Shown in pieces: positions 1 to 64,000 of a stretch of 64,000 nucleotides of DNA. The DNA is from Bryum argenteum (taxonomy: Eukaryota > Streptophyta > Bryopsida > Bryales > Bryaceae). Below the pieces are notes generated by a model. It did no database searches and was not told where the DNA came from. It was given only the letters and a program-made list of their open reading frames with translations. Position 1 is the stretch's first letter. Each line of letters begins with the position of its first letter. Location of the stretch: positions 32,049,864 to 32,113,863 of the forward strand of contig CM073322.1 of assembly GCA_037043015.1 (NCBI GenBank), given 5' to 3'. Both the position numbers and the translations under genes were made by a program.

Positions 1-345
1 CGCTACGTGGTTGAAGAGACCACCCCTCGTGGAGTTCCCCCGTCGGCGGACCTACATTGCAGAGAACACACACACACACACGCCGCGGCCGTGGAGTCAC
101 ACGCAGAAGAGAACCCCGCAAGGCACTATAACCCTGGGACTCGGGCCGACAGAGTACTACCCCAAGCTCACCGGATTGACTTACCCGGCCTAATCACTGA
201 GTGATTACAGCCTCTAGTCAACGACCTACCCGGACCCGAGGCTAACTGTGATTGAAACCTCGAGCCCCGGTTCTTACCCATCTGCTGACTCATACAGCCC
301 CGTTCCTCACACCTCGGACACCTCCATCACATACCCCGGCTAACA
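1..345 (+). repeat. 5' LTR, right part only
   Basis: Bases 1-345 match 9107-9451 without a mismatch or indel, including a (CA)7 run. It ends in CCCCGGCTAACA; the full LTR, judged from the 3' copy, is 778 bp, so the missing left part is about 433 bp. Confidence 0.95.
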
Positions 346-363
346 TTTTGGCGACCATGCTGG
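346..363 (+). other. Probable tRNA primer-binding site
   Basis: Directly after the LTR end comes TTTTGGCGACCATGCTGG. The TGG start just past the LTR and the position are typical of a minus-strand primer site, and the form resembles the TTGGCGCC... sites of Tat/Athila elements. I did not assign the tRNA. A run of more than 20 A residues follows at about 384-407 in the leader. Confidence 0.6.
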
Positions 364-461
364 GGATGGAGTGCTGAGGTAGAAAAAAAAAAAAAAAAAA
401 AAAAAAAGGAAAAAGAGAGAGAAGAAGAGATCTCCGGCTACGAGCCTGTGGGGAGGAAAAG

Positions 462-1367
462 ATGCCCCCAAGAAGAAATGCCACGGAAAGAGCTGTGGAA
501 AATGTAGTTGCAGATATGGAAGAGATCGTGCAACAAGAAGACGAGACCAGAGAGCTGCTGCAATGGATGAAGCAACAGATGACGGATCTAGCTGCTCAAA
601 ACGAGGCCACGAATGCCAAACTAGAATTGCTCAGCCTTAAGTACCAGGACATCCAAGGCAATGTAGCCCCCGAGGTTATAGCTTCCACGCCCAGGAGTGT
701 GGAAGAACCAGCCGAAGCAGCAAGGTCTGCAACCATACCCAGGGGGAACAATGCCGCGGCCAGTGCAAGCACGTCGGGAATGCCCCCACCGGCACCAGTA
801 GCGTTATCCGCAAGGATACTTCCTGTGTCACACAACCCCGGAAGCCTTGACACCCAGGCCAAGTTACCCAAGATACCTTACCCCGTGTTTGACGAGTCTG
901 GGGACCCGGACTGGCACATCCGGAGGTTTAAGGTGATAGCCCGTACGAACGGCATTTTTCATGCCACGGATTTACAAAACATTTTTGGTACCACGCTCCA
1001 AGGGAATCATATTAACTGGTACATTGACTTCGAAACCGAACACAACAATGCCAGTTGGGAAGATATGGAGCGTAGTTTTTTGCATAAGTTCAGAAAACTC
1101 AAAACAAGTTCGGAAGTCCTCCGAGCGTTGGGATCGATTACACAATCCACGAATGAGCCGGTGGATAAGTTTTATGATAGATTTAAACAGTTGGCCGACA
1201 AACTTAGCCAATGGCCCGAGGAGGAATATATGTGTGAATGGTTCAAAAAAGGCTTACTTCCATGGATCCAGCAGGGTATTGTTATCCGTGGAGTCAAAAC
1301 ACTACCAGACATCCTCTCCGCGGCAAATGACATCAGCCGGGAACTTATGGCGCTGAAACAAACGTAG
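462..1367 (+). CDS. gag: Retrotransposon Gag (capsid part)
   Basis: 301 codons. The C-terminal half has the retrotransposon gag pattern: a region with ...DPDWHIRRFKVIARTNGI..., then WEDMERSFLHKF, then a TNEPVDKFYDRFKQLADKL stretch, which in this family builds the capsid shell. The N-terminal third is acidic and probably coiled coil (residues 10-55). The zinc knuckles that normally end Gag are not in this ORF: they lie just after its TAG stop, in the same frame, at the start of the pol ORF. So the stop at 1365-1367 separates capsid from nucleocapsid plus Pol. It is either a nonsense mutation or a recoded stop. The ATG at 462 is the first in a purine-rich leader and starts the open frame. Confidence 0.9.
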   Translation: MPPRRNATERAVENVVADMEEIVQQEDETRELLQWMKQQMTDLAAQNEATNAKLELLSLKYQDIQGNVAPEVIASTPRSVEEPAEAARSATIPRGNNAAASASTSGMPPPAPVALSARILPVSHNPGSLDTQAKLPKIPYPVFDESGDPDWHIRRFKVIARTNGIFHATDLQNIFGTTLQGNHINWYIDFETEHNNASWEDMERSFLHKFRKLKTSSEVLRALGSITQSTNEPVDKFYDRFKQLADKLSQWPEEEYMCEWFKKGLLPWIQQGIVIRGVKTLPDILSAANDISRELMALKQT

Positions 1368-1409
1368 ACACCCATACTACCCTTACCCTCGGCACGACAA
1401 GATGCTCGG

Positions 1410-4400
1410 ATGGCACCTTCGTTATGTGAGACATGCGGAAAGACACACCACGGGAGATGTTGGTACTCTGCCAATGCCACCCCGCCCCAGGATCACAGGC
1501 GACCTAGGAACACCACGGCCTCGGTATACCCCGAGGAGATTAACGTGGATGCATTCCAACCTGGGCGTTCTGACGCGTGCTGGGAATGCGGAGGTTTGGA
1601 CCATCGGCGAAGCCAGTGTCCCATATTCAAGCAGAAGTGGACCCAAGGTCGAAACAATGGCTCCCCGGGGCATCCAAACACTAATCCCACGGCCCATAGG
1701 AGAGGAGGGGTAACATTGACTGAAGTCCACGGGCCAGAAACAAATGTGTCCATGATTTCAGCCGCCGCGGTGACTACCCGGTCAAAAGCAATTCCCTCCA
1801 ACCACGTGATAGAGCACCGGAAGCCATTTCCGGAACATCACTGGGAACGACTACATAACATGAGGACGAATCTCCAGAAGGACTTGGAAACCGCACCTAC
1901 AGATCAAAGGTGTGCCACGGACCCCACCCTGCAGCAAATTCTAGACACTACCAACGTCACCATCACCCTGGCAAAGCTAGTACAAATCAGCCCTGAGTTA
2001 CAACAATACCTACAAAGGGCTGTGATAGCGGAAACCAAACCCGACCCCACGTTCGTGGAAGTCAACGCCGCCACGATAGACCCCGACGCGGCAGTAATCC
2101 ACGTGCAATTAGGAGGACAGACACTGACCAACGTCCTCGTCGATGGGGGGTCCGGCGTGAATGTAATGAGCAACCACGTTCGACAGGAACTAGGACTACC
2201 ACAACCCCGGAGTGCCCGGTTTATTTTACGCATGGCTAACGACGCCCCCGTCACACCCCTGGAAATTCTCCCCATGGTGGGGATTACGATACACGGGGTA
2301 TCACCACCAGCGACGTTCGTGATAATCGATATGCCTCAAAACAGCGGTTTTCCGGTAATCTTAGGAAGACCTTGGTTACGAGACATGCAGGCAATACATG
2401 ACTGGACCAAAAATCAGATTTACATTCAACGCCACGGGAGAACCGTGGTTATACCCGTGGACAGTTGCCTAACTCGTGCTAAGATCAGTCAGATCCGGAC
2501 CTCCACAGGGACCGATTGGCCAAAAGAATTTACAAACGAACAGGAAGCTCTAGTACTCCACGTTCACCCCAGCTTAATACCCGTGGCCGAAATTCATTTA
2601 GCTAGCTTAGTACAAGAAGAGAAACTAGATATTCCCGAACACTTCACTCAAGAGATAGCCGGGGACGTGGTGGTAAATGCTGTCCCTGCAAAGGAAGCAT
2701 TGTGTCATGAGACCATCACGGGATGGACGCACGGGGCCAAGGAAAGGGTGCAGCTGGTAAAACTCGGAACAACAGAGGAGCCCAAATACATCAAAATCAA
2801 CACAGATGCGCCCCCAGCCATCAAGCAAGCGGCCATCGCCCTGTTCCACGAGTACAAAGACATATTCGCCTGGAACCACGAGGACCTGAAGGGTATTCCC
2901 AATGCCCTGGCCAAACATACCATTGACCTCGTCCCCGGAGCAACCCCACTGCAGCAAAGGCGATACAGAATGAACCCAAACTACGCCGCTCGGGTCAAAG
3001 CGGAATTGGACAAACTTCTCCACGCCAAGTTCATTTCCCCCGTGGATGCAGCACCTTGGCTCTCTCCCATGGTTATTATTCCCAAGAAAAACGGCACGTT
3101 GCGTATCTGCGTGGATTTCCGAAAACTCAACGCAGCAACAAAAAAGGATCACTATCCATTACCGTACATGGAGGAGATCATCGATGAGGTTGCCGGACAT
3201 GAGATGTACTCGTTCCTCGATTGCTTCTCGGGATATTACCAAGTAGCCATGGCCGAGCAGGATAAAGGAAAGACAGCTTTTTCCACGGAATGGGGACCTT
3301 ATCAATTCGAGCGAATGCCATTTGGGGCCAAAAACGCACCCATGACATTCCAACGCGTCATGGAATTAATTTTCAGACCGTACCTCAAACAATTCTTCAG
3401 AATTTACCTGGACGATGGAACCGTCTACGGCAAAATGAAGGACCACGTCTCACACCTCAGGCAAATTTTCCACGCCTGCAGAACCAACGGGGTGAGTCTC
3501 AACGCTGACAAATGCATGTTCCTGTACTTCGCCGGGGTCATCTTGGGGTACATTGTTTGCAAGCACGGCAAACTTCCCGACCCCGAGAAAATCAAGGATA
3601 TCTTGGACATGACACCACCACTGAATCAAAAGGGTGTACAACGGCTCCTGGGCTTAGCACAGTTCAACCGAATCTACATCGAAAAATTGGCACACATCAC
3701 CGCCCCGATCACCGCACTGAACCATGCCAAGTATACGTACCCCCGGGACTGGACGCCGGAGGCCCAAGCAGCCCTGGAGAAGATAAAAAATGCCTATTCA
3801 AACGCACCTATTCTCATTGCTCCAGACTGGTCTAAGCCGTTCCACATCCACACAGATACATCCAACATTGCCGTGAGGGCGATGTTAGCACAGAACATAA
3901 ATGGCAAGCACGATCAACCCGTGGCATACGCTAGCCGACTACTCAACCAAGCCGAGCGAAATTACTCCACCACAGAACGTGAGGCCCTAGCAATGATTTA
4001 CGCTGTTAAAAAATTTAGACATTACCTCTTCGGGAAGAAATTTAGTTTCATGGTCGATCACCACAGCTTGTCCTACCTCGTTAATCAAACCTTGGTCACG
4101 GGGAGGGTAGCCCGGTGGATCATGATACTACTCGAATACGACTTCGAAGTGGTATACGTCCCTGGGAAGAGGCACATCATGGCCGACTACCTGTCCAGGG
4201 ATACCAACACTGCCGCGGAAGGAATCGATGATTCTTTCAACGAGGCATATGTGCAGGCTACCCAAATAGCCACGGACCCCGAGGAACACAAGGCAGATTG
4301 GAGGGCCGATATCATCCGATACCTCACCACGGGCCACACCCCCGTGGGCATAACAGGGACCCGCAAGATTAGCTTCGTGCAAACAACACTGCCCTACACC

Positions 4401-5264
4401 ATGGTCCAAGCAAGGTTGTACAAACGAGGACCGGATCAGGAAATCCGGTTGTGCGTACCCGCTAACCAGCAGCAGCAGATTATAGCGCACCTCCACGATG
4501 GACCCGCGGGAGGCCACCAGGGCCCCAACACCACGGTAAAAAAGATCCTCTCCGCGAAGTACTGGTGGCCGACGTTGCACAAGGACGTCATTGCCTATGT
4601 CAAGAACTGCCACGCCTGCCAAATATCCACGACAAACTTTCAGCACCAAGGTCGAGTACCCATGAAGGCCATACCACCATTGGGACCATTTCAACGGTGG
4701 GGATTAGACTTCGTGGGTCCGATAAAACCAGCCACACGCCAAGGGTACAAGTATATCCTCGTGGCCACGGACTATACCACGAAATGGGTCGAGGCCAAAC
4801 CGTTGCGCACTAACACCGCAGTCGTCACGGCCTCGTTTATCTACGAAAATATAATCACGAGGTTTGGATGCCCCCTGGAAATAGTATCAGATCAGGGTAC
4901 CCATTTTGTGAACACCGTCATCCAAGACCTCCTCGACAACCATGTTATCAAGCATCGAACCAGCACTGTCTATTATCCCCAGGGAAATGGACAAGCCGAA
5001 TCAACGAACAAAACATTGATCAATATGCTGAAGAGATTCATCCATGCTAACCAAACAGATTGGGATGATTGCCTACCAGCTGCACTCTGGGCGTACCGTG
5101 TAGCCATCAAAACCGCCACAAACGCTAGCCCGTTTGAAATGGTTTATGGCACCCAACCTTTATTACCCACGGAACATTGTACCGACATTCCAAACATTAC
5201 AGCCAAGGGATTACACCCCTCACAGGGTGCTCGCAGCCCGCATCGGAGATCTTCACCACCTTGA
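1410..5264 (+). CDS. pol: Retrotransposon nucleocapsid-Pol polyprotein, 3' frame broken
   Basis: 1284 codons in the same frame as gag, separated only by the TAG at 1365; the first ATG is at 1410 but the frame is open from 1368. Domains in order: two zinc-knuckle motifs ([13 protein letters not shown], irregular; [16 protein letters not shown]2CX4HX4C); aspartic protease with [11 protein letters not shown]; reverse transcriptase with [12 protein letters not shown] (YLDD active site, about residues 665-680); RNase H beginning [13 protein letters not shown]; integrase with the HHCC zinc domain ([11 protein letters not shown]...CHACQ) and the D,D-35-E core ([27 protein letters not shown]). The product would reverse-transcribe and insert the element. 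The frame changes near 5200-5210, next to a GGG run, just upstream of the integrase C-terminal domain, so this ORF ends prematurely at 5264. Confidence 0.93.
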
Positions 5265-5757
5265 GGAACTTCGAGCATTGGCAACATCGCACATCCTACA
5301 CAAGCAAACCTTGGCCACCCGGCACTTCCAAGGCACACAGCCCCCACGATTGTTTCAGAAAGGTGACCAAGTACTCTGGTGCCCACGCGATCCTAAACTC
5401 AAAAGATCTAAATTTGAGTCTATATGGCACGGCCCCTACACAGTACAATTAGCACTGCCTAACAATATCGTCCTCCTTGTCAACAACACAAATTATGACC
5501 CCCACGCTACGATAGTCAACGCTGCAAAACTAAAACGATACCATACTATAACACCACAACTCACGACAGCCCTTAGTTTACAAGACATACACACAACATT
5601 GGCAGCCGAGGCACGTGACGGGGACGAACACACCGGGATCCAGCAAACGCAAGAACGCCCTCCACAGACACCATGGACACACAATCCGAGGGAACGAATT
5701 ACCGCGGCATCAGGGGATACCAGGCAGGAACCCGGGGGGACGAACACGAGCAAATAA
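5206..5757 (+). pseudogene. Integrase C-terminal domain in the +1 frame
   Basis: From about 5206 the coding signal moves to the next frame. It begins with a basic stretch ending [11 protein letters not shown], then has FQKGDQVLWC and WHGPYTVQLAL, the usual beta-rich C-terminal domain of gypsy integrases that binds DNA, followed by a low-complexity tail to 5757. No chromodomain is seen. The shift relative to pol equals one extra base near a GGG run. Whether this is a mutation, a sequencing indel or programmed frameshifting cannot be told from one copy. Confidence 0.75.
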
Positions 5758-6021
5758 ACACAGACACCAAAAAACAGGAGCTTAGGGAAGCCTCGGCAGG
5801 AAACCACGTGGACAATCCATGGACCCTAGCCGCACAAGGAGCCTCCCCCGCCTCGGCCATGATAATGCCCATACCATGCGCATACATCAGCCACATCCAT
5901 GTTACCCATGGCAAAAACCCAAGGGGTCACAGTCTCGGGGAGTGGCCAATCAATGCCATAATTACCCCCCTGGATCCGCCCGAGGCATCATCACCAAATT
6001 CGACCCCCGAGGCATCATCAC

Positions 6022-6238
6022 TCTATCTTTTAAAAGGAGCCGCCGCCACGGCCAACTCCATCATTCCCACTCCCCTCTCCCAGCAGTCAGTGAGAGCTTA
6101 CATACCGTGGGGATTCCCGGGGCTCGACCTCATTCTCTCACCCCCTTCGTCGCAGCTCAAGTTTTTTTGCTTCTCGGCGATCCCACACACCTCGCCCATT
6201 TGTACCTCTGTTTTTTCCGGTGTCCAAACCCCGTTGCA
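6022..6238 (+). promoter_or_regulatory. Possible internal promoter or splice acceptor for the accessory ORF
   Basis: Upstream of the accessory ATG at 6252 there is a TATA-like CTATCTTTTAAAAGG at about 6022-6036 and a pyrimidine-rich stretch ending in CCCCGTTGCAG at 6238, which looks like a splice acceptor. Downstream ORFs of gypsy elements are commonly expressed from spliced or subgenomic RNA, so either would make sense. This is inference from short motifs only. Confidence 0.3.
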
Positions 6239-6251
6239 GGTCGCAGCAGCT

Positions 6252-6929
6252 ATGGCGCGCGGTGCTCCCCGGGATCGCAAACCCTTGTACATCCCCAGGC
6301 AGATTGCGGAGTGGAAGAAGTACCCGGACATGGAGTGGCTCACACAGGCGGGGTTGTTGCGCTACGCCAATCACCTCCGCGAGAACATTGACCTCAGTCG
6401 CTGCCGCGCGTTCATTACCTCGATGCGGGAAAGGCAGTTGGAGGATCCCAGCAACAGGGACGTGGCCGGGGTCGTGGAAGGGGTCCTCGTACAATACTCC
6501 CCGAGGTACCTTTACCAATTTTTTGGATGGGACGGCACAGGGGTGACAAGCTGGTCGCAGCACAACAGCAGTCTGCCGCAACCGGACACCACGGTTTACA
6601 CCCACGGGTACCCGGCGCAGGGGGATCGCAAGTTCGATGTCTATGAGATTACACGCAACAACCCCAACATGCCCGACCCATGGTTTGGCAGGATCCGGGG
6701 TATACTCAGTCAAGTATTCTTTAGAAACGATTGCAACACAGTACACCCGAACCAACTCGCACTGTGTGTCATGGCGGGCCGGGGAGAGAAGATCAACTGG
6801 GGCAAGCTCGTGGATGGCAACGCGGTGAGCCAGATCCAGGGGCACGTACACAGCGATGCATACGAAAGCCCCCATAGCCCCGTTTCTCACACAATTCATC
6901 GGCCACTTTTTAGACTATCACAGGGCTAA
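6252..6929 (+). CDS. Accessory ORF, N-terminal part (putative plant transposon protein domain)
   Basis: I place the start at ATG 6252 (MARGAPRDRKPLYIPRQ), because the open sequence upstream to 5673 is low-complexity and non-conserved in look. Features: a YANHLRENIDLSRC...FITSMRERQLED region, then YSPRYLYQFFGW and, near the end, NQLALCVMAGRGEKINWGKL. This pattern resembles the 'putative plant transposon protein' domain found in extra ORFs of plant Tat/Athila-like elements and in many plant genomes; its biochemical role is unknown. Coding signal leaves this frame at about 6865-6880, near CCCCC and AAA runs, and continues one frame over, so the tail printed to 6929 is probably out of frame. Confidence 0.6.
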   Translation: MARGAPRDRKPLYIPRQIAEWKKYPDMEWLTQAGLLRYANHLRENIDLSRCRAFITSMRERQLEDPSNRDVAGVVEGVLVQYSPRYLYQFFGWDGTGVTSWSQHNSSLPQPDTTVYTHGYPAQGDRKFDVYEITRNNPNMPDPWFGRIRGILSQVFFRNDCNTVHPNQLALCVMAGRGEKINWGKLVDGNAVSQIQGHVHSDAYESPHSPVSHTIHRPLFRLSQG

Positions 6930-8571
6930 TCACCATCCGTGGACCATGGGCACCTTCTTAGAAGTACAGCAGGAGCTAGCGGAGGCCGCAAAACCAAGCA
7001 CCACGCCACCCCACAGAGGCAAGCGGCCACGCACCGAGGAGGCCGGGGCCGCTGAAGGGGGTCCCATGGAGGTGGCTAGCACCTCCACAGCCACACAGTT
7101 CGGTCCTCGCACCACGGCATTCGAAGCACAGAAGCGAACCATGGAGACCTGCATGGAAGACATCCTCAATTTTCTCCACGTCACAGAACAACAGCAGCAG
7201 ACCGCCACGGCCAAATACAGGGAATGGGAAACTCGACACAAGCGACACACCGCCCAGCTTGTGCAGACCACCCAGGCCGCGGCACACAAAACCTTGGAGG
7301 CGTATAAGCTGGAGGTCCAGCTTCGCACGGAGCAGCTGCAGGGGCAGGTAACAACCCTGCAAAATTAGCTCAACACGAGGGATTTGGAATTACAGGCCGC
7401 CACGGAACGATCCAAGTCTTTCGAGGACCAGAGTGCCCGGGATCGCGAAAGGATTGAGCGGCTTGACCGTCAAACCACCGAACTCGTGGCGCAGTGTAAA
7501 GCACTCACCGAGGAACTGGCTCTCAAGTCCACGGCCCCGACACCCAGCACCTTGGACGTGGACGGGATACAACGACAGCGCCAGGAGGTGGACAATGCCC
7601 GCGAGAATTTTGAGGCAAACAAAATGGCGTGGACGAACCATGCGGCCCGGGTGATAGCCACCGCAGCTTACCAACTGCTGCGAGCCACACCCCCCACGTT
7701 CGAAGAACCCCCGGCCTCGTTTCTCGATCAATGCACGAGCGATGCACTCATCACCCTGGATCTGGAGAGCTCCGACAACAACTGGGGCAGCCAAGGGGAG
7801 CCCTTCCTCGGGGAGGATGAGGAGGAGACACACATGCAGGACGAGCCGGAGTTGACACAACTCCGAAAACACGCAGACACAGAGGATTACGACGCGCAGG
7901 AGGAGGACACCCGCGCACAAACCGAGGACAGGGACATGGACGCCGACTCCGGGGAAGGAATGTACCAATTTTCAACGCAAATAGGGGAGGAGAGAGTAGA
8001 CATACCCGAGGGGTTTACAGACCACGAGCAAACACCGCACCAATCACCACGACCGCATGCCACGATAAGCTCTCCGCAGTACCACCTCCCCGTTCTGTCC
8101 CCTCCGGCACACTACGAGTCCCCGGTCAGACAAAACGCGGATGGCACTTACCCCTGGCCAAAGCGGGCCGAATCCCCCATGACACCCTCAAATCCTCTAC
8201 CGGTGTTTTCCCCGTTGCGCACACGGCCTTCCCCTCAGTCCTTGGCTCGACACAGGCAAGTCATCCTCCAACAGGAGGAACACGAGGGGTGGAATATCGA
8301 GGACGCGGATGAGGACGGAGATGAAGCCTCGGATTCAATGCACTTCGTATTGAAGTACTTCCACGAACACCCCGATTTAGCGGCACATTACGCAGACCCC
8401 GAGGCACAAGGGCGACAATGTCCGGCCTGTAACCGGACGTTAGGAGGCACGGTGTTTGATGTGTACACCCACGCACTCAATTTCCGTGGCAACCACGTCC
8501 TGATGCATCGAGCCGTGGCCGAGGCACTTCGTCGAATTCACAATGGGGAAGAACCCCCTCGCAGTGGTTGA
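6856..8571 (+). CDS. Accessory ORF, C-terminal part with coiled coil and CCHH-like zinc finger
   Basis: One frame holds APIAPFLTQFIGHFL (continuing the upstream domain), a basic KRPRTEE segment, and long coiled-coil helices (about 7130-7620, e.g. AYKLEVQLRTEQLQGQ). A TAG at 7366-7368 sits in the middle of the coiled coil, and the same frame stays open from 7369 to 8571. Next come an acidic low-complexity region (about 7740-8340) and a C-terminal CPACNRTLGGTVFDVYTHA...H module at about 8419-8545. That finger resembles the zf-XS finger of SGS3-family RNA-silencing proteins, though the XS domain itself is absent. The helix-rich, acidic, zinc-finger layout is unlike a viral envelope protein: I see no signal peptide or membrane span. 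Function unknown. Confidence 0.6.
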
Positions 8572-8673
8572 CAACTTCCCCGGGAGCAAGCCAGACCGAA
8601 CCGGAGGCCCGCCCCCTCGCGCCATTGAATCAGCAATTCGGGGACGAATTGCACTCTGCGAAAGAGTGCAAAA

Positions 8674-9451
8674 TGTTACCCGCCTCGGCACCGCGGGTAT
8701 CATTACCGAAGACCAGCACCCCGGGAAGACCAGGACTTAAACAGCCACGGGGCTCGAGGCCGAGGCAGTGACCAGAGGACCACGAGGATCGAGAACAGGG
8801 GCGCAGGGAGTTAAGGCCGAAGAACAGCGCAAGAATTAGGTTTTATTATAAATAGAGGAGGATTTACACAAAAGGTAGCCCTCTGTAGTGCACGAATGTC
8901 GTGATAGCCACAACGCATGCTTGCGATTTCTGTACCATTGGGCGTTCACAATTCAATGCAAACAGGACTCAGTCCATTTCCTCTACCTCTAACGTTGCGC
9001 TCACTCCTCTCCCCTCCTTCCCTATTTCTAAACTCCTGCATTCTAAGTCTTGCAATCGCCTGTGGCACCGTGGAAATCCGTGTTGGGACAGTTGTGTCTC
9101 AACACACGCTACGTGGTTGAAGAGACCACCCCTCGTGGAGTTCCCCCGTCGGCGGACCTACATTGCAGAGAACACACACACACACACGCCGCGGCCGTGG
9201 AGTCACACGCAGAAGAGAACCCCGCAAGGCACTATAACCCTGGGACTCGGGCCGACAGAGTACTACCCCAAGCTCACCGGATTGACTTACCCGGCCTAAT
9301 CACTGAGTGATTACAGCCTCTAGTCAACGACCTACCCGGACCCGAGGCTAACTGTGATTGAAACCTCGAGCCCCGGTTCTTACCCATCTGCTGACTCATA
9401 CAGCCCCGTTCCTCACACCTCGGACACCTCCATCACATACCCCGGCTAACA
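8674..9451 (+). repeat. 3' LTR, complete (778 bp)
   Basis: Bounded by TGTTA...TAACA inverted ends, with longer imperfect symmetry (TGTTACCCGCCTCGG against TGTTAGCCGGGG read from the other end). A purine-rich stretch with GAAAGAGTGCAAAA lies immediately upstream (8660-8673) and can serve as polypurine tract. Its right 345 bp equal 1-345. The sequence just outside begins GTAGT, which is the candidate target duplication to look for left of the 5' LTR. Confidence 0.9.
8847..8854 (+). promoter_or_regulatory. LTR TATA box
   Basis: TATAAATA within the 3' LTR, about 170 bp from its left edge, followed by AGAGGAGG. This is the expected RNA polymerase II promoter of the element; the equivalent in the 5' LTR is outside the window. 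Confidence 0.7.
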
Positions 9452-9682
9452 GTAGTAGAGTCCCGTCGTTTAGTAGTGCCATTGTCCTCGGTTCCCGAAA
9501 CTCCACCTCCTGCCTCACTTGTCCGTCACACTTCACATGTTGACGTTGATCAGGTTGCACGAGTGGTTAACATGCGAATTAAAAAGAATGAGGCCAAAGC
9601 TAGACGTATCGAAGCGAAAGCATTAGCTAGACTTGCACCCAGACGTTCTCCGCGACTTGCCGCAAAATCAAATTTATCTTAG
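9452..9682 (+). pseudogene. Coding fragment cut by the retrotransposon, basic C-terminus
   Basis: The frame is open from the LTR boundary to a TAG stop-free run ending at 9682. Its end is strongly basic: NMRIKKNEAKARRIEAKALA then RLAPRRSPRLAAKS, a composition typical of a nuclear-localisation or nucleic-acid-binding tail. Because it is open right up to the LTR edge, the element may have landed inside an exon. It may be a 5' exon of the ParB/methyltransferase relic that follows on the same strand, but no splice link can be proven. Confidence 0.4.
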
Positions 9683-9821
9683 TTGTATCTTCACATTATA
9701 TGATATGTTTATCATATCATACATTATAAAATGATTACGTAGTATTAATCATATCTCATTGGACTTTTGATTATTCTTATTCATTTTGTGTTGTGTTGAA
9801 CTTGGTTTTCTGGACTGTCAG

Positions 9822-12684
9822 ATGAGCATATCTCAAGTTCGATTCGTTCACGATGAAGATGCCAACTCGCCTCATCTTAATCCTCCACCAACTCGATCTT
9901 CCAATCGGGGTGAACTCCTTCTTCGTAGTGTCAGAGATGTTGGAGACATGTCCAATGGAGTTCCGGAGGAGAGTCCATCGGAAGCTGACCGTCATCCCGA
10001 GCCCAATCGAGATCAAGATGGACAAGACTCTCATTCTGTAGATGAAGACACTCCTTTGTCTGGAAGTGTCAACGTTAGGATACTGCACATGCCTACTCAT
10101 CTGCAGAACAAAGATCCGGATTGAAGTGCAAACGAGATAAGAATGATCGACAAAAGCAATTCAATTGCGATCATTAACAGGTTCCGGTACAAACCTGTTA
10201 AAAAGTCTCGCATGCTTATTCCATTGTGTCGTCTCGTTTGTTATCCTAAGGTTAGACCTATCTTGGAACAAGACGTCAGAAAATTGGAGAATGAGTTTAA
10301 CCCCTAAAGATCCTTGATACAAAATTGTTAAAATCATCAAAAAGAACCTTCTTCTACTCCAGGCCCAAAGAAATGGAATCTAAGCATTAATTAGAAGATC
10401 CAACCGTAGGATCTTGAAGCTAACTTGACTCTTTACTCTAGTAACAAATTTGAACCGTTAATTTTTCTCCAATTTTGAGATTATAATGGTTAAAGTTGGC
10501 TGAACTTTTTCCCTGCGGAAATCCCAAAAAGCCATTTCGGCTTTCTTGGATCTTTAGGGGTTAACAAAGGCTATAGCGAAGGCGACTGGGTCATGTATGT
10601 CTCTCCTTTTGATAAAAAAGGAAGAGAGAGAATGGTTGACGTCGAAGATGCGGTGTCGACAAATCCTCTATGGAAAGCTGCCAATGAAGAGTTTGAGAAG
10701 ACGCTGCAGTCCAATTTGGATCTTCAACACCTCAGTGACAAGTACTTTTACGTCTACGAAGGTGACCATCGTGTTATGGCGTGGATGCGTCATATCGAGA
10801 GGTACCATAAGATGGAACCTTCCTGGTACATCTCCGTGGACTGTACCGTACTCGATGCTCGAGGAGAGAGCAAGCTCCTCCTTGACGCTATGAACGTCAT
10901 AAATTGATGAGTAATCGTGAACTTTTCTGAATCAATTTTAATTGTATCTTCTTAACTCAGACTTCAGATGGACCGGCAAACAATGCAGTTCGACGCGGTG
11001 CAAGATTGACTCAACTTTCTACAGGTGGACTTACGAATGTTGAGTCCCCTCCTCAATCATTCACCGTTGACCACAACTCCTTGCAGTCTCCACGTCGTCT
11101 CAGCCAGCCTATATTCGCCAAACGCCCTCTTCCGAAACCCCAACACATTGGTAGCAGCTCGTCGTCAAAAATATCTGTCAGCCTGCCTATATATCTCGAG
11201 AAGGGGAATATTAGAGATTTGGTTCATCAGTCGTTGAAGACTGGAAACTGGGATTCGCAAATCCTCGATATGGTCGAGCACATCAAGAAGGTATTATTTC
11301 ATACATTTGTCAGTTTTAATCTCCTTAATTACATTTTGTACTCGTAAATCTATAAGCCACTATCTAATTTTTGACTTGTCTCTCAGATTGGAAAAGACCA
11401 AAAGTACCCGTGTTAGGCGATGGAGTATAATCCCAAGCATCATGGGATTGATCTCATTTTTGCAGACGCTCCCGAGAACTTGTCCCTACCGGGTGTGTCT
11501 CCAACAGAAGTTCCATCTTGGAACCGGCGTGACAAAAACTACTTTGAAAGCCTCTTCTTCTTTGCCGCGTATCATTTGACAGACGTTGGAGCCATTCTTC
11601 TGATGCATCCAAAATGTCGTAGAATCGAGCGTACTCTCGATTCTGAGTCGCATACATATAGTTTTTGTCTTGTTCGAGACTGGTGGTGATATAATCCCCT
11701 CCCTATGGCCTCTACCGTACCTAAACCGAAAGAGGTACGGAGCAGATTCTAGTTTCCAATTTCACAATTCATGATTATTGCCTTCTATGCTTGTATGTTA
11801 ACGCATCTATACTTGTGTTTTGCAGACTCACTGCTTCCATATCAAAGTTTATGTTTGTAAAGATTACATGTCGAAATTCCAAACTTGGCAAGTCGCACAC
11901 GCATACGCGGGTGTGGCAATCGTACCTAATGAGGAAGACCACCTCTGTAACTCTGCAGACAAAAAGACATTGCGTTATCGTCCGGATGGTACGCCATGGC
12001 GAGGCTCACGAGAGAAGGACCCCTCCTTCATCCAATGTTTGTCAATTGTCTCACGGACGACGGGGGTATAGTCTTCGACTGGAGCGCAAGTACAGGTAAT
12101 GTTTCCGTAAACTCTACATTAGAATTTGTTTATACATTTCGCATTTCTAACGTATGCTTTTGAATTTTTAGGTGCATCTGTGATTGCTTGCGCGCGCTCC
12201 AACCGACACCTCATCGCTATGGAGTCTGAGGAAGAAATCTTTGATGATGTACTAGCAGATTACAAGAATAGTCCTCCCGGTGATGAAGAAAGTGGAGAAT
12301 CGGTCCCTCCCGCAGATTATGACTCTGACGAACCGGTCGTGAAGAAGCCACGAAAGCTCATTGGTGCATAATACCATCTTGTATTCTCTTTCTCGATTTT
12401 AAAATCCGCACTTACAAATCGATAGTATTGACTTTATTTGTAATTTTAGGATCGCAAGTTTGAAAGAGCGATTGACTCGCAACGCTCATCTCTACAATAG
12501 CCCTCCATCAACATTCACCCTACCATCCTACGCTGAGCGTCTTGCTCAAGAGTTTGTTCAAGCTTCATCTCCCATTCTGTCTGACACTCCACGTCCACGT
12601 TATAGCAATAGTGAGCTTAAGTTTCTAGACTTTGAGGCTGATGAGTGTGATCAGCATTTTAATGGTACTACACCTTCAGTCTAG
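9822..12684 (+). pseudogene. ParB-like domain fused to beta-class DNA methyltransferase, degenerate
   Basis: Exon-like blocks: 9822-10297 plus 10565-10907 (one exon split by a MITE), 10961-11290, 11387-11734, 11826-12095, 12172-12371, 12451-12684; intron edges are GT/AG and most phases agree. The first block ends with a ParB/sulfiredoxin-fold pattern, RLVCYPKVRPILEQDVRKLE before the MITE and YFYVYEGDHRVMAWMRHIE after it (GxHR motif). The third block has GIDLIFADAPENL, a DPPY-like catalytic motif IV. The fourth and fifth have DWSASTG + ASVIACARSNRHLIAMESEE, the FxGxG-type cofactor motif. Motif IV before motif I is the beta-class order of N4-cytosine/N6-adenine methyltransferases. Disabling changes: in-frame stops at 10122, 11414 and 11687, and a one-base shift near 12030. 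In bacteria and phages ParB-methylase fusions are common; in a spliced plant locus this is unusual. The 3' acidic exon and 12451 exon are weakly tied. Confidence 0.6.
10301..10560 (+). mobile_element. MITE A, TTAA-flanked, piggyBac-like
   Basis: 260 bp with perfect inverted ends CCCCTAAAGATCC / GGATCTTTAGGGG, flanked by TTAA at 10297-10300 and 10561-10564. CCC-type termini with a TTAA target duplication are the hallmark of piggyBac transposons. It has no coding capacity. It interrupts the ParB-like exon: the coding frame before and after it is continuous if the element and one TTAA copy are discounted. Confidence 0.8.
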
Positions 12685-12756
12685 TGTGTGATTTGTTTTC
12701 TGATAGATACTGGATATGGTAGCGCCATACATTTGTAGTTTACCATGATTTATTAC

Positions 12757-12760
<4 letters not shown>

Positions 12761-12842
<82 letters not shown>
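12761..12842. repeat. (TA)n(TG)n microsatellite
   Basis: About 65 bp of alternating TA followed by about 16 bp of TG. The short ORF across it is an artefact of the repeat. Confidence 0.95.
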
Positions 12843-13917
12843 TTTTTTTAATATATACGGTATTATACTTTTACTTATCATGATTATCTTTTATAGCCTA
12901 ACCTACACTAAGTGCTTCAAGTATTACTCTAAGTATAAGAATACTATGAAATTGAAGCCATGCTTGCCTCTTACTGTGACGTCAGCTCTAATTTTGATAT
13001 AACTCGTTCAACTCCAATTTCAATGCATCGGTGTATCTATTCTCGCGATCCCATAACCGGAAGCAAAATGTGTAAAAAACTACACATCTTAATCAGAGGA
13101 AAATTGGCTTCGATTTTATAAGGTGAGAAGCGATGAAGTCAGCCCTAATTCCTTAACGAGAATCTAAAAACTTTTGAGTAATTATTATTTGAGGAGTTAT
13201 GGATTGGAGCCAACAGTACTTTCGCACGAATATAGCATTCAACTTCACGGATTTGAGGTACTCATTTCGATCAAACTATTCCCAAATATATTTCATCACC
13301 CTTAACTCAATGGTCATAGGGTCACTATCTCAAGTACAATGAGTGGTAATAGGGTCTTAATCTTTCATGAAAAAAAAAAAATCTGCCAATCACCGCTCAC
13401 CGCTATCCGCTCACACCCGTGCATTCCCCATAATTGGCTTGCAATGGTAAAACATGCTTAATGTATGGAAAAATTGAATGTGATGTTTTCTTTTTTATTT
13501 ATTATTTAATTTGTAATTTTTAGAAATAAACTCTTTTTGATGGTTCCAAAAAATCTTGTGAGGTTGCAAATATCATGGTTCAGTCAAATGTTATAAGAGT
13601 TGTCACTTATAATGATTTTTAGTTTAGTTCACTACCGTATGTGTTAGAGTGTAAGTGGGGTGGGGTGTCCCCCTGGGCAATCCATTAGATTATCAGTTAA
13701 CTTTATAAAATATTGAGTTTGTATGTACCTCCACTTATTGCAAGTCTCATAGATCATTGCGTACACCTCAAATGCTTGTAAGATGAATTGATGAAAAATA
13801 GGTAGATGAGTTTGGTAACATGATTTTAAATATGAGGATTTTTTACGACTATGTATAAAGTTGCAATGCTTGGTGGATGTTTGCTGCTCCAAATGTTATT
13901 CACGTGCCTAAATTTCA

Positions 13918-14022
13918 TACTCCCTCTACCGATTGAAATTGTCTTGTGAGTATAGTGAAATCTACCTCGAGAAGAGATTTTGAGAGAACCTGTAGTGTAG
14001 AGTCAATAGGATAGAGGGAGTG
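13918..14022. mobile_element. Stowaway-like MITE, diverged
   Basis: About 105 bp with ends TACTCCCTCTACCGATT and AGAGGGAG, sharing the CTCCCTC terminus and internal TTTGAGAGAACCT-type sequence with the perfect palindrome at 31510. The arms have diverged and the right TA is now TG. Confidence 0.6.
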
Positions 14023-14753
14023 AACTTTTTGGATGTCCCAATCTAAACCATGCATTAATTTATCTTTTCTTAAAAAACATCTCATACTAGTGCTTACAGG
14101 GTGATGGTCTGGTTGGGGTACCCAAAAAGGTTGTCCCATGAACAATTGCACTCTATGCTGGTGTGACAAACATATCCATATCTAAACTGTAATACAATAA
14201 GACTTCATTAGATGTGGTTTTAGTTGTCTATACTTATAATGTATCAAGAAAAAAAATTAAAAATTAAAAAAAATATTTTGAAGTAATTTTATTTGATTTT
14301 TTAGTTGAAAAAGTAAGTCATGTCCCAATAACCTAAAATCCATAGAATCAAGCAAATGGAATATCAACCATTTTTATTTTAATATGATTTTTGAATATGA
14401 CCTACATCTTCTTGTATAGAATACAAAATAATTTATTTAATAATAAAAAAATTAATTCATTGTGCACTATAATGCCTGCAAATCCCCAAATTCAACACTT
14501 TTTCCCTCATCTATGAATGGATCCAAAAAAAATAAAAAATCTAAAAGAAAATCTATAGGCATACATACTTTGATTTCAATGAGGTGCATGATATTTTATT
14601 TTCTATTCTAGGGTCTTTTTACTTGATTAAAATGACTAAATTAGACAAACTTTGGAGGCTTTCAATAAAAATAACCTAATTAGTGTGTCCAAAAAGTGAT
14701 ACCCCAAGCTTACCATTGCACTACAAAATCCTACTATTAACATTATACGGTTA

Positions 14754-14878
14754 TCTTTATGAAATATTTATGAAATCATATTGAGTCTTATCAAATATTT
14801 ATGAAATCATATTGTGTCTTATGAAATATTTATGTAATCATATTGTGTCTTATGAAATATTTATGAAATCATATTGTC
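14754..14878. repeat. 31-bp minisatellite, 4 copies
   Basis: Four head-to-tail copies of a 31-bp unit beginning TCTTATGAAATATTTATGAAA, differing at one or two positions each. It ends where the next MITE relic begins. Confidence 0.85.
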
Positions 14879-14992
14879 TCCCTTTGTCGTATAATGTTTG
14901 ATCAATAGGTTCTCTCAAATCTACTAATGAGGATAGGTTTGAGAAAACCTACGGATGAGGCATTATTTATGAGAGATAGGTATTATATTCAC
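14876..14992. mobile_element. Stowaway-like MITE relic
   Basis: Starts CTCCCTTTGTCGTATAATG and contains AGGTTCTCTCAAATCTAC followed by a mirrored GATAGGTTTGAGAAAACCTA, i.e. the same internal palindrome as at 31510 but strongly diverged. Confidence 0.5.
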
Positions 14993-15783
14993 TTGCTTAA
15001 GTTGGAATAAAGTAGAAGGTTGGGACTCGGGTAGTCATTAGAGGTTATACAAGTAAAAAGAAAAAATATAATGTAGTTCCTCTTAACACTTACATATCAC
15101 AAGTATTATTGCAAAGGACTTCTTCATAAGCTTATCATTGATTCACTAGTGCGCATATTTGATGGTAGATGTTTAGGTAGATGATTGAACGCTTTAAGAG
15201 CATCTTACTATTGCACTCCATATACATGTGTGAAGTGGAAGTTGACATGCAATTTTTGTAGAAGTTCTCACCCATGGAGTCATGAGGACAAGATCCCTAA
15301 TTTAATGTTATACCTAATATAGTTTCTAAGCTCACCTAGATAAGACTTTTGGATATTTTTGGAAAATAAATCAATTTCATAAATTCATCTCATAAAAAGC
15401 AATCAAATTTAACTTTGAATTGTGACAAGAGAAGCTTTAGACGGGGAGTCATGTCATCCAATCGCATGAGAAGATTATTTTCTTGTTGTCATCACGTGAA
15501 CAACTTGAGTGTAAAGCGTCCCTAAGATTTGCATAAAATATCTATATCATTTTTCTTGGATGCATACAAATCTTCTTGCGGTTACCTAAACCCATATGTA
15601 AAGACTAATTCTAATGATAGGCGCAGTAACAAATGTCACCACTTTAGGAGCTTCTCTTTCACGGATGCTTCATATCGAGAGTTAAGAGGACCTTAAAGGT
15701 CAAAAACTTCGCTCTTACAATCGATTCATTTCTAGGACCAACCAATTCCAAAAGATAACTTTGGGATAATTTACACCGGGAGT

Positions 15784-15853
15784 AAAACGGTACATGGTGC
15801 CAAAGCAGTGCAAAAATTAAAACGGTACATGGTGCCAAAGAAGTGCAAAAATT
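15784..15853. repeat. 35-bp tandem duplication
   Basis: Two copies of a 35-bp unit beginning AAAACGGTACATGGTGCCAA, one mismatch between them. Confidence 0.9.
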
Positions 15854-18800
15854 GTGTGGATGGGATTTGTCCATTTCTTGTAGTTCAAAAAAAGCACCAG
15901 TCATGGTGCAAGAATTTTTGCCCTTACATAGCCCCATGTACAGCTTGAATCTCCATGTAAAGTGTCCCTTAGTCTCAATGCCCCGCACATACGCCTCATC
16001 AAATACCTTAAAAGTGATATGGATTGTGAAAATAGTCAACAAGATTCTCAATTTGAAAACACAACCATTGCCGTAAAACAACTTTGTCATGAGGGAAAAA
16101 AATTTAATATCTAAATGTTGAAAAGAAGAACAATTGAGCGCATCAAAACATGAAGAGGCTCTCAACAATAGGTGGCAACCTTGTGCTCCACTTTTTGCAT
16201 AAAAGGCAACCCTTTGAGTTCCTCCAAGTAGCAAGAACCCTCCAAGGAGACTCCATTATGAAGGGTTGCAATCCATTGTGCATATTTGGGATTACGTGTC
16301 GAATGGGTAAACAAAGGATATTAAATATGCCTATAGAAATAACATCCATAGACAATAGAATCAATTTAAAGAGGTTATCAATTTGAAGAGTGTAAACTTT
16401 AAGATGTCTAAATATGATTTAATTCAAAAGTTAGATTTCTAATAAAAAAATTAATTCCAACACTTAATTAAAGAAGTGAATGATTCCAAGCAAGAGCGTT
16501 ACCTATCTTGAATTTGTAGCACTCAACTTGACCATTTCTTGGTCAATCCAAAACCTTGAAGGGTTGTTAAAAATCGATTGGCATACTCTAACAAACTAAG
16601 AACTTTTCATTAAAAATTTGGTGAGTCAAAACTTGCATGAAGAGCTTCATTTGTATAGATATTTATTTTCCTATGAGCGTTTGAACATAAATAGGGCAAG
16701 GTTTAATTGGTAAGCCATTTTTTAAACATTAAATTTAGCCAATGGGTATAAGGGTCACCCATGATTTTTTTATTCATCCTTCCTATCCTTAATCACAAAA
16801 GGTTATTATATTCATGGTAACTAAGAGCTCAAATGAATATGGTAATTTTGGATAGTTGCTTTATAATTCACTTTAAGTTGGAGTAAGAAAAAGTTGGATG
16901 AAGGGTCCCTTCAAGCGACCTTTTATTTTAAAGTTGCTCAAATTCTTACCATGATTTTTTTTTTTTACTTATTTGTAAAGTATAGAGTTTTTGTATCCTT
17001 CAGCCTATTGCAAGCCTTACTAATGATTTCGTCAACCTACAATCATTCCTTGATGGATAGGAAAACGGAAAGTGACTCCATTTTGAAATGTATTCTCAAG
17101 CACGCTTGCATTTTTGTCTTTGTAAAAAAATCATAGTGATTGCTCAAAGTTTTATTTTTTATTTATTTTTATTTTTAAATTTTTTACACATGATCTCATA
17201 AGTACTTTGGAGTATGACATAATGTTTGGCTACACACTCTTCCCCCAATAACAATGACTATCTTCATTTGAGATTTTGAGCATCAAGTTTTGTTCCAAAA
17301 TTCTTTTTCTGCTCTCTAGGATCTAAATCTTACTTAGTTTAGATTTTATACCTTTAGCCCTTGTAAACATTGTTTATCTTGCTTTGAAGTGTTCGATGTA
17401 ATCTAGTTGGATCACAGTTGTCAACTTCACATTAGAAGTTAGAATACACTTGCAACTATCAATTAAGTTATTAAAATACAACTTGTAAAGTGTGATTTCA
17501 ATGGATTAAAAAAAAACCCAAAGAAGGTAGATAGGGGAGTTCTTTGTCGGGAGAGTCTAAGTCGGTCAAAGTTATGCAATTATGGTCACAAATAGAAGGT
17601 AAGTCAATAATGATGTAGAATTAAGGTTCTTAATTTTTTCTTTACTCAACTTTGCAATTTCTTTCACCTCAAAAGTATTTTCCAAGTGTGAGATAGTCAT
17701 TTATCCATTCAACAATTCAAAGTTCATCATTTCCATGAGTTCCTATTCTCAAAAAATCTCGAGGATACATCCAGATAGATATATAGATAGATAGAAACTC
17801 CGGTCCTTTCTAAGGGGCCGGCGTGAATGAAGTGTCCATTCGTAATGCTAATATCCCAATGGCCACCGGACAAGGAGAAATTAGAACAATACAGGATACA
17901 TCCACACGTATTTACTCCAATTCTCATGTACACAATGAGACTTACAAAAAAGCTTTCAACTTCTTCTCTGACAATATTTATACTTATAATATCAACACAA
18001 GCAATTGACTTGGAATTTCTTATTATTCTCAATAGTGTTTACAACTTCCAAACTTATTCTCCGATTCATTCAACATTAATGGTTCCAATTTTATATTTTA
18101 ATATTGCTTGATTATTCATCAAGTATTATTTATTTATTTCATACTTTGTTGTTAAAACAACAATTTGTTTTACAAACTTTTTCATAACTCTAAAACTCAA
18201 TCTTCACAATTCACAAATTCACACTTCTTTGGAGTGCGGGATACACATTTTACTCTTATGTGTTCAAAGGAAAAATAAGCCTTCTCTCCCTACTCCCTAC
18301 TTGTATTTCTCAACTTTTAGATTCACGACCTTTCATGTACTCATGCCTTTTCATTATCTATCTTTTCACTCATTTCCCTTCTAATCTTAAGTGGACTTCA
18401 GTTCACACTTAGAAAAGGAGTTGAAAGGTAAAATAGGCTTTTACACGTATAAAAAGTCAAAAAATATATACTCAAAATGGAAAAGAGGTATACGAAACAA
18501 CTTGTTAGAAAAAAAATTTGACTATCAAGAAAGTTGTTATCGAGACCATATAATTTTTTAACTGCACCAAAGGTGAGTGTTTAAGACATGAAATTAAGGG
18601 TTTGTGAATACAATGCTACAATATGAAGTAGGAAAAGTAATTAATTTGGAAAAAATAATTAATGAAGTGATTGTATATTTAGTTTATCTTACTTTGACAA
18701 TACAATATTGTAATTGAGAAAACTAGATGGCTTAATTTTGCTTTATGAATAATGCATTAAGTTAGCTTCTTAATCATGCAATTAGATCAAATACTTTCTA

Positions 18801-19299
18801 GATTGAGATTTATCATGTGTGAATAAAAAATTATTTAGTTTTGACAATGAAGATTAAATTTGGGTTGAAAGCTTTTAAGATTTAATTTATTTTATATGAT
18901 GTTTGCCATATGAATAGGATATGGGGCTTTTTAAAAGTATATCACTTATTCGTATATTAATCTTTATTTGACAACTTGCTCACAAGTATTTGTATCATTA
19001 GCATATTCCTTGTCTAATAACTTGCTACAGGAAAATAATCCTTCGTAATGTATAATTTATTTAATCTCTTCCGTTAATTATGCCAATTTTAGGATATGTC
19101 TAGATGTTGATAATTTTTCAACTAAACAACTTACTTGATTAACGGCTTGCTTCATTAACGACTCACTTCAGCATATTTTTTCCTATCCACGCATTTTTTA
19201 CCAGTGACCGCTTGTATCGGGCTTGTTTTAGTATAGTAACTGCCATTTTTAGGATATTTCTACATACCGACAAATTTTTTGTATGACAACTTACTTTAC

Positions 19300-20125
19300 A
19301 AACAACTTGGTTAAGGATATTTTTGCTTTGCAATGGTTTGCTTTGAAATACTTTTTCCTATCTACTCATTGTTTACCAATAACGACTTATTGCATGGTTG
19401 TTTGAGGATATTTCTTTCCATTCATGTGGTAGTTACCAATGGCATTAGTAACAGCGTCTTGTGTGGATATTTTTTCTTCTCCATACATTGTTTGCCAATT
19501 ACGTTAACGACTAGTATCTAAATATTTCTTCCAATCTCAGGGTTGTTTACCAATCACGTTCAAACAGTTGTTTGTCAATCAAGGTAATGAGGGCTTTACG
19601 CTATTCACAAGTAACGACCAGTATCTAGTTACTTCTTCTTATAACCACGTTCTTTACCAATCACGTTCATAATGGTTGTTTACCAATCGCGTTGATGAGG
19701 GCTTTACGTTAATAACGGCCAACGGATAATGACTAGTATCTAGATATTTCTTCTTTTATATGTATTGTTTACCAATCACATTAATAACACTTTACTCATT
19801 AATAATGGCCAACTGGTTGCCCAACAACTAGTATTTGAATATTTCTTCCTATTTACGCATTGTTTACCGATCACGTTTATAACGGCTAAAGGCCAACGGC
19901 TAACAACTAGTATTTAGATATTTCTTCCAATCTGCGTATTGTTTCGTTTATAACAACTTTACGTTTATAACGGCTAACGGCCACCGGCTAACGACTAGTA
20001 TATAGATATTTCTTCCTATTTACGTATTGTTTACCAACCACGTTTATAACGGCTTTACGTTAATAACGGCCAAACGGCCGACGACTAAAGACTAAAATCT
20101 ACCGATCACGTTAATAACGGCTTGG
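19300..20125. repeat. Degenerate tandem satellite
   Basis: At least six copies of a block carrying ACTAGTATCTAGATATTTCT, TTGTTTACCAATCACGTT and AACGGCTTTACGTTAATAAC. The first motif recurs near 19509, 19617, 19731, 19828, 19908 and 19995, so spacing is irregular (about 80-115 bp). No coding capacity. Confidence 0.8.
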
Positions 20126-20420
20126 GGATGATTCTTCCTAACCACCCTTGTCTACCAAAGTGCGTTTTGTACAATTTATTAATGTTTTTAAGAGGATTCT
20201 TTTTTGATACTCCATGTAACTATTGTACCATGTTGATCATTTTGAAAATGTAATTTTTGAGTTCTTTCCCATTCTCCCAATGCCATCTCACCTAATACTT
20301 TCTTACCTCGTGGAAACGATTCTTCAATGTTTGCAAACTTTGTAGACATCTACCAATGATGTGAAGGGTAAAGTAAAGATAGACCAAGAGTTAGAGGAAA
20401 TTTAATCCTAGCGAACCTGA

Positions 20421-21099
20421 TTGACACACACTAAGAAAACCATCCACAACGAATACTGCCCAGACCACAGTAAAATAGTTAAAAATCCTAGCGGTCACTC
20501 TAATTCATTTACCGCGCTATATTCCACAAGGGGAGGGACACTCAGTTGCCGTCGTCGTCGTCGTCCTGGTCCTGCTGCCTGCATCCGCCACTTCTACTTT
20601 GATGTCGCAGCAAAGGCAAGCCATCGCTGCTCTCTCTCAAGTATTTCTATTGCGCAGTCTCTCACAGCACAGCAGCTCTTGCGCTCCCCTTCTTCCATTC
20701 CGCCTCGATTGCAACTGATTTTCATGGAGGTACCCACCTCTGCTTCTTCGTCTTTCATTGTCTTTTTTATTGCTGTTCGCGCTCTTTGCTTTCTGGGTCA
20801 TGTCCATTTGCTCTCGACGCACTCATCCCGCTTTCTCCTTACGGATGCTATGCTTTTATGCTCGCAGCATCGTTTGTATGATTCGTTCTTACGAGCCTTG
20901 CTTGATTGAGTGTGCTGCTGCGCTGCTCATTTTGAGTTAAGCAGCGTAGGATCCAGCACCAGGGGATTGGGCATGGGGAAAGTGGTGTCGGGATTGTAAT
21001 GTGATGCTGTCTTTGTTTAGGTTTATATGACCGGGAGAATTAGATATTTGGGAGTGCAATTGAGGTTTTTCGAAATTGCTGTTGGTGTGAAGAGGTGAG
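20421..21099 (+). promoter_or_regulatory. 5' region of the Rxt3-like gene
   Basis: Base composition rises sharply in GC at about 20480, and a (GTC)n-like run lies near 20548-20565. A good donor, CATGGAG|GTACCC near 20729, and an acceptor, TTTGTTTAG near 21021, suggest a 5'-UTR intron upstream of the ATG at 21100. Short ORFs here have no recognisable domain and are more likely leader sequence. Confidence 0.4.
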
Positions 21100-24000
21100 A
21101 TGAGTCTTCCGGCGAAGCGGCAGTACGAGGAGACGACGACAGCACCGGCGGCGGTGGTGAAGGTGGAGGCCAGGCCTCAGCAGCATGTAGGAGGTACGAG
21201 TGGGATGGTGATGGAGTTCGGAGGAGCGGAGTCGCGCCCCGCGAAAGTGGCGCGTCATAATGATCAGGAGAAGGTCGAGCATTTCGGCATTAGTGTCGCG
21301 TACATTACGCTTGGCAAGGACGAGGTCTCTTTCGGCGAGGTGGGGAATGTGAGCAAGTTGGACGCGCCGGTCGTGAGAAACAAAGTGCGGGAGTCTGGGA
21401 GTGGTGCGGATGGTGTGAAGGGTGATCGGGTGGATCTCGGGCGGGTGGATTCGAAGGATCATGGGGACGTGGCGAGGAGCAGCAATGAGGTTCTTGGTAG
21501 GGTTGTTGATGTGAGGGGGGAGGAGCAGTTGCAGGGTGGGGTGAGCGGGGAAGTGGTGGGAGCGCAAGAATTCGATCGCGTGGAGGGGAATTCCGAGGGA
21601 TCGCGGAAGGGGAGCCCCCGTGATGGTGAGGGCAGAAGTGTGGCGAAGCGGGAGGATGTGGCGTCAGTGGAGGGCAAGAGAGAAGAGGTGAAGGAGAAAG
21701 AGAAGAAGGATGAGAGACGGGTTGAGCGGAAAGAGGATGTGGTGCCAGTGCCGCAACAGCCACCACATTCGGAAGTTAGGATTGAGAAAGAGGCGGAGAA
21801 GGAAGAAGTGGAGAGAGAGAAGGGGGAGAGGGTGCGGGAGCGGGAGCGGTCGCGTGACCGGGAGAAAGAGGCCATGGTGCGCTCAGAGAAGCGAGAGAAG
21901 AGGGACAAAGAGCGCGACCGCGATCGGGATCGGCGAGAGGAGCGAGAGGATATCCCGGTGGTGAAATCGGAGAAGGGGATACCGGAAGTGGAGATGGATA
22001 GGAAGCCGGTACGTGAGGTGGAGGAGCGAAAAGTGGTGGAGAAGGAGGGGCGAGAGCGTGCGAGAGAAAGAGGGCGAGAGCGTGCGAGAGAAAGAGAGCG
22101 AGAGAAGGAGAAAGACGAGGAGGGGGATGGGGAGAAGCGCAAGAGACGGGGTCGCGAGCAGGAGAGAGAGCGCGAGGCGTCGAATGCGATGGACACGGAT
22201 GGTGGTGGAGGGGAGAAGGAGAAGGATAAGGATGGTGGCCATGGACATAGCGTACAGCAGCGGAAGCGCATGTTGCGTCCGAGAGGGCAGTCGAACCCTG
22301 CGAACCGAGAGTCGCGGTCGCGGTTTCGGCCGAAAGAGAACGAAGGGTAAGCTGGTTGTGTGTTGGATGGTATGCTTGCAAGGTGGCACTTGTTGGGCAG
22401 CAGAAGCATTGTGTTCTTGTTGGTGATACTTTTGGAGTGTTGATTATGGGAGCAGTCGCATGTGAGAGATGAGCATAGCAGCTGTATAGATGTTGTTTGT
22501 GGTTTGTTAAGTGGAAGTGAGTTTGGCGGCGTTGATGGTAGTTTGCATGGTTCAGCTGCGGTAGTTGGTCGATCAAGTGTGGTTGCAGTGTTACATGTTT
22601 GCTACTTGTTTCATTTTGCTGATTTTGCATGTTTCATTGTGTTGCTTCCTTTTGAGTCATGATTGTTGTGCAGGCTTCTGAGAACGTGTTGTGTTTTATG
22701 TCATGCAGGACTCAAGGTTGGTGTGGCGTATCTTCTTTGCATGAGTGCTAGTCTGATGGCTTATATACGACAATGGGGTTTCGCATTGGACTTGGCAGTT
22801 CTATGTGTAAATAGATATGCTGGGGTGACTGAACTTAGTTTACTTTTCATGGTCGTTCTGCTAGTCAAAGCACATTCCATACCTCTTGGCGACGATGTAG
22901 AACTGTGCGGATTCCGAAGAACTGGTATTTTAAGTCATAATTCGTCCTTTGAAGTGGTATCTGCTGACACTTGGTCACGCGATACATTCTATGTATATTC
23001 CTGAAGCACAAGCGCAGTGGACACTACATACGAGGAACTGGGTGGATAAAATGGCGTTGATAGTCTTCTGCTTTCAAGTTGTACGGATCGTGAGCGGCGG
23101 CAGGTTCTATAGAGAAATATAGTATCGAGGGGCGTTAGATTTGATGGAGCATAAGTCAGAACAAGATTGGTCGTCGGGTCTTTATCTTTTATGATATAGA
23201 GCTTTTAGCTTGCTGACAAGGTTCGTGTCTTGTGTGACAGGTAAACCAGAGAGCGCAGCCATAGTTTACAGAGTCGGGGTAGGAATGCCCGAACTTGCGA
23301 AACTTCGAAAGGACTTTGTTGAGTCCGGAGAAAGGAACAGCTCAGCCAACGGATCGGGTCCTACAGTGGAAGTTCACATTCCCGCCGACCACGCCACCAC
23401 TACCAATCGCCAGGTACAAGCATAACGTTTGTGTAGGAGTTACAGTCCACTCGGGATGTAGGAGCTGATACGGCTCTGCGCATATGTAGGATGTTGAGTG
23501 AGGCGGGGCTCAAGGTAGCCGTCAATGCAGAGTATCTCCTACAGCTATTGGTGCTGGGACTGACCCGTGTGAACCTCCCATCGTATGCCAGATTCGAGGT
23601 GGTCATCTATGGGGAACGGACAAGTACTCAGACGACTCGGATATCGTTGCAGGTATGCTTAGAGGAACATGATATGTTAGTCCAGAATATGATGGTAGAA
23701 CTCGTACTCAGTATGTGCAAGCTTGAGACTCGTGTTGTATGCAAGTTCAGTGAGAGTCGCTTTTTTCTAAGGTGTCTGTATGCTGTGACTGCAGTTCTGG
23801 TGCACATAGGCTACTTCTCGCCGTTGCCCAGTCCCCCGCCAACTTCGATTTTGGAGCTGCGAGCTACCATTCGGATCCTTGAATCTCAAAAAAGTACGTG
23901 ACCGACCATAGTATGGTACATGGAACATGATAGTATTGCTGGTTGTGATGTATTTCTTGTTTTGTGAAGAGTTTCAAGGATGCGTGAAAACTTATCACTG

Positions 24001-26136
24001 GTGGGGGTTTATGGGTGCAGTGTACACGTCTACATTAAGGAATCATGTTCGATCGCGTGCTTGGGGAGGTGGAACTGGTTGCAGCTACAGCGTCGAGAGA
24101 TGCCGAATCATGAAGGTCCCACTTGCACATTGGTTCATTTCAGAGGTTTCGGAGATGTGTAAATTGTCGACAATTGTTATCGGTGTCAGTCTTTGCACAT
24201 GCCCGAAGGAAGGTAGTTGTAGAAATCTACTGGAATGTCCTCTTTTCATGTTACTGTGTTTCAACTATTGTACGATGTTCCGATGATGTGCAGCAAGGAG
24301 GGGGCTTCGTTGAGCTGGAGCCGTGCTCGACTCGCAATTCTCAGGTTGCTCCGACACTTGCACCTGCAGCATCGGAACGGACTGTTACCACAAGAGCTGC
24401 ATCATCTGTGAGGCTCGACACCCTACTTCGTTTGTGTCGTCGTTTTCGAAGTGGTTATGGTGATGTTTGTGTAAAGAGATGGAGTTTAACAGCACCTTCA
24501 TAGTGAAGGATGGTTCTGGAAGTATTGGGTAATACGAGCTGTGCTAGTTCGGGTGTGGTTAGTTCGATTGTGTTTAGGTGGTATTTCAAGCTGCAGTTGA
24601 TCGTCGTATGGTCTAGACCGTACGTACCAGCTAATGCTGTGATGCTTGAGAATTGCTGTGGTGGGTATGTATTCTGATATTCAAGTTCTTGCACGTGACA
24701 TGCAGAGTGCATATCGACAGCAGAGGTTCATGCAGGAAGTGTCGATACTCTACAATTTGTGCAACGAACCATGGTGCGTCACCCCTGGATATAGTTTGAT
24801 CCGAAAGTGGTAAAGGATTTGCGTAGGATGCAACGGGATGTGTCCTGATTAGGTTCCTGGCACGCTACTTACGGGCTTTGAATCTGTTGTTCGTCACTGT
24901 ACGTGAGGATAATGTACCTCGAAAGAGAGCGGTTAAGAACTCTCAATGACATTCGATAAGTCAGCATTGCACTTGTGCACTCAGTGGCTTCCTTTTTTTA
25001 GATCTCTCGCTGTGTTGATCGTGTGTATGGTAGCCAAATTGATGCACCGATGCAGTGGAGATAGCGGGGACTCGTGTGTCAGGACTCCTTACATTCGGGT
25101 TCGCGAAAGTCTTACCAAACCAGGTGTGTGTCTTGAACTTGTGCGCAGGCCTAAGTACCACATCAGCATCGTCGCCGACCGGGGATTAAAGAAGTCTCAG
25201 TTCACTTCTGCCCGACTGAAGAAGGGAGAAGCTCTGTATGTAGAGACCCATTCCTATCGGTGAGTTCACTGACGCTTGAAACCATTCAACTGTGTGCACC
25301 TCAACCTGTCACCCAGGCTTATGGCAGATTCTAGCTACTTAGAAAGTTCCAGAGACGCCACTTGTATGAAGTTTGTTAGCCTTGTACCAATGCGTCGAGC
25401 AAGCTCCTTGGAGCAGTTCTCTGTGGGATAGTCCAAGATGTGGCGGTTCTGAGTTGTGTGTATCCATCTTACAGGTACGAGCTCTCATATGAAGGGGAGC
25501 GGACAACGTGCAATGGTGCAACTACTGCTACTTCGTCATTCCCTCCAGGCAGTTCAGGTACGGACAAGGGCAAAGAGAAGTGGGGTTGGACAGAGCGCGC
25601 TTTGGCAGTGGGCGAGAAAGAAGCAGGTGCGCATACCAGTAATGGGGAGAAGGCACATGGAAACCACCCAAGCAATGGACAAGCAGGTGGTCACCACGGT
25701 CAGACGGGGGTGCACCACAATGGCGAAGTGCACGAATGCTACCGGTGGTCGAGGTGCAAGCGGCCTCTGTCTTTATCGTCGATGAAGAACAAGGGCGTCC
25801 CCTTGCCTGCAGAATGTGTGGAGGTGGGTTTGATTTCTCGACCCGTTTTAATGGACAGGTCTCTCTTATCGTTTCGAGATTTGGAAGTCACATTCCTTAT
25901 TATGCGCTTTTCTGTACATGCTCAGCTTGTGTTGAAATAGGGCTGAGTCTTGAGTTCTAAGTTAGAGCGTGTGTGGTTGTTTAACGTTCTGTGTGGAATG
26001 TGGGCAGGTTCTGGGAGAAGGTTTGCGATGGAACGAAATTCAATGGGCTGCACAGAGTGTGTGGATACGGGATACAGAGTACGTCCTGATGAGAGCAATA
26101 TTTTTGGAGTTCGAGAGGGATGAAGCGAAGGAATAG
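21100..26136 (+). CDS. Rxt3-like histone deacetylase complex subunit, 11 exons
   Basis: Exons: 21100-22346, 22709-22716, 23241-23413, 23592-23652, 23795-23893, 24021-24115, 24294-24407, 24706-24773, 25149-25259, 25475-25823, 26008-26136; every junction is GT/AG and phases close to 817 codons plus stop. Exon 1 encodes about 415 mostly disordered residues, with a long Arg/Glu/Asp-rich helix-like tract (about 185-360). From residue 419 comes the Rxt3 domain known from the yeast Rpd3L deacetylase complex and its plant homologues: VEVHIPADHATTTNRQ, HLWGTDKYSDDSDIVA, VLVHIGYFSPLP, LRNHVRSRAWG, ISIVADRGLKKSQFTSARLK, YRWSRCKRPL and a C-terminal LRWNEIQWAAQSVW. The protein is expected in the nucleus in a transcriptional repression complex. 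The domain call rests on remembered family motifs; I consider it firm. The 8-nt exon 2 is required to keep frame. Confidence 0.9.
22709..22716 (+). other. 8-nt microexon of the Rxt3-like gene
   Basis: GACTCAAG between TCATGCAG and GTTGGTG. Exon 1 ends with two spare bases and exon 3 needs one, and joining them directly reads a TAA at once; eight extra bases give exactly the right phase and add Gly-Thr-Gln. Inferred from phase and splice signals, not from transcripts. Confidence 0.6.
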
Positions 26137-26815
26137 GAGGCAAGGGGCAGTTTGTATGTGTACGTACAGGGTTGAATTGGACTCCCATACTCGATTGAGA
26201 GCATATTGTGAAGGTTTGCAGCAACCTGCATTATGATGGCAGGGTGCATGCAGGTTGTGGATACTTTAAACATTTGAGAAAATGAAGTACAGTTGTGGAT
26301 TCTGAGCTGCCTGAGAAGTCGAGTCTCAAGTGTGAATCGGTCTCGATGTAGTTCACTGATACAGCGGTCAGAAACTTCCCTAACCGTTTCTTGATGAGCT
26401 TGAAGGCCTTTGGAATTTTCATGTGGACTGTGCGAGTGTCGGTTCATTTTATCACAGATCATTGATTGTAAGATTCATGTGATCTCAAACCAGAATCACG
26501 CATGCCGTTAGAAACTGATGTGCTCACTTTAATCGACCTCCTTGGGGACTCATCCTGGACGACTTGCTGCATGATCCCTATTTTGTCTTCGAGTATGAGT
26601 TTAAGAGTGCCTGTATATGATACTGTGTCATAATGTCCGTATAAAGACTGTCATCGAACACCTTTGCATACGAAACATGTGAATTAGTGTATTATAGTTA
26701 GTGATATTGTTGCTTTTGCTACAGTGAAGTGGCTTAGGTATATTCTCACATTTAGAAGTCATTCGTTTAACAACTCCACAAGGTTTTTCCTTTTGAGGAT
26801 TACGGCACTGTGATC
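26137..26815. other. Rxt3 3' UTR and IQ-gene promoter region
   Basis: No coding sequence seen on either strand beyond short shadows. It should hold the Rxt3-like 3' UTR and the start region of the next gene. Confidence 0.5.
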
Positions 26816-29800
26816 ATGGCTCAAGTTGAGTCAATCCCTCTTGAAAAAGAAGAGAATGTGGCTCAACTGGAGCAAATCTACCATGAAAAAGAGGAGAATA
26901 TGGCGTTGATGTGTGGATGGACAATCGATGAAGTATTTGGACCTCAGGAGGTGATTGAAGAGGAGGAGAAAGAAGAAAAGCTCATCGAGGAAGTTGTAGT
27001 TGAAGAAGCTGAGGAAGAAGAGGAGGAAGTATTTTTTCCTCGGACTGTTAAATCTGACCCCACGGTTATAAGTTGCCATTTATTGATCAACTTTCTTAAT
27101 GATGCTATGGCTATGCTTGGGTACCCTCACGTTCCCATTTCTTTCTTTGCTCACTGTTTTCTTTCTATGGAGGTATTACGGTATTTTGATATGTTATTTG
27201 AAGGGAGGGAGTCAAAATCTCCGAAGTTAAAATGATATATTGTTTCAGAAGTGTGTTTATGAATTTGATTTGAGTACCCTAGTAGTATACATTGGAGAAT
27301 GTAATATTCCCCCATTTTTCTTGCTTGACACCAACTTGAACTTGTAAAGAGCGTATGAGGCATATATGATACGTTTACTTTATTTATTCTCATACACCAT
27401 ATGCAGATGAGAGTGTAGCCCCTAGATGTCTTGGGGTCAACTTTGTTCATAAACCTCATTTGAAGAAAAAGTTTCATGTATGCAATGAAAAAGTGAATGA
27501 AAAAGTGAGCTATTTAGAATTCACCCGTAATTACAATCTTATGTTAGACTTATTGTGGATGATTTTAGGTAAGAAGTAGTTCATAATGTATTAGTACTCA
27601 AGAAGATAATAAGATTCCATCATTCTCACTTTAATATGAAAACTCCACAAAGAAAGGCATTGAAATTCAACCCAATCATTAACCAATAATAATCAATGTT
27701 GAAATCCAACCCAATCATTAACCAATAATAATCAATGTTGAAATCCAATGGTGAGTGAAAGAGATAAAACTCCTCACAAATCATGAGTCTTTTAATTTTT
27801 CCACATCAATGGAAATCCAATACCACAATTTTTGGATTGGGAAACCTTTCACTACAATGTGTCATCTTAAAATGACAAGTGTATTTAAAATTTTCATGAA
27901 ATTATAAATTGGATAATACTAATAGCTTGCATGATAATAAATGCCTCTTGTACAATAATGTATGCCATTATTTTGAATCATCTTAATCAATTTAATCAAA
28001 AATTATAAAAATATTATATTCAATTGGGGTCCAACCATAAGAATCTTGTTAAAATTAAATATTGGATAAAGATGATAAAACTCTTCAAGGTTTCATCTAG
28101 TAAATTTAATGTTTCAAATGGTTTGATCTTCATTGATGAAATACAACATTCTAAAATTGTTCAGCTCAAATGTTTAACCTCTTAATTTGATTTTTACCAA
28201 GATCAAATAGCTGAATGTTTCGTATTTACAAATGGTATAAATAAAGAGGAAGAAATAATAAGTAGAAAGTGATGACAACTTATAGCATAGATTGTACCAA
28301 CTTAATAACCTGCATCTCTAAAATTTGAGTGTTTGTATTAGGTATTTAGGAATGATAACGGAGGATTTTTTACGTTGGGAGTGGATACCAATTGAAGAAG
28401 AAGAGAAAGAGGGAGAAGAAGCAATGGATGATGAAGAAAAATCAACAAAGAAAAAACTTAGTAAATCAAGTGAAGATAAAGGTTCTAAAAGTAAAATGGA
28501 CGAGAAGGAGAAATTAGAAGAGGGGAATAAGGAGGGAAAAAGTAAGGAGGAGGTAAGTAAAACAGGGAAGGAAAAGAAAAGCAAGGATGAGAAAAAGAAG
28601 GATGAACCAAAAGAGAAGGAGGGAAAGAAGGAGGAACCAAAAGCGGAGGTAAAGAAAGAGGCATCAAAAGAAAAAGAAAAGAAGGAGGTACCAAAAGAAG
28701 AGGGGAAGAAAGAGAAACCAAAGGAGGAGGTAAAGAAGGAGAAGTCGAAAGAGGAGGCTAAGAAGGAGGCACCAAAAGAGGAGGCAAAGAAGGAGAAACC
28801 AAAAAAGGAAGAAAAGAAGGAGAAACCAAAAGAAGAAGAAAAGAAAAAGGACGAGGGCGAGAAAGCGAGCGAGGATAAAGAGGAATCAACTGGAGAAGAA
28901 GAAGAGGAAGACCCACATGCTGGAGAAGAGCTCATTTACCCGGAAGTAGACAAGCTTAGAAAAAAGCTTTTGCCAACCAATGAGGAAGGCGAAATGATTG
29001 AGCCCATTGATGTAAGCACTCAATAAGAATTTTATGAATTAACCTCTAAAGGCCCAAGCAAGCCAAAATGGCTTGAACTTCACTGTATTTTGACAAGCTT
29101 AGGGCTTAGGGGTTAACCCTTAAAGGTCCCTTGGAGATAGTATGTACAGTGGCGTATAATTGAGATTTGCTACCAACAAGAAACTCTATATTGTGATCTT
29201 AAAAGCTTAGTAGAACCGCATGGATTTATATGTCAACTTGTTTTTTGAACTCAAATCTATTAAAGGTGTGCACTCATTCCAATACAACCAAAATACGTTG
29301 TATTCTAGCAACCAAAATATGGTTGTTCAGACCTTTAAGGGTTAAGGTCTTCACAAGCATGCTTAGTACGTGAAATTGAGGTTAAAACACCGAATTTGAG
29401 TATAATAAAAGAGGACTATATGATACCAGTAGTGCATTAGGAATTCCAAAAGCATCAACATGGGTGGTATTGGTATTCAATTTTTTCAATTTAGTCTCCT
29501 TTCCATAAGTCCACTTCTTCAAATTGCTTCAATCGGTTCAAAGTTCATACTACTTAATATATACTCATTGACTAGATATTAAACAAACAAAGTTGAAAAA
29601 CATAAGATTACACATGATGGAGCCATGTATAGTTCAGCATCCTTATGACATAGTTCAGTTGAAAATGGTGGAAATGAACACTACGAAACAACTTCAAACT
29701 TTATTATATAATTTAAATGTTCTCCAAATACTACTATTTTTGTCTTGTTATTTAAGTTTTATTGAACTTGCTTATAAGTGTACAGAAGCTCTCTTATTCA

Positions 29801-32800
29801 TTTTATAACAATCATATCTAACCTCTAAGGTGGTACATATCATAGTTAGCAAACTTTCTTCATGAACTCTTGCACAAAAGTTCCTCAGAATGTTATATAC
29901 TAATTGGTTGTTTCAATCCTTGTGTGTTATATGATAGCCAAATGCGCAGGACTTGATGGAAAGGTTGATGGATTATGCTGAAAAAGCAAGGTTGTGGAGG
30001 GAAGAATACGATATTTTGTGTGGAATATCCAAATTTTCTCATGTTGTTCATATCCCTGACAACGGTGTAAATGTTGAGGTTGAAGGAGTTGAAATTGTGC
30101 CTCAAACTGAAAAGATTCTTATGGCTTCTGCATGGGTGCTTACTTGCTACTTACGTGTGAGAGGCCTCACCCAACATGTCTTTGAAGGTTCTTCAACAAA
30201 AACTACTTTCTTTGCTTAGCTTAGATTGTTCTTCCTTTTATTAAAATATCCTTTTGATGTTACATTCGCTCGCCTATTTTGCAACCTTATTATCAAGACC
30301 AAAAGTTTTGATGGTCTTCAAGACCAAACTTCTGGTAATGGGATTGGTTTAGAATCTTTCAATTTTGGCAAGTGAAGGGACTTGTTGGTTTTGGTAATAG
30401 GTTATGGGGGCAACAAGAGTACTTGCTTTTTTTGTTCAATACCAATGTGATTAATTTTGGATTTCTAGATAAAATTAAGTACTACATATATGTATATATC
30501 ACTTTATGTCAAATTAATATCCGAATTGGTGACATCTTGGATATCAGAATCAAGAATATTCTAGAAATCAAATAGAACAACTTGGACATGTGATACATCC
30601 AATTTTCCCCTATTTAAGTGAATGCATTGAGAAGGTGCTTATTTTTTATGTCTTGTATTATTATAAATATTTTGAAGTAGGCATATTTGTTCACATGTAA
30701 TTTGATTATAGAAGATATTTATTTAATCTTTTAAGATGCTGATTTTATCTTTGGAGATGTTGGTTTTAACCTCAAATAGTAATCTATTGATTTTCATGTA
30801 GATTAAAAGAATAGCAATTCGGAGGTTCTCCACAACCCTTGTGGAAGATGAAGCCCTTGTGAATTATTGCGACGGCATCTATAAAATTGAAGAATTTGTA
30901 ATGAAGAATTTTACTTTATCAAAATATTAAGAGGTTATATTTGTGTGTGTATTTCTTGATATATAAAACTATCTTAAATCAAATCATAATTATGATAATG
31001 GATTTATTGATCCAAATTTGTTATGGGGACATATGTAGAAGAGATGCAGTGTTCAAAAGAAAATTATAGAAATTCTAATTTACTTGAAGAAACAAGACAG
31101 TCTCGAATAGATGATTACAATAAATACCTTGGAGATGAAGAGCTTATTACACGTATGAAATAATTGTTGTATCTACATACTAGTAGTAGTTTCAGTCATA
31201 GTTTGATTTATTATTTGATATCCAATGTTGTGTAATTTTCACTAAAATTATGTAAATGGAATGGAATTGGATGGCAAAAGAGGAGTGGAAAAATGCTATT
31301 ATATCTGGCAAACAAGCAGAAGACAAGTTGGTTGCAGATTGCGCAGCATTGGAAGCTCAAGAAGTTAGTGATTTCAAATCACATGTGAGTAACCCATGAT
31401 TAGAATGTATATCACTGGATGTAAACTAAAATCTAATTTTTCTTAAATATGCTAAACGCTTAACAACAATGCAGTATTGCTTGTTTTTCTTGTTGTATAT
31501 TTACTCACCTACTCCCTCTGTCCCATTATGATTTTCCAGTAGGTTCTCTCAAATCTACCTTTAGAGGTAGATTTGAGAGAACCTACTGGAAAATCATAAT
31601 GGGACAGAGGGAGTATTATTCCAAGTACAATAATCTTCAGATTTCTTGTTATGATATTAGTGTATATTTACACTAAGTTACTCAAATCTAAGCTTCAACT
31701 CACATGTTAAAGCTAACATGAGAACTTTATAATTTTTTCAACAAGGATAGCATGATCCATTGATAGATGAAAACGAAAAAATGTGGGAGATTTTGTTTGA
31801 GTTACAGGTGTGTTATTTTAGTATTTCATTCAAATTTTGTGGTAACCATGGCTTATAACATAGTAAGTATATACTTATTTAGGATACATCTACCAAATAA
31901 TCAAAGTATTTTATTATATCATTTGAGCAAAAAAATGTTATTCAAGTGTTATAAAGTTGAAATATGAAAGCAATAAACTTTGGTTAAATTTACTTATACA
32001 CCAATCAATACAAGATTAATATTCTACCCTAATTCAATGTGTATCCTTGCTCATAAGTTATCTTCATGCCAAACTAGTAAAATTATTATACTACTCCGAT
32101 ATGCTTGGGTGCAATTTCTCCTTTATCTGAGGTGATCGTAAATACAGAATAGAGACCGAGATAGAGAACTTCAACAACGGGGTAAGAAAGGACAAAGTAT
32201 CGAAGAGGTTGAAGATCTAATGTGGGTATATGAGAATGAAACCAAACAAAAAACTGTAGAACTTGAAGAAACTGCGGTACATCTCATCTCATATAGCCAT
32301 TTTTAGATTAAACTGAAATTGCAAATATAAAATTGATTGGTTGAGTTTAATTATTTAGAATTATTTATGTGCATTGAACTCTATATTTGAAATCAAATAG
32401 GTTGAACTGAAAGTCCTTCAAACAAGATTCAACCTTATGCACCATTACTTCTTTGAGAAGGCTCGCTTGGTATGTTACAAGACACCAAATTCCTATTTTG
32501 CAAAAATTAGAGTCCTTCATACTGTATGCCTTCAAATATTTTTATTTACTTCTATATGATATACTATCACTTAAATGCTCTGGCTACATGCTTATAAGCA
32601 ACATCCTGAACCATATGGTAATTAATGGCAGGCCGCAGTTCAAGCAGAACTAGAGAGGCTAGCTAGAATGGAGAATGTTGTAAGTTAACCCTTTCACGAC
32701 TAGTTTGTTTGTTCAGAGACATATCGAACACGTATGCGAGGCATTAGTATTGGTTGTAATTGATAAAGTATCCCCTAAAATGCAGCATCAATTACCTCTT

Positions 32801-33344
32801 TTGCGGGGTATTCTTCTCATGGAAACAATTCTAGTGTATCATAACCTTAAAGTAGGGAACCATGCATGGTGGAAAGTAGAAAGTATTGTCGACATCTCAA
32901 AAGTGGCGTAGAAGACCTTCAAGGGTTAATGAATAAAGCTCATTGAGAATTCATTTTCCATACCACAATTTAATACATTAGAATTGTAGATTATCAGTTG
33001 CATTGTTACTCGAATTTATTTTTGTCAATATATATACACAGGAAAAGAGAAGGCGAAAGTGGCTACCACACTATGCTGCTAAACGGATACTAAGATATTG
33101 GGCTAGGTTCAAACTCAAAAAGTATCCCCCTCCTCCCAAAAAGGTAAAGCTCCACACCGAAGTTGCAAAAATTGAGGAAAGAAATATTTTGCAAAAATTG
33201 AAAAAAGAAATATGCCATAAAGAGAGGAGGCACCAAGGACACTCTTTACTTACTCTACTCTTTCTTGGTGTTTATCTTGGATTGCAGGGGAAGGGCAAAG
33301 GCAAGGGAAAAGGCAAGAAAGGTAAAAAAGGAAAGAAAAAATGA
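26816..33344 (+). CDS. IQ-motif coiled-coil protein, probable sperm axoneme component
   Basis: Twelve exons: 26816-27180, 28342-29011, 29950-30135, 30802-30897, 31050-31152, 31281-31384, 31751-31807, 32148-32276, 32401-32469, 32632-32679, 33042-33143, 33288-33344; phases close to 661 codons plus stop. Visible parts: an acidic N-terminus; INFLNDAMAMLGYPHVPISF; VLRYLGMITEDFLRWEW; a long Lys/Glu-rich repeat tract (about residues 140-320, units like KKEEPKAEVKKE); helical segments (ELQQRGKKGQSIEEVEDLM, AAVQAELERLARMEN); an IQ calmodulin-binding motif in WLPHYAAKRILRYWARFKLK; and a tail of alternating Gly and Lys ending KKGKKGKKK. An IQ motif followed by a GK-rich end is reminiscent of nexin-dynein regulatory complex proteins DRC9/DRC10, but I cannot name the orthologue. 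Two introns carry MITEs (29043-29341, 31510-31615). ATG 26816 is the first in-frame start. Confidence 0.65.
27661..27749. repeat. About 42-bp tandem duplication in intron 1
   Basis: Two near-identical copies of a unit containing CCCAATCATTAACCAATAAT and ATCAATGTTGAAAT, lying in the first intron of the IQ-motif gene. Confidence 0.85.
29043..29112. mobile_element. MITE B, short TTAA-flanked element
   Basis: 70 bp between TTAA at 29039-29042 and TTAA at 29113-29116, with ends CCTCTAAAGGCCC and GGGCTTAGGGG (imperfect inverted repeats of the piggyBac-like type). Internal hairpin AAGCCATTTTGGCTTG-like sequence. Lies in intron 2 of the IQ-motif gene and abuts MITE C. Confidence 0.6.
29117..29341. 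mobile_element. MITE C, TTAA-flanked, piggyBac-like
   Basis: 225 bp with perfect inverted ends CCCTTAAAGGTC / GACCTTTAAGGG and TTAA on both sides (29113-29116, 29342-29345). It shares its left TTAA with MITE B, so one of them inserted at the other's edge. Confidence 0.8.
31510..31615. mobile_element. Stowaway-like MITE, perfect palindrome
   Basis: Two 51-bp arms that are exact reverse complements around a 4-bp TTAG centre. The ends TACTCCCTCTGTCCC match the Stowaway (Tc1/mariner) terminus CTCCCTCYGT with a TA target. Perfect arms imply a recent insertion or gene-conversion repair. It lies in intron 6 of the IQ-motif gene and its transcript would fold into a 51-bp hairpin. Confidence 0.9.
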
Positions 33345-33869
33345 TTCAATAGAAGTTACTATATTTTATCATCACATATCTGCTCACACTTGTGGGGTTT
33401 TTGTTTTTCTCAAAGAAAGGTTTTGTTGCATCATTTCTAATAAATGAAGGATTTGTTATCAATTTCTTCAGTGCTCAAAAGTCTTGAATGTGTGATATAT
33501 GTACCATTTTATTAGCATCATTATCGAACTCTAAAGAATGTAAGAACACTGCACATCCTCATTAGAATCTGACATCAAATTAATGTTCTACACTACGTAA
33601 TAGCAAAATCTGTAGAACCATTCCAAGTAGGACTCAACAATGGCAAGAAGGTCAAGGTACCAACGCGACAGAAGTCTATAGAGACCTTTTCATTTTCCAA
33701 AAACTCGTATTATTTCTCCTGGTTGCTCATGAACCGTGTTTCAACAATAGTGGAAATGAAGATCATTCCAATGGCGACTCTTACAAAATGATACAATAGA
33801 ACAGATGATACGATCTACTTACAAAAATTGATGGGAGTACTGTCAAAGAATCATATGACAGCGGTGCCT
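33345..33869. other. Convergent 3' ends of two genes
   Basis: Between the stop of the IQ-motif gene (+) and the stop of the RAVE gene (-). It must hold both 3' UTRs; AT-rich, no further feature seen. Confidence 0.6.
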
Positions 33870-36800
33870 TTATAGGTGTCTGAATAATTTAACCGTGCCG
33901 TCGCCGCCACATGAGAGGAAACCATCCACCGTTGGTTGGACATCAGTTACTGCCGCTTGCTGCAAACAGAAAAGGGCACATTCTTAGCTGAAATAGTCTG
34001 ATACGAAGTTGCATATGTTGCCCGTTCTTAATTGACAAATTTATCCGTGAAGTTTGGACCTTGATGACTATCACAGTCCAGGCTATAAAATCAAGGTTCC
34101 TGGTAAACCGACGACTCGGGACTTGCATTAGTTTCAAGTCTAATGAGATACAATTACATGTGAAAGAGCTTGCCTGGATAATGGAGCCTAAGCTCCGTGT
34201 GTTCACTTGGAGAAATGTGTGCCGTTCATGGACTTTTTGCCAGTGACCCACCATCGACTGCGTGCTCACATCCCAAAGCTTTACGTCCCCATCTTTGCTT
34301 CCTGTAAAGAAGTATGGTGTACCTGGGACTGCGGTTGCCTTTGTGACGCTTCCTGTATACGAAAAAATGACCTAGAATGTTAGGAATTTTCTAACTTCAC
34401 AGTGGAGATTAGGAACCAATTCTTGCGAATCCCATAGATAAAGCTATTTTCCTACTTGAATTGGTTTCGAAAATATCTGATGCTTTTATGTACAACTCAG
34501 ATTAGAAGTTACCTGCATGAGCCTTGGGAACATGCCAAAGCATCCCACTCGTTCCAGTCTCATCAACGTTTGATGCAGTGGGAGATTTAGGACGTCTCTG
34601 AGACAAGATGTATCGAAAGTCGTGCACAGCGATGTCACCGCCCTTTCCTCCACTTACTATCCAAGGCGAGCTTGAATTACCTCCAAGCCCAATATCTAAC
34701 GAAGCAATGCAGCGAGCACCACCTGTAGCAGCCATATAATCTTGTCAGAACGAATGATCATATGTACTGGATATGGCATATGGTATGACGCGACTAATTT
34801 TCCAAGGAAAAGATCATTGTTCTATTCCTCTGCATCCTCCATCTATGACCTTCATGAACTTTGATCACGAGCACTTGACACTCGTAAAATCTTATGTTGC
34901 ATCCATCTTACCAACATCTATATTTGTTTAATACCCCCATGATGACACCGAAAATGTAAAACAATGCTTTTGATCATCATAAAAATCACTACCACAAAAA
35001 GAAGACTAGGTCTCAAGACTAGTTAGGACATTGACGAGCAACTCATAACTGAGTTGCGAAAATTGCCCATAGATGTAAGCAGGAGATCGGCATTCATTTA
35101 TGTACCTTCATGGCACGAAATAGATTGGCGGTTTGAACTGGGAGGTGCCAAGGTGTCCCATGCTATCAAGTTGTTCCCAGTGCTGCTACTGCCTGTGGCA
35201 GCTACAAGCGAACTGCTGCCTACAATAAATGTTGCATCCCTGCCATGATCCAGGAAATGTTAAGAGAGGCTTCATACAAAGACAACTCTGTGATACTGAA
35301 AACCAGAGTTTGTTGCAATAAAAACTGACATCTCTTTCGCAGAGTGTTCCTTACGAGGCATGGGTTCCGAAGAAGAGACAAGACTCCGTTGGGCGAACAT
35401 TGCTCCGCCCACCACATTCAAGCTGCCATGTGGAAACAGTACCGTCCATAGCTGCTGTAACGAATCGGTGTCCCCCTGAGTCAAATCGAACTGTTGCAAC
35501 AGAAGGAATGATATACGGTGGTGGCATGTTGGCTGCGGGTAAGACGCCATAGGTTGCTGTTGCACTTGATTTTCCGTACTATCAAAATGACCACCGAAAC
35601 TAGAATTACATTGCGTTCAAATTGCAACTGATACACCATATTCTGAGTAATATGTATCTAATAAAGCTACGTACAAGGAGAAACAAGAGACACTCTTGAT
35701 GATGGTTGTACAAACATACCTCCCAAAGGTAGACATGCGTATTATTCGACCCGACCAAGAAAATAGGTTGGGATGGATGAGCTGCCAATGTCTTCGTTCT
35801 CACGTTATCAACAGTAGCAATTGGGTCAACGACACTATCAACATCTTCCCAGTCTTCCCAACCACCCCAAGCACCCATGCCTCCGTAACCAGGCATACCG
35901 AATGCAACACCACCCATTTTCACAGCGTCCTTTCCTGATTTCGAACTTGCACTGCCTGCAGCGCCAACCAAACTCACACTGGAACTTCTTTGACTTTTGA
36001 TGCTAGAACCTGGAGTAGACACTGCTCCTGCCCAGCTACTTCTTGGCCACTTGCCTTGGTCCAACGTAGAGTCAGAGCTCACAGTGAACGGTCCACGTGT
36101 GTGCAAATCCAGATACATGAGACCCTGCAATTGACGATCACATTCAAAAGTATGCAGGGATGTTGAGTAATCGGCGGCACAAGCTTGCTCAAGTCAAATA
36201 ATCAGCGATTCTATGAAATATATAATCGGCGATTCTGGCAATCCTTACTGAAATCCAGAAATCAATCCGGAGTCTCGTACCATATCTAGACCAGAAAATA
36301 GACTTCACTCAGGAAGCGAAGGAATAGATACCTTGCGATTGGTAGCGAGAACTACTTGGTCTGGATTACTCGCGTTGATACAGAATCCCTGACACGGCCA
36401 ACATCATGTGAAAGAGAATCAGATTAGCAAGCAATTTGCTCTATTGACCACTCGAATGCCTCAAGAGCAGTCAACCACTGACTATGAGAGACGATGTTCA
36501 TAGAAAGTTGTAAACATATCGCAGAAGTAGTAAAGAAAAATTCACCTCAATGAGCTCGCCACTTAAGGAAAACATAACTTCTGGTTTCTGAAATTCTGGA
36601 ATATAACGCCCTTCGGATCCTTCGGAGGTTCGAGTAGCACCAGCAGTGAGAGATTCAACCTTGGCATGATAGGCTGTCGATGTGTTTCCATCAATAGCTG
36701 AAAGTGCAGTCCTCTTCCTTGCTTCTCTCCAGTCACCCTTGTTCACTTTTATTGCCGTAAATGTAGGCCCACGAATTCCTTCCATCGCCAGTGTGGATCG

Positions 36801-39800
36801 GACACTTTCTCTCACCACTAATAATTTCCAAAGTTCCTTACAAGCTTCATCACCTCCCCCCAACTGGATCTCTGAAAAAGTAACTGGCAACTGCTGGCTT
36901 CCATCGCCGGTACTAGCTGATCTGCTTGAGGACGTTCCTGCTTTGGGACTATTCAAATCCTCCATCTTTGGGTCAGAGGGCTTTCCCCACAGCCAAGTCA
37001 CTAAAGGATCACTATTTCCTCTCACTTCCAACAAATATTGTAAGTGTGCAGCTAATTGCTGTTGAAGTCCAGTTGCTATGCAGCCTAAAGAACTAAGTAG
37101 AGATAAATAGAGATCTTCGTAATTCCTGCTTGACCGTGGACTTTCAGCTACTCTGATGCTATCTTGGTCACTTGGAGCCGAGGAACTGTTCACTGACGCT
37201 TGGGTGTCATCCCGCATCTTATTTTTTATTTCAGACCATGCTGTGGAGGAAACAGATGGAGTAGATTGTATACCAAGTCCCATGAAGGTGGCCACCAACC
37301 GATTCGATGAAGATGTGGAGGGGACCTGCGACGAGCTGACAGCATTAGTTGATGGCAGATTTGTTGAGCTCTTCGGTGGGGTTCGTTGAACAGAAACACG
37401 GCCAAAGCCACTGTAGCTAGTCTCCTTCCCCATTCCTGCCAACTGCTTCTTAACATAGGCTACTATGTGAACCCAAAGAGCAACACCAGTAACTCGCCAC
37501 ACTTCATCCTCGGGTAATATAGCTGCATTGTCGTTAGAAACTGGAAGCCTTGTCAAACTACTTTGATCTGAATCAGACTGCGAGCAGAGATCTTCAAACC
37601 ATTTCACACTAGATTTTGTTCTAGGTACGTTTGGGGCCTTCGTAGAATCGCTGATTGTCGGCCCAACCAAGGCAATGAGGGCTTTCCCATTCTTTCCCAA
37701 CCACGCGGCACTCACATAATATACAAATGCAAGAAGTATCATTGCTCTCTGCGTCTTTTTCTTCAGGTCTTCGTTTCCCACATTCTCATTCGACTCATTC
37801 TCAGTAGAATCAGTATATCCACTTAATAAACTTGCCAATCTCTGAAGTTCTCCTCCATGACGTACAATCTCCTCAATCTGCTCCCTTGGCATCATCGATT
37901 TCCAGGTGGGCTGCTTGGACGTGCCGCTAGTCAAAGAGAATACCGATACACCACAAGCCAGAATTATCCGAGCGAGGGACCATGGGGCTTCTTTCCATAT
38001 TGATCCCAATATATCAGATTTCAAAGGGAGTCCTACACCAGAGCTTAAACTGAATTTCTCATCTGGATATTTGAATCCTGCGTGCTGTGCAAGGAGCAGG
38101 CGATAGTAGACATACAAGCGGTGATGATTTAAAGCCCACTTCACGACCTGTCATTCGCAAATCGACATACAAAAGTATGTTAATAAGATGAAGATAATTT
38201 TGGGTTGAAACATCCAGAATTCCAATCTTTCTGATAGTTAGATATTCAAAAAAATGTGTGAATCATATAAAAGAAAATTGCAAAATCTATGAACGGACAA
38301 AAAGTGGCTCAATTGCACTGAGACAAGGGTTCCTGAGACCGCCATATGATAATCAGCGTTGAAGGTTAAGCAACATACCCCAGCTATGATGGCAGAACTA
38401 TCCAGAGAGAAAGTCGTTCGCAGCACCTCAATTCCTTCTTCAATCTTTTGCTCTGGTTCTTCAGCGGCTGCAGGTCCTACATCATCACTACTCGGATGGT
38501 CGCCGCCCTCATGTATATCTGAATGCCTACGAGCAGAAGCTTGCTGTGCAACTGCACAGTCTGAATATTCTTGCACCAATTGAGAGATACACTCAAGAGC
38601 AAGGTTCTGTTTTGCAAGCTCTTGTACATCAGCAATTAGTTTGGGTAGAAGGAAAGGCGCTCCAACAATTCCATCTTGAGAGGCTGGTTCTTCCGTAGGA
38701 TCAAAATTGAAGCTCGCACGGCTCGGAGAATCCTCGGCGTGGTGACCATTTTCAGTACTAGACTTTATGCCGGAGCTAGCTGCCATAAGCTCTAAAGCTT
38801 GTAACTGTGACATCACACCATAATAACAGATTTTATTCAACTTAGATTGAAATACTACTGCTTCCAAATTAAGACGTTCTTCCTGAGACCAGATATCTTG
38901 ATTTTAGAAGTTCACTACTGAAGGATAAAGACCACTTACGACCGTATATCGCTTAATGTTTCATTCAAATTAGACGGTACTTCAATTTTCAGATACAACA
39001 CACGAAGCCAATAACTAGAGAAGGATCTTCGAATTCCAATAAAGGACATCTCAATAATTAGTCACCATATGATAGATAAGTCCACGATTAGAAGATACGG
39101 ATCAGCAGTACAAGGAAAAAGGCTATCGAGAATATTTTAGTGCAACAACCACGTTCTTCCAAAGTTGCACAACCGAGCGGCCAGAAACTTACAGGAAGAC
39201 CAATGTTTCTCAGTGATAAAGAAGCTCGTAGCGTGGCTTGCTTTGAGACGGCCGCTACTTTGTCTCTTCGGGGCTCCCGAAGCAACCGAGGCTTTAATAC
39301 CAGGACTGAACAGTAATCTGCGACATCAGGATCTAAAGGAATGGAATTGCTGTTTTTTTTAGATACAGAAACCCTCTCCTGGATGCCTTGGGATGATGCA
39401 GAAGGCTGGCAGCCAGATATGACCTCGTACATGGTCTCCATTCCATTGCCTAGTAACCACTGTATGACAAGCACATTCAGCACTGTTTAGAATATTGAAC
39501 AACGTTACAAATAGTTCAAGTTCCATAGCACATCTACATCTCATCATAAAGAACACCTACGATGTCTATGGTAACACTGAAACATATCGAAAAGAATCCT
39601 CAGCTGACCATTGTCCATAACGGACATATCTTACGACCCAGAATTACGAACCTGGCAAAGACTAGCAAGCCAATAATCCTTTGCCCTTAAAGCGCCTGGG
39701 AGAACATGCTTGCTGATCAGTTTACGTCCAACGGGACCATCCGGACCCTCTACGAGACGACACACAACCAACCCAAGCTGCGGATCCTCCAGATTCTTTG

Positions 39801-42800
39801 TGCAGACGGAAACCGCAGAGTCGAGATCTCCACCCAACAGAAAGAACGCTGCGGCTAACTCATGCCTATGTTTTCCCATCAGAACATATGCATTCTTGAG
39901 AGCGGCTGCCTGGTTCTTCTCGTCCTATTATCCATAAAGAAGAAGTACAACTCTGTTAAGTAAATGCTAAGGAAACTAAGTAACGTTCTCCAACTGAACT
40001 GCAATGTACTGTATTGTACGATTCCATGAAGTGCTGCGGAGGATATAGCATATCATACGAGATATATACCTATACTGAGACTATAAATCAGTGCCTATTG
40101 TAGAAATACAGGGAAAATTAACATAAACGATGCAATCATCATTTCACGACGTAACGGGCAAATGACTTACTCGAAAGTCTCGAGCCATGAAGTCAACAAG
40201 GGGTCTATCACGTTCATCTTTACTTATTTTAAAAAGACCTGCCAATACAGTACGCCGTTCCAAAGCTATATACAGTAAGGCACTATCCTTGGCATCTCTG
40301 CTTGCCATAAATTGTAACCGAGCGACTTTCTCCATCTGTGATTCAAATCCACCAAACACCAAGTAATAAGATCTCCGAAAGTACCTACCAAGACAGACAT
40401 CAACACCTGTCTATCATGAGTCTTTCAGTACGAACACGGATGCAACCTAGGCCGTTTCATTTTCAGCACACGATGACTTATGTGCAACAACATTAGCAAT
40501 GCAAATGCGGTCAATACGCCTGGAATAAATGAGCAGCACTGAACAGTAGAACGACCAAAAATGAACGCGACATGGTGTATATACCTTCTGCCTCAAGGGC
40601 ACAGCATCAGTAAACCAAAAGCCAACGCCTAGTGCACGCATTTCTGGCCACAATGATTGCTCAGAAGCGCACACATCTAGCAAAGTTTCCTTCGTATCAG
40701 ACTGTAAAGCCCACGCCAATGCGTCTGAATCCACTTGTAGACCTTGTACGTCTTCCTTCTTTCTACCTGACTGAGTCGCAAGTAGTTTTTTGTAACGATG
40801 CGCCAGCCAGAATCTATATGACAGTGAAGTGGAGGACGTTGATCAATATCAAGTTCATCTTATTGCGGTTCTTCTCAGAACGAGTGAATACAACTCAAAA
40901 CGATGTGTGATTGAAGTCTTTAAGGAATTCTAAATGGAGAAAGTAAGACGAGCGCCCTCTTTAACTTACCTTTGTCCAGAACGGTCAAGACCTGCACATT
41001 TCGCAGTTTGATTCACACCATCAATCTCCCCCACCACTTCCACAAGTGCAAGGACCTGCTTAATTTCTTCTTTGGAAAGCTGTAGAGAATCTTCGCCATC
41101 TTTTATGAACTGTGTAATGGCCTCCATCTCAGTTCTAGAGAAAAGCTCTGAACCCCCAGACTTTATAGCATCTTGAGATTGAGTATTTCGTGCTGGCTTC
41201 ACCTCACCAAGCTCATCAGCAAACTCGTCCAACCACGATGTGGTGTTCAGAAATGAGTACTTATCGTTGACGTTTGTAGGTTTTGACTGAGTAGACGTAC
41301 TACTCATGAACGTAAAGCTTGTATCATACGAGGAATTTGAATTTGATGCGACTTGTGACGTGCTAGAGACATCCTTTTGTAGAAGTTTGGGTAGCCCCAT
41401 ACGAGGGATACGAATATGATCTTCATTGGCAAGTGATTCAGTGCCTTTTGCAGCACACAACTTATTAGCGGCCGATACGTGGCGAGCAAGATGGCGAATG
41501 CATGCCCGAGCTCGTGGATTCTCTCCTGGCAACATTGAACCGTACTTCGTCAACATCTTTCTAAGAGAGCAATAATTATACTAAAAGATTGTTATTGGAA
41601 AGGAACAAAAGGAACAACTTTCAGGTCTAAATAGCAAGTTCAGTTGAATGAAGGACCATACGGTATAGAGGAACAGACTACCCAAAAATTGACATCTAAG
41701 CTTACTCTTGTCCTCAGATGACATCAAAAGCAGCGATGCGCAACCATGTACAGCCATGAAGAGAATTGTATTACTAAAGAGGCTCTCACCTCTAAACAAG
41801 CTCCATAGAAGCGCTCTGGGATGATAATCGGCTAAAGGAGAAACACGTGCCTCTGCAGCTTGTAGAAGATTACATGAATTGCATGAACCTAGCTGAAGAA
41901 CTTCATTTGAAGAACTTCCATTATTATTACCAGGACTTAATCCCTGCTTAGCGCAAATCCAGGGACTAAAAACCCATATGTGGCTTTGCGATGACAATAT
42001 AGGTGAACCCTGAAAGCTCCACGAAAGATGATCAATCTGAGTATTGACCGAGAAAGAGGCTAAGCAGTTCCAGACAGAAGCTTTTGGAATCTCCTTCTGA
42101 GTGCATCTCCGGTTCTCAACGTAGATATACAGATCAAATTTTGTTGCAACAGCCAGGAGTACACAACCCATCCCTGCATCTACCCATCTCAATGCAACTA
42201 TGGATTGTGGCAGTGTAATTTGACCCTCGACCTCAAACTGCCCATTCTCATTGCAGCTGTCAAGCTCCCATATCTTTACTGATTTGTTATACTCTGCATC
42301 TCCTACGGAGGCGATTTTCTCACCAGTCCCAGTTGTAGCAGTTAAAATTACTGGAGCGCTGTGAGCTTGAACAACGCCTACGCATCGCCAGAAGAAGGAA
42401 GACCCACTTTGAGCCATAATCGAGTGCGAAATATGGGCCTGAGAGCAGAAAACTCTATAAAACCTGACACTACCATCTGCACAACCGGTCAAAACGTCAT
42501 ACGAGGGAGCCTTCTCGTAAACCTCTACGTGAGTTGATAAAGAGCCCTTGGTTGATCCTGTAACGACAGCGGTGCTCGTCACAACCTGTCCACCATCGAA
42601 GTTGACAAACCCTATAAGGCTGTCTTTGATGTAAATTCTCTGCTGAGAGACAAGAGAACCTGCATAAAGTGTATATTCCGATTTTTCCAGACGGCCTCCC
42701 TCACTCTCCGGCTCCGAACCGTCTTTATTAATTTCCGCAGCGGCTTTACTGTCCTCGCTAGTTTTTGAACGAGCCGCCACTTGAACCTGCACTGCCCAGG

Positions 42801-45800
42801 ATGCTAATACCCCACCTCCCTTGTCGATTCCTAAAACAATGAAGTTTCTTCCTTCAGCAACCTGCCGTTGACCATTTAATGCGACTGGAATTGCATTTAG
42901 ATCATTTAGGTGGTTTCCATCGCTGAAAACAGGACAATGTAAAGAGTACATGTGGTCGGAGACTATAGACGTCACACCCTTCCGTTGTGAATCGCTCCTG
43001 CCAACTAAGAAGCAATCGATTTTAAGGATGTCACCAGCAAGTAATATAGCTTTGCCTTCAGGCAATGATGAAGGCGCCCACGCAATATGATGGTAAGACG
43101 AAGCTGTGGAGTTCTCGACACCTGAGATTTTACCAGCCAATTTCCAACCCAAAGTTTGTGAGCTCATAACTTTGACCTGGGGACTAGACCACGCAGACAC
43201 ATCCCACAAAAGGATAACTCCTTGATTATCCACAGAAGCGGCAAGCGCAACTGTGGGGCTGGGATGAAGAGCAACCTGAACGATGGCACCTCGATGACCA
43301 TCTAAATGTACAACTTCTGATGATACCCCCCATATACTTTTGCTTCTCCCTGTTTGTGCTCCTGAGCCGACATGACCACCTCCAGTTCCTATGGCCGAAA
43401 TAGGTGGCCATAGACGCGACCATCGGAAATGTCCGCTCGGAAGTGCTTCAAAGAGATCTAGAGATGAAGGAGGAACTGCTACTGCGCCTTCAGGTCTCTG
43501 AACAACAGCCTTCATCATCAGTCGGTCCGTAGAACCATTAGCCCCTTCTGCTTGAAGTAGAGGAAGTGTAGATGGCTGAGCAAACACGTCGTCCCCTTGT
43601 TGCCAAAGTGTAACTACTGGAGGGCGATTGGGTAGGATATCATCCAGACTGTGAATAGACCATAGCGCAACTTTGCCAAGAGGTCCAACTCCGACCAACC
43701 ACTCACAAGGTGCCAAATCTCGCCTTCTGACATGGTTGTTTCGAACTGTGTGCCTCTTCTCCTCTGTACTACCCCCGGTCCTGCTTTCAGAAGCCCAGGT
43801 CACAAAGATGTCGTGGCCCAAAACTCCTTGCAGGCACGTGTTCACGTCAACTACAGCAGCCACGGAGAAAGTGGGTCGCTTCTTCAGTTCAAGACTGTCT
43901 CCAAAACAGAAACTTGAATAACTCGGACCTTCCATGTCCAGCCATAGGCGTATAGAGCCGTCTCTTGATGATGTAAGAAGCACAGGCCGGTAAGTGTATG
44001 GATCCTCACCGTAACCATTTGACGGCCTCCATTGAACCATGGAAACCTCGGAAGGGTGCTGTAATTCAATTCCTTGGGTTTCTTGCCCATCTTGCGACCA
44101 CCACACTGTAGCTTTACCGCTCGATGAATCTGGAGTCCTACCATCTGCTACGCACTCTTCCTTACGCTGGCTACTTTGTGTACCATCTCCGGTGGCTACA
44201 AGGCCACCACAAGACCATGATGAAGCAGCATACGCTTGGGGTACAGAGGGCCGGACTTGCCAGAGAACTGAAAATCCTCTGTCACCCCTTCTCCACATTG
44301 TGATATCTGATCCAGCAGATACCAACCCATCTCCTGACTCGGTCCATGAAAAGGTAAGAACCTGAAATGAATGTTCCAAGACCTGTTTTGTTTCCCACGC
44401 CAAAGGAATTTCTGCAGAAATTAAACCAGCTTCTTTAAAATTACGTACAAAAGCAGTGCAAGCAAGATAATATGTTCCAGGCTAGCATTTTACGAAGTAA
44501 GCAAGCAATGACTACTAAGGCAGAAAAATTTCCAGCATTCAAATCTTCCATAACAGAGGCCTGGAAGGATAGCTTGGTCCGATGATCGTGTATCTGATCC
44601 CGTAAGCATTTACTTCAGACCAGGTACACACCTGAAAAAGAAGGACAGGTTGTTGCACCCCTTGCCAACTTTGTGGGAGAATACAAATATATGTTTTTGC
44701 CAGAAGCAGCTGCCAGCTGACCAACAGATGGGCCCGCGGGTGCCCATCCTACACTTGTCACCTGGTGCCTTCCTTCGCAATCATCTTCGTCATTACTGGA
44801 CCGTGTTTCAAGAACCTGAAGAAACACACCTGATACGTGAGCAAGGTTTTTAATCGAGATCGATAGAGAAGAACACCCTGCAATCAATAGTAGAAATATG
44901 ACACAAAGTAACACCCAATTGGACCTCTTAGTCGTATTTCAAAATTCGATCAAAAGTACGAACAACAACTACCTGATTTGAATCCTAAAGTCGAGTACTT
45001 TATATTGAGAAGTTTACCTGTAGGATCTTATTCAGAACTGTCCAATTACTTTGCCCACCAAGTTTTATTGAATTCGACTTGTTTAAATTTGCCCAATTAT
45101 TCTGCCCACCAAGTTTATTCCGCCCACCAAGTTTCATTAATTTTGACCATAACGATCTTGAAATAGTTTTCAGTCAAAGCTCCATTTTTTTTTAAACAAC
45201 ATTCCTATTTTGAGTCACACGACCCCCAAATTGGGCTCTTTTCGACTTTAGGGGTTAGTACAGTTAGCAAAACTTCTGCAGATTAAAATAGTAGAAAGTG
45301 CTAGTTGCCAACCGTCCAAGGGTTATGATGTTATGTGAAATTTGTTATGCTTTGAAGACGAAGCTGCAACTTCGTACAAAGTATCCTAGAAAATATTCAG
45401 CTATACCAATATGATTCACTAGAATTTGAACCATGTTCTTACCTCCACGTCTCATCGAAGATATTAAACCCAAAACTAACAATTGTAACTCAGCTCATTG
45501 AAATACTAGGCACGGTCCAACAGGCAACTCTCACACTCAGGAGTATCCCGAGGATGATACTCTTTAGAAAGCCTCAATGTCCACCATTGCACATCTAAGT
45601 CACTGGTCTTTATCAATCATTACCTGCTGAAAAAAGCGGCCAGAAGAGGACTCCCCGGGATTCAATGGGGAAGCCGCAGTGGCAACTACAACCGCACTGC
45701 TAGCTGCATACGCCAACCAGCTTGAGCCCGCAAATCGGGGCAACCAGTCTGCACATTGTGGTCCAACATTTGGTGCGGGGGGCAGGTCTTGCTGAATTGA

Positions 45801-46782
45801 GAGCTCGTACAGAGCTTCCGGCAAGGAAGAACTCATGTCCGCTATATTTATGCATGAGAACAATCACATCTGCATCAAGCCGATAAAGGCTGGAATGTAA
45901 TGGACCAAATTTTTCACGAGTCTTCTGAGCCTGCACAAGCAATTCCTTGTGAGATGGCATCAAAAGTGAGAGGAGAGCGCAAAGTAAAAATGATTCCAAT
46001 GCAGAAAAAGTCCCAAAATTGCAGTGTCCTCAATACGAGCTCTTATTGGCATCTCAATATAACCGAGTCGACCAAGTAAGGATTTCTACTGTTGTTACAT
46101 CACTACCTAAAACACGCTCACGGGAAGTGATGCATAACCGCAAAGGTAAACCCCTACTCGACCGCAAACTTCAACAGTGTCTTGACATTGCCCTTCTTGT
46201 ACTTAATTTCTGTTATTCAATACGTGACGCATCATTTAAGACTACGGATCTGAATGTATGATGGAACTTAATCAACCTCGAACGCTCTCGAAAATTGTAC
46301 CAAATTCCTGTTCTTCAGAGCATACACGACGAACACCAAAACCAGGATCGGCTTGATGAGGAATTCAATCCAATGTTCACTTTTATCAGCTCAAAACAGA
46401 AAATACTTGAGCCACAATATTCATAATCGCCTTCCGAATCTCAATCAAATAACACAACAGGAACTTCACTCGCAGATTATTAGAGTACTCATTTTGCTGT
46501 CAAAGCAGAGACCTTAATTCAAGCTGGCCTGCATTCATTCCATTCTTGAAACTAAAAAAACACTAGCTGGTATCTGAGCTCAATTTACATCCTTTTCCAC
46601 CTTCCTAACCTCCAGCAATCCAGAAGCGCAACGGATGCGAGTTACAAGCTAGGGTTTCGATTCACAATGCTGACCTAAAATTCAAGCTCAATAACGAGAA
46701 AAAATCCTTATTCATAGCTTCAAAAAAAGGAACACATCGTGCATTACCTACCTAGAGGATCTACACTCAACAGCTCGATCAT
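33870..46782 (-). CDS. RAVE complex Rav1/DmX-like (rabconnectin-3-like) WD-repeat protein, 18 exons
   Basis: Exons, 5' to 3': 46782-46752, 45841-45624, 44815-44632, 44411-41662, 41556-40970, 40813-40585, 40335-40171, 39924-39652, 39459-39193, 38804-38379, 38147-36546, 36388-36332, 36124-35720, 35578-35355, 35239-35106, 34722-34513, 34352-34174, 33959-33870; 2676 codons plus stop in consistent phase. The junction at 41662/41556 is the least certain. N-terminal half: WD repeats (WLPRFAGSSWLAYAASS, VLTFSWTESGDGLVSAG, IRLWLDMEG, ILLWDVSAW). Middle: the Rav1p C domain (WPEMRALGVGFWFTDAVPLR, DSALLYIALERRTVLAGLFK, HELAAAFFLLGGDLDSAVSV). C-terminus: further WD repeats (FFTGSKDGDVKLWDVS, FLSCGGDGTVKLF). 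Such proteins promote assembly of the vacuolar and endosomal V-ATPase with Skp1 and Rav2-type partners. Length is near plant homologues of about 2500 residues. Confidence 0.93.
33960..34173 (-). other. GC-AG intron in the RAVE gene
   Basis: The last intron begins CAG|GCAAGC and ends TTTGCAG|CAAG. The GC donor keeps phase 0 and preserves the segment NTRSLGSIIQ, which plant homologues also have in this place. An upstream GTGAAC could serve as an in-frame alternative donor that skips 13 residues. Confidence 0.7.
44984..45254. mobile_element. MITE E, old piggyBac-like relic in RAVE intron 2
   Basis: Left end CCTAAAGTCGA and right end TCGACTTTAGGGG are inverted repeats of the CCCYTAAAG... type; the flanking TTAA copies have decayed to GAAT and TTAG. 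Inside are three copies of a CCCACCAAGTTT motif. Confidence 0.5.
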
Positions 46783-47425
46783 CCACTTGGATTTATTAAA
46801 GTACAGAGAATCAGAAGCTAAACGAAATCAAGGCCGGGTTCAAATTAGCTGACCGAGCTGGAAAAGAAGTAATTGATAGCTAGGGTTTGAAGAAGCCCGA
46901 AAACAGGGTACACACCACAATTTGAGTCACAGTTTCGATCGGGGGAAAGAACGAATCGTACCGAGATAATTTTTTGCCGCGGAATCGGAAACTTTCCTGT
47001 GTGATCGGTGCCACAAGCTTGTGATTTTGATTGATGCGATGCTCTCAGATTCAAGCCGATGAGGAAGTCGAAGAATTGTTAGCACTCGGCCTGCATTGAA
47101 AAGTGTCGAGTTCGACAAGCTCGCAGTATTGCATCGCACGTGGAGTAATAAGCTTCTCAATCATACCTCGTTATTGTCATATTCTCTAATATCACACCTT
47201 TAAAGGTCCTCGAGTAACAGGCTGATAGCAGGTTCGGCAGGATTATTGCTTACACTAATTCTTGGATGAATACTATTTTGTAAAAAGATGACCATACGTA
47301 CTACCAACCTATTCACTAGTGGAAAGGTGGTTCAGATTAAGCTGCTTGTAAAGCCATGGCTTTCCACTTTAAAGCCATATTATGCCACTGTGGCTTTACT
47401 CGTGGTTTTACTCATATCACCTTAA
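46783..47425. other. RAVE 5' region
   Basis: Upstream of the RAVE start codon on the minus strand. No convincing ORF. Probably 5' UTR and promoter; no clear TATA assigned. Confidence 0.5.
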
Positions 47426-47910
47426 CCCTTAAACGTCAGGCTATACGGATTTGGGCAGCCCAGTATTGGATCACAGCATCTTTTGGACTTGGGCATCATG
47501 AATAGTGCACTTTTTGAACTTGGGCATCATGAATAGTGCACTTTTTGAACTTGGGCATCATGAATAGTGCACTTTTTGAACTTGGGCATCATGAATAGTG
47601 CACTTTTTGAACTTGGGCATCATGAATAGTGCACTTTTTGAACTTGGGCATCATGAATGATCCAATCAACGATGACCTTGCAACCTCCTACAAGGTTATG
47701 TACAACCCCAACCTACCTACCACAATCCTTTCAAAGCACAAATCACTCATTCAAATTGTGATTTGAATTCTAAAATTTCACTTTTTGAACGCATCACAAG
47801 AAGGTGACCACTTTGACATCAAAATATAATTGAAAAGTTGAGTAGATTGAGAGCTACATAGGAGATTCTGTTGGAAACAGCCCCCTCAGGGCCGCTCAGA
47901 CGTTTAAGGG
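47426..47910. mobile_element. MITE D, piggyBac-like, with internal minisatellite
   Basis: 485 bp bounded by CCCTTAAACGTC and GACGTTTAAGGG (perfect 12-bp inverted ends, imperfect beyond). TTAA precedes the left end at 47422-47425; the right flank reads TACA, so the duplication has decayed or the end is slightly shifted. No ORF. It holds the 31-bp minisatellite at 47488-47659. Confidence 0.65.
47488..47659. repeat. 31-bp minisatellite, 5.5 copies
   Basis: Unit beginning CTTGGGCATCATGAATAGTG, starting at 47488, 47519, 47550, 47581, 47612 and 47643 (last copy partial). The full copies are identical, so amplification is recent. There are no spacers, so it is not a CRISPR-like array. Confidence 0.95.
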
Positions 47911-48299
47911 TACAATTTCACTACACAAGAGTTGTTAATTAGTGTTACAGACGTTATTTGCAACTGTAACACTCAATTTCACACATCACCTTAGTGTTTC
48001 AACACTAATCGTCAATCCACAACACTAGTTTGGCATCAATAAACACTCAATTAAGCAATTGTGCACTTGTATGTATAAAAGTGCACTTATGTAAGTAATC
48101 TTGAATGTGCACCTCAAAACCCAAATATATGGCTTGGAGGATGGGTTCTTTCGTAAAAATTCCGAGAGAGTTGAAAACCATAATTATAGTTTTGTACAAT
48201 GATACATCTTAGAGAATGAATAGTTCTACCCAATGTCCTCAAGAATCATTTGTAATATTTGTCACTTAATATGGTGAAGTCCTACTTGCAACATGAGAC

Positions 48300-48387
48300 A
48301 TAGTACACGGAAAATAATAAACATGATACATTTGTAAGCATACATAGTACCCGGAAAATAATAAACATAATACATTTGTAAGTATAC
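48300..48387. repeat. 44-bp tandem duplication
   Basis: Two copies of a 44-bp unit containing CGGAAAATAATAAACAT, three mismatches between them, downstream (3') of the orphan ORF. Confidence 0.9.
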
Positions 48388-48584
48388 TTGTAGATACAAA
48401 TATTGGTATTACCCCAATCATTGTAATCATTTCTGACTCTACGTCTACCTCTATACCTTCATTGGAAACATTTAACTTGTTCATACATGAACACTTCATA
48501 TCAATTACCATACAAACCGCGGTAAATGTACTATGATAATAACCTACTCCTTGGTATTTAAGGTCGCTTGTAAGCGTTAAATCG

Positions 48585-49457
48585 TCAATAGCTTCCGTTT
48601 GCATGGCTATATATTCCGAGAATGTGTGCCTTTGTGGATTGAGGAATACAAACTCTCTTCTCTCTACGCACTCCGTGTACTATGCGCTTCTCCGACGGTT
48701 GAACGACATTCTCCGATACGGGTTGTTCGTCAAACCATGAAAAAGATACATGCCTCCTTCGTACCCAACTGTGTCTCTCACCAGATGGCTGCCACGAGGA
48801 CTCCATGCAATTCGCATAGCGTTGTCTGGTGGACCCCGGTTCTTCAACGAACCCTTCTCTCATAATAGGGCAATACCAACATACTTTTATCTTTAATCTC
48901 CATGAGTTTTTCTCCTCTTCAATCACCTTTCCTAAATAAAAGGGTATGTCTGCTTCTACCTCCTCTCGAACAACACTCAATGCAACAAATTGACCAGTAT
49001 TGATGTCAGTATCGGGATTAAATGATGGAAACGGATCGCTGCTACCTCCTTCTTGGTCTCGTACTGAGATTTCTTCGTAGACGCAATGTCGACTAGTTCG
49101 TCGTGCAGTATGCAGTGTTTGATTTGATGGTCTCTCCCTTCGTGGCCCAAAGTATCCACGAGCCTCTGCACTCGGGAGCATGTCTACAATCTGATCAACA
49201 ACGGTTATCTCGCGAGTTTCAGCAATAGTATTCTCCCTCGGTATCGAAGAGAAGCATCCTGAAGGTTGGGCGTTGGACTCATAGGATGGCCAAAACGGTG
49301 ATGTCTCGTGATCGGCCTTGCGGTCTTTTTTTGGAAACTCTGCTAAATATTGTTTCAATCTCTGTGCCTCATGTTTTGCATCACGGTTGACTTCCACGTA
49401 TTGCAATCTTTGAATACACACAATCATATTCACACATGTCATGTTATTAGTCCTCAT
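48585..49457 (-). CDS. Orphan ORF, hypothetical protein
   Basis: 290 codons, uninterrupted, the longest ORF in this intergenic stretch. N-terminal part is charged; the middle has SPFWPSYESN and acidic segments; the C-terminal half has GQFVALSVV, DIPFYLGKVIEEE, LKIKVCWYCP and HVSFSWFDEQ. The 'FYLGKV...IKVCWY' pattern resembles small Tudor/BAH-like barrels often met at the ends of plant transposon proteins; that is a weak impression. The start is uncertain: the first third may be intron or leader. It could be a solo exon of a decayed element. I see no promoter and no neighbour that suggests function. Confidence 0.4.
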   Translation of the reverse strand: MRTNNMTCVNMIVCIQRLQYVEVNRDAKHEAQRLKQYLAEFPKKDRKADHETSPFWPSYESNAQPSGCFSSIPRENTIAETREITVVDQIVDMLPSAEARGYFGPRRERPSNQTLHTARRTSRHCVYEEISVRDQEGGSSDPFPSFNPDTDINTGQFVALSVVREEVEADIPFYLGKVIEEEKNSWRLKIKVCWYCPIMREGFVEEPGSTRQRYANCMESSWQPSGERHSWVRRRHVSFSWFDEQPVSENVVQPSEKRIVHGVRREKRVCIPQSTKAHILGIYSHANGSY

Positions 49458-50480
49458 TGTATTATTCTATTCTTTTAGTATGGTATAATAAAATTTACAT
49501 ATGAAATTATGTCACTTGTAAATAATGAATAATCATATTATGACAATTGCAATCTACCAATTTTGCAAAGTGGTTCGTATCACAATCAAATACAAATGTA
49601 AATATACCAAATTTGAAGTTCAAATCTTAGTTGATCATATTCTCACACTTTGTTATATGCCACATACAGGAAGTGCACAAGATTCTTCATATGCTTCTAC
49701 TTTAAAACCTCTCTGGCTTCTTTACCTATATCATGTCATCATCTGTAGTAAACCAATAGACAATTTGACATAACTGAGATTACATATCTACCCTAGTGAT
49801 TGCAACCTTGGAGTCTTCGAACATATCCAAGATTTTAGAACAGAAAATATTTTATTAGTCTGTAGATACAGAATTCAGATGTGATGGAAAACTTCGATAC
49901 AGTCACCACATTGTTATTGGAAAGTAAGCCCATTGAACAACTGAAACGACTGAACAACTGAAACTGTAGACTGAACAACTGAAACTGAAACGACAAACAT
50001 TGGTTGGTCAATAGAAGCAACAATTCACAGCAAATATACCGTTTTTTTCACTTCACAGACATACACGACCATAAGTGCATGCCTTAGCATGCAGGCATGC
50101 ACTCCAACTTTCAATCACTCGCTCTAGAATATCACTTAGACTGAATCAAGGGCTAGATAGCTAATTGTATCTGGTAAACTTTTCTCTGTCGATCGATCGA
50201 TCCGCATCCTCCACCTTCCTCCGATCTCCATCTCCTGCAGCACCTTCAACCAATTCGAATTCCTTCTCATTCAGACACTAGTCGCTTGAATTGCTATTGC
50301 GTAATCTTGATCAGAATCTAAACAGCAGCACGATGAGGAGTATCAGAAGCAGATTCAGATTCAATCCATATGCAGTTTCTACCGAAAATAACTACCCGAG
50401 AACTGGCCACTGGAAGTAGCAGTAGACGAGAGAACGAGCTTTTGCCAACTTGAAAAGGAGGTTGTATTACCTGTAATTGA

Positions 50481-50840
50481 TCAGTAGCCTCCGGCTGGGG
50501 GAGTCTGGTACTCCGGTGAAGGCTCAGGAATGGTTTCAGCTGGAGGAGACTGGTACACCGGAGAAGGCTCAGGAATGGGTCCAGAAGCATAAGGTGCAGG
50601 TGGTCCAGGAGGAGACGGATACGCAGGCGTATCGTAAGCTACAGGTGCCGGAGTGATCGCATCGGCGGGAGGATCACTGTAATAAGGCTCCGGAGCTAGA
50701 GCTTCGCCGTCAGTGGGAGGTGGTGGGCAGTCGATCAGATGGTCGATCAGCTTGCCCAGGTTTAGCAACGCCCTGCCCTCAACCATGCTACAGCTCAAAA
50801 GCATGGCTGCCACCATCAGAACGGCCATGGAGCTCGACAT
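50481..50840 (-). CDS. Small secreted proline-rich protein
   Basis: 119 codons plus stop. I start at the second ATG (50840), because it begins a clean signal peptide (MSSSMAVLMVAAMLLSCSMV, cleavage probably near EGRA); the longer ORF to 50903 adds a leader unlike a signal sequence. The mature part is acidic and proline-rich with imperfect repeats such as IPEPSPVYQSPPAE and IPEPSPEYQTPPAG. This composition suggests a cell-wall or apoplastic proline-rich protein, possibly hydroxylated and glycosylated at Pro. It has no repeated SPPPP extensin block and no Cys-rich domain (one Cys in the mature part). A TATA box lies about 100 bp upstream. Confidence 0.75.
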   Translation of the reverse strand: MSSSMAVLMVAAMLLSCSMVEGRALLNLGKLIDHLIDCPPPPTDGEALAPEPYYSDPPADAITPAPVAYDTPAYPSPPGPPAPYASGPIPEPSPVYQSPPAETIPEPSPEYQTPPAGGY

Positions 50841-50941
50841 CGTGCTGGTGATCGATGGAACTGGAAGCAAGAGTTCACTATTCAAATGATGTCCAAATAG
50901 CACTGATCGAATGGTTTGATATGAATGAGAGTGGTGGGAGG

Positions 50942-50949
50942 TTTATATA
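50942..50949 (-). promoter_or_regulatory. TATA box of the proline-rich protein gene
   Basis: TATATAAA on the minus strand, 102 bp upstream of the chosen ATG, in a suitable place for a short 5' UTR. Confidence 0.6.
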
Positions 50950-53900
50950 CAAGGTGATCAGCTGTAAGAATTGGGCTATGTCAGGGTTGATGGAGGACTT
51001 AATTAGCAGCTGCAAGGAGGTGTTGGGTGGTTGATCAGATCAATGCTGCTAGCTAACCATCTGATCTGGTTCGATTGGAATTGGCAATCACATTCATAGG
51101 GGCTGGTGAAGTTGGATGGATATGACTGATTTTCAGATTAAATGAATGATTGTGTAAATTTGAGTAAAAACTCTGAGAACTTTGAGCAAGTGTATTGTTT
51201 TTTTATCAATTTTCTCGAAGTTTGGCTGATATCTCTACTTTTTTGTACTTATGCACAACGCACTTTTGTGAACCGAACTTCATTTTGGGTCCATTAGCTT
51301 TTGAAGTTTTAATGTATTCAAAGTCGAATAGCTTTTATAATCCCTATTTACTAGGACAATTAGATGTGAAAAGAAAATTAAACTGAAGTTAGAATATGAG
51401 AGTGGATTTAGAAAGTAGCTATTTAATGATTCAGGCAAGTAGTTACCTCTCATGAGGCTAATATAGGCCATTAGTTTTATCTTTCTTTTCTTTGTTTGGG
51501 TAGAACTCAATTTTTGTGCAACTTGCCTTTTATAATCGTTTAAACTCTCAACCGCTCATAAGTATTCATAGATTGTTTTATCAATTATTCTTTTGTGTAT
51601 CACTGGTATGTGATCAATTGATTAAATTGAATCGTTATTTAGAGACTGGGTAAGTCTACTTATTAAACTGATCGATTACATGTTTTTTTATAACTAATTA
51701 TTTGTGAGTGAAATTTCTCATACGAATGCGTGTCATGGCAAGTTGATATGTAAATAAAAAAGAGAAATTTGGGTTGTAATTGATTACTTGTGATTTGCTA
51801 GTGTAAGCTATTTGATATAAAAATTCTAGAATGAAGCAATTCAGTCTTCTTAGAAAGTTGCAATTTGAAATATGAATTCAAAGTGGTTATTGCCGGATAG
51901 GCAAATATACCTTTAGTGTAATTTCACAATGGTCTAATTGACTTTGATTCAATTGATTGAGTGATTGAATTTTGAGAAAGTGGATAATTGAGACTGAGAC
52001 AAATTGAAGAAGCTGAAAGGCGACCTGAGAGAGAGTCGGAGACTAACCCATCAGTAACCATATTGAGGCAAATAGACAAAAGGTGCTAAGGCTGCTGCCC
52101 AGGCTGATTAACAAATTGATAGGGGTAATCGAGCCATCATCTATGATTAACACAAACGGACCATCCTTACCTTGGTTAGGGACAAATTGCCTTTGTTATT
52201 TGCATTAAGACAAGGACAAATTGCTACAAACTATCGATTTGACTTCTCATGCTAGATCAGCAAGTCTAGTAATCAATTAGCTACAACATAGTACTGGCAA
52301 ATAAAGTATGATTAGTGGTAAATTAATGGACTACTTGACTGATTATATATACGTGTATAAGTTTATATATGTCTATATAAATTGGCATTTTGATTATGTG
52401 TTAGTGCATGCATCACAAATTGACATTTCATATTCGTCCTGGAAGAATAGCCCACCCTTAGAATTTTAGATACGACCGTGACCGGCATACATTTGTCACT
52501 AGCATTATTAATAAACATAACCAAATTTTTGGGGAATATGAGTGATTCAACAACCCACGTAAAATTTATGTAATCGTTAAAAAACTAATTGTCATATAAA
52601 TCTTGAAAACTTTTGTCACAAAATAACAGACAAATCAACCTTTCCAACGGAAAACCCTATATTAAGTGTAACCCAGGTTTGTTTTCAATTCAAAAATCCA
52701 CTTACAACTTTGTTCTTTGGTTGCTCTGATATCGCTATAAGACAAGCAAATCTTGAAGAAGTTGAGATTAATATTTATCTTTAACTCCAATTCCGTTAAA
52801 ATGGCATTATTCCGGTAAAATGGCACACCTCAACTTTCTGAATTGTAGCTCAAAAACCATGTGATATAACAGAATTTGAATGTGATATTAGGGAAAATGA
52901 GTGACAATGTATATAAAGAAGTGATATTACAAAAAAATTGTGATATTACAGAATATACCATTTTATATGAGCACAAATGTAAGATCTAGTGTGACAAAAT
53001 GGCACATGGCATAGTGCCATTTTAACGGAATTGGGGTTCTTTTGAAGAGTCAGAGTGAAGTTGATCCAAGCAGAGTTTTGCTTGTTGGATTTTTGTTGCA
53101 TTTTCTACAAAACATGTGAGCCAATTTGTTAATTTGGAACTCTCTACCCATTTTGGAACATTCTTAGATCTAGAATTCGTGGTTTTCGGTATCTTCAAGC
53201 TACGTGGTGTCCTCTCATTGGTGGAAAGTTGTCAATCACATTCTCGGACCGAGAATGATTTTTGGCCCTTTGATCAAAGTGGCGTTTACTTATTGGTGAG
53301 AACTTATCAATCATATGGCAAACCACTCTCGATTCAAGTATGAAAAAATCTCTAAAATTAACTACCAATATTTAGTGAAGGAGTTCGGTTTACCTCCATT
53401 TTGACAAAACTTATAGAGATGAGTGAAGTTGGCTTTTTGTATTCAACTTGAATACAAGGCTATTCTATAGGATGTGAGTAGGTGAATACCATTTGAAGCA
53501 AGTGCTTGAGAGGATCAAGAGATGTGTGCATGCCTTTCTGTAGAACTATATAAGTGTTGAATAGTAGTTTATAAAAATATGATTGTACATATGAAGGATG
53601 CATTGTGACCACTGTTATACAAAACATGACCATGTTGTAGTTTGAGTGAACTACTTTTCAATGGGTGTATCCCAAAAACCTTTGACTGAATTGAGTTGTA
53701 AGCGGCTACCATCCTCCTACATACCCTATTCTATTTTCTCAAAGCCTCATCCTCATACGTGAAATTATACCAAATTCACTTGGTCCGGAATTGTTGATCA
53801 TACCTGAACTCCTTGCCTATAATATTGGTTGTTAAAATGATACTGAAAATACTCTCATTATAACAAAATTGATGTTAGATCCATTATAAAAGAGATGACA

Positions 53901-55722
53901 CAGTAACAAACGCAATTCTACGTAAGTAGTTATTTTCATTGAAAATATAGACTAAGTAATCATTGTATTCAAAAGATGTTGATGGCAGAGAAAGAACATG
54001 TCAACTTACTATGAAACTACAAAGACTTTTCCTGTTCTTGAAACTTTATTATTCTTGTGTTATGAGGTTGTCAAATTTACATTGGAATGTTTTGACCCAA
54101 AAAAAACCTCGATATCCCAGGTAAATTCTTAGATTTTTTGCAAAAAGTGTCAATATATTTACAATGACCATAGTAGATTTTAAAATATTGAAGTTGTATT
54201 CTATTTTAAAATCTCTCCTAATCCCTAACTAAAGTATCTCTGTAGACGGAACTCATCTTTCGCTATTGTGGGTAACCTAGGTTTTTGAGTTAAAATAAAA
54301 ATTTCTTACCAAGATTTTTATTTGGTGTTCCTTATACTACAACGTGTGCGTGTACGAAATCGCAAAGTCAAATTTAAATTTTTTAATCTTCTAGGCTAGT
54401 TCTCGGGATGGAGTCCAAGATGAGGCACTTTGGATTTAGCTTTTTATCTTTTGAAATATGTTCATTAGCGAGTCAGTGCTCAAATTTCCAAGTGAACAAA
54501 GTCAAAAAGTTTATTAGTTCTACAAGGGCAGTTTCCAAAATTTACAAAAAAACAATCTTCATAGTTTTTAATAATTTTTATTATTTCTTTCAAAATTTGT
54601 CAAGACTTAAGATTTTAGAATTTTTCAAAAAAATTTCCTTAAAAATCACAACTTCATAACGGCACCTAAGTGCCATTCACTTTTTTCATATTCAAAATTA
54701 CCATTTTACAATATTTAGTTTGCCAATTCTGCACATCCAAGATGAAAGTTGACCTTCCAGCAGGAAACAATTTTAGTTTTTGCCTTAGGAACACAGGGGA
54801 ATCCTTAGGTTGTGCAGGCGCAAGGTTGTTCAAGTTTGTTATTGAGATAAAGGTAAACATCTTTTTAATTGGTTTTCTCAATGCAATAAGTTTATTGGTA
54901 GCACGATAACCGGCGCAAACACCCGGAAATTCCGGACATAAACCAAGGCATAGACCGGGAAGCAGACATTAGAAGCGGTTCCATGATGTGGGATTACTAT
55001 AAATTAGTGCTACGAGCATTTTTCGGGGGCAAGGGAGGGGGAGGGATAATGAGTCCCCGAAATATTTAGCCTTTAAATGCAGAGGAGCATACGTGAAGAG
55101 TAGTTTGGGACTGCAAGCACCATTTTTTAATTCAAAGTGATCAAACACGGTCATGGGGTCCGAATCGAAAATTCCAGGTATTGTGAAGAAAAAACCCTAT
55201 TGGCTGATGGGGCTCCGAGAAACGCTGGTAGCACTCATTTGCCCCATGATGTTTCCGTTGCCAACCTTGTTGAGAAAGGAAGGCCTATTTTTCGCACAGC
55301 GGTAGTGGAGGGACGATAGGTGCGATTATAGCTCCCCACAAAGAGATGGAACTGTGGGAGGGTTGTTGACGATGCCGCGGGCTTATTAATCGGCCGGGCC
55401 TGTCGTTATTGATGACGACGGTGGATGGAAATAGACAGACATGACGCCGGAACCTTCACCTCCACTTGGATCTTCGTGCACCCAGTTCATGCATCACTCT
55501 GTTTCAAGTGGATTGACTTGCCCCCACATCCCCTTTCGTGCCCTCCAGTTTGTTCACTGAACTTAATGCCAATTCCCGTGCCGCCCAACTGCTCAACTCG
55601 GAATGCGCCACGATCTGAGGTGTAAGCTTCCGCAAGGGCCTAGGTCGAATCACGATCATGGTATTCGCAATTGGAGGTTTATTGCTGAATCTTGATGCTA
55701 TTCTTGAAGTGGCAATGTGAAA
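50950..55722. other. AT-rich intergenic region
   Basis: Short ORFs only, none with a recognisable domain. One MITE is listed separately. From about 54905 the sequence becomes more GC-rich, probably the promoter and leader of the ET gene. Confidence 0.6.
52785..53037. mobile_element. MITE with 26-bp inverted ends, unclassified
   Basis: About 253 bp. The left end CTCCAATTCCGTTAAAATGG and the right end, read on the other strand, CCCCAATTCCGTTAAAATGG differ at one base. AT-rich interior, no ORF. The target duplication is unclear, so I do not assign a superfamily; it is not the TTAA-CCC type. Confidence 0.65.
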
Positions 55723-57949
55723 ATGGGATTCGTGTTCAAGAGCTGCAGCTCCGAGGACTTGCTGGTCCAGCAACGAACTGGCTGGTCTGGGACTAAGGGA
55801 CGCTTACGACGCGAAGATTGCGAATTCGTCAAACATGACAAGCTCTTCTCCAACTGGAAGGTAAGTTGCTGCATCTCGATCGCAAGCGTAGGATAGTCAT
55901 AATCACGATATTACCACTCGTGTCAATGTAGTACGCTATTGTTGATTGTTCCGCAAGTGCACTGGATTTCATTCTCAGGGAGTGGTTTGAGTTGAGTGTT
56001 CTCGTTATATTTGGCTTTACCAGAATTAGGGTATGCTTGAGTTTTTATTATTTTCTGTACTGCTGTCAAGGGGAAGCTCGTTTTGAGATTGCGAGATTTG
56101 TGATGCAGATTCTGGTAGGGCCTTCAGATTGGAGCGAGCATGCAGCCGGAAAAGATGGCATCGAGAGGTATCATCTGCACAATTTGCCAGGTGCTCACAA
56201 TGGACCCGGCGTGTATGAGCTAGGAGTGACAGCTCCATCATGGTCTCCCACTTCGCACCGTCAGCGTGCTCGGACTCTGAAGAGGGTGGACGTGATGGCT
56301 GTTTATGTTGGCCAGGCCGACAACATCCGTCTCCGGCTCCAAAAGTATGGGCAGGCTGGCTCACATCTTGAAGGCTCAAGGTAGGGCAGGATACTTGGCA
56401 GCAAACAATTTTTTTATTTATTTTTTGTTGAGCGCCATGTAAATGTTTGCAAATATGAGCTCAATCGAACAAATGATCATAATCTTCGCATGTAAAAGTT
56501 CATCAAGTTTCCGAATGTGTTATTCCGAATTGCGTAACATATATGAGCGCAATTTACTCATCCTCGAACTTTCGGGCTCTGCTTGCAGGTCGTCATCTAC
56601 GAAACTTTATCAAGGAGACGATGAGTCGGTATCAGGCGGGAGTTGTAGTAGCAATGGTGCACAATGCTCAACGGAGAGTGGAAGCAAGAGAGCTAATCAC
56701 GGACCGCGTCTCTTCTCGGAGGTTTTCGCTCTCGGCAGTTCTATTGCCTTCCGGTGGGCACAGGTGATTTACATATCTTTCAGCGGAACCATGATTGTAG
56801 TGATACTCTACACCTAATTCTCATAGCAAAGCCTTATGCAGTACGCTTGCACGAACATCCAATAATCGCAACAGTAACTGCCGACACTAACAGCCATGCA
56901 ACATAGTTGAGTAATACTGGTTGACACCTTCAACATCATTGCCAACTTTGAGCAACAATGTAGTAGATATTTGAGTCTCGTATTTGCAATGACTCCAGAG
57001 GAGCCTTGAATGGTTCTAATAGAGTTGACACACCATCACAACAATGGCGCCTGTAACCAAGTATCTGTGTTGGTATACATGTTAAACGGAGCTCCTTGCA
57101 ATCCTGTTTAAGCAGCTGATTGGTTCAATTTTGTGGATTTGTTGGCAGACAGACAGCAAGGTGGTTGCAGAGCAAGTGGAATCAGAGCTCTTGGCTGTGT
57201 TTGATTACGCTTGGAACAAAGGTAGCAATGGGAGCCGCCGCTCGCGTGATATTCTAGCCAAGCTTTTCATGGCGTGGCCTACAAACGACTCCCTCTTCTG
57301 CAGCCCTTTCTTGTCAAGCAGAAAGTATCTCTTGTGTGGGACAAATGCGGTTGGTATCAAGGTGGCCTTGCGGAAGCCACAAGATGCTGCTTCGTCCAAA
57401 TCTAACAAAAGTTTGGGCTACTTGAATACTGGCACTCCAGCCCAGGTCTCTGTTCGCAGTCCAGTAAAAGTGGCTTCTCTTGAGCTCCGGTGCGGTGTGA
57501 TTACTGACGATGGCACGCCTTGCAGCACTCCTCCTGTTAAAGGCCGTAAACGCTGCTTGGAACACAAAGGGATGCGAGTGAGAGGGGCTCCTCTCCTGCA
57601 AGCCACCGAGGATGTCAAACGGGAGTCCGTAAAAGTGGGTGTAGGGTCGATCTGCTTGCCCAGATTTGGACGAAGTAGACGAGTCTCTCTAGCCCCTCCC
57701 ACGACGGATTCTAAGCCAGATGATCCTGGAGAGAGACGACGACCGCTGAGTCTATCTTTCAATACGTGGATGAAGATGGAGAATGATCGTGTTAGTCAAG
57801 AGCCTCCTTGGATTGAGAATAACGAAGGGCCATTATATACTGACATCTCCTTCCACAAGCACGTGAACACTATTCCGAAACCCAACAGAATTCGACAGAT
57901 CCGCTCCAAGTATACTCCCGTGCTTGTGGACGACACTTCCAGGAGGTGA
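55723..57949 (+). CDS. EFFECTOR OF TRANSCRIPTION (ET) protein, GIY-YIG domain
   Basis: Four exons: 55723-55860, 56109-56380, 56589-56763, 57149-57949; GT/AG junctions, phases close to 461 codons plus stop. An in-frame TGA at 55705 fixes 55723 as first ATG. Exon 1 has LRREDCEFVKHDKLFSNWK, the start of the ET family. Exon 2 has ILVGPSDWSEHAAGKDG and a GIY-YIG-type nuclease core: GPGVYELGV (about residues 77-85) and VMAVYVGQADNIRLRLQKY. Exon 3-4 continue with GPRLFSEVFALGSSIAFRWA and LLAVFDYAWNKGSNG. The C-terminal zinc-binding ET module reads C310-X9-C320-X10-C331-X2-H334, with PVKGRKRCLEHKGMR. ET proteins are plant-specific nuclear regulators; Arabidopsis and barley members act in gibberellin-linked repression and cell differentiation, and some cut DNA. 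Only one ET module is seen, where angiosperm proteins may have several. Confidence 0.92.
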
Positions 57950-59050
57950 GGTAGGATGTCAGAATCCGGAGCCCAGCTGGGCAAAGTGATTGCAACGAAG
58001 GAAGCCGCGAAGTGTGACGAACCCTATATCATGTCCAGGTTTTGAAGACTTTGAACTTTTACCGCAAAATCCAGAAATCGAGTCAGAACAGACTAACTTT
58101 ATTTCTTCTGGACGTGGATTCTCATGAGGATCACCCTGCAGGCTGAGGTACATGGTAGGATCATGATACGGTTGTAAATGAACGACCCTGAGCACAATAC
58201 ACTGCAGTCAGGCTTCTGTGTGGCTTTTAGTGATGGCCCCACGTTTATGGATGTAAGATGGTAGCATCTTACATCGGTGATATTGGCACAGCATGTAAAG
58301 ATGAGTGTACGTGCAGTGTAGAAGATGGGGGGCTTACGCAACCATGAATTGGTATCGCCAGAATGTAATCTAACTTTCAAATTTATGACGACATGTTACT
58401 TTGTCAAACTGGCAGTAGGCAAGTAAGCTCACTGTAAATTTATAATTTTCCAGCCAGCCAAATGGAATGTCCTTGTTCGATGCCATAGGTATTGAATACA
58501 GTCCAACAAAAACTTGATCGATTACAAGAAGTCGACCAAAGACGGCGGACTTGCTGGATTTACTATGTGAAATTGATCAGCAAGAAACTCCTCGTTCGAA
58601 ATGAAGCCTGAAGTCACCTGAGATTCAAAATCTTGAATACTGCAGCTCAATGTCCTTGTGCTTCATGCTCCAAAAATCACAATTGCAAACATTGAGATCT
58701 TCTCACCAAGTCACGTGTGAATCTGTCATAATTATTGGACAACTTCCAAAAGTCTTTTTGTAAGAATGCTCATGTGAGAATGCATTGCTTTAGTGTCGTT
58801 TTGAGAAGGTGGACAGCACGGCAAAAAGGTCAGCGGCCCAGGCCACTTCGAACTTTAATCCAAGCAGTCATGGGGTCCATAGTCACACTCATGGAGCCTT
58901 CTCCTACTGTGGGCGACTTCAGCTGAAATGAAAGATAGGATGAGAAGCAATGGATGAAAATGGATGAACAGACTGACCTCGAGCGAGCACAATGCAAGAG
59001 GGGACTCCAGCAGGTGAATTTGCTGAGGGGATTGCAATACGAATCCAGCG
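57950..59050. other. ET 3' UTR and ValRS promoter region
   Basis: No gene supported. A small inverted repeat, GGATGTAAGATGGTAGCATCTTACATC near 58247-58273, may form a hairpin in the 3' region. Short ORFs near 58735-59120 have no recognisable domain and are probably leader. Confidence 0.5.
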
Positions 59051-62000
59051 ATGGCGGGTCTCCTGCTGTGGCGGACGACAATGCCCACCAGTCTACCATT
59101 GCATTACTATTGCGCGACAAAACCTCTCCCCTGTTGCACCACCTCGTTATTGAATCATCATCGCAATGCCTTCCTCCGCTACCGAGCTTCTACTGCTGGA
59201 TTGGGACGTAAAAGCAGCATCAGAACAGTCGTTCATGGCTTTGAATGCCAACGGACTAGTCTGCGAGCGTCAGGTATACCAAATTCTATTCAAATTACAA
59301 TTCCGTCCTCTAGGGTTTAGCACTCTCAACCTACATTATCGTCGTTGTCTATCAATCTCAATCCTCCGTTTTTGTTCAAAATTTGAATTATGGAAAATTT
59401 CCAGTCAGAGTCTGTCCGTACCACTGTGCCGTGGAGGAATTTGAGGTTTCGTATAAGAGCGTGGATTAATTGGGATGAGTGTGCAGCAGCAGCTTCGACT
59501 GGAAACCTGCCTCCTGTGGAGCTTGGGAAGAATTTCGACTTTGCTAGTGAAGAGAGGCTTTACAATTGGTAAGCTACGTGTGCTGGGATTGCCTTGATGG
59601 TAATTTTTTTGACATGAGTTGAGATGAGATGAGAAGGATGAATTGGCAGGTGGGAGGGGCAAGGCTACTTCAAACCGGATGCTGTGAGTGGCGAAGGAGA
59701 GCCATTTGTGATTCCCATGCCGCCCCCGAACGTGACCGGCGCTCTTCACATGGGTCATGCCATGTTTGTGACTCTTGAGGTACTCTTGCTGTTGTTGCTG
59801 TTGCTTGTAACAATTGTTTCGTTGTATGAGTTCTGATTGTTCTGAGTGGCGCAGGATATCATGGCCAGGTTTTGGCGGATGCGAGGACGTCCTACTCTTT
59901 GGGTACCTGGCACTGACCATGCTGGCATTGCTACCCAGGTACAGCAATTCATCTTGTGTAATAGCGGTTTTGAAGAAGTTCAGATATAATGTTTTAGAAT
60001 CTTAATGAAAGCACGCGAATGGTATCCTCTGGTTTATGTGAGTGATGTGGTGCGAACAGCTAGTAGTGGAGAAAATGCTGACTGCTCAAGGGATCAAAAG
60101 AACGGAGATGGGACGTGAAGCATTCGTTGACAAAGTATGGGAGTGGAAAGAGAAGTACGGTGGAACTATTACCACCCAAATGCGAAGGTTAGGCGCATCG
60201 TGTGATTGGAGTCGGGAGCATTTCACTCTCGACGATCAACTTAGTGGTACGAGTATCATCATCTCCTCCCAGCACAAAGCATTTGGAGCTCAGAGGCTCA
60301 AAACTTATCTGGCTTACTGAATTGCAGGTGCGGTGTTGGAGGCTTTCGTTCGTCTTCATGAGAAAGGCCTTGTATATCGCGGTAACACATACCCTGACCT
60401 ACCAGAATTAGCACAATGCTTGGAAATCAAGGGACCTATTTCTTGATTCAGATACTCATAGATACGTGTTTGTGCAGGTAGTTATATGGTGAACTGGTCG
60501 CCGCATTTGCAAACGGCTGTATCGGACCTGGTACTAGTCTCTCAGTAATGCGTTCATTGCGTTACATGATACTTATCAAGACTTTGGGTGCTTAGAACCA
60601 TTTCTAATGTAATCACTTGTGGTGGTTTAGGAAGTCGAATACACGGAGGAGCCTGGGAAGCTTTACTACTTCAAGTATCCAGTAGCGGGTGGATCGAGGT
60701 ACTTTCCATTTCATCTTGTTACCCAAACGTATGCAGTATACTAGTATTGCAAGAAGTGATAAACTATCCAGAAACATTCTGGTGTGTAGAAGCCTACTTT
60801 TTGGGATGTGAATGAGCGTTCTTGCCTCCAAAGAGATGATCCTTTTATACACATGTTACGAGTATTGTTTGCTAGATTTTGTGGGAACTACTTTCAGGAA
60901 TTGTATAATGTTTTGAGTTTACGGCCTGATCAGCAGTGAATGATTTGAGCAGTGAAGATTATTTGCCCGTGGCCACAACAAGACCCGAGACGTTGTTGGG
61001 AGATACTGCCGTTGCAGTGAATCCCGAGGTGATACTCATCTGCTTTAACACCGTAATTCTACTGCGCTTTGTGTCTTCGTTCCACTTTATTAAGTCAACA
61101 TCCTCATTTTTCAGGACGAGCGTTACAAGAAGTACATTGGGAAAATGGCGATTGTGCCATTGAGTGGAGGTCGTGAGGTTCCAATTATCGCAGATGAGGT
61201 ATTTCATCTTTTGTATACCTGTGTCGTCATTAAGTTTTCTAGTGGAGAACCTTGTAATCTTGTACTTAGTCGCATCGTCTCTTCTGTTCTGACGCTTTTC
61301 CGGTCACGACAAAACAGTACGTGGACAAAGAATTTGGAACTGGAGCTTTGAAGATAACCCCGGGACATGATCCAAATGATTATGCAATTGGCAAGAAGCT
61401 GGGACTTCCGTTCATCAACATCTTCAACAAGGATGCCACTCTGAATGAAAATGCAGGAGATTACTGGTACAATTTTCAATGGGCGTTCAATCTTAGAGCA
61501 GATTCATATAGAAGGGTTGTTCTCTCGTCATCACTTCATCTAATTTCGATACGAGTCTTATTGTGGATGATCCACTCAGTGGTCTGGACAGATTCGTAGC
61601 TAGAGCCAAGCTTTGGGAGGACTTGGAGAAATCCGGGCTTGCTATCAAAGCAGAGCCCTACACACTGCGAGTTCCTCGATCTCAACGAGGTGGTGAGGTT
61701 GGCCATATAAACTCACATCGTCTATAGCTTTTGATTGGAAACACCCGTCCATTCATAATTTTGGCATCATTCGGTTCCGTTGGCATTCAATTACGGCTGT
61801 CGCCAAGACATAAATACTCTTTTGAAGTCTCTCTGGTAATTGCAGGTGGTGGAACCTCTGGTGAGCAAGCAATGGTTCGTCATAATGCAACCACTAGCAG
61901 ACAAGGCACTTAAGGCCCTGGAAGATGGAGAGCTTTGTATTATTCCTGATAGATTTGAGAAGGTGTCTCCTTTCTCCTTCCAGTCTCATTGATCCTCTGC

Positions 62001-64000
62001 TCATTGATACAGATCCTTGAGCACAAGACCGAATTGGTTACGCTAACAAGCTTTGTTGGTGGCAGTAGACTTACAACTTTTGGCTTTCCAACATCAAGGA
62101 CTGGTGTGTAAGTCGGCAACTCTGGTGGGGACATCGGATCCCAGTCTGGTACGTAGAAGGCAGTGATGAGGTAGATTATATAGTGGCCCGTTGCGAAGCA
62201 GACGCTTACAAGACAGCTCGGGCGAAGCATGGAGACGATGTGAAACTAACTCAAGAATCTGATGTTCTTGATACTTGGTTCTCCAGGTATGCACCTTCGC
62301 CCTTTTGACCACCTTATTAATGGGATGGATGTTTACTGCTCAAGTGACGTGCATGTTTAGATTTTAGTTTCAGAAATTCCATTGATTTTTACACTGTATA
62401 CCGAAGCTCACTTCTTAGTGCTTTGCTGCAGTGGGCTGTGGCCATTTAGTACCCTGGGTTGGCCGAATACTTCTGCAGATGATTATCAACGGTTTTACCC
62501 TACAGCCGTGCTGGAGACTGGGTAAAGTCTTCAATCTTTTACTGAGCTGATCTGTGAACTTTGCACAGAATCAATGAAGTATGGTACCTAGTTATGCTTA
62601 ACCTTTTATGTTGTTTGTTGATGGAGACAGGCATGATATCCTCTTTTTTTGGGTAGCAAGAATGATCATGATGGGTATCGAGTTCACTGGGAAGGTGCCC
62701 TTTTCGACTGTGTATCTGCATGGGCTAGTCCGTGATGCCCAGGTTAATCAGACCTTCCTGTTTTCTCATTTTCGCAGGCTCCGTGACGTTTGTTGTGGTA
62801 ATGTAACGTCCCAGCACTGATATTATCTCTTTGTATGGCGGCCCATTCAGTTCAGTGATACGATGTTGTGTGGTATACAGGGACGCAAAATGTCAAAATC
62901 ATTGGGAAATGTAATTGATCCCTTGGATACCATCAAGGAATATGGCACCGATGCTCTCCGGTTTACGCTAGCCACTGGCACTACCCCTGGTCAGGTATAT
63001 ATTTGGCCGTGACATTCTTAGGTTTACGCTTTTCGCAAATTGTTCGGTGCTGTACGTGAATTCGCGAGACTAACCTTTGTTTTATTAGACGATGCACATG
63101 GAAGTGATTCTTAAAAGATCGCATATTTTAATTAGTATCCATGTTAAAATAACAGCCCTGGAGTTTTATCTAACCCGTATGTTTCCTCCGCTTGTTCAGG
63201 ACGTAAACCTTTCAATGGAGAGGTTGACTTCTAACAAAGGTTTCACCAATAAGTTATGGAACGCTGGAAAGTTCATTCTGCTTAACTTGCCACCGTCAAC
63301 TAATTCTTTTGCATGGGAGCACATTCGAGAACACAAGGTAGATATATGAGCAATTAAATTTGTTGGGTGAATCCGAAGTCTTTTCGAGCCTACCGGAAGT
63401 CTTTCATTATATGTTCTCTTAGCCTCCTAGAATGAAACTCGGTTCACTTTTGATAGCATCTGGGTATCAACTGATGATACACTATTTTTGGGTTCAGTTC
63501 GACACTGAAGCCGGAGTGGCAAGCCTTTCTTTAGCTGATCGCTGGGTGGTAAGTACCAATCTCTTGGCTGCAATGTTACTTTGGAGTAGATGTTGAAGTG
63601 AATCGTCATCCCATGAGCAGCTAGCTTATGCAGTGACGCGGTTCAAATATGCAGGTGTCAAAGCTGCATGAGTTAGTAGACACCGTAACTGTCGACTACG
63701 AAAGATATTTCTTCAACGAAGCTGGACGAGCTATTTACGATTTCTTCTGGAGTGATTTTGCTGATTGGTGCGAAGCTGATCCTTGCTACAAACGTGTTTT
63801 GAAATGAGACATCTTGTTTTGAGTACTTATACTCTTTGTTTTTCAGAGTTTTTTTAAATTTAAGGACCTTTTGCATCTTCACTTTCCATATATAACGGTT
63901 GCGACAATTTTGGTGTGTTCAGGTATATTGAAGCCAGTAAAACTAGACTCTACAAGAACGAGGATACAGTCTCCTTGTCACGGGCTCAGGCAGTGCTATC
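59051..64000 (+). CDS. Valyl-tRNA synthetase, organelle type, 3' end outside window
   Basis: Charges tRNA-Val with valine. First exons: 59051-59273, 59409-59568, 59650-59779, 59855-59938, 60060-60246, 60328-60381, 60478-60530, then further short exons to the window end, where the anticodon-binding domain has begun ([20 protein letters not shown]). HIGH-type signature [11 protein letters not shown] near 59730-59760; KMSKS at 62887-62901; editing-domain sequence [15 protein letters not shown] at about 60973 and [21 protein letters not shown] sequence near 62102. The match is closest to plant organellar ValRS (Arabidopsis EMB2247 type), not the cytosolic form. The frame from 59051 gives about 74 residues rich in Ser, Thr, Arg and Leu with almost no acid, as in a transit peptide. 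A second ATG at 59166 in another frame is also usable (see finding). Confidence 0.93.
59403..59408 (+). other. Tandem splice acceptors of ValRS exon 2
   Basis: TTTCCAG|TCAG|AG offers two AG acceptors four bases apart (exon starts 59405 or 59409). The second fits the transit-peptide frame from 59051; the first fits the frame from ATG 59166 in phase 0. Confidence 0.5.

Follow-up and report, generated by a model that had tools for sequence, protein, structure and literature searches.

The 64,000-nucleotide stretch of Bryum argenteum DNA analysed here (the window) carries, at positions 9822-12684, the remains of a spliced gene that the initial annotation had read as a ParB-like domain joined to a beta-class DNA methyltransferase. 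The ParB box, motif IV and motif I on which that reading was built are all in place, and the introns with GT/AG edges (11291-11386, 11735-11825 and 12096-12171) were borne out by an exon-by-exon match to an open relative, L031. The finding lies far above chance, since relatives of the gene recur across the genome and in Ceratodon. As had also been stated, the copy in the window is dead, with stops at 10122, 11414 and 11687 and one frameshift in exon 8. Of the two insertions reported, one, of 260 bp, was confirmed inside the gene.

Table. Features of the gene copy, of the transposon that contains it and of the insertions, in window coordinates.
Feature	Position	Strand	Basis or remark
LTR retrotransposon, Gypsy-type by ORF 1368-5264 (by eye)	1-9451		inserted in the transposon
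Small upstream ORF of the same element, last-exon remnant	9452..9682	+	aligns to relatives from 9452
Exon 1, putative ParB/Srx domain	9822..10906	+	counterpart of L031 exon 1
Nonautonomous insertion of 260 bp, CCCCTAAAGATCC inverted ends	10301..10560	.	TTAA duplicated at 10297-10300 and 10561-10564
EGDHR box	10758-10772	+	read directly in the window
Deletion point, about 1.7 kb gone (exons 2-5 and start of exon 6)	10947..10955	.	comparison with 18 fetched loci
Exon 6 remnant, linker and start of methyltransferase-like domain	10955..11290	+	
Exon 7, motif IV ADAPEN	11387..11734	+	stops 11414-11416 and 11687-11689
ADAPEN, motif IV	11462-11479	+	read directly in the window
Exon 8, KDPSFIQ (motif X-like) and first part of motif I DWSASTG	11826..12095	+	one frameshift
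DWSASTG, motif I	12077-12095, resuming at 12172	+	read directly in the window
Exon 9, remainder of motif I and motif II, acidic tail	12172..12363	+	
Exon 10, conserved C-terminal tail	12459..12684	+	
Right terminus, ending ..CCGCTCACACCCGTGCATTCCCC	13380..13429	+	common to the window and other loci
Target site duplication of 9 bp, ATAATTGGC	13430..13438	+	exact twin at C2:32025854-32025862

The 260-bp insertion interrupts exon 1, which also holds the stop codon 10122-10124; alignments of relatives break off at 10292-10301 and restart at 10558-10563. Judged by its TTAA target, this insertion is piggyBac-like. The splice donor after the ParB exon has been lost (AT for GT at 10907-10908), and the acceptor of the last exon is displaced by one base relative to L031. 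Exons 2-5 were looked for in window positions 9001-14000 and were not found. Among the 18 fetched loci, the stretch deleted from the window is present as 1.63-1.74 kb in 12 and as a longer stretch in two, while no downstream block was seen in three. The remaining locus, L016 (C1:33392700-33402600), lacks the same 1.7 kb as the window at 10947/10955, so a form of the gene bearing this deletion has apparently spread.

Upstream of the gene, the LTR retrotransposon cuts the left half of the surrounding transposon off the window, including the portion of the small upstream ORF before 9452; the remnant of this ORF encodes a basic tail (RRSPRLAAK..stop). Its two LTRs (1-345 and 9107-9451) are identical across the 345 visible bases, indicating a very young insertion. 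The small upstream ORF, the third of the transposon, shows a dN/dS of 0.30-0.37 (n = 3 pairs). In the 3' part of the transposon, a long (TA)n run followed by (TG)n occupies positions 12762-12842.

We searched the window's own genome (259 Mb, 25 contigs) for relatives. With the ParB exon, 342 candidates gave 40 scored matches of 84-100% identity, the window included, 34 of them on contig C1. A search with the methyltransferase exon, with 1223 first-look candidates and 150 of them scored, yielded 274 matches spread over contigs C1 to C11, and many of the matches listed are without internal stops. The gene family is very large in the Bryum argenteum genome. Open relatives, whose existence the initial annotation had anticipated, were found as L031 and as three proteins of Ceratodon purpureus. 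L031 (C1:7999300-8006300) has ten exons with GT donors and one open frame of 1173 aa from ATG to TAG; exon 5 as written has an acceptor ending in AA, and the frame is preserved with CTTGAG, six bases further, as the acceptor. This predicted gene model unites ParB-like and beta-class methyltransferase-like domains in one spliced eukaryotic gene, as had been proposed from the window. In the model protein (about 1170 aa), the ParB/Srx domain forms the N-terminal part and the beta-class methyltransferase-like domain the C-terminal part, and between them lie a conserved middle region and then a low-complexity linker. The Ceratodon proteins, all hypothetical and the only species-named relatives found, show 51-54% identity across 67-68% of the query; as annotated, they lack the ParB exon and begin in the middle region. 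A profile search with the ParB exon added 58 further relatives. Pfam and NCBIfam searches gave only matches below the cut-offs, and no relative was found in two scans of viral_contigs.

With L031 as reference, dN/dS was 0.08 for L027, 0.12 for L029, 0.11 for L030, 0.21 for L032, 0.15 for L028 (exons 5-10 only), 0.17 for L010, 0.13 for L023 and 0.20 for the window copy, and substitutions were concentrated at third positions (e.g. 67/49/341 in L027). The gene is under strong purifying selection (dN/dS 0.08-0.21, eight comparisons). We claim intactness for L031 alone because stops were counted in other copies (two in L029, one in L032, nine in L010, three in L023 and two in the aligned part of the window copy) and because each compared copy shows alignment gaps not divisible by three.

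ParB-type domains function in the partition of bacterial chromosomes and plasmids. A PHROG ParB-like partition protein was matched by exon 1 of five of five relatives (best E 0.0016), and the predicted fold of the relative P0097 matches ParB/Srx. A GNHR-type box (GxxR), which we take to be a ParB/Srx signature, was recognisable in 24 of the 25 sequences scanned, some of them decayed; the window has GDHR. Predicted fold and box thus support the assignment of the N-terminal domain to the ParB/Srx superfamily. Comparison of the ParB exon with phages gave no match.

The gene had been suspected to be part of a self-spreading element, and terminal repeats were indeed found around its copies when tested for. 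The right end, ..CATTCCCC, lies at the same place in the window and in six of the ten loci that were fetched to at least 1300 bases past exon 10, and was not seen in the fetched stretch of the other four (L015, L016, L024 and L026). It has 92 exact copies in the genome, compared to 0 for the reversed control. Scanning the fetched loci for the right end in inverted orientation gave no match. The left end, GGACGTAGCTACGGTGTGAGCGG, which was located by comparing L013 with L033, is an imperfect inverted partner with 23 genome matches at no more than one mismatch to the pattern. The termini are thus imperfectly inverted over about 50 bp, with GGTGTGAGCGGAGAGCGGTGAGCGGTGAGC in common in the best pairs. 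Target duplications flank five of the seven left/right pairs, three being exact (9, 9 and 10 bp) and two having one mismatch (9 and 10 bp), and are absent from the other two. The window's copy extends from C2:32025863 to 32063292, 37.4 kb including nested insertions, with ATAATTGGC on each side, the left-end twin of the duplication lying 24 kb before the window.

Transposons of the Mutator (MULE) superfamily encode a MULE-type DDE transposase with a zinc finger; their terminal inverted repeats are often long, and some families have none. Between the left end and the ParB gene lies a minus-strand gene, divergent from the ParB gene, in which we identified by eye D, D, C..H and N..ES..N together with a SWIM-like CxC..CxH finger, presumably the signatures of a Mutator-type transposase. 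It has 93 relatives but no clear Pfam family, the matches being weak (SWIM, E 0.19; Transposase_mut, E 0.18 in one of 51 relatives). By its sequence, the product may best be described as resembling a Mutator-type transposase. Both the terminal inverted repeats and the length of the target duplications agree with the Mutator superfamily, for which a target site duplication of 8-11 bp is given (PMC6446971).

Two further observations concern the transposon. Two similar ORFs on the plus strand, with a KKKKK run and acidic segments, lie upstream of tandem repeats in L017 (715-1128) and at C2:32031031-32031435; they may represent exon 1 of the small third gene, whose intron would then contain the repeats. 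Contig C1 (44.1 Mb) holds 48 of the 92 exact right ends and 17% of the bases. The idea of a chromosome-specific gene was set aside because C1 seems poor in kinesin (10 rows in the listed part of 166 matches), so that build-up in a gene-poor chromosome may explain the excess; C1 may be a sex chromosome or another gene-poor chromosome.

The region between the transposase-like and ParB genes, where tandem repeats are often present, contains a 24-bp palindrome, CAGACTT(G/T)CGTCGACG(C/A)AAGTCTG. The scan pattern fixed the inner pairs and left positions 8/17 and the outer four pairs free. The degenerate core was detected in 18 of 24 oriented loci and at one place in the left half of the transposon copy of the window, compared to 0.0-0.2 matches per locus when mononucleotides were shuffled; two core matches in L010 and one in L016 fall within or past the gene and were not counted as sites. 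Of 23 loci put through a free palindrome search of the same region, 12 yielded the motif, compared to 0.0 in shuffles. Matches to the exact 22-mer across the genome number 216, compared to 0 for the reversed control; the first 50 listed form 21 clusters, nine of them no more than 6 kb away from a listed family feature (mean at random, 0.8). At L031 611-672, the palindrome arms extend to 31 bases.

Pairing at the free positions was examined in 18 sites. Positions 8/17 are G-C in 10 and T-A in 8 with none unpaired, and positions 4/21 are A-T in 11 and C-G in 3, the other 4 being unpaired. For three measures, 0 of 500 shuffles reached the observed value, and for two others 284 and 460 of 500 did; 88.9% of cells are paired compared to 25-41% in slid controls. 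The palindrome is kept through compensating changes, which makes it a candidate binding site predicted to the base. In loci with several sites, palindromes are mostly 250-490 bp apart, often matching the repeat spacing, and the 100-base stretches before neighbouring palindromes are at least 80% alike in many loci; in L009, L016 and L021, compared without gaps, they are not. With the palindrome masked, 9 of 153 pairs of surrounding 300-base stretches align (18 loci), forming the two groups L010/L011/L014 and L012/L017/L023/L026, so there are about 13 separate cases in which the palindrome outlasted the sequence around it.

Compensation of this kind suits any dimeric binder or a hairpin, and the space between two divergent genes is a possible place for promoters and transposase sites. 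Binding by the transposase or a host factor, or hairpin formation, could account for the palindromes independently of the ParB protein; this explanation appears less likely, as the palindromes adjoin the ParB-domain gene of the same transposon and ParB proteins are generally known to bind palindromes. A role of the ParB domain as a nickase or nucleotide-dependent clamp that aids the transposase in excision or integration, rather than acting on silencing, appears unlikely: although nicking of DNA has been reported for a ParB-methylase of Bacillus cereus (PMC5512222), the palindromes are located in the intergenic region and not at the termini, where strand transfer occurs.

In the C-terminal half, PHROG DNA methyltransferases were matched by seven of seven sequences (best E 8.2e-6). 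By tblastn, 218 phage records matched (best E 2e-3 among the 20 listed, 16 of which are named methylases or methyltransferases); plasmid matches to this part came from 30 records. Alignment by hhalign to four phage enzymes picked among the tblastn matches gave 95.8% and E 7e-9 over the motif X/I/II end only. A PDB profile search returned a dynein light chain as best match (E 0.0045, residues 11-62), followed by N4-cytosine and DpnA methyltransferases (E 0.32-0.53); the matches being limited to residues 11-62, a Tctex dynein relationship was set aside as unrelated. Prediction of the fold of this half (P0001, 3 sequences) gave a pLDDT of 28, and for this reason we make no claim about its fold. 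The motifs follow the order IV ... X, I with a SAM-binding motif I/II, motif IV being placed by eye with GIDLIFADAPENL aligned beside SIDMILCDLPYGT; the spacing from motif IV to motif I is 172 residues compared to 166 in a phage enzyme.

Active amino-methyltransferases carry a catalytic [DNS]xP[YFW] motif, with Tyr, Phe or Trp at the fourth place, which the aligned moss sequences lack. Motif IV is DLPY or DPPY in the four phage enzymes and DAPE, with Glu replacing the aromatic residue, in all seven aligned sequences from two mosses. A wider scan of 25 sequences, using a pattern that itself contained DAPEN and permitted up to 6 changes, located the motif in 18, of which 17 have Glu at the fourth place. 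Motif I departs from G-S-G too. Sequence resemblance suggests that the C-terminal domain is related to beta-class amino-DNA-methyltransferases, with the SAM-binding end kept; we do not claim that it belongs to the active enzymes. The N4C or N6A activity envisaged for intact relatives is doubtful, as DAPE stands in place of DPPY. An active N6-adenine or N4-cytosine methyltransferase that modifies, and so marks, its own transposon would be in line with the recognisable motifs I/II and X and with the retrotransposon-borne DNMTs known to methylate DNA (PMC5890265), but is rather improbable given the invariant DAPE of the aligned sequences and the altered motif I. That DAPE is conserved in two mosses, with selection on the gene strong, argues for a change of function and not for decay; if the domain is non-catalytic, selection would have retained an enzyme fold for a different task. 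The old transfer from bacteria or phages that had also been put forward finds no support in the phage and plasmid relatives, which are too distant to place the gene.

A chance association of the transposon with a gene family of the moss host or with an endogenous viral gene is very improbable in view of the target duplications in five of seven pairs, the right end shared by the window and six of ten loci and the two scans of viral_contigs, even if copies are very many, viruses do have ParB and methyltransferase genes and four of the ten loci with at least 1300 bases past exon 10 show no right end in the fetched stretch.

We thus consider the window gene to be, probably, a dead copy of an accessory gene carried as cargo by a large Mutator-like TIR transposon of mosses; the ParB-type product of this gene would recognise its own transposon. 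Termini, duplications, divergent genes, purifying selection and palindromes, which make up the structural half of this reading, are computed features of the genome; from them we infer that the ParB-type protein may bind the palindromes and counteract silencing. It would bind the intergenic palindromes as ParB does parS, load onto the DNA of its own transposon and thereby mark it. The methyltransferase-like domain, which retains the SAM-binding end and has motif IV altered to DAPE, would work in cis as a non-standard or non-catalytic module, and the outcome could be a shield against host silencing or support of transposition, like that provided by VANC for VANDAL elements. A self-recognition protein is the most economical reading. 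More speculatively, we can imagine a plasmid-like ParB-parS system in a eukaryotic transposon, in which the protein loads at palindrome arrays and spreads, the non-catalytic methyltransferase domain senses host methylation, each element family protects only its own copies, and arrays and protein co-diversify.

In the literature, covered at the level of the titles and opening abstract lines listed and including few subscription papers, we found no description of a moss ParB-methyltransferase transposon. Intergenic tandem repeats that are mostly unalignable between copies and yet share a compensated palindrome are a new observation of this analysis. A ParB-type protein would join VANC, TET/JBP, SET and DNMT as transposon-carried proteins acting against or alongside host epigenetic control, and it offers a testable protein-site pair with candidate sites by the hundreds in one genome.

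The moss system shares with ParB-parS partition systems the predicted ParB/Srx fold and the clustered palindromes on the same DNA as the protein gene; bacterial parS measures 16 bp whereas the moss palindrome measures 24 bp, and partition is not implied. Prokaryotic ParB-methylase fusions typically have a DPPY-type motif. Those described from bacteria, phages and conjugative elements also combine ParB/Srx and an amino-methyltransferase in one mobile-element protein, but are prokaryotic and intronless (PMC5512222), and the methyltransferase part of the moss protein has only distant phage matches, its ParB exon none. The retrotransposon cytosine methyltransferases of dinoflagellates and charophytes are likewise methyltransferase genes on many mobile elements, but they are of the C5 class, host-derived, active and located in retrotransposons, and the abstract describing them mentions no ParB domain (PMC5890265). 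The TET/JBP transposons of fungi are cut-and-paste elements that acquired a DNA-modification-type gene, probably against silencing; they differ in chemistry (5mC oxidation), enzyme and hosts, and the transposon lineages in the abstract do not include Mutator/MuDR (PMC12730594). The same source names MuDR families with VANC or SET genes. VANC of Arabidopsis has DUF1985/DUF287 domains and no ParB or methyltransferase domain as described, and its YAGTATTAC-type motif is not palindromic, unlike the moss motif (PMC5735166); neither DUF is among the Pfam matches listed for the pieces of the moss protein that were scanned. The activity of VANC has been demonstrated, whereas the role of the moss protein is deduced from sequence (PMC5735166). 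VANDAL elements are nonetheless Mutator-type elements carrying an extra gene, with copy-variable tandem repeats in noncoding parts that hold the VANC binding motif (PMC5735166), and the likeness to the moss transposon appears close in plan, the proteins themselves being unrelated.
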